Source of the DNA: an uncultured Gammaproteobacteria bacterium
GTDB lineage: Bacteria; Pseudomonadota; Gammaproteobacteria; Cardiobacteriales; CAKMZF01
Reading direction: 5' to 3'
Length of the DNA stretch: 37,115 nt
Assembly (NCBI GenBank): GCA_929200405.1
Contig: CAKMZF010000005.1
Span: 1 to 37,115, forward strand
Positions 1-37,115 of this stretch are shown here, piece after piece. Numbering within the stretch: the first letter of the stretch is position 1; each line of letters begins with the position of its first letter. The notes beneath the pieces are model-generated. The model was not told the DNA's origin, searched no databases, and was given only the letters and a program-made list of their open reading frames with translations. The position numbers and the translations under genes are program-made.

Positions 1-128
1 AGTTAGCGACAATAGGCGCAGGATCTACCGTCACCGGCAACATAGAAGCTGGTGGACTTACATTGAGCCGCTCGCCTAGCAAACATCTGTCAAAGTGGCA
101 GCGCCCAGCTAAGAAGCAAAAGTCGTGA
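1..128 (+). CDS. glmU: GlmU C-terminal fragment (bifunctional UDP-GlcNAc pyrophosphorylase / GlcN-1-P acetyltransferase), 5' truncated by the window edge
   Basis: Frame 3 reads LATIGAGSTVTGNIEAGGLTLSRSPSKHLSKWQRPAKKQKS*, which resembles the left-handed beta-helix tail of GlmU. The stop overlaps the GTG of the next gene (GTGA). Confidence 0.85.
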   Translation, partial: LATIGAGSTVTGNIEAGGLTLSRSPSKHLSKWQRPAKKQKS

Positions 129-2293
129 GCCTAGATCCTTCCCTACTGCTTGATGGATTAAACGACGCCCAGCGCGAAGCCGTTGCGGCACCATTACAGC
201 CGATACGTGTTCTCGCAGGCGCTGGCAGTGGCAAAACACGAGTTTTAGTACAGCGTATTGCATGGTTGCTAAGTATAGAAGGCGCTTCGCCTTATAATAT
301 TCTTGCGGTAACATTTACCAATAAAGCAGCGATGGAAATGCGCGATCGCGTTCAACGATTGCTTAACCAACCCGTTGATAACTTCTGGATTGGCACATTT
401 CATGGAATCACCCATAAGCTTTTGCGGATTCACCATGAAGAGGCCAAGCTCCCTAAGACTTTTCAAATTTTAGATTCAGATGATCAACTGCGCACTATCA
501 AGCGAGTCATGCGGGCAATGGGTGTCGATGATAAACGTTATACCCCACGCAGTGCCCAGCACTTTATCAACGGTCATAAAGATGAAGGTCGTCGTCCAAA
601 AGATATTCCGCTTAAATCGCATGACCCAAATTTACAGGTATGGTTAAGTCTTTACACGGCTTATGAAGCAGCATGTCAACAAACTGGCGCTGTAGATTTC
701 GCAGAATTGCTGCTGAGAACCGTTGAGCTATTAGACCAAAACCCAGATATTCAAAAGCATTATCAGCAGCGGTTTCAGCATATATTAGTAGACGAGTTTC
801 AAGACACCAATTCTATTCAATATCGTTTAATCAAACTGTTAAGCGGACAGCAAGGCAGTGTTTTTATCGTTGGTGATGACGACCAATCGATCTACGGCTG
901 GCGCGGTGCTAAAATTGAGAATATACATGCCTTTCAAGAGGATTATCAAGACACTGAAACTGTCCGTTTAGAGCAAAACTATCGCTCCTCAGGCAATATA
1001 TTAAAAGCCGCTAATGCAGTTATTGATAATAATGTTCAGCGACTTGGAAAAAACTTGTGGACCGCAGATGGCGATGGTGAGCCAATTGTGCTCTACGCCG
1101 CTAGGAATGATTTAGAAGAGGCGCGCTTTGTTGCTGAAAAAGTGCAACTCTGGGTCAATGCCGGAAATCAACGTAGTGATATCGCGATATTATACCGCTC
1201 AAATGCCCAATCCCGTGCCTTTGAAGAAGTCCTTATTGCCATGCAAATCCCCTATCGAGTTTACGGTGGACTGAGGTTCTTTGAAAGAGCGGAGATTAAA
1301 GACTCGCTAGCTTATCTGCGCTTAGCTACTCATCAAGATGATGACACAGCATTTGACCGAGTAATTAATACCCCAACCCGAGGACTTGGCGAGAAGTCTG
1401 TTGATACTATTAGAGTCTACGCAAAAGACAACCAATGCTCGCTATGGCAAGCATCTGTGCATTTATTACAAGCTGATGGCTTAAGCAAGCGTGCCGATAC
1501 CTCTCTACGGGCATTTTTAGAGTTAATTTTAAATCTGCAAAAAGAAATACATAGCACTCAGAAATTAGCGGATGTAATCGATTTGATCAATCAGAAATCC
1601 GGTATTCTCACCATGTACAAAGACAGCAAAGATCCGCGTGCCGAAGACCGAGTGGAAAACTTAGAGGAACTGATTAACGCAGCCGCGAGCTTTCACACTG
1701 AGCAAGGTCTAGATATGGAACCTCCCATCGTAGAATTTCTTGCCAATGCTGCTCTAGAAGCAGGCGAAGGGCAATCTTCACAGTGGGACGATTGTGTGCA
1801 ATTAATGACTTTACACTCTGCCAAAGGGCTAGAGTTCCCTGTAGTCTTTCTCGTTGGTGTAGAAGAAGGACTCTTCCCTTCTCAACGTAGTGAATCTGAC
1901 CCTGAAAGGCTTGAGGAAGAGCGTCGGCTTGCCTATGTAGGGATAACCAGAGCTATGGAACAATTGGTCATCAGTTACACAGAAAAGCGTTATGTCCATG
2001 GCAAAGAGTCTTACCCATTACCATCTCGTTTTATTAATGAAATTCCCGATGATCTGATGGTTGCTGTACGGCCGACAGCCAGTTACCATCAACCCAGATC
2101 ACCAAGCTACGCTCCAGAGCCCTCGCCTGCGTTAAATGGTATTTCCAAAGGCACTTATGTTGAACACCCTAATTTTGGCGCTGGTGTGGTGCAAAAAATC
2201 GAAGGCAGCGGCAACAAAGCTCGAGCACTGGTAAGCTTTGAAGAAGGTGAAAAGTGGTTAGTGCTCGCTTATGCTAAACTAAACGTCCTATAG
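125..2293 (+). CDS. uvrD: DNA helicase II UvrD (SF1 helicase)
   Basis: LLDGLNDAQREAVAAP, Walker A AGAGSGKT, VDEFQDTN, GDDDQSIYGWRGA, QNYRSS and VGITRAMEQL motifs; GTG start. Confidence 0.95.
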   Translation: MSLDPSLLLDGLNDAQREAVAAPLQPIRVLAGAGSGKTRVLVQRIAWLLSIEGASPYNILAVTFTNKAAMEMRDRVQRLLNQPVDNFWIGTFHGITHKLLRIHHEEAKLPKTFQILDSDDQLRTIKRVMRAMGVDDKRYTPRSAQHFINGHKDEGRRPKDIPLKSHDPNLQVWLSLYTAYEAACQQTGAVDFAELLLRTVELLDQNPDIQKHYQQRFQHILVDEFQDTNSIQYRLIKLLSGQQGSVFIVGDDDQSIYGWRGAKIENIHAFQEDYQDTETVRLEQNYRSSGNILKAANAVIDNNVQRLGKNLWTADGDGEPIVLYAARNDLEEARFVAEKVQLWVNAGNQRSDIAILYRSNAQSRAFEEVLIAMQIPYRVYGGLRFFERAEIKDSLAYLRLATHQDDDTAFDRVINTPTRGLGEKSVDTIRVYAKDNQCSLWQASVHLLQADGLSKRADTSLRAFLELILNLQKEIHSTQKLADVIDLINQKSGILTMYKDSKDPRAEDRVENLEELINAAASFHTEQGLDMEPPIVEFLANAALEAGEGQSSQWDDCVQLMTLHSAKGLEFPVVFLVGVEEGLFPSQRSESDPERLEEERRLAYVGITRAMEQLVISYTEKRYVHGKESYPLPSRFINEIPDDLMVAVRPTASYHQPRSPSYAPEPSPALNGISKGTYVEHPNFGAGVVQKIEGSGNKARALVSFEEGEKWLVLAYAKLNVL

Positions 2294-2336
2294 AAATTCA
2301 ATGAGTCAATCAACAATTTAACAACTGTATAATCCC

Positions 2337-3140
2337 ATGAAAACAAAAATTTTTATTCTGTTATCTCTACTTACTACACTTGCAGCTTGTAGCACAACCT
2401 CTGGCGGCCTAGCTATGGTCAACAAATACCAAGGAAACTGGCAAGGATGGGACTCTGTACTACAAATTGCACAAGAGGCAATGACATCAGCAGATGGCAT
2501 ACCACTGGTTGATATTGCGGACATGCAGGCGCGCGCAGATGGCGAGCCCCATATTGCTGAACTTACTGAAGAGCAACAGCTAAAAATCGCCGAGGCACAG
2601 GCAAATAGTGAGTACCCTAGTTTTTCAGTAGCTACTGGTGACATTCTGCTAACTATTTTTGCCAATGGTCAGCTATACAATACCAGGATTGAAAACTTGC
2701 CGGTAGACACCTATGGTGCTCCAACCGCCAGCTCTGCTAGCAAGATATTTAATGCTGCTGCGTTAATTAAGCAACAGGCCTTCGATCAAGATGTCATTCT
2801 GGTGCCGAAAACCGCAATCCCTGATGTCAATGGAGACGGTATTGCTATAGCTCAGAATACGGTAACCGTGAGCAATGATACCCTTGAAGACAGCAATAGC
2901 AGTTATCAAAATGACGAAGAGCCTGTTGTTGAGCCACCTACTGAACAGCTCACACCTGTAGTCGTGCCAACTCACACAGTGCAAACAAGCACAACAGAAG
3001 TGCAAACACCAGCATCTGTTCAAAATCAGGTACAAATACAGCCTCAAGTGCAAGTCTCATATGAAACTACATCGACCATAACTATCATAGATAGCAGCTC
3101 CATCCCATTTATGACAGAAGGCGAGGTTATTCAACAATAA
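2337..3140 (+). CDS. Putative lipoprotein of unknown function with low-complexity C-terminus
   Basis: Signal peptide with lipobox (LTTLAAC); V/Q/P/T-rich C-terminal tail. Confidence 0.6.
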   Translation: MKTKIFILLSLLTTLAACSTTSGGLAMVNKYQGNWQGWDSVLQIAQEAMTSADGIPLVDIADMQARADGEPHIAELTEEQQLKIAEAQANSEYPSFSVATGDILLTIFANGQLYNTRIENLPVDTYGAPTASSASKIFNAAALIKQQAFDQDVILVPKTAIPDVNGDGIAIAQNTVTVSNDTLEDSNSSYQNDEEPVVEPPTEQLTPVVVPTHTVQTSTTEVQTPASVQNQVQIQPQVQVSYETTSTITIIDSSSIPFMTEGEVIQQ

Positions 3141-3165
3141 GGCTAATCTCTACTAACAAATATTA

Positions 3166-3200
3166 GTGATAGTTTACTCACAAAAGCCGCAAACTATCAC
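3166..3200. terminator. Hairpin downstream of the lipoprotein gene
   Basis: 10-bp perfect inverted repeat GTGATAGTTT ... AAACTATCAC with a 15-nt loop; no clear T tract. Confidence 0.4.
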
Positions 3201-3317
3201 CGGCTAGACTATCGTTCTTTCTCTGGCCTAGCTATTCACCATAACCTTTATATTAATAACTGCAGCACCGCTACCTTGATATAACAACGACTAATTTAGC
3301 CCTGCAAGAGAGTTCCT

Positions 3318-4679
3318 ATGCAAACCACTGATGACAAACAAGCAGATGATTCACAGTCACACCTAGGCGTTAGCGGACTTCTTAGCAGCAAACGATTCTT
3401 ACCTCTGTTTCTCACCCAATTTTTAGGTGCCATGAATGATAATTTTTACAAACAAGCCTTAATTATCTTAGTCACCTACCAACTTGCTAAACAAAACAAT
3501 CTAGATGCGGCATCGCTAACCGCACTAGCAGGTGCTGTTCTCATCCTCCCTTTTTTACTTTTCTCCTCCATTGCTGGCAGGTTAGCTGACAAATACGACA
3601 AAGCCGCTTTAATTCGAAAGATCAAATTCTGTGAGATAATTATCATGGGCTTTGCTGGAGCCGCCCTATATTATCAAAACCTATTTTTCTTATATCTGGT
3701 GCTTTTTTTCCTCGGCCTGCAATCAACATTTTTTGGACCATTAAAATACGCAACTCTACCATTTCATCTCTCTAAACATGAACTATTAGCTGGCAATGCC
3801 TTAATTGAGGGCGGTACCTTTCTAGCTATCCTATTTGGTAGCATCATTGGAGGGCTAGTAGTTAGTGCTGACTATGGTCTCTCTATCACCACTATCGGCA
3901 TGTTATCTGTAGCAATCATTGGCTGGCTAGCCTCCAGAGCTATTCTCCCTGCTGCTGCACCAAATCCAGATACTAGAATCAGTGTCAATATCTTTGCTGA
4001 TAGCCTTACCATTATTAAACAAGCATTCTCAAACACAAGGGTAAAACACTCCCTGTTGGCTATTTCTTGGTTTTGGGCAGTTGGCGCCATCGTGCTTGCA
4101 CTGCTGCCTATCATAGCCGAAGAAATACTCAGAGCTGATGAAACCGTAGCAACCCTGTTTATGGCGCTATTCTCCATCGCTATCGGCATCGGCTCGCTCT
4201 ATACCAACAAAAAACTCAATGGAGAAATAAGCTGCCAATACAGCGCTATCGGCATGTGGGTCATCAGCATTGCTCTGGTTGCCTTATATTTTATATTACC
4301 ATTGGCAACCGTAGATTCCTCTACAGAACGACAGCTATTAACTGGCATTACCTTCTTCACCGTCCCTATTAACTATCTACTGCTGCTAATTCTATTTATC
4401 ATGGGATTTGCCGTGGGCCCTTATATCACCCCGCTCTATGCACTTATGCAGCATGCCGCCGATCCACAATACAAAGGCATTACCATAGCCGCTTCTAATA
4501 TTATCAATTCTTTTTTCATCGTATTCAGCGCATTACTACTCATTGTCTGCAAGCAAACTCTGAAACTGAGTGTTGCAGAAATTTGTTTTATTACCGCAAT
4601 AGTGAATATAATGGCATTTATAAATATAAAAAAACTATTAAAGCTTGAGGAAACCACCAAACATGAGTCCAACTTCTAA
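3318..4679 (+). CDS. MFS transporter, LplT-like (lysophospholipid transporter family)
   Basis: 12-TM MFS-like sequence (FLTQFLGAMNDNFYKQAL); overlaps the start of an Aas-like gene, as LplT commonly neighbours Aas. Confidence 0.8.
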   Translation: MQTTDDKQADDSQSHLGVSGLLSSKRFLPLFLTQFLGAMNDNFYKQALIILVTYQLAKQNNLDAASLTALAGAVLILPFLLFSSIAGRLADKYDKAALIRKIKFCEIIIMGFAGAALYYQNLFFLYLVLFFLGLQSTFFGPLKYATLPFHLSKHELLAGNALIEGGTFLAILFGSIIGGLVVSADYGLSITTIGMLSVAIIGWLASRAILPAAAPNPDTRISVNIFADSLTIIKQAFSNTRVKHSLLAISWFWAVGAIVLALLPIIAEEILRADETVATLFMALFSIAIGIGSLYTNKKLNGEISCQYSAIGMWVISIALVALYFILPLATVDSSTERQLLTGITFFTVPINYLLLLILFIMGFAVGPYITPLYALMQHAADPQYKGITIAASNIINSFFIVFSALLLIVCKQTLKLSVAEICFITAIVNIMAFINIKKLLKLEETTKHESNF

Positions 4680-6702
4680 TACCAACAATAATAACACCAC
4701 TAATGCGCTACCTGCTCTAGAGCCGAACCAGCTCACCGTATTGGCATTTAGAAACAATGCCACAATAGAGAGCGACTTCTTAAACAAGCAATATCCTAAT
4801 AAGATACATTGGATCACCGCAGCTGAAGTTCAAAACTTTGATGCCATTGATCTTGGAGCCTTAGCAAGTGAACTACAGCAAAAACAGCAATATCTTGCTG
4901 TTAAGTTCAACACAAGCCATTTTGATGACTGGAGAGTTTATGAATACCCAGCGCGCATGGCGATGGCATTATCAGCACAAGTGTTGCCCTGTACAATTAT
5001 CGGCAGCATCCACCACCAAAGTCGTTACAATGACACTGGCGAACCCATTATTTCCGGTATTAAACTCAGCGCAGCATTTGGAAAAGCAATCTCCCTAAGT
5101 CAAAACAGTGCACTATCAGAAGCTGCTTTTCAAGTATTAGATGCCGTATTAGCAACCGAGCTACATAGCCAACTTTATGATGAAACTCTACTCACCGCAT
5201 TGCTACGCGTCAAAAAAATATACGGCAAAAATCGCGTTGTTTTAGATGACGTACGTCAAACTCCCATGGATTACAAAACCCTATTCAAAGGGGCTTTTGC
5301 TCTGGGAAACGCCCTCACTCGGATAACATCCCACAAAGACAATGTTGGAGTATTGCTGCCCTCAAGTGGTGCTGCTGTTGTTGCCATACTTGCCCTGCAA
5401 GCCTACGAGAGAACGCCCGCCATTTTAAACTTTAGCGCGGGTATCCAATCGTTAACGGCGGCTATTGAAACCGCGGAACTTAAAGTTGTACTGACTTCAA
5501 AAGCATTTATTCAAAAAGCGGAGCTAACAGATGTGATCGAAGCGCTCTCTAAGCATGCCAAAATAGTCTACTTAGAAGACGTTCGTAAATCCCTGAGCCT
5601 CATGGACAAAATAAAAGGTGCTATAGGCTTGCTTAAGCCCGAATGGCTAGTGCCCAAAGGCAAAGGCACAGATACCGCAGCAATACTATTTACCTCAGGC
5701 TCTGAAGGCACTCCTAAAGGGGTTGTCCTTAGTCACAATAACTTTCTTGCCAATAGACTACAGGTACTCAAGGGCGTTCACGTTACCCCAAACGATGTCA
5801 TGTTTAACGCCCTACCAATATTCCATAGCTTTGGTCTAACTGTTGGCGTATTTACCCCTTTGCTCTGTGGTGCAAAAACCTACCTCTACCCGTCACCACT
5901 GCATTACAAGATCATCATAGATAAGATTGAAGAACACCGTCCCACTATCTTTTTAAGTACTGATACCTTTCTCAAGGGCTATGCTCGTATTGCAAACGAA
6001 GACTCATTTTCATCGATTCGACTGCTAGTCTGTGGTGCTGAAAAAGTACGAGATGATACCCGTGCTTATTGGAAAGAGAAATACAATATCGATATCTTAG
6101 AAGGCTACGGAGCCACCGAATGCACACCTGTAATTAGTGCCAACACGCCTATTGCCTCCAAGCCCAACAGCGTTGGTCGTCCGCTAGCAGGTATAGAATA
6201 CAAACTGCGTCCTGTAGAAGGCATCAGCAAAGGTGGAAAACTGGTTGTCAAAGGCCCTAATGTCATGAGTGGCTACCTACGCTATGACAACAAAGGCGTG
6301 ATAGAGCCCCCTGAAGAAGGCTGGTATGACACCGGTGATATCGTTGAGATCGATGGCGAAGGTTACATCACCATTCAAGGGAGAGCCAAGCGCTTTGCTA
6401 AGATTGGTGGAGAAATGGTGTCTTTAACCGCTGTTGAAGATTTGGCATTGCATACCTGGCCTAATATTCGTCACGCCGCGGTCAGTATTCCCGACCCGAA
6501 GAAGGGTGAAAAAATCATCTTGGTTACTGAGCACACCAACGCCAAACGCACAGAAATGATGGAGCAAGCTAAAGCTACTGGCTTTGCTGAGCTAGGAGTG
6601 CCCAAGACCTTTCATTACACAGAAGAAGTGCCGGTACTAAACTCTGGTAAAACCGACTATGTGAAGCTACAGAAAATTGTAGAAGCAGAGCTTTCTAACT
6701 AA
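4663..6702 (+). CDS. Aas-like acyl-[ACP] synthetase (AMP-binding enzyme); likely start at 4663 (MSPTSN)
   Basis: AMP-binding motifs LFTSGSEGTPKGVVLSH, GYGATECTPV, GWYDTGD; N-terminal part partly resembles the end of a PlsC domain. Confidence 0.8.
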   Translation: MSPTSNTNNNNTTNALPALEPNQLTVLAFRNNATIESDFLNKQYPNKIHWITAAEVQNFDAIDLGALASELQQKQQYLAVKFNTSHFDDWRVYEYPARMAMALSAQVLPCTIIGSIHHQSRYNDTGEPIISGIKLSAAFGKAISLSQNSALSEAAFQVLDAVLATELHSQLYDETLLTALLRVKKIYGKNRVVLDDVRQTPMDYKTLFKGAFALGNALTRITSHKDNVGVLLPSSGAAVVAILALQAYERTPAILNFSAGIQSLTAAIETAELKVVLTSKAFIQKAELTDVIEALSKHAKIVYLEDVRKSLSLMDKIKGAIGLLKPEWLVPKGKGTDTAAILFTSGSEGTPKGVVLSHNNFLANRLQVLKGVHVTPNDVMFNALPIFHSFGLTVGVFTPLLCGAKTYLYPSPLHYKIIIDKIEEHRPTIFLSTDTFLKGYARIANEDSFSSIRLLVCGAEKVRDDTRAYWKEKYNIDILEGYGATECTPVISANTPIASKPNSVGRPLAGIEYKLRPVEGISKGGKLVVKGPNVMSGYLRYDNKGVIEPPEEGWYDTGDIVEIDGEGYITIQGRAKRFAKIGGEMVSLTAVEDLALHTWPNIRHAAVSIPDPKKGEKIILVTEHTNAKRTEMMEQAKATGFAELGVPKTFHYTEEVPVLNSGKTDYVKLQKIVEAELSN

Positions 6703-6717
6703 TAGCCATGAATAAAG

Positions 6718-6745
6718 TATGGCAGCTGGCCTTACAGCTGCCATA
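6718..6745. terminator. Bidirectional hairpin between convergent genes
   Basis: 11-bp perfect stem TATGGCAGCTG GCCTTA CAGCTGCCATA; weak T tract. Confidence 0.5.
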
Positions 6746-6785
6746 TCCAAACAAACCCAATATAGAACAATTCAGTACCTCCAAA

Positions 6786-8078
6786 CTACACTGCTTCCGT
6801 TATCTCCATACCTAATAAAGCCATATTCTCCCAATAGCTAGGGAACGTCTTATTCACACAGCTCGGGTTCTCAATAATAATGCCAACCAGCTTTATCGCC
6901 GCCAAAGCAAAACTCATGGCAATGCGATGATCGTTATAGGTCGGAATTGAAGTACTGCTATGCTCCGCTTGAAGCAGGGGATCACCATGGACAATCAAAT
7001 CATCGCCCTCTATTTCAGCCAACCCCTGCTTGATCAGATTTAATCCGGTAAACATTGCCTCTATTCGGTCGCACTCTTTAACCCGCAAATTTTTAATGCC
7101 GGTAAAGCGCACAGTGCCCTGATTAAATGCCGCTAATACCGCTAAGGTCGGTATAGAATCTTGAATCTGCGAGCCATCGACCTCTAGCGGTATATTCGGA
7201 AATTTTTGCATCACATAAAGCGACTGCACATCCGGCTGCAAACTGTCCTCTAGTTTTGTGAGATTTGAAATCACGACTTCCTCTCGACTCAGCATATTAG
7301 CAGCCCAGAAGTAAGTGCAACCGGAATAATCCGGTTCCACTGCATAAAGAGATCTCTGGTAGCTATTTGCCGAAATCTGCCAGCCATTACACTCAACACT
7401 AGTTATGCTTTGATATTCAGCACCAAAGTCTCTCATTATCTGCAAAGTCAACTCAATATAGCCCTTAGCATCTAAAGCTTCCCAGTTATCGACCTCTACA
7501 ATCAACCCCGCTGGTAATAAAGGCGCAATCATCATCAATGCAGAAATATATTGGCTAGACATCCCTCCATCGATAGCGACACGCTGTTGAATTGCTTCCA
7601 AGCCATTGTTGTCTATCACCACAGGTAATGAACCTGTCTCAGAGCGGCAGCGATAACCTACACTTTGCAAAGCATCTATCAGCGGCTGAATGGGCCGTTT
7701 ACGCATATCCTCATTGCCATCTATCTCCACATATCCTGCCACTAAACAACAAGCTGCTGTTAGAAACCTTGCGGCAGTACCAGCATTACCGATAAATAAC
7801 TTCTGTGTTGGAACTGTTAACTTACCAGTAGACTGCACTCGTATTTCCTCGGCATTTAGAGGGCTTATTATCACCCCCATTTGCCGCAAGGCTTCCGCCA
7901 TATATTGAGTGTCATCGCTAATCAAGGCCCCTGTAATAGTGGTTTCCCCCTGAGATAAGGCAGCGATCAATAAAGCGCGATTGGTAATAGATTTTGAACC
8001 CGGGACAATAACTGCCCCCTGTAATGTTTGATCTGTGCAGCGCAAAGAAATTGGCTGGCTAGCTTCCGAGTTGTGCAA
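6786..8078 (-). CDS. aroA: 3-phosphoshikimate 1-carboxyvinyltransferase (EPSP synthase)
   Basis: PGSKSITNRALL, GNAGTAARFL, DGGMSSQ, RVKECDRI, YNDHRIAMSFALA motifs. Confidence 0.95.
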   Translation of the reverse strand: MHNSEASQPISLRCTDQTLQGAVIVPGSKSITNRALLIAALSQGETTITGALISDDTQYMAEALRQMGVIISPLNAEEIRVQSTGKLTVPTQKLFIGNAGTAARFLTAACCLVAGYVEIDGNEDMRKRPIQPLIDALQSVGYRCRSETGSLPVVIDNNGLEAIQQRVAIDGGMSSQYISALMMIAPLLPAGLIVEVDNWEALDAKGYIELTLQIMRDFGAEYQSITSVECNGWQISANSYQRSLYAVEPDYSGCTYFWAANMLSREEVVISNLTKLEDSLQPDVQSLYVMQKFPNIPLEVDGSQIQDSIPTLAVLAAFNQGTVRFTGIKNLRVKECDRIEAMFTGLNLIKQGLAEIEGDDLIVHGDPLLQAEHSSTSIPTYNDHRIAMSFALAAIKLVGIIIENPSCVNKTFPSYWENMALLGMEITEAV

Positions 8079-8272
8079 TTGAATATCCTATTTAGCAAAA
8101 GCAGTCCGCATAGACTTTACAGACTGGGGACTAAATCATAGGCAAGCTCACAGGCAGCGTCAACTGCTAACATCGCTCCACTATTCATGATGTCTAAAAA
8201 TATACGCTAAATATTTCCTAAAACTTAATAATTATATCGAGCAAAACTAACCCAGAAGCACTTATTTCAACC

Positions 8273-9313
8273 CTACTTGAGCACACCCATTTCCTTATAA
8301 AAACGCTCAGAACCGGGATGTAAAGGCACACCGATCCCTTTGGTCGCTGCCTCTAAGGTAACAAATTTACCTTTTTGATGACCGTCATGTAAAAGCTGTC
8401 GGCTGGCATCATTCCAAAGCGCTTTAGTAATGCTATAAATCAACTCTTCATCCTCATTGACGCTGGTGAACCATTGCGCAGCGACAGCAATAGTAGAAAC
8501 ATTCTCCGTCAAACCATTATAAGCACTTGCTGGCACATCGCTTTGCGAGAAAAAAGCATGCTCCTCTCTCAAACTATCGGCGCCAGCTCCATCAATGGCT
8601 ACTAATTTGATCGGCACCTCAGCGGCCAAGTCTACCACCGACGCGGCAGGATAGCCTGCTACTACAAAAAAAGCATCAATTTTTCCATTCTTTAAAGCCT
8701 CGGTCGCCGCATAGCCTTTGAGTGCTTGAACATCCATATCACTTTCACTCAACCCATAAGCCTCTAAGACCAGCTTAGCATCAACATAAGTTCCTGACGC
8801 TGGTTCATCCAGTGAGACACGCTTATCGCTTAAATCTGCCACCGTATTTATATCACTATCCGCTAACGTTACCAGATGAATATGCTCATCAAATAAAGAG
8901 GCAATCGTTCTTAGCTCTGTTGCAGGCGGCTTGCCTTCCATAGTACCAGTGCCCGTGTAAATCCAATACGCCACATCAGATTGAGAGAAACCTGAATTTC
9001 TAAGCTTAGCGACAATCGCATTTAAATTATCTAACGAGCCGCGTGAAGATACAGCAGAGGCAATTAAGTTATCGACCCCGCAGCTACCGCCCTCATCACA
9101 CTCTCTAGAACCTGGTGGTTTTGAAATTGCATTGGCAATCAAACCACCAATCGGATAATAAGTATAGGCAGTGCCGCCAGTGCCAATGGTAAAAAACTTT
9201 AACTCATCGGCAGCAGCAAGCGTTGAGCTGGCAGTGCATAAGAATGCTGAGGACAGCAGCACAGACGCCAAACTAGCAAAAAATTGAGATTTAATTTTCT
9301 TAAAAAATTCCAT
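8273..9313 (-). CDS. TAXI-family TRAP transporter solute-binding protein
   Basis: Signal peptide then FFTIGTGGTAYTYYPIGGLIANAIS; PLHPGSERFYKEMG terminus typical of TAXI proteins. Confidence 0.9.
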   Translation of the reverse strand: MEFFKKIKSQFFASLASVLLSSAFLCTASSTLAAADELKFFTIGTGGTAYTYYPIGGLIANAISKPPGSRECDEGGSCGVDNLIASAVSSRGSLDNLNAIVAKLRNSGFSQSDVAYWIYTGTGTMEGKPPATELRTIASLFDEHIHLVTLADSDINTVADLSDKRVSLDEPASGTYVDAKLVLEAYGLSESDMDVQALKGYAATEALKNGKIDAFFVVAGYPAASVVDLAAEVPIKLVAIDGAGADSLREEHAFFSQSDVPASAYNGLTENVSTIAVAAQWFTSVNEDEELIYSITKALWNDASRQLLHDGHQKGKFVTLEAATKGIGVPLHPGSERFYKEMGVLK

Positions 9314-9606
9314 AGAAAGTCCCTTTTACCGGTACACCAAATGCTGTAGATAGATTTAGTCTAAGACAACGAATTTTTTAAGTAAAATAAACCAAACCAC
9401 CTCCCTCGATAACACTCATAAATGATGTAATACCAGAGGAATAGCTAAAAAACATGAAAATTTGGTATCTTTTAAATCCCCCCCGCTCAATAGTTACTAC
9501 GGTGTTGTGCAAAATGAAAAAATATCATCACTAATTGCCTAAATAAGAGAGTCAAAACCAGGTAGAATTCCCATTGGAGACCAGCAATTATAGATCTACA
9601 TAATTA

Positions 9607-9651
9607 TTAATATAAGCAATACTAACTATAGCCTATCATTGCTTATATTAA
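9607..9651. promoter_or_regulatory. Long perfect inverted repeat upstream of acnA
   Basis: TTAATATAAGCAAT (9607-9620), 17-nt spacer, ATTGCTTATATTAA (9638-9651). Confidence 0.6.
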
Positions 9652-9736
9652 GTACTACTACATAAGGTTAATTAGAGGTAATTTATGATAGAATCCCGAC
9701 CCATTAAGCCCTCTCTATCCTAATCTGGAGATCAAT

Positions 9737-12379
9737 ATGACCGTAAAAAATAGCTTTAATGCCAAAGCCCCACTAGAAGTAGGCGGCAAATCATACGAAA
9801 TTTATCGTCTTGACGCCCTTGCAGGCAAGCACAATTTAGATCGCCTGCCCTACTCAATCAAAATCTTATTAGAAAACCTACTCCGTACCGAAGACGGTGT
9901 TAGCGTAACCGCAAGTGACATTGAAGCCATCGCTGGTGTAGATCTTAAAAACCTAGAGAATACCGAAATTGCATTTACGCCATCACGCGTGCTAATGCAA
10001 GATTTCACAGGCGTACCAGCCGTAGTAGATCTCGCAGCCATGCGTGATGCCATGAAAACCCTAGGTGGCGACACCTCAAAAATTAACCCACTCGCCCCTG
10101 CTGAAATGGTAATCGACCACTCAGTCATGGTAGACAATTTTGGTAGCACTGACTCCCTAGAAAAGAACGTCGCGCTAGAGTTCAAACGAAATGGCGAGCG
10201 CTATGAGTTCCTACGTTGGGGGCAAGAAGCATTTGACAACTTCCGCGTCGTGCCACCACGCACCGGAATCGTACACCAAGTCAATCTAGAGCACTTAGCC
10301 CGTATCGTGTTTGACAACAAAGGTACTGCCTATCCGGACACCGTAGTTGGTACAGACTCGCACACCACCATGATTAACGGCGCAGGTGTATTAGGTTGGG
10401 GTGTTGGCGGCATTGAAGCCGAAGCAGCCATGCTTGGCCAGCCAGTTACTATGCTAATCCCAGAAGTCATTGGCTTCCGCCTAGACGGCAAACTACCAGA
10501 AGGCATTACCGCAACAGATTTGGTTCTAAAAATCGTAGAGCAACTTCGTGAATATGGCGTAGTTGGTAAATTCGTAGAATTCTTTGGACCAGGGCTATCT
10601 GATCTACCATTGGCAGATCGTGCAACTATTGCAAACATGGCACCAGAATACGGCGCCACCTGTGGTATCTTCCCAATAGATGATGAAACCATCCGCTATC
10701 TAAAACTCACTGGCCGTAGTGAGGACAGCACAGCCTTAGTAGAAGCCTACGCAAAAGCACAGGGCCTCTGGCGTGATGAGTCAGTAACTGCGGAATACAC
10801 AGACGTACTAACACTAGACATGGGCACCATCAAGCCATCACTAGCTGGCCCTAAGCGCCCACAAGATCGTCTAGACCTAGACCAGGCACCAGCAGTCGCT
10901 AAGAAAACCATAGCTGACCTAGGCGCTGGCAAATCCGTCAGCGTAACTGTAGACGGCGAAACTTTTGAGCTAGACAACGGTGATGTAATGATTGCAGCAA
11001 TTACCAGCTGCACTAACACCTCAAACCCATCAGTCATTATGGCCGCTGGCCTAGTTGCCCAAAAAGCCGTTGCCAAAGGCTTAAAACGCCAACCATGGGT
11101 TAAGACCTCACTAGCACCGGGATCAAAAGTCGTTACCGAATACCTTAACGCTGCCAACTTAATGGAGCCTCTCCAACAGCTTGGCTTTAACGTAGTTGGC
11201 TACGGCTGTACCACCTGTATCGGTAACTCCGGCCCACTAAACCCAGCTATCTCAAAAGCCATTAACGATAACGAGCTTACCATGGCATCAGTGCTATCAG
11301 GTAATCGTAACTTCGAAGGCCGTGTTCACGCTGATGTCAAAATGAACTTTCTCGCCTCACCACCACTAGTAGTGGCCTATGCATTGGCAGGAAACATGGA
11401 CATCAACGTCAGCACCGACTCGCTCGGTAAAGACACAGATGGCAACGATGTCTATCTAAAAGACATCTGGCCAAGCAACGCTGAACTTGCAGAAGCCATG
11501 TCAGGTGTTATCACCTCAGACATGTTCAACAAAAGCTATACCGACGTGTTCAAAGGTGATGAGCGCTGGAACGGCATAGAAGTAGAGTCAAGCGATGTCT
11601 ACGGCTGGAACAATGACTCAACCTACGTCCAAAACCCTCCATACTTTGAAGGTATCACCCACCAAGCACCGGGTATCCCTGAGATCAAATCAGCAAAAGC
11701 ATTATTAAAGCTAGGTGACTCGATCACTACTGACCATATCTCACCAGCTGGTGCGATCAAATCAGACTCACCTGCTGGTAAATACCTGCAAGAGCGCAAC
11801 GTAGACGTTGCAGATTTCAACTCCTATGGCTCACGTCGTGGTAATCATGAAGTGATGATGCGCGGAACATTCGCCAACATTCGCCTACGTAACCAACTAG
11901 CACCGGGCACAGAAGGCAGCTGGACTAAGCACATACCAACAGGCGAAGTCACAGACATTTACGAAGCCTCACAACGCTACCAGCAAGCAGGTACACCATT
12001 AATCGTGATGGCAGGTAAAGAATACGGCACAGGCTCTAGCCGTGACTGGGCAGCAAAAGGCACCATGCTATTGGGTGTTAAAGCTGTAATCACTCAAAGT
12101 TTCGAGCGTATTCACCGTTCAAACCTAGTCGGTATGGGCGTACTTCCTCTGCAATTCCAAGCTGGTGATAGCCATGAAAGCTTAGGACTGACAGGCAAGG
12201 AAACCTATGACATCAATGATTTAGTAGATGGTGCAAAAACAGTCACTATTACTGCAACCGATGAGACTGGTAATAGCAAGACTTTCACTGCTGATGTGCG
12301 CATAGACACACCTAAGGAATGGGACTACTACAAGAATGGCGGTATCCTCCATTATGTATTACGTCAACTTGCTTCTTAA
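9737..12379 (+). CDS. acnA: Aconitate hydratase AcnA
   Basis: [75 protein letters not shown]. Confidence 0.95.
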
Positions 12380-12406
12380 TTTACTTTGGTAAATTTAAGT
12401 TGATAT

Positions 12407-12435
12407 AAAAAAAGGCAGCCTAGGCTGCCTTTTTT
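12407..12435. terminator. Rho-independent terminator of acnA
   Basis: AAAAAAAGGCAGCCTAGGCTGCCTTTTTT. Confidence 0.85.
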
Positions 12436-12574
12436 ATGCTCTTGTACTGCTGTATATGAGCATATATAGCTATTGCCATATTATTCGATGCCTAGATGAC
12501 TAGCTCGATTAACAGCGGTCTAAAGGCTTTTTTATTACTTTTTATAAAGTAACAAAAATTTACGCCTATAAAGG

Positions 12575-12960
12575 GGCATTTCTTCGCGTCGAGGGGAAAT
12601 CGCTGTAACGCACATCTGGATACTGATAACTGAGGAGGCTCATATCCTCTTTCATCCAAGAAGTACCCCAATATTCAGCCAATCTCAAAGCCGTGTCGAA
12701 GTTGATGAGAGTTATTTTTAGGGAACACGCAAAGATAACAAGGTTGTGGAACCGTAGATAAAATCCCGTTCTTGGCTTACTAAAGCGCAATGACAAGGTA
12801 TATGTGGTGATGACCGACAAATGGCAAAAGCAGATACAGAAACTGTTCACTAAACTGCGTATCTGCCAACTGTAGCTATCAAAGTAGACATAATGAACAA
12901 AAACAAGTTCGCTAATTTGATCTCGCTGGCCTGTAAAAACATATACGATGAGCAAGACTT
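12575..12960 (+). pseudogene. Degraded IS1595-family (ISXO2-like) transposase remnant
   Basis: Multiple frames and in-frame stops: VEVDESYF (12695-12718) then, after a frame change, NPVLGLLKRNDKVYVVMTDKWQKQIQKL from 12762; weak upstream match RCNAHLDTD / LFHPRSTP to the zinc-binding N-terminal part. Confidence 0.7.
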
Positions 12961-13171
12961 GGCATAAGCAACAGACAACACTATTCTATACTCAAGAAAT
13001 TTCTCTCAGAATATTTATATTGAGCAATTCAACCGAACAGCGAGACAGAAACTGTAATCTCTTCATTTGTTTGAAAGTTGGGAGAGTTACAATACCAATT
13101 AGAGAAGAATAACGCTTCACCAGTATCAGACAGAGTCAAGAGCCAAAAGTATAGAAAATATCCGCTCTCGC

Positions 13172-13340
13172 TCCTCCATTATTTGCCGCCTTGTTGGCAC
13201 TTGTGGTGTGGTAGCATCTGCTGATAACATCGTAGTGGATACCAACTTAACAGACCGCGACATTCAAAACCTGCGCGTAGTAGATACCTCGATGTTCCCC
13301 ACTGTTATTTCAGGTAAAACTAACGATCCACTATTATACT
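13172..13340 (+). pseudogene. C-terminal remnant of a GMC-family oxidoreductase (choline/alcohol dehydrogenase-like)
   Basis: Frame reads CRLVGTCGVVASADNIVVDTNLTDRDIQNLRVVDTSMFPTVISGKTNDP, matching the GMC C-terminal pattern HPvGTCrMG...VVD...LRVvDaSifPtvvsgNTnaP; no catalytic or FAD-binding part upstream. Confidence 0.75.
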
Positions 13341-13416
13341 TGTCGAAAAGGCAACCGATATTATTTTACGGAACCATCAGCCTCAGCAATGAGCAAAAAT
13401 TCATTAGGAGATCTAA

Positions 13417-14850
13417 ATGCTTGATCAAAAACAGTTCTACATCAACGGCGAATGGGTAAATCCAGCCATCGACAATGATTTTCCTGTCATCAACCCATCA
13501 AATGAACTAGCCTGCGCCACCATCTCTCTCGGCTCGCAGGCAGACACCGATAAAGCTGTTGCTGCTGCCAAGCAAGCTTTTGTAACTTGGTCGCTATCCT
13601 CTAAAGCGGAGCGCATCAGTCTGGTAGAAAACATATTGCAATCTTATGTGAAACGGCTTGATGATATGGCCAATGCGATTAGCACAGAAATGGGCGCCCC
13701 AATTGACATGGCGATCAACGCGCAGGCCAGTGCTGGCAATCAAAATATCGAGAGCTTTTTAAAAATTGCCCGTGACTTTGAGTTTGTCCGCCCTTTAAGT
13801 GACGATACTCCCAATGATAGACTCATTTACGACCCTATTGGCGTTTGCGGCCTTATCACACCTTGGAACTGGCCAGTAAACCAAATCGTCTTAAAAGTTA
13901 TCCCAGCGCTACTCGGTGGTAACACCATGGTGCTTAAGCCTTCTGAGATTTCACCACTGTCAGGCAACCTCTTTGCTGAAATAATGAATGATGCAGGTAC
14001 GCCTGCTGGGGTTTTTAATTTAATTAATGGTGATGGTCCTGGCGTGGGAACTCAGCTATCAGCACATCCAGATATCCAAATGATCTCGTTTACTGGCTCT
14101 ACGCGTGCTGGCATTGCGATTTCAAAGAACGCTGCGGATACGCTAAAGCGTGTCCATTTAGAGCTAGGTGGCAAAGGCGCCAATATCATTTTCGCTGACG
14201 CTGATGAAAAAGCCGTAAAACGCGGTGCTATGCATTGCTTTAACAACACTGGACAGTCATGCAATGCCCCAACCCGCATGTTGGTACAGCGCGAGATATA
14301 TAGCCAAGCGGTTGAAACGGCAAAAGCCGCAGCTGAGAGTTGTCGGGTAAACTTAGCAAGTAAGTCCGGCAAACATATTGGCCCCTTAGTTAGCGAGCTG
14401 CAATTTAACAAAGTCCAAGATCTAATCCAAAAAGGCATTAGTGAAGGCGCCACCTTAGTGGCTGGCGGTTTAGGCAGACCTGAAGGGTTGAATCTCGGCT
14501 ATTTTGTCAAGCCAACGGTATTTGCGGATGTCAATAATCAGATGAGCATTGCCCGAGAAGAAATATTTGGCCCAGTGTTATCTATGATACCATTCGACAC
14601 CGAAGAAGAAGCCATAGAAATCTCCAACGACACTCCTTATGGGTTAACCAATTATGTGCAAAGCCAAGATCTCGATAGACGTCGCAGAGTTTGCCGTCGT
14701 CTGCAATCTGGCATGGTTGAGATGAATGGATACTTTCGGGCTCCCATTAGCCCATTTGGCGGCGTAAAAGCCTCAGGTAACGGCCGTGAAGGTGGGGTTT
14801 TAGGATTAGAAGATTTTATGGAAGTAAAATCTGTCAGTGGTTGGAGCTAA
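13417..14850 (+). CDS. Aldehyde dehydrogenase (NAD-dependent)
   Basis: TPWNWPVNQIVLKVIPALLGGNTMVLKPSE, SFTGSTRAG, LELGGKGANIIF, NNTGQSCNAPTR. Confidence 0.93.
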   Translation: MLDQKQFYINGEWVNPAIDNDFPVINPSNELACATISLGSQADTDKAVAAAKQAFVTWSLSSKAERISLVENILQSYVKRLDDMANAISTEMGAPIDMAINAQASAGNQNIESFLKIARDFEFVRPLSDDTPNDRLIYDPIGVCGLITPWNWPVNQIVLKVIPALLGGNTMVLKPSEISPLSGNLFAEIMNDAGTPAGVFNLINGDGPGVGTQLSAHPDIQMISFTGSTRAGIAISKNAADTLKRVHLELGGKGANIIFADADEKAVKRGAMHCFNNTGQSCNAPTRMLVQREIYSQAVETAKAAAESCRVNLASKSGKHIGPLVSELQFNKVQDLIQKGISEGATLVAGGLGRPEGLNLGYFVKPTVFADVNNQMSIAREEIFGPVLSMIPFDTEEEAIEISNDTPYGLTNYVQSQDLDRRRRVCRRLQSGMVEMNGYFRAPISPFGGVKASGNGREGGVLGLEDFMEVKSVSGWS

Positions 14851-14978
14851 AAGCCACTCATTGTAAAAAGCTCTGGAATTTTGCGAATATAAACAATTAA
14901 CAGCTAACGGTAATTGTCTATATTTCAATCACCTAGAAAAACAGCATTCTAGCCAAGAAAAATATTAATAAGAAATAA

Positions 14979-14998
14979 CGATATTTTGTAAAATATCG
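14979..14998. promoter_or_regulatory. Near-perfect palindrome next to the tRNA-Glu copy 1 promoter
   Basis: CGATATTTT-GT-AAAATATCG, directly upstream of the expected -35 region for TATAAT at 15022. Confidence 0.45.
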
Positions 14999-15021
14999 CT
15001 TTCACATCTGATTTTCTTTGC

Positions 15022-15027
15022 TATAAT
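15022..15027 (+). promoter_or_regulatory. -10 box of tRNA-Glu copy 1
   Basis: TATAAT followed by GC-rich CGCGCC discriminator; the same arrangement precedes copy 2. Confidence 0.7.
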
Positions 15028-15088
15028 TCGCGCCATCGTATCCTAGGCTGCGAAGTTCAAAACAAGTTTACTTGATTTGGTACATTGC

Positions 15089-15164
15089 GTCCCCTTCGTC
15101 TAGAGGCCTAGGACACCGCCCTTTCACGGCGGTAACAGGGGTTCGAATCCCCTAGGGGACGCCA
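15089..15164 (+). tRNA. tRNA-Glu (TTC anticodon), CCA encoded
   Basis: GTCCCCTTCGTCTAGAGGCCTAGGACACCGCCCTTTCACGGCGGTAACAGGGGTTCGAATCCCCTAGGGGACGCCA, cloverleaf-compatible. Confidence 0.98.
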
Positions 15165-15178
15165 TTTAGATTCCCGAG

Positions 15179-15208
15179 AAAACCCAGCATCATTGCTGGG
15201 TTTTTTTT
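15179..15208 (+). terminator. Rho-independent terminator of tRNA-Glu copy 1
   Basis: AACCCAGCA TCAT TGCTGGGTT + T tract. Confidence 0.9.
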
Positions 15209-15392
15209 GCTTAACTTCTCATGTTAACCATACACCAAATCGCAATTCTCTTAGTATAGAGAGTTACTGCCAATGCCTACGCGCAAGACAACAACAGATC
15301 AGCGCTTCCAAATAACGAATTCTTTGCTATAATGCGCGCTCGTATCCTAGGCTGCGAAGTTCAAAACAAGTTTACTTGATTTGGTACATTGC

Positions 15393-15468
15393 GTCCCCTT
15401 CGTCTAGAGGCCTAGGACACCGCCCTTTCACGGCGGTAACAGGGGTTCGAATCCCCTAGGGGACGCCA
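15393..15468 (+). tRNA. tRNA-Glu (TTC anticodon), CCA encoded, second copy
   Basis: Sequence identical to 15089-15164. Confidence 0.98.
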
Positions 15469-15483
15469 TTTAGATTCCCGAGA

Positions 15484-15513
15484 AATCCCAGCATCATTGC
15501 TGGGATTTTTTTT
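15484..15513 (+). terminator. Rho-independent terminator of tRNA-Glu copy 2
   Basis: AATCCCAGCA TCAT TGCTGGGATT + T tract. Confidence 0.9.
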
Positions 15514-15543
15514 GCTATTAACATCAAGGCCAGTCAAACTCTC

Positions 15544-17439
15544 TTAGCTTTCTAACTCCATCCATCGATCCATCTTAGCTTCCAGCTCTTGTTGTAATTT
15601 TTTCAGTTCGTCACTCACTGTCGCAGCTTTTATTGGATCATCATATAAAGTCACATCTTGCAGTTGTTCAGATACCTTGCTAATTTTGACTTCTAACTTT
15701 TCAATTTGATTCGGCAATTTACCTAACTCACGCTGCTCTTCATAGCTTAACTTAGCTTTAACTGGAACTTGTTTTACTTCTACAACTTTTTCTGGTTTTT
15801 TCTTGCTCTTAGTCGACTTAGTCTCAGAAACTACTGGCTCTGGTCGTTGGCGCAGCCAATCTTGATAGCCACCGACATACTCATTGAGATCACCATTTTC
15901 AAATACCAGAGTACTGGTGGCGATATTGTCTAAAAAAGCTCTGTCGTGGCTGATTAGTAGCAATGTGCCATCATAGTTGACCAACAGATCTTCTAGTACT
16001 TCTAGAGTCTCGATATCCAAATCATTGGTTGGCTCATCCATCACCAGCACATTTATTGGCTTGGTAAACAACTTCGCTAGCAATACTCTGTTTCGCTCTC
16101 CTCCTGATAAAGTACCCACTGGGGTTCTTATCCGTTCTGGAGAAAATAGGAAGTCTTGCATATAGCTCATTATGTGTCTGGGCTTGCCATTGATATTAAC
16201 AAAATCACTGCCTTCACGAATATTATCAATAATAGATAAATTATCTTGCAGAGTATCCCTTAGCTGATCTAAATAGCCAATTTCCAGATTCATGCCATAT
16301 TTGATACTACCCTCTGTTGGTTCAATAGCACCCAACAACACTTTAATCAACGAGCTTTTACCAACCCCATTGGGACCAATAATACCGATTTTATCGCCCC
16401 TAACAATGGTAGTAGTTAAGTCGGTAAATAATGGTTTACCATCAAATTGCAAGCCAATTTTTCGGGTTTGCGCAATAATCTTACTGCTACGCTCTCCTTG
16501 TGAGATATTGATATTGGCATTTTTTTGTTGGCTACGTCGCTGAGCCCTTTCCGCTCGCATTTTCTCCAGCGCTCTTACCCTGCCTTCATTACGAGTTCTC
16601 CGAGCTTTTATGCCTTGTCGTATCCAAACCTCTTCATCTGCTAGTTTCTTATCAAATAACTTATTCTCAGACTGCTCTGCTGCCAGCATATCTGCTTTGC
16701 GCTTTTGGTAGGTCTGATAGTTCCCAGGAAAACTAAACAGCTGCCCTCTGTCAATTTCTACAATCCTATTAGCAACTTTATTAATAAAGGTTCTATCGTG
16801 GCTAACGAATATCAAAGTGCCATCATAGTTAGCAAATAAATTTTCTAAAAACTCTATAGATGCAACATCCAGATGGTTGGTCGGCTCATCCAGAAATAAG
16901 ATATCAGGCTTTTTAACCATCGCCTTTGCTAACATTACTCGGCGCTTTTTACCACCTGATAAAGCATCAAAACTTGCCTCCCCATCTAAACCAAGAGTCG
17001 TTAACACTTGCTCAATTTGGTAATCTGCATCCCAACCATCATGTTGTTCAATATAGCTTTGCAAGCTATCAAATTCTTTTTCTAACGTCGCCAACTGCTG
17101 AAGGTTGGCTTCTGCCATCTCCACGCCTACTAGCTGATAACGCTCTAACGCATCCAACACAGGCTTTATCGCTAAACTCACTACATCAAAGACTCTACCT
17201 GATATTTGATCAGGTATCTCTTGCTCAAAATAGCCGGTGGTAATATCATTGTGCCAAGTAATCTCGCCCTCATCTGGCTGTATTTGTCCAGCTAACATAC
17301 GCATCAGCGTTGACTTTCCTGCCCCATTTCGCCCAATGAAAGCCACTTTTTCTTTGGTCTCAATGGTAATGTCTACATTATCTAGCAATGGCGCAAGTCC
17401 AAAGCTATGCTTGAGTTTTCGGGCGCTAATTAATGCCAT
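15544..17439 (-). CDS. uup: ABC-F family ATPase Uup
   Basis: Two ABC domains (GRNGAGKST, LSGGKKRRV; GPNGVGKSS, LSGGERNRV) and coiled-coil C-terminus. Confidence 0.9.
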   Translation of the reverse strand: MALISARKLKHSFGLAPLLDNVDITIETKEKVAFIGRNGAGKSTLMRMLAGQIQPDEGEITWHNDITTGYFEQEIPDQISGRVFDVVSLAIKPVLDALERYQLVGVEMAEANLQQLATLEKEFDSLQSYIEQHDGWDADYQIEQVLTTLGLDGEASFDALSGGKKRRVMLAKAMVKKPDILFLDEPTNHLDVASIEFLENLFANYDGTLIFVSHDRTFINKVANRIVEIDRGQLFSFPGNYQTYQKRKADMLAAEQSENKLFDKKLADEEVWIRQGIKARRTRNEGRVRALEKMRAERAQRRSQQKNANINISQGERSSKIIAQTRKIGLQFDGKPLFTDLTTTIVRGDKIGIIGPNGVGKSSLIKVLLGAIEPTEGSIKYGMNLEIGYLDQLRDTLQDNLSIIDNIREGSDFVNINGKPRHIMSYMQDFLFSPERIRTPVGTLSGGERNRVLLAKLFTKPINVLVMDEPTNDLDIETLEVLEDLLVNYDGTLLLISHDRAFLDNIATSTLVFENGDLNEYVGGYQDWLRQRPEPVVSETKSTKSKKKPEKVVEVKQVPVKAKLSYEEQRELGKLPNQIEKLEVKISKVSEQLQDVTLYDDPIKAATVSDELKKLQQELEAKMDRWMELES

Positions 17440-17592
17440 ATTTTTATTTTATCTGCGTCAAGAGTTGAAAGTGCTGAAAAGCACTAAGTGAAAAACAATG
17501 AAAAAATCAGACAAATCTTAGCATAGTTTTATCCGCTTCACGCAGCTTGTCTGCTAAGATATAAGTATCTATATCAACCAATAGCTTGATTT

Positions 17593-19452
17593 ATGCAAAC
17601 CCACTTTCAATCTCAAAACTCAGGATCGAAGAAATACACCGAGCATGATGCCCGTGCCAAGAATATTAATGAGGCGACCTCCCGCTTAGATGCTCTGCGT
17701 ACACTTATCAAAGCGCAAGGTTATTCCGGCTATATCTTACCGAGAAGTGATGAATTTCAAGGTGAATATGTCCCCGCGCATGCAATGCGACTCGCTTGGT
17801 TGACAGGCTTTACTGGCTCAGCCGGTTTTGTTTTTATTACCCTCGATAAAGCCACTCTGTTTGTAGATGGCCGCTATACTTTACAAGTTACCCAGCAAAC
17901 AGAAAGTACGCTCTATGACTATGATGTCTTGGATTATCAGCAATTGGCAACAGCTATTAACCAACAACTTTCGGCAACTGACAAGCTAGGTTTTGATCCT
18001 TCATTGTGGACAAGGAAACAGCTACAAGCAATTCAGCAACAAACCGCAAGTGAAATTACTTGGCAGCCAACAGAGAAAGTCTTGATCGATGAGATTTGGA
18101 GTGATGCACCTGCTAAACCTTCTGGAAAACCATACTCTCTCTCTCTTAAATACGCTGGGGTAAATTTCACCAATAAGATACAGCAGACGCTTTATTTACT
18201 GCCTAAAGCAGTAGAGCTGTATTTTGTCAGTAAACCCGAAGATTTATGCTGGCTGCTAAATGTCAGAGGAAATGATGTTGCCTGTACGCCTTTTGTGCTC
18301 TCGACATTGCTAATCCATAGAAATGGCAGCATCAGCTGGTTTATAAAACCTGAGCGAGTCGATGACGATTTGAAACAACGTCTTGGTGATAATATCCAGA
18401 TTTATCACCCTTCAGCACTGGAATCTGTCATCAAGAATACTATCTCCTCGACTGACATCAATAATGCTGGACTCACATTGGCGACTGATTTCTCTCAAAC
18501 CAGTGAACAACACTTACGACTATTCGAATCACTGATAACAACGATAGATTATGCCAATCCCATTAGTGATCTCAAATCCATTAAGAATATTACCGAACAA
18601 GCTGGCAGCCGCGCGGCACACCAGCGTGATGGTATTGCGATGGTAAAATTTTTACATTGGCTAGAAACCTCAGCACTGCAAGAAGGTGCTCACGAGTTAG
18701 ATTTAGACCAAAAACTATTGAACTTACGCGGCGAGAGTGATCTATTTAGGGACGTTAGCTTTGACAGTATTACCGGATCTGGCCCGCATGGCGCCATCGT
18801 TCACTACCGAGTAACAGAAGAGAGTAACCGTAAGTTGCAACCCAATGAGATTGTTCTGGTTGACTCCGGTGGTCAATACCCAGATGGCACAACTGACATC
18901 ACCAGAACAGTTATCCTTGGCACAGCAACTACAGAGCAAAAAAAGCGCTTTACGCAAGTGCTTAAAGGCCATATACAGTTAGCACTGGCAAAATTCCCCG
19001 CTGGGATTACGGGCGCTCACTTAGATATTCTCGCCCGTGCCGCCCTGTGGAAAGATGGCGAGGATTTCGATCACGGTACAGGTCATGGTGTAGGCAGCTT
19101 TCTTTCTGTCCATGAGGGACCACAAAGCATTTCTCGGCGTAGCAATGTCCCCCTTAAAGCGGGTATGATTGTCTCTAATGAGCCAGGCTTTTACAAAAAT
19201 GACGAATATGGTATTCGCATTGAAAATCTGGTGCTGATTATCAATGCGGAAACTAACGGTAGTCGAGATATGATGGCCTTTGAAACCCTTACTTTAGCGC
19301 CTATTCAGCAAGATTTAATTGACAAGTCTATGCTTACTATCGATGAGATCACATGGCTTAATCGATATCATCAAACTGTCTATGACACCTTGTACAGTCA
19401 GCTACCTGCAGATACTCAATTATGGCTAAAGGCTGCAACTCTTGCCCTTTAA
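17593..19452 (+). CDS. Xaa-Pro aminopeptidase (M24B family, creatinase N-terminal domain)
   Basis: GYILPRSDEFQGEYVP, VDSGGQYPDGTTDITRT, HGTGHGVGSFLSVHEGPQ, NEPGFYKNDEYGIRIEN. Confidence 0.92.
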   Translation: MQTHFQSQNSGSKKYTEHDARAKNINEATSRLDALRTLIKAQGYSGYILPRSDEFQGEYVPAHAMRLAWLTGFTGSAGFVFITLDKATLFVDGRYTLQVTQQTESTLYDYDVLDYQQLATAINQQLSATDKLGFDPSLWTRKQLQAIQQQTASEITWQPTEKVLIDEIWSDAPAKPSGKPYSLSLKYAGVNFTNKIQQTLYLLPKAVELYFVSKPEDLCWLLNVRGNDVACTPFVLSTLLIHRNGSISWFIKPERVDDDLKQRLGDNIQIYHPSALESVIKNTISSTDINNAGLTLATDFSQTSEQHLRLFESLITTIDYANPISDLKSIKNITEQAGSRAAHQRDGIAMVKFLHWLETSALQEGAHELDLDQKLLNLRGESDLFRDVSFDSITGSGPHGAIVHYRVTEESNRKLQPNEIVLVDSGGQYPDGTTDITRTVILGTATTEQKKRFTQVLKGHIQLALAKFPAGITGAHLDILARAALWKDGEDFDHGTGHGVGSFLSVHEGPQSISRRSNVPLKAGMIVSNEPGFYKNDEYGIRIENLVLIINAETNGSRDMMAFETLTLAPIQQDLIDKSMLTIDEITWLNRYHQTVYDTLYSQLPADTQLWLKAATLAL

Positions 19453-19472
19453 CAGACGATACCAATAATGCT

Positions 19473-20129
19473 ATGAAACAATATACCCAACTGGATCGAT
19501 TTATCTCTCAATTTGATACCACAATTAAAACACTTTTCGGTGGTATTGAAGCACAGGCTACTCGTCCAAGCCCTGCTGATAATCCTAATGACAGTTTAGA
19601 CAGCGATGCTGCCTTAGATAACTCTGAACGACTACAATCTGCAAGACTGATGCGAGTCAATCATTGCGGTGAAATCTGTGCTCAAGCTTTGTATCAAGGC
19701 CAAGCATTAACAGCAAAAAATCCTACCATTAAAGTATTGCTAAACCACAGCGCTGAAGAAGAAAAAGATCATCTCGCTTGGTGCGAGCAAAGATTAACTC
19801 AGCTTGATAGCCATACCACTTATCTCGGTCCATTTTTCTATGCTGGAAGCTTCGCCATAGGGGTTACTGCTGGTGCGCTTGGTGACCAATGGAATTTAGG
19901 TTTTGTTGGCGAGACTGAAAAACAAGTCGAGCAGCATCTAGCAAGTCATTTGGAAAAAATTTCAACAGCTGATCTCAAAAGTCGGGCGATAATAAAGCAA
20001 ATGCAGCAAGATGAGATAAACCATGGCAACACTGCTATGAATGCCGGCGGTGCGACCCTACCGAAGCCTATACAAGCGGTGATGCAACTGACCAGCAAAG
20101 CCATGACTGCAACTACCTATTGGGTATAA
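19473..20129 (+). CDS. coq7: Coq7 / demethoxyubiquinone hydroxylase; likely start at 19473 (MKQYTQ)
   Basis: MRVNHCGEICAQALYQGQAL, EEEKDHLAWC, QQDEINHG di-iron ligand motifs. Confidence 0.9.
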   Translation: MKQYTQLDRFISQFDTTIKTLFGGIEAQATRPSPADNPNDSLDSDAALDNSERLQSARLMRVNHCGEICAQALYQGQALTAKNPTIKVLLNHSAEEEKDHLAWCEQRLTQLDSHTTYLGPFFYAGSFAIGVTAGALGDQWNLGFVGETEKQVEQHLASHLEKISTADLKSRAIIKQMQQDEINHGNTAMNAGGATLPKPIQAVMQLTSKAMTATTYWV

Positions 20130-20141
20130 AATTATCACGTA

Positions 20142-20180
20142 GATCACAAAAAGGGCTGAATGTCGGTCCTTCTTGTGATC
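20142..20180. terminator. Hairpin between convergent coq7 and the minus-strand hypothetical gene
   Basis: GATCACAAAAAGG ... CCTTCTTGTGATC, 12/13 complementary; the odd pair is a G-U wobble in minus-strand RNA. Confidence 0.55.
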
Positions 20181-20206
20181 TGAGTATTTAAGAGACTCTA
20201 TAAAGA

Positions 20207-20539
20207 CTAAGATACTCGCTCATAGGCCAGTTGAAAAAACATATTGCCCCACGTTGCTACCAATAACAGCCACAGTACAAGATCAAAACTGAGTATTTGA
20301 CGATAGGCGTAGCGCTGCTCGTCAGTATCCGTAAACTTCGTAGATAATGCTTTGGCAAGCCACATATCAAATGGCATTGCCCAAATTAAGAAAATCGCAA
20401 AGCCTGGACAATATAAGTCAACTAATATCTCTAAAAAGGCATCTCCGCTCTCACGAAAAAAATAGGAAATAACAACAAAAAAAGCAAGAACGCCGCCCAT
20501 AATCCGAGCGGGTCCTATATATTGCCATCTAGATTTCAC
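20207..20539 (-). CDS. Small hypothetical membrane protein
   Basis: 110-aa ORF with hydrophobic segments; 4-nt ATGA overlap with the asd stop. Confidence 0.65.
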
Positions 20540-21681
20540 AGTTCAGCGCCAAGAATGATACGCAATACACGCCGCAATGGCTCTGCCGCACCCCATAATA
20601 GCTGATCTCCACAGGTGAAAAGATTTAGATATTCATCACCCATTGCCATCTTGCGAACACGACCTACCGGAACTGTTAAACGCCCTGAAACTGCAGCTGG
20701 TGTTAATCGTTCAACCGTTTGCTCTTTTTTATTTGGGACGAAATCAACCCATTGATTCGCTTCTGCAATTAACTGTTCGATGTCTGCCAAGGGGACGTCT
20801 TTTTTGAGCTTGATCATCGCTCCCTGAGCGTGACAACGCATTGCACCGATCCGAACGCAAGTGCCATCAATCGGAATACCAGCTTGCCTGGCATCATCGG
20901 TAAATGCTGTAGGGCCATTGAGGCCAAGAATTTTATTAGCTTCGGCACACGCCTTCCACTCTTCACGACTTTGGCCATTGGGTAACTCTGAATCAATCCA
21001 AGGGATCAATGAACCCGCTAGTGGTACTCCAAATTGATCGGTAGGCAAAGAACCATCATTTAATTTAGCAGTTACTTTTCGGTCTATCTCTAAAATGGCG
21101 GAAGCTGGATCTGCTAACTCACTGCTAACGCCATCTCTAAGCTCACCCATTTGGTTTAATAGCTCACGCATATGTCGCGCACCACCGCCAGATGCAGCTT
21201 GATAAGACATCACACTCGCCCACTCAACCAAATCTTCGTTAAAGAGACCATTCATACCCATCATCAGCAAGCTTACTGTACAATTGCCACCGACAAAATC
21301 ACGGACTGAGTTTAAAGAGCGATCAATCACATGCCTATTGACTGGGTCTAAAACAATAATAGAGCTATCCGACATCCGCAGACTTGAAGCCGCATCTATC
21401 CAATACCCCTGCCAGCCTGTTTCACGAAGCTCGACGTGCATTTTTTTAGTATAGTCGCCGCCCTGACAAGTCAAAATAATATCGCAGCCCTCTAGCGCTT
21501 CAACCGAGTAGGCATCTTCTAAACGCGACGCACCTTGCCCAACATCTGGTGCTACGCCACCACTGTTAGAGGTCGAGAAAAAAACAGGAATAAAGTGTGA
21601 AAAATCATTCTCTTCCTGCATTCTATCCATCAACACGGAACCAACCATTCCGCGCCAGCCTACAATACCAACTCTTTGCAT
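20536..21681 (-). CDS. asd: Aspartate-semialdehyde dehydrogenase
   Basis: [50 protein letters not shown]. Confidence 0.95.
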
Positions 21682-21722
21682 TATAATTTCCTAAGTTAAA
21701 TGTTAATTACAGTAAATCTTGA

Positions 21723-24320
21723 TTATGAATTCTGTTTAGCAGCAGCCAATCGTTTACGCAAACTCTCTGTTAGTTCACTTTCTGGTCTTTGCTTCTCAAT
21801 TGCAGTCAATAACTGCTCCGCCTGATCTAATTTTTTGGCGTGAAGATAAAGCCTTACTAAGTCGGCCTTATATTTGGTATTAATACCTTTACCATCCATA
21901 GCAATTTGCAAATATTTCTCACCCTTATCCAAAAGTTTTGTTCTTGTTGCTGCATCTGTAACCTTAAGTGCTGCACCAAGATAGCGTCTCCCAAGAGAAT
22001 TCGCATAGCGGTGTTGCACACCCTGAGGCCAAGTGGGAAATTTCTTTTCCATTTTATCCAAGTGTTGATACACTAGGATCATTTTTTTATTGGTATGACT
22101 TATGCGTAATAAATTATTCCAAGCGCCATCACGCTTATAAGTCGACACTAAATCAGCCCTGCTTAGGTTCGCTGTCACTCGCTCCACAGCTTGCCCTTTC
22201 CCACATTGCACTTTAGAGAATATCGCGCTATAAAACTTTGGACTATAGCCCTCTTTTAACAGACTATCCGCAGCGGCATCGACAGCCTTGCAATCTTGCC
22301 GAGACGAAAATGTTGAAAGAATAGCAGGAAAAGTCCAATGATAATTCGCATGTAATAGTAATGGACTTTGGTTTATCTTTAATGATTTCCACTGCCCTGT
22401 GGAAATATTTTCATTGGCTTGTGCTAGTCTAGAGCCCCAGAATATATTCAAAGAGAAAACCATAACGCTCAATACCATGATCACAGCGCCTATGCTCCAG
22501 CCAATACTACCGGATAGCACCTTCTGATCACTTACAACCGCTATATCATCTGGGCTACTAACCTCTTGAGCAGTCTTAAACCAAACAAGATTTTTGAGAC
22601 GACTGAACCGACTGTTACTAACCGCTTGAGCATCCTTAAGCTTGTTTTTGGTATCTGAATAAATCCAACCAACCGCAGCCATGTAACACGACACGACCAA
22701 ATAAGGCGATACATATTCATAAGGGAAGGTAAAACTGGCATTTACCATTGTTCCTAAAGCTGCTGCCGTAATCACAATTAGAAATAGAAATTTTTCATAT
22801 CTGTCAGAGTGTTGATAATCGGAATTTTGTAGCAATTTGTATGCACCAAAGCTCATGCGCAATGCATTCGCGACTAAAGCAATGAAAAATAGCATTCCGA
22901 TTAAACCAAGTTCCGTTAAAATACTAAAATACTCATTGTGCGGATAACGGATTGCAGAGTCATTCACAATGTCAAAAGCATCGAAATGAAATACTGCATA
23001 AAAACAACCCAGACCGTAACCAACAATTGGGCTAGATTTAAATATCTCCCAAGAATCACGCCATATCTGGATCCGCAGATTTGCGGCACCATTGCCAATA
23101 TCATCAATAACCGCGTTAGAGTCTAGACCTGTAGCCGTAGATTCGGCACGTCCTAAAAGCACATCCCAAAAAGGTACGATAGAAGAATCAAAATAGCTAT
23201 AATTCGCCAACGCGAAGGTAACTAAACCAATCGCCAGCGCATAGATAGTATAATTTTTATACCAAGTCATTGGTGATTCATTAGGCTTTTTAACTAAGAG
23301 CAGGATAGTAAAAAAAATAGCTAGCACTATAAATACAGCTTGCCCTAGCAAAGTAAAATCTAGGAGGATAAGTCCTAATGCCGCAAAACCGAGCGCACCG
23401 ATATAACCAAATATTCTAGCCTTCCCTGGTAGCAAGAAAAGAAGCATTGCAAATATTTCCATACCTATTGCAATGTACGCTGCCCGCGTTTGGGTGTGAA
23501 AAGAGAATAGCAATAACATCGCAGCGCCTACAAAATACAATATTTTCGCTCTTTTCAGCGTGGCGCTACCTATTAAATAAATACACAAAGGAAATGACAG
23601 CACCACTAAATGATTTGCCATGTTTCGGTTGCCAAAGCTAGATGATGGACCAGCAGCCATATCAATCAATCTTTGAACACGACCACCAGCGGCTTTTATC
23701 TCTTGCTCCTGAGCAGGGCTAACCTCTCCATAAACTTGCCATAGACCGATAGCAGCAACTGTAACTCCAGAGAAAAAGATAACTTGTAATAATACTGGTA
23801 ATCCACCTCTGCGAATCACATCATAAGCCCAGAAATACCCGAAAAAACCCATAATCCATATGGTTAATTTCGTCACAGTAAACCCGGGATGATAGGCCCA
23901 AGCCAAGCTTAGAAAGCCATATCCCATTAAAGCAATAATAATCTTACTTTGCAAATTCCAATGAATAATGAGTTTGTTTGTTTTTACCAGCATGATAAAA
24001 ACAAACAACAAAGTTATTGGCATCAACACATTTGAAGCAAATAAATTTTTAACAAATAAATGGTCGGTAATTGATGGTCCACCTATAGTAGCTGATGGGT
24101 TAAAACCATTAATGGCAAAAAATATGGCAAACAAAAATAGATAATGAAAAACGTTTAACGAGTCACCCTTATTGGCAAAAGCCAAATTAGAGCTTGCTGG
24201 ATTCAAACTTGATTGGTTCGCGAAGCCAGACTTCTTTGGAGGAAATTTACTTGAAGGAGACTTTGCCTTCGATAATTTTTGTTTACTGGATATGTTTTTC
24301 TTTTTGGCCATTTCAGTCAC
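21723..24320 (-). CDS. O-antigen ligase-like (WaaL/PglL/Wzy family) polytopic membrane protein with TPR-like C-terminus
   Basis: Many TM segments, GNRNMANHLVVLSFPL and VGYGLGCFYAVFH...YPHNEYFSILTELGLIG motifs typical of Wzy_C; helical repeats at the C-terminus. Confidence 0.8.
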   Translation of the reverse strand: MTEMAKKKNISSKQKLSKAKSPSSKFPPKKSGFANQSSLNPASSNLAFANKGDSLNVFHYLFLFAIFFAINGFNPSATIGGPSITDHLFVKNLFASNVLMPITLLFVFIMLVKTNKLIIHWNLQSKIIIALMGYGFLSLAWAYHPGFTVTKLTIWIMGFFGYFWAYDVIRRGGLPVLLQVIFFSGVTVAAIGLWQVYGEVSPAQEQEIKAAGGRVQRLIDMAAGPSSSFGNRNMANHLVVLSFPLCIYLIGSATLKRAKILYFVGAAMLLLFSFHTQTRAAYIAIGMEIFAMLLFLLPGKARIFGYIGALGFAALGLILLDFTLLGQAVFIVLAIFFTILLLVKKPNESPMTWYKNYTIYALAIGLVTFALANYSYFDSSIVPFWDVLLGRAESTATGLDSNAVIDDIGNGAANLRIQIWRDSWEIFKSSPIVGYGLGCFYAVFHFDAFDIVNDSAIRYPHNEYFSILTELGLIGMLFFIALVANALRMSFGAYKLLQNSDYQHSDRYEKFLFLIVITAAALGTMVNASFTFPYEYVSPYLVVSCYMAAVGWIYSDTKNKLKDAQAVSNSRFSRLKNLVWFKTAQEVSSPDDIAVVSDQKVLSGSIGWSIGAVIMVLSVMVFSLNIFWGSRLAQANENISTGQWKSLKINQSPLLLHANYHWTFPAILSTFSSRQDCKAVDAAADSLLKEGYSPKFYSAIFSKVQCGKGQAVERVTANLSRADLVSTYKRDGAWNNLLRISHTNKKMILVYQHLDKMEKKFPTWPQGVQHRYANSLGRRYLGAALKVTDAATRTKLLDKGEKYLQIAMDGKGINTKYKADLVRLYLHAKKLDQAEQLLTAIEKQRPESELTESLRKRLAAAKQNS

Positions 24321-24396
24321 TGTAGCATAGGAATATATATCTCAGTATTATAACCGAGGTTACCCTATTTGTAGACCTAAAACAGCTGTATATTCA

Positions 24397-24585
24397 AGGG
24401 AATATTATAACTCCAAAATATTGGTTAATTCTGCCAATCCAAATCACGTCATCAATGTTAAACCCTCGATCCTGAGCCATTGCAATAAACCTCTGCTTTA
24501 TGTCTGCAACAACAGTTACAGCTCTAGTTAGTAACCATAGAAAATTGACACTCAAATCTGAAACAGAAATATATTGGTATCCAAC
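24397..24585 (-). pseudogene. Protein-like open frame lacking a plausible start; probable gene fragment
   Basis: VGYQYISVSDLSVNFLWLLTRAVTVVADIKQRFIAMAQDRGFNIDDVIWIGRINQYFGVIIFP*, bounded upstream by TAA. Confidence 0.4.
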
Positions 24586-24741
24586 TTAATCTAAACCAGA
24601 AAAGACATATAAAACCAAAAAAGGACCAAAAAGTGAAACGTTAAGGCAATCTTCGCTACCATCATTCACCAAATAGGTTTGCCCCGAGCCTCTTTCCATT
24701 TATTTCTAGATTTCAAGTATCCCTTATTGAGAACAACAACC

Positions 24742-24777
24742 TCACCTCACTCACCTCACTCACCTCACTCACCTCAC
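24742..24777. repeat. 9-bp tandem repeat (TCACCTCAC)x4
   Basis: Four perfect consecutive units in intergenic DNA. Confidence 0.95.
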
Positions 24778-25114
24778 TCGCACAATAATGAGTTATCACT
24801 TGACTTAGTCCCTCTCAAATGAATGATCTAATCTGGTTATTTCATACCATTTGCCAAGTAATTATTTATCTCATGTTTTTTACCGGACTGACACTCGCTG
24901 ACATTCTCAAGTAGACACTTAACACTAACAAACAAAACAATACAATTTTCAAGTCTACCTCCATATGTTAAATCACGAAATAAGACTATCGTTAGCGACT
25001 ATACAGTTCAGAATTCCCTTTTTTGCATATAGAACAATTACATTCTGTCACCTACTACTTATGCGTCTACACAATTATTCTGATATTTTCACAATGACAA
25101 GTTAATGCCATACT

Positions 25115-25328
25115 TCAACCTCTACTCCTTTTCAGCACATCTTGACCTTGTAAAAAAGGCATCATACCCTCTTTTCCAGAACCCCAGCCTTCCATATGAA
25201 CAGCTGTTGAAGAGCCGGCCGCAAAGATATACACAACAACTTCAAACCGATTCTCTATCTTTTAATCCCGCTCTCATAATCACCATGTCAGTTGTATTTT
25301 CATCAATGCTTACTTTACATGATCTAAT
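25115..25328 (-). pseudogene. Frame-broken protein-like remnant
   Basis: NIIRSCKVSIDENTTDMVIMRAGLKDRESV* and, in another frame, KIENRFEVVVYIFAAGSSTAVHMEGWGSGKEGMMPFLQGQDVLKRSRG*; the two abut. Confidence 0.4.
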
Positions 25329-25383
25329 AATGTTCTAGAAAAAAGTCTGATTTTAAGATTTGCTAACAACTGGCATCAATCTT

Positions 25384-25785
25384 CTAAAAAAACTGTGCAC
25401 TAAATCTCTCCCAAACAATGCCATTAACATCGGCCTCTTGAGTAAACTTTTTGATAAATTCTAGCGCTGAAGAATCTTCCCACCCATATACCTTTAACTC
25501 CCAGAGAGACATTTGTCATCTCGACGAATCGAAAAATTAAGTGACTCCGTTCTCCAGAGCACATATTCATTGGGGACATAAGAGCATGTCTCTGCGCCTA
25601 ACCGAGCGCTACAACCTACAACTGTCCGATCAATTTTATTCGTCGAAATGGCAATATGTGGTTTTTTTCATAGTTTCTCTTTTGAACCCAACACTTGGGC
25701 TCTTATCATAACCAACCATATAAGAGCTTTCACCCATCTTTAGTATATAGCTAATCAAAAAATTGTTCGTTTGAATATTCTCTCG
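25384..25785 (-). pseudogene. Frame-broken protein-like remnant (three consecutive frames)
   Basis: RENIQTNNFLISYILKMGESSYMVGYDKSPSVGFKRETMKK | KPHIAISTNKIDRTVVGCSARLGAETCSYVPNEYVLWRTESLNFSIRRDDKCL | WELKVYGWEDSSALEFIKKFTQEADVNGIVWERFSAQFF*; breaks fall at a 7-A run and at a CTCTCT run. Confidence 0.5.
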
Positions 25786-25924
25786 TCACTGCCTATACAC
25801 CAAATTTTTATACGCCACCCTTAATTCTATTTCTCGCCATGCTAAACTACGAAATATTATGAAATGAATATTGTGATGGTTTCAATAAACACCCCTCACA
25901 GACTGCAAATTAATAAGGATTTCC

Positions 25925-28642
25925 ATGACCGATGCTGCTAAGCCCATTATTCTAGTTGATGGCTCTAATTTTCTATTTCGTGCTTATCACGGGTTACCTC
26001 CTCTTACTACGCCTAATGGTGAACCTACCGGTGCAATTTTTGGTACCCTTAATATGCTTAGAAAGTTAATCAACAAATATGAACCAGATAAAATGGCAGT
26101 GGTTTTCGATGCCAAAGGAAAATCTTTTCGCAATGATATTTACCCCGATTACAAGGCACACCGCCCTCCCATGCCGGATGATTTGCGACCGCAGATAGAG
26201 CCGTTGCATGAGATCATTCGCGCCATGGGTATTCCCTTGATATGTCACATTGGTGTTGAGGCAGATGATGTCATCGGCACATTAGCAACACAGGCAGCAC
26301 AGAATAATACTCCTGTATTGATTGTGTCATCCGATAAAGATCTTGCTCAGCTTGTCACCGAAAATGTCAAACTGTTAGATGGTCTGAAATATACGCTCAG
26401 AGGGGTTGATGAAGTCATTGATAAGTTTGCCGTTCGACCAGACCAGATCATAGATTACTTAGCACTTATGGGAGATAGTGCAGATAATATTCCTGGCGTA
26501 CCAAGCGTAGGCCCCAAGACCGCTGCAAAGTGGCTTGCAGAGTACAACACCGTAGAAAATCTCATCGACAATGCTGAGGCGATAAAAGGCAAAGTTGGTG
26601 AAAAACTTAGAGACAATCTTGATAACCTTAAACTCTCAAAAGTACTGGCAACCATTGATACCAACGTCGCAATTGAAGAGTCTCTGGAGGCTTTGCATTT
26701 CACCCCCGCAAATAATGAGACTTTGCAGGAGTTTTATTTGCGCTTTAATTTCCGGCGTTGGCTAGAGGAAGTAGGTGGCGCTACCGATGCTCCAGCAAAT
26801 ACGGTACAGCTACCTAAAGAAGACACCACTCCCACAAAATACCATAGTATTTTAGATATCAATGCATTTACTAAGCTGGTCAGCCGACTAGCCAAAACAA
26901 AGCTATTCGCTGTAGATACTGAGACCACCAGCCTAAATTATATGGTAGCGGATCTAGTCGGTATTTCTATCTCACTGCAACCTTATGAGGCTTTTTACAT
27001 TCCAATTAAACATGATTATGAAGGTGCACCACAGCAGCTACCAGCAGAAATCGTACTTTCGACACTCAAACCAATATTAGAGAATCCAAATATCGCTAAG
27101 GTTGGTCAGCATATCAAGTATGACATGCATATTTTTGAAAATGTCGGCATTATCTTACAAGGTGTTGCCCATGACACTATGCTTGCCTCTTATTGTTTAG
27201 ACAGTGTCGCGACTCGTCATGATATGGATAGCTTAGCAAAGCACTATTTGGGCGTAGATACCGTCAAGTTTACAGATATCGCAGGCAAAGGAGCGAAACA
27301 GCTAACCTTCAATCAAATTCCGTTAGAAGAAGCTGGACACTATGCAGCAGAAGATGCCGACATTACGCTACGCCTACATAATGTATTAACTGAGAAATTA
27401 CAGGAATTTTCTGGCCCAGAGAAGATTTACCGAGAAATTGAAGTCCCTACTTTATCAGTTTTAGAAACCATAGAGCATCAAGGTGTTTTGGTAGACACTG
27501 ATATCCTCGGCCAACTTAGCGAAAAGCATGGTCAAAAACTGCAACAGCTAGAAACACAAGCCCATGAAATCGCCGGTGAGACATTTAATCTTAGCTCTCC
27601 CAGTCAGTTGCAGGTGCTGCTTTTTGAAAAACTAGATCTACCCATTATCAAGAAGACCCCTAAAGGCGCACCTTCTACAGACGAGGAAGTCCTTGAGCAA
27701 CTTGCCAATGAACATCCTCTACCAAAGCTGATATTAGAACACCGCAGCTTATCAAAGTTGAAAAACACTTACACCGACGTGCTACCAAAGATGATTAACC
27801 AAAACACTGGTCGAGTTCATACCTCCTATCATCAGGCTACCGCCAGCACGGGCAGGCTCTCTTCTTCTGATCCAAATTTGCAGAATATACCCGCCAGAAC
27901 TGCTGAGGGTAGAGAAATCCGCCAAGCTTTTATCGCCCCCAAGGGCTACAAAATATTAGCGGCAGATTATTCTCAAGTCGAGCTGCGAATTATGGCACAT
28001 CTGTCTCAAGATGAACGGCTAATTGAGGCCTTCACTCAAGGAGAGGATATTCACAGAGCAACCGCCAAAGAGGTTTTCGGACTCGATGATAATGGTGAGG
28101 TCAGTGCAGATGATCGCCGCTCGGCCAAAGCGATCAACTTTGGCTTAATATATGGTATGAGCGCCTTTGGTTTAGCCAAACAGTTACACATACCAAGAAG
28201 CCAAGCTAACGAATATATCCACAGTTATTTTGCTCAGTACCCTGGCGTAAAAGCATATATGGATGCCATTCGCATCAAAGCAAAAACCGATGGCTTTGTA
28301 GAAACTATCTTAGGCCGCCGATTATACTTACCAGCCATGCAAGGTCGCGATGCACGTGCCAAACAGGCAGCTGAACGACTAGCTATCAATGCGCCTATGC
28401 AGGGCACAGCGGCTGATATTATAAAACTGGCCATGATTAATGTCGCCAAAGCACTAAAAGCAGAGAAGCTCAGAAGCCGAATGATCATGCAGGTACATGA
28501 TGAAATAGTATTCGAGGCACATAGCACTGAAATTGCCGAATTATCAGCACTTATTCAGCGAGAAATGGCCGCTGTTTTGCCGCTATCTGTGCCATTAGTC
28601 GTTGATATCGGCTGCGGCGATAATTGGGATGAAGCCCACTAA
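25925..28642 (+). CDS. polA: DNA polymerase I
   Basis: VDGSNFLFRAYHGLPPL, AVDTETTSL (3'-5' exo), DYSQVELRIMAHLS, RRSAKAINFGLIYGMSAFGLA, MQVHDEIVFEA. Confidence 0.97.
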   Translation: MTDAAKPIILVDGSNFLFRAYHGLPPLTTPNGEPTGAIFGTLNMLRKLINKYEPDKMAVVFDAKGKSFRNDIYPDYKAHRPPMPDDLRPQIEPLHEIIRAMGIPLICHIGVEADDVIGTLATQAAQNNTPVLIVSSDKDLAQLVTENVKLLDGLKYTLRGVDEVIDKFAVRPDQIIDYLALMGDSADNIPGVPSVGPKTAAKWLAEYNTVENLIDNAEAIKGKVGEKLRDNLDNLKLSKVLATIDTNVAIEESLEALHFTPANNETLQEFYLRFNFRRWLEEVGGATDAPANTVQLPKEDTTPTKYHSILDINAFTKLVSRLAKTKLFAVDTETTSLNYMVADLVGISISLQPYEAFYIPIKHDYEGAPQQLPAEIVLSTLKPILENPNIAKVGQHIKYDMHIFENVGIILQGVAHDTMLASYCLDSVATRHDMDSLAKHYLGVDTVKFTDIAGKGAKQLTFNQIPLEEAGHYAAEDADITLRLHNVLTEKLQEFSGPEKIYREIEVPTLSVLETIEHQGVLVDTDILGQLSEKHGQKLQQLETQAHEIAGETFNLSSPSQLQVLLFEKLDLPIIKKTPKGAPSTDEEVLEQLANEHPLPKLILEHRSLSKLKNTYTDVLPKMINQNTGRVHTSYHQATASTGRLSSSDPNLQNIPARTAEGREIRQAFIAPKGYKILAADYSQVELRIMAHLSQDERLIEAFTQGEDIHRATAKEVFGLDDNGEVSADDRRSAKAINFGLIYGMSAFGLAKQLHIPRSQANEYIHSYFAQYPGVKAYMDAIRIKAKTDGFVETILGRRLYLPAMQGRDARAKQAAERLAINAPMQGTAADIIKLAMINVAKALKAEKLRSRMIMQVHDEIVFEAHSTEIAELSALIQREMAAVLPLSVPLVVDIGCGDNWDEAH

Positions 28643-28727
28643 GCAATCGTTATTCTAATTAGTTCGCCAGCCAGAATAATCGGCTCAATGAATTTCTGCA
28701 TCAAGTCTGTGTTAGATAGAGTAAACG

Positions 28728-29993
28728 CTACTCTGTTTTAGCAAAGACTAGGACCTGCATGAGCTGCAGTGCCTCATGTAGGTTAGGATCGGTTTTGAGC
28801 AGCAGTTTCTTTTGTTTCTGATAAAAATTTTCTTGCTCTACTGTTGTTAACTTTTCGACATCGACATCAGCCATTTCAGAAGCTGTTTCAATGCTCTCTA
28901 ACAGTTTATCCGCATCTAAATTCACAATATCCAAAGAGACATCAGGCGTCACCCCAATATGGTTAATTGACTGACCGCTTGGCCTAACATATTGGCCAAC
29001 AGTCATTTTAATGCCAGAGCCATCTCTGAGTTGTGTCATCGCCTGTATAGAAGCTTTGCCAAATGTTTTCTGGCCAACAATCATTGCCCGATGATTATCT
29101 TGCAGACTGGCTGCCACAATTTCCGCTGCTGAAGCAGAGCCTTTATTAACCATAACAATCAATGGTTTACCATTAATCGCATCTCCAACCTCCGCGGATA
29201 CACTTTCCTCAGTAAAATTATTACGGCTTTGCGTGGTAACAATCGGACCTGACTCTAAAAATAAATCTGCCATTTGCACTGCTTGAGTTAGTAAACCACC
29301 GGGGTTATTACGTAAATCAAGAATATAGGCCCTGGCTCCTATCTGCTCGGACTGCAGTATTTCCTCAATCAAACGACTGGCAGTAGATTGATTAAATGCA
29401 CCAACTCGGATATAAAAAACACCGTTATAATTTCTAATCTCATGAGTATCTAGTTCAACTGCTTGTCGCTCTAAAGTGTAGTCAGTGGTTTCTCCCAAAC
29501 TATTCACCACTGTCAACAATATACTAGTGCCGATCTCACCAAGCATATCATTGCTGATATCATCAAAATGCGGGGCGATAGCAGGCTGACCATTGACACT
29601 TAGCAGAATATCCCCTGCTTTAATGCCAACACGGCGAGCTGGTGAGTCATCTAGTGTACTCACAATAACAATCTGCTGTCCCTTAGGCTCAATCACGACG
29701 CCTATTCCGGCAAACTGTCCTGTAACCGTTTCTTGCGACCGCTTATACTCTTCAGGATCGTAGAAGTCCGAATAAGCATCTAAGCTGCTGACCATCCCTC
29801 TGAGGCTGTTATAAAAAAGTTGCTGACTATCAACTGGTTCTACATAGTCCTGCTCAATCATCTCCATCACTTCATTAAACAATGCTAGCTGTGCATCTGT
29901 CTGCGCATTTCCAACTGTGCCAACTACGCAGACAGACAACAAAGCGCCTGTCAACACAGAGACAATATGCTTCTTAGGTATTAGAGACAACAT
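28728..29993 (-). CDS. S41 family carboxy-terminal processing peptidase (CtpA-like) with PDZ domain
   Basis: GIGVVIEPKGQQIVIVSTLDDSPARRVGIKAGD (PDZ), LDLRNNPGGLL, VNKGSASAAEIVAASLQDN, GQKTFGKASIQ. Confidence 0.92.
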   Translation of the reverse strand: MLSLIPKKHIVSVLTGALLSVCVVGTVGNAQTDAQLALFNEVMEMIEQDYVEPVDSQQLFYNSLRGMVSSLDAYSDFYDPEEYKRSQETVTGQFAGIGVVIEPKGQQIVIVSTLDDSPARRVGIKAGDILLSVNGQPAIAPHFDDISNDMLGEIGTSILLTVVNSLGETTDYTLERQAVELDTHEIRNYNGVFYIRVGAFNQSTASRLIEEILQSEQIGARAYILDLRNNPGGLLTQAVQMADLFLESGPIVTTQSRNNFTEESVSAEVGDAINGKPLIVMVNKGSASAAEIVAASLQDNHRAMIVGQKTFGKASIQAMTQLRDGSGIKMTVGQYVRPSGQSINHIGVTPDVSLDIVNLDADKLLESIETASEMADVDVEKLTTVEQENFYQKQKKLLLKTDPNLHEALQLMQVLVFAKTE

Positions 29994-29995
29994 TA

Positions 29996-30574
29996 TTAGT
30001 AGTCTCTTCTACCTGAGAAAGCCTGAGACAAAGTGCTACTATCAACAAACTCAAGCTCTCCTCCCATCGGAACACCATGAGCAATTCGCGTAGTCTTCAC
30101 GCCCTGAGACTTGGCTAATTCGGACAAATAATGCGCTGTAGCCTCACCCTCAACGGTAGTATTTGTCGCCAAAATAAGCTCTGTGATATTCTCATCCTCC
30201 AGCCTTTTGACCAACAAAGGAATACCCAGCTCTTCTGGGCCAATTCCATCGATAGGCGATAGCTTACCTCGCAAAACAAAATACCGACCTTTAAAAATAC
30301 TGACTTGTTCAACTACCGCCATATCAGCAGCAGACTCTACAATGCACAGCACCGTCGCATCCCGAGATTGACTTTGGCATATATCACATTGAGTCTGCTC
30401 TGCTAAACCCCGACAGATCTCACAGCTTCCTATACGCTCTAATGCCTGATCTATGGCTTGCGCAATCTGCTTCGCCCCAGTTCTATCGTGTTGGATAAGC
30501 TGCAATGCCATTCTTTGTGCGCTCTTAGGTCCTACACCCGGCAGTTTCCTCAGGATGTCAATAAGCGTATTCAT
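29996..30574 (-). CDS. recR: Recombination protein RecR; start trimmed to 30574 (MNTLIDILRKLPGVG)
   Basis: LPGVGPKSAQRMALQL, zinc motif CEICRGLAEQTQCDIC, Toprim CIVESAADMAV. Confidence 0.95.
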   Translation of the reverse strand: MNTLIDILRKLPGVGPKSAQRMALQLIQHDRTGAKQIAQAIDQALERIGSCEICRGLAEQTQCDICQSQSRDATVLCIVESAADMAVVEQVSIFKGRYFVLRGKLSPIDGIGPEELGIPLLVKRLEDENITELILATNTTVEGEATAHYLSELAKSQGVKTTRIAHGVPMGGELEFVDSSTLSQAFSGRRDY

Positions 30575-30612
30575 GGCAGGTGGAAAGATCACAATAGCAG
30601 CCTTGTAAGTAA

Positions 30613-30936
30613 TTAGAAAGGAAGATTCATGCCCGGAATATTCGGCAGGTTTAGTCCAGATGTGATCTCAGACATTTTCTCCGCACTGGTGTCGCTAGCT
30701 TTACGTGAAGCATTGTTAAATGCAGCGGCCACTAGATCCCCTAGCATCTCAAGATCATCAACCAAAGACTCATCAATTTTGACACCCTTCACTTGGTGTT
30801 TACAGGTCATCGTCACCTCGACCAAGCCACCACCAGACTCTCCGGTTACTTGGACATTCGCCAAATCGTCCTGAGCCTGCTTCATCTTCTCTTGCATTTC
30901 TTGGGCTTGTTTCATCATATTTCCGAGACCGCGCAT
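30613..30936 (-). CDS. ybaB: YbaB/EbfC family nucleoid-associated protein
   Basis: [37 protein letters not shown]; recR-ybaB-dnaX synteny. Confidence 0.93.
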
Positions 30937-30997
30937 ATGTTCTCCTTTAACTTTAATTCTTCGCCTATAAATATACTAACAGCCTGACAAGCTAGGC

Positions 30998-33712
30998 TTA
31001 GTCGTCTGCTTTAGGTAAAATCTTCACTTGATTAGGGTCTAATGTCACCCCAAACTCTGATTCAATCTGTTGAATATTGGGATCTTTTCTTAATCCATCA
31101 AGAGCACTCTCTTGATGTTGTTGCTGTTTTTTCTGAACAATCTCAGCAGGGGTTTGCAATGCTTTTTTAGCGCGTTCTTCTGCTGTAGCAACAGTAATTT
31201 CTAGCTGAATGTCTGCACCATATAACAGCCCAAGTGCACGAAGAATTGCTTTCTCTGCCATATCAGTATGCAAAGTATCCACCTCTGCACTTAAGATAAG
31301 ACTGAGTTTCTTCTTCAATGCATCATAATCAAAGAATGCACAGTTGGCAGCTAAACTCTGAGCAAAACCGGGCACAGGTAATCCTGCTGAAATCGCCGCC
31401 CAGTTTTCTTTGCTAAGCTCCATCGACACGCTATCTACACCTGTTGAGTTATGCATGGTAGTTTGTGGCTGCGCCGCAGTAGTTTGCGTGGCAACAGTCG
31501 CTGCACTATTAGCTGTCACTTGCTGTTGATCTATGTTCTCATTCGCCGCTATATCTGCAAAAGATTGCATGGGCGCTGGCGCTGTATCTATAATAGGCTC
31601 AGAAATTTCTATAGATTGCCCCTGCTCAGAACGCATTTCATCACTGTCATCAGAACGTTGTGATGATTCTGATATTGATGCAGATAATAGTGATGAAGGT
31701 GGTGAAAAGTCATTATCATCAATAACAGCAACTACTTCGCTATGATTCCGCTCAGTGCTTTGCAACGCGGTACTCACCGCTTGTGCTTGACTCGGCTCAT
31801 CAAAACCGACCTCAATATCCGCTTCCGAGAAAATCTTATTAGCGCCGGAATGATGGTCATTCGTTAAGGTCTGAACGGAGGCCGGAATTTCCATTTCCAA
31901 ATCACTCACATCAACTGAACCTACACCAGTCCAACGTATCTTTGGTTTAGGTTTTTTAGGCACATTTGCTTCTGCTGTACTTGTTGGCGCTATTTGCGTT
32001 TTTTTCTCAGTCGTAGTTTCTGTTATCCCAAAGCCTTCAGGCGGTTGTCTTTTAACGCCTATTTCCTCAGAAATTGATTCAGCTTGTGTAATATGAACTG
32101 GCTCCCCTGCTGTTTGAAGTTGTTCATCGTTGCTAGGTGCAAAATTACTCGTTTCAACTGATGTGATATTATTGTTGATAACATCACTAACCGATTCTGC
32201 TACAGCCGGCATATCAACCCGATTCTCTAACACGGCAGTCCCTGCTTCTGCATCATCTGCACTATCCGTCACCTCCCAAGGTGGTGACTGCTCTGTGGCA
32301 TTCTCTGCTGTTTCACCATGAGCTTGATCCCGAGGTACTTGCTCATCATCACTGAGCTTATTAAGCTCAATATCAGCCGACCCCACAGCTGGGGAATCTG
32401 TTGCTGTTATTACTAATTGAGACCGTTCTTGCGACTCAGGTGCCTGTTCGATTGAACTGTTAACTCTGTTGTCTGCACTTTCCTCTGTAGCTTGTGCCTC
32501 TGCTACAGTAGCCTTTTTTTGACTTCCCGCATCACCAGCAGAGGAAGTATCTATGCGCTGTTGCATAGCAATAGTCTGCGCCTTGGTGGCATTATCCCAA
32601 TCCAGCGCAGCACGCTCAATAATCGTAGGCTTAAATGCCAACAAACGAACCCATGTCATTTGAAATCCAAGAAATGGCGTTGGCGCATAGGGCTGGTCTT
32701 TTCGCGCCTGCAAAATTATTTGATACCAAATTTGCAAATCTTCAGAAGAGACATTTCGCAAAGCCGTCACGCACTCTTTGCCGAGCTGAATTAAGATTGG
32801 CGAAACTGGTGAGCGCTCAAATTGCAATACTGCCGTCGATTGCACCACCTCAAGCATATCGACCAGTACCGTGTCAAAATTTAGCGACCGCGATTCTGCC
32901 AACGCCAATTTTGAGAATAGCAAATCAACATCTTGATTGATTAATGCCAGAAACATTTCTGCTAATAAATTATGCGATACTGTGCCTAACATTTCGGTAA
33001 CAGTTGCCAACTCCACTTGTCCCTGACCAAAAGCAATACCTTGGTCTAATAGGGTTAAAGCATCACGCATACTTCCGCGTGCAGCTTGGGCTATGCGGTC
33101 TAGCGCTCGCTCATCAAAAGCAATCTCTTCCTGAGTTAATATACTTTGCATACGCTCCGCAATCATTTGCTGCGGAATTATTCGCAAACTAAACTGTAAA
33201 CAACGCGAAAGAACCGTAATGGGGAGTTTCTGGGGGTCTGTAGTCGCTAAAATGAATTTAACGTGCGGTGGTGGCTCTTCCAATGTTTTCAGCAACGCAT
33301 TAAAACTACTGGTTGAGAGCATATGCACTTCATCTATCAGATAGATTTTGTAACGGCCTCGGCTGGGCAGATAATTGGCATTCTCTAATAGTTCTAATGT
33401 GTCTTCAACACGAGTTCTCGAGGCAGCATCTACCTCTATAAGATCAGGAAAGCGACCTTCTTGGATATCTGTACATGAGCTACAGGTATTACAGGGATTT
33501 GCACTAACTCCGTTGGTATCGCAGTTCAATGATTTAGCAAAAAGTCTTGCCAAGGTGGTTTTTCCAACACCTCTGGTGCCAGTAAATAAAATCGCTGAGT
33601 GTAAATGACCGCTACTTAGTTGAAACGTTAACGGTTGTAGGACATGTGCTTGCCCAACGACATCATCAAATTTTTGGGGACGCCATTTTCTGGCCAGTAC
33701 TTGATAGGTCAT
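30998..33712 (-). CDS. dnaX: DNA polymerase III subunits tau/gamma; true start 33712 (MTYQVLARKWRP), not 33886
   Basis: MTYQVLARKWRPQKFDDVVGQAHV, GTRGVGKTT, zinc module CDTNGVSANPCNTCSSC, IDEVHMLS; the ORF-track extension upstream runs through the SRP RNA. Confidence 0.95.
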   Translation of the reverse strand: MTYQVLARKWRPQKFDDVVGQAHVLQPLTFQLSSGHLHSAILFTGTRGVGKTTLARLFAKSLNCDTNGVSANPCNTCSSCTDIQEGRFPDLIEVDAASRTRVEDTLELLENANYLPSRGRYKIYLIDEVHMLSTSSFNALLKTLEEPPPHVKFILATTDPQKLPITVLSRCLQFSLRIIPQQMIAERMQSILTQEEIAFDERALDRIAQAARGSMRDALTLLDQGIAFGQGQVELATVTEMLGTVSHNLLAEMFLALINQDVDLLFSKLALAESRSLNFDTVLVDMLEVVQSTAVLQFERSPVSPILIQLGKECVTALRNVSSEDLQIWYQIILQARKDQPYAPTPFLGFQMTWVRLLAFKPTIIERAALDWDNATKAQTIAMQQRIDTSSAGDAGSQKKATVAEAQATEESADNRVNSSIEQAPESQERSQLVITATDSPAVGSADIELNKLSDDEQVPRDQAHGETAENATEQSPPWEVTDSADDAEAGTAVLENRVDMPAVAESVSDVINNNITSVETSNFAPSNDEQLQTAGEPVHITQAESISEEIGVKRQPPEGFGITETTTEKKTQIAPTSTAEANVPKKPKPKIRWTGVGSVDVSDLEMEIPASVQTLTNDHHSGANKIFSEADIEVGFDEPSQAQAVSTALQSTERNHSEVVAVIDDNDFSPPSSLLSASISESSQRSDDSDEMRSEQGQSIEISEPIIDTAPAPMQSFADIAANENIDQQQVTANSAATVATQTTAAQPQTTMHNSTGVDSVSMELSKENWAAISAGLPVPGFAQSLAANCAFFDYDALKKKLSLILSAEVDTLHTDMAEKAILRALGLLYGADIQLEITVATAEERAKKALQTPAEIVQKKQQQHQESALDGLRKDPNIQQIESEFGVTLDPNQVKILPKADD
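32460..32521 (-). promoter_or_regulatory. Candidate programmed -1 frameshift site in dnaX
   Basis: Zero-frame CAA AAA AAG (codons 398-400), 4-nt spacer, stem CTGTAGC / GCTACAG with 10-nt loop; -1 frame stops at TAA after 17 codons. Confidence 0.7.
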
Positions 33713-33772
33713 TCCATTCCTCAATTCGCTCGCACTACAGTTTGTTTGCTTGGCGAGAGGTAAGAAATGATG

Positions 33773-33884
<112 letters not shown>

Positions 33885-34220
33885 ATACTGATACCGAAAC
33901 GGAATTACTAAACCATTTCGCCATACAAGCCGCATATTCTATCCTCTCTTTTTCAAAATTGCACCTGCTGCCAAAGAAAAACCTTAGATAATCATTAGAA
34001 ATATTCGCCATTTTTATGCGAGACCAAGTAAGGCATTGACTTCCCGACACTTTATGAGACAAGCTGAATTTTCAGGTTTCCCCTATTGATATGCCGCAGA
34101 GCTCAATAACTAGAATTATCATGCCATTTTACGCGTAGCTTTAAAATATCAGCTAAAATGTCATCAATCTACAGACATCTTAACGCCATTAAACCAAACC
34201 TAGATCATTGAGCTATATTT

Positions 34221-35258
34221 ATGCATACTCCTTTAGCGCCTCCAACAGATCACTCCTCTGTCTCCAGTGGAAAAATTGCCGTTGTATTGGTCAACCTTGG
34301 CTCGCCCAGTGCACCAACAGCCAAAGCATTAAGGCCTTATTTAAAACAATTTTTAAGTGACTCTCGAGTAGTGGAAATACCAAAACCGCTGTGGTGGCTG
34401 ATTCTCAATGGCATTATCTTAAATACTAGGCCTAAAAAATCGGCTGCCATTTATGAAAGTATTTGGGACCATCAGCGAGGCCTCTCACCATTAATCGCAC
34501 ACACAAAAGACCAAGCTGACAATCTACAAGTGCTACTAAGCGAGAGTCATGCCGAGGTAAAGGTGGTTTATGCCATGCGCTACGGTGAGCCAGCCCTTGG
34601 GGAAACCATAGAACGCCTGCATCAGCAAGGTTATGACAGACAGCTTATTATGCCGCTCTACCCTCAATACGCGGCCAGCACTACCGCGACTGTTGTAGAT
34701 GAGGTTAGCAATCACTTGCGTACAATGCGACATCAGCCCACTATCCGGTATTTACCACCTTATTATGACCATCAGGCCTATATCTCCGCGCTGGGCGAGA
34801 GTGTCAAAAGTCATTTTCAAACACTTGATTGGAGACCTCAGCATTGCATTGCCTCATTTCATGGCATACCCAAACGCTATTTTGAACTGGGCGATCCCTA
34901 TCACTGCCATTGTGCCAAAACCACGCGCCTATTAAATGAAAACCTTGTGGATATTGATTTACCGGCTTGGGAGATGACTTTTCAATCTTTATTCGGCAAA
35001 GCTGAATGGTTGAAGCCTTACACCGAACCCCGACTTATTGAGCTAGCCAAGCATGGCGTGAAAAATGTTGCCGTTATTTGTCCTGGCTTTTCCGCGGATT
35101 GCTTAGAAACATTAGAAGAGATTGCCATCGCGGCCAAAGAAGCATTTGTTGAACATGGCGGTGAAAACTTCACGCTGGTTTCCTGCTTAAACAGCAGCGA
35201 CCCAGGTATGCAAATGCTACACGACCTGACTACACAAGAGCTATCAGGTTGGGTTTAA
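34221..35258 (+). CDS. hemH: Ferrochelatase
   Basis: VVLVNLGSPSAPTAKALRPYLKQFLSDSRVVEIP, PLYPQYAASTTATV, SFHGIPKRYFELGDPY, CPGFSADCLETLEEI. Confidence 0.95.
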   Translation: MHTPLAPPTDHSSVSSGKIAVVLVNLGSPSAPTAKALRPYLKQFLSDSRVVEIPKPLWWLILNGIILNTRPKKSAAIYESIWDHQRGLSPLIAHTKDQADNLQVLLSESHAEVKVVYAMRYGEPALGETIERLHQQGYDRQLIMPLYPQYAASTTATVVDEVSNHLRTMRHQPTIRYLPPYYDHQAYISALGESVKSHFQTLDWRPQHCIASFHGIPKRYFELGDPYHCHCAKTTRLLNENLVDIDLPAWEMTFQSLFGKAEWLKPYTEPRLIELAKHGVKNVAVICPGFSADCLETLEEIAIAAKEAFVEHGGENFTLVSCLNSSDPGMQMLHDLTTQELSGWV

Positions 35259-35283
35259 TGTCAGCTGTTATTTTTAGAATCCT

Positions 35284-35934
35284 ATGAATGCCGCCGATTG
35301 GCTGACACTAAGTCTCGTCTGTCTTGCCGGTGCAGCATCGCCCGGCATGAGTTTAGCGATGATTATTAAAAATACTATCGCAGCAGGCTCTTCTGCTGGT
35401 ATCCTTGCCAGCTGGACTCACGCCTTCGGAATATTTTTTTATGCGCTTATCACCGTATTTGGCATGGGCATAGTCTTTGAAAAACTGCCTTGGCTATTTA
35501 ATGTATTGCTCATACTCGGTGCGCTATACCTGCTGAGAATTGGCATTCTCAGCTTTCTGCAATTCTTTAAAGAAAGCACAAGCTCCTCTGATTTCACTGC
35601 CAATAATGCGAAAGCCAAGATTGGCAATAGCTCGTCCTATGTTACTGCAGCAAAAGATGGGCTTTCTATCGCCACTTTTAATCCCAAAGTTCTGCTGTTT
35701 TTTGGTGCTATTTTCACAGGCTTTATTCAACAACAAAGTACCCTAGAGAAAATTTCCATGGGGTTAGTCGCTTTATTGACTGATGGGATTTGGTACAGCT
35801 TTATCGCTTTGCTGATTGGCATACCCAAAATCAGAAATAGCTTTTTAGCACACCAGAAATGGTTGTCACTGATATTTGGCTTTGTGTTCTGCGGCTACGC
35901 TCTTTACCTAGCCGCCGGTGCTTTAATCCTGTGA
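35284..35934 (+). CDS. LysE/RhtB family transporter
   Basis: AGAASPGMSLAMIIKNTIAAGSSAGILASWTHAFGIF and ~6 TM segments. Confidence 0.85.
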   Translation: MNAADWLTLSLVCLAGAASPGMSLAMIIKNTIAAGSSAGILASWTHAFGIFFYALITVFGMGIVFEKLPWLFNVLLILGALYLLRIGILSFLQFFKESTSSSDFTANNAKAKIGNSSSYVTAAKDGLSIATFNPKVLLFFGAIFTGFIQQQSTLEKISMGLVALLTDGIWYSFIALLIGIPKIRNSFLAHQKWLSLIFGFVFCGYALYLAAGALIL

Positions 35935-35940
35935 ACTGAA

Positions 35941-36954
35941 TTACAGCTCAGCTAATATCTGCTGCTGTTTTTCAGCCGTCAGTCTTGGCCCATATTGCTG
36001 CACCACTGCGCCCGCTGTTTTATTGGCCAGTCTAATCGATTTCTCAACTTCCCAACCGCTAACAATACCAAAGAGATAAGCCGCGGCAAAGGAATCTCCT
36101 GCACCGTTAGTATTCAAGACTGTAATTTCATCAGTCTCCACATGGAAAATCTCGCCATTTACTTTAGCCATAGCACCTTTAGCACCAAGAGTTACCACGA
36201 CATTAGAAGCAATTTCTGACAAGCGATTCAACGCCTGATGAATGTCATCAGCATCAGTAAAGCTAATTGCTTCATCCTCATTGCTAAAAAGCACATCTAC
36301 CCCAGCGTTACCGTGGGAAATCATGCTCTGCAAACCTGCTTTGCAAAAGTTGGTCATCGCAGGGTCAGAAAATGATAGCGCCACTTTACCACCAGCTGCT
36401 TGTACCAGCGATTTCGCATAGCAAGCCGCCTCTATGGAATTATCCAGCGATGCCATATATCCCTCGAGATAGAGATAACGACTTTGTTGTAATAAATCTT
36501 CATTAATATTTTCAATAGCCAACTCACTAGAAACCCCTAAATAGGTATTCATGGTTCGCTCTGCATCTGGAGTAACCATTACCATGCACTGACCACTATT
36601 TCCAGCCTGCATTACTGCTAGACCTTCATCTATCTCAACACCGCCAAGGCGCATATCTTCACAAAAGAATTTGCCGATTGGATCATCGGCGACTCTACAA
36701 GCATAAAAAGTGCTAGCACCAAAGTTTTGAGCCCCCATAATGGTATTACCTGCCGAACCACCACTGGCTTGTTTATGCAACTCGCCACCTAGCTCATCAT
36801 TACGTGATAGCACAGATAAAATATGAGCCAATTGTTCATCATCAATCAGTTCCATCATCGCTTTTTTTACACCCAATGCTTCTAAGGCTTGATCGGTAAG
36901 CACATATTCAGAGTCAACCAAGGCATTGCCTAGGCCGTAGATATCAAATTTCAT
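35941..36954 (-). CDS. PfkB-family (adenosine kinase-like) sugar/nucleoside kinase; start trimmed to 36954 (MKFDIYGLGNALVD)
   Basis: GLGNALVDSEY, GGSAGNTIMGAQNFGA, VVTLGAKGAMA, NTNGAGDSFAAAYLFG. Confidence 0.9.
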   Translation of the reverse strand: MKFDIYGLGNALVDSEYVLTDQALEALGVKKAMMELIDDEQLAHILSVLSRNDELGGELHKQASGGSAGNTIMGAQNFGASTFYACRVADDPIGKFFCEDMRLGGVEIDEGLAVMQAGNSGQCMVMVTPDAERTMNTYLGVSSELAIENINEDLLQQSRYLYLEGYMASLDNSIEAACYAKSLVQAAGGKVALSFSDPAMTNFCKAGLQSMISHGNAGVDVLFSNEDEAISFTDADDIHQALNRLSEIASNVVVTLGAKGAMAKVNGEIFHVETDEITVLNTNGAGDSFAAAYLFGIVSGWEVEKSIRLANKTAGAVVQQYGPRLTAEKQQQILAEL

Positions 36955-37060
36955 AATTTCCTTAATATTCGTAATATGTCCAAATAATACCATCATTAGT
37001 TATCCAATGCTGATGTACTTACCAAAATCTATATTATTAAAGCACCACATAATATGCTTC

Positions 37061-37081
37061 TAAGCAATAAGCAATAAGCAA
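37061..37081. repeat. Short tandem repeat (TAAGCAA)x3
   Basis: taagcaataagcaataagcaa. Confidence 0.85.
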
Positions 37082-37115
37082 TACATACTTCAATTTTAAA
37101 AGCATCTGCTCAATA

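Follow-up and report, generated by a model that had tools for sequence, protein, structure and literature searches.

The window analysed here, the whole stretch of 37,115 nucleotides, carries on its minus strand a dnaX gene (30998–33712) that starts with ATG and encodes a full-length tau protein of 904 amino acids. The gene was identified from its open frame, from TIGR02397, which it matches 407 bits over the cut-off, and from E. coli tau, the best solved-structure match of its product. Clamp-loader domains I–III comprise residues 1–363 (32624–33712, minus strand): the Pfam delta2, lid and gamma3 matches run to residue 359 and E. coli gamma aligns with residues 1–363. The alpha-binding domain V of tau comprises residues 766–894 (31031–31417, minus strand; Pfam PF12170, E = 5.8e-16) and is separated from domain III by a very long linker of about 400 residues and low complexity. 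The protein is unusually diverged, with a terminal branch of 2.11 changes per site in the DnaX tree. A bacterial small SRP RNA (33785–33877, minus strand) lies directly upstream of dnaX, and a 962-residue ORF starting at 33886 reads through this RNA and is an artefact; ybaB (30613–30936) and recR (29996–30592) lie downstream. Elsewhere in the window, two tRNA-Glu(UUC) genes of equal Rfam score (15089–15161 and 15393–15465, plus strand) are found about 300 bases apart.

Codons 398–400 of dnaX read CAA AAA AAG on the minus strand and hold the slippery heptamer A_AAA_AAG in the zero frame (32513–32519), inside a run of seven A (A7; 32514–32520). The register is that of the E. coli dnaX site, and the heptamer occurs in frame only once in the gene. 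A −1 slip would add 17 residues, GYCSRGTSYRGKCRQQS, before a TAA stop (32460–32462; tail and stop together 32460–32513, minus strand) and would yield a product of 417 amino acids versus 904 for the full-length protein. The +1 frame ends at a TAG (32503–32505, minus strand) two codons past the site, so that both shifted frames close near A7, as random frames also soon do. A −1 stop immediately past the site, a typical but non-defining feature of such sites, is absent, the stop lying 17 codons away instead. An Rfam scan detected no known frameshift element in this dnaX. Since domain III ends at residues 359–363 and domain V occupies residues 766–894, the short product would consist of the clamp-loader domains, which both predicted products share, and would lack the alpha-binding domain found only in the full-length product; this architecture fits a gamma/tau pair. 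The first-pass annotation had already named the heptamer, its frame and its position, and these are exact by sequence and translation. Translation likewise reproduces its short product of about 417 residues ending at TAA, and the gamma-like length that it noted (417 versus about 431 residues for E. coli gamma) is matched by the domains.

The heptamer is flanked on both sides by candidate stimulatory elements. Upstream, at 11 nt, lies the Shine–Dalgarno (SD)-like sequence GGTGAT (32531–32536, minus strand), whose predicted duplex with the anti-SD has an energy of −8.9 kcal/mol, a strength equalled at 3.3% of the linker positions of this gene (p = 0.034). Its distance falls within the spacing of 8–11 nt reported to stimulate −1 frameshifting (PMC6321510), and the SD profile peaks 9–10 nt upstream of the heptamer. 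Because the pairing partner of GGTGAT is the 5′ portion of the anti-SD, the element sits, in the register of the ribosome, a few nucleotides farther out than AGGAGG would; the 3′ end of 16S rRNA was searched for in the window's metagenome-assembled genome (MAG) and was not found. The first-pass annotation had credited the site with a weak SD only, a judgement that overlooked the strong GGTGAT. The GGGA that it proposed was set aside, being weak and 5 nt from the heptamer. Downstream, the annotated 7-bp stem is present as described: after a 4-nt spacer (32512–32509), the arms CTGTAGC (32508–32502) and GCTACAG (32491–32485) enclose a 10-nt loop (stem-loop 32485–32508, minus strand). The fold reaches −10.3 kcal/mol across 36 nt, and an equally good fold is found at 5–6% of dnaX positions (p about 0.05). 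In E. coli-type sites a stem-loop is expected to begin 5–8 nt downstream; here the stem, effectively of 6–7 bp, spans nucleotides 5–11 downstream and is placed like those of other sites but is short and only modestly significant; the E. coli dnaX stem has 11 bp, and an HIV stem cut to 6 bp causes weaker pausing (PMC8861025).

How far these elements exceed chance was estimated by rewriting the same protein synonymously with the codon usage of the window. The heptamer arises at codons 398–400 in 13.6% of such recodings, with about 0.8 A_AAA_AAG heptamers expected per gene, and a hairpin of equal strength arises in 13%; heptamer and hairpin alone are thus only mildly unusual. An SD and a stem of the observed strength coincide at 0.4% of the linker positions. 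One other in-frame A_AAA_AAG exists in the window, again as CAA AAA AAG, at codon 449 of the gene at 17593–19452 (plus strand), and has neither SD nor stem. This gene, which probably encodes an M24-type aminopeptidase, served as an internal control, and the bare state of its heptamer speaks for the dnaX site.

The genus and the family of the window are each represented by a single species among the genomes compared, and the best DnaX identity in the order and the class is 56–57%. In the absence of close relatives, 217 gammaproteobacterial dnaX genes were compared instead, comprising 80 named genes, those from the order of the window and a class-wide sample; expected counts for the linker after domain III were obtained by recoding each gene with its own codon usage. 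In-frame A_AAA_AAG was seen 47 times versus 12.7 expected, a 3.7-fold enrichment; many of the species are related, and neither this count nor those that follow is made up of independent events. Of the 47 sites, 24 have a −1 stop after a single codon (1.6 expected). Tails of at least nine codons beside an A-run shorter than nine, as in the window, number five against about six expected in all, which is the background level. Long A-runs form a second enriched group: A9 was seen 31 times versus 9.5 expected and A10 seven times versus 2.4, whereas A8 is not enriched (11 versus 14.5); A9 is nearly absent from the DNA flanking dnaX. Exactly nine or ten A soon after domain III, with stops near in both shifted frames and neither SD nor stem in excess, occur at 36 of the 217 loci, for example L012, L015, L023, L087, L120–L126, L128–L130, L132, L143, L145, L150, L173, L182, L198 and L240. 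Sites of the Thermus type, in which RNA polymerase slips on the A-run of dnaX (PMC5009743; PMC1088944), therefore look common among gammaproteobacterial dnaX genes.

The two groups also differ in their flanks. An upstream SD within the best 10% of its own gene accompanies 17 of the 23 A6–A7 sites of A_AAA_AAG with a short tail and 12 of the 15 with a longer tail, the window among the latter, and stems are found at 12 of 23 and 5 of 15, respectively. SD and stem occur together in 14 of the 38 A6–A7 sites, again including the window, versus none of nine A9/A10-G sites. Averaged over the short-tail A6/A7 class, the SD profile has its peak 7–10 nt upstream, and over the A9 sites it is flat at background level; stems in the A6/A7 class begin at about nucleotides 6–11 downstream, and neither SD nor stem is in excess at A9/A10 sites in the 217-gene comparison. 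These patterns fit a division in which the A6/A7-G class would use ribosomal frameshifting and the A9/A10 class RNA polymerase slippage as in Thermus. With its A7-G, its SD (p = 0.034) and its stem (p about 0.05), the site of the window falls with the ribosomal class. An earlier census separating the two classes was not found in the open-licence literature. The comparison also lends support to the idea that selection favours a short form of DnaX.

Several explanations of the site were weighed against one another. The heptamer could be a product of chance, the codons for QKK having arisen in an A-rich, disordered linker beside a fortuitous hairpin and an SD-like GGT GAT; any slippage would then be basal, a few percent at most, and functionless. 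The ease with which recoding yields the heptamer (13.6%) and the hairpin (13%) speaks for this explanation, as do the long −1 tail, which belongs to the class found at background frequency, and the second heptamer of the window, which lacks stimulators. Against it stand the class-typical placement of both SD and stem, jointly so rare in the linker, and the strong enrichment of heptamers across dnaX linkers, and we regard chance as unlikely, although it is the rival that carries the most weight. RNA polymerase slippage on A7, which the first-pass annotation had mentioned as a further option, would let normal translation of mRNAs that had gained or lost an A produce the short form. It draws some strength from the A9/A10 runs after domain III in the same order, some of them in the same S-QKK context, and from the closure of both shifted frames, at 17 and 2 codons. 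However, slippage-type dnaX sites are A9/A10 runs, with at least nine A at the junction and A8 unenriched, whereas the window has A7 only; in many genomes, avoidance of such runs begins only at about 9 nt (PMC1088944); and the A9 sites lack the SD and the stem that the window has. A substantial contribution of transcriptional slippage is thus unlikely, and as the explanation of the site it is very improbable. Equally improbable is proteolysis of tau as the source of any short form of DnaX, with the heptamer irrelevant. Caulobacter crescentus provides a precedent (PMC5009743) and the linker of the window is long and low in complexity, but nothing in the sequence points to proteolysis and the arrangement of SD, heptamer and stem would be left unexplained.

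We therefore consider that the dnaX of the window probably carries a programmed −1 ribosomal frameshift site of the E. coli type, a prediction made from sequence. The corresponding proposal of the first-pass annotation gains support beyond what that annotation could offer: heptamer, internal SD and stem all lie where A6/A7-type sites of the 217 genes typically have them. It is weakened by the atypical 17-codon tail and the short stem. A tail of 12 codons is found at the Pseudoalteromonas site L039 together with an SD and a stem like those of its relatives whose tail is one codon long, so that the long tail of the window lowers, but does not exclude, the frameshift claim. In the mechanism that we propose, AAA and AAG would occupy the P and A sites, both read by tRNA-Lys(UUU), while GGTGAT would form a duplex with the 16S anti-SD; this duplex and the stem downstream, which would hold the ribosome, would together put it under strain. 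Both tRNA-Lys molecules would slip back by one base to pair with AAA AAA, and translation would stop 17 codons on to give a 417-residue, gamma-like clamp-loader subunit (domains I–III) beside tau. We infer that frameshifting occurs, at some efficiency, and that the short product may enter the clamp loader; the parts of the site, their positions, the domain layout and the comparative pattern are observed directly. Where tRNA-Lys(UUU) is present without a CUU isoacceptor, AAG slips readily (PMC5009743). tRNA-Lys(UUU) is the sole tRNA-Lys found in the genome of the window, and a pattern search of that genome did not find tRNA-Lys(CUU), which may have been overlooked since the MAG is 91.5% complete.

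The predicted site shares with E. coli dnaX the A_AAA_AAG register, an internal SD upstream, a candidate stem-loop downstream, a location after domain III and a gamma-sized product. The two differ in that the −1 frame of E. coli stops after one codon rather than 17, its run is A6 rather than A7, its stem of 11 bp is longer than the 7-bp stem with 4-nt spacer of the window, and its SD is AGGGAG rather than GGTGAT, which lies in a different register; frameshifting at the window site is, moreover, a prediction. The sites of Pseudoalteromonas L039, L041 and L044 resemble that of the window in having A7-G, a GGTGA-type SD and a stem of about 6–8 bp starting 3–6 nt past the heptamer, to which L039 adds its long −1 tail. 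They are themselves predicted, lie near codons 617–636 rather than 398 and, in L041 and L044, have a −1 stop after one codon, unlike the window. The A9 of Thermus thermophilus and the A9/A10 sites of the same order would lead to the same outcome as the site of the window, with an A-run at the gamma/tau junction and both frames stopped; they differ from it in that the run of T. thermophilus is A9 rather than A7 and that the SD and stem of the window are foreign to slippage sites.

Within the order, the A_AAA_AAG form is found in one of 27 relatives, and two genera, in every one of their 11 genomes, have A9/A10 runs just after domain III, as do two others. The gamma/tau switch may have alternated repeatedly in Gammaproteobacteria between RNA polymerase slippage on A9/A10 and frameshifting on A6/A7-G with SD and stem, the S-QKK-A site of the window having been converted recently from an A9 ancestor when a synonymous substitution turned AAA into AAG. 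We hold this scenario to be speculative and rather doubtful. Such a conversion would account for the still-distant −1 stop; the DnaX of the window cannot be placed in the tree owing to its very long branch, so that the tree does not establish whether its A7 and the A9 runs of the order are homologous.

The site is likely a further example of the known E. coli mechanism rather than a new one, and adds a likely gamma-producing dnaX from a deeply diverged gammaproteobacterial lineage. The two dnaX recoding classes, SD and stem with A6/A7-G versus bare A9/A10, are separable by sequence, which makes it testable how often the ribosome and how often RNA polymerase provides the route to the same protein. 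Among the genes compared, L089, which is filed as Chryseobacterium sp. 18061, groups inside Enterobacteriaceae in the tree and is probably contamination or a mislabelled contig. The dnaX genes of Shewanella L020, L033 and L036 have an A9 run (at about codons 398–423) and a separate A_AAA_AAG (codons 639–700), and look as if two recoding sites coexisted in them.
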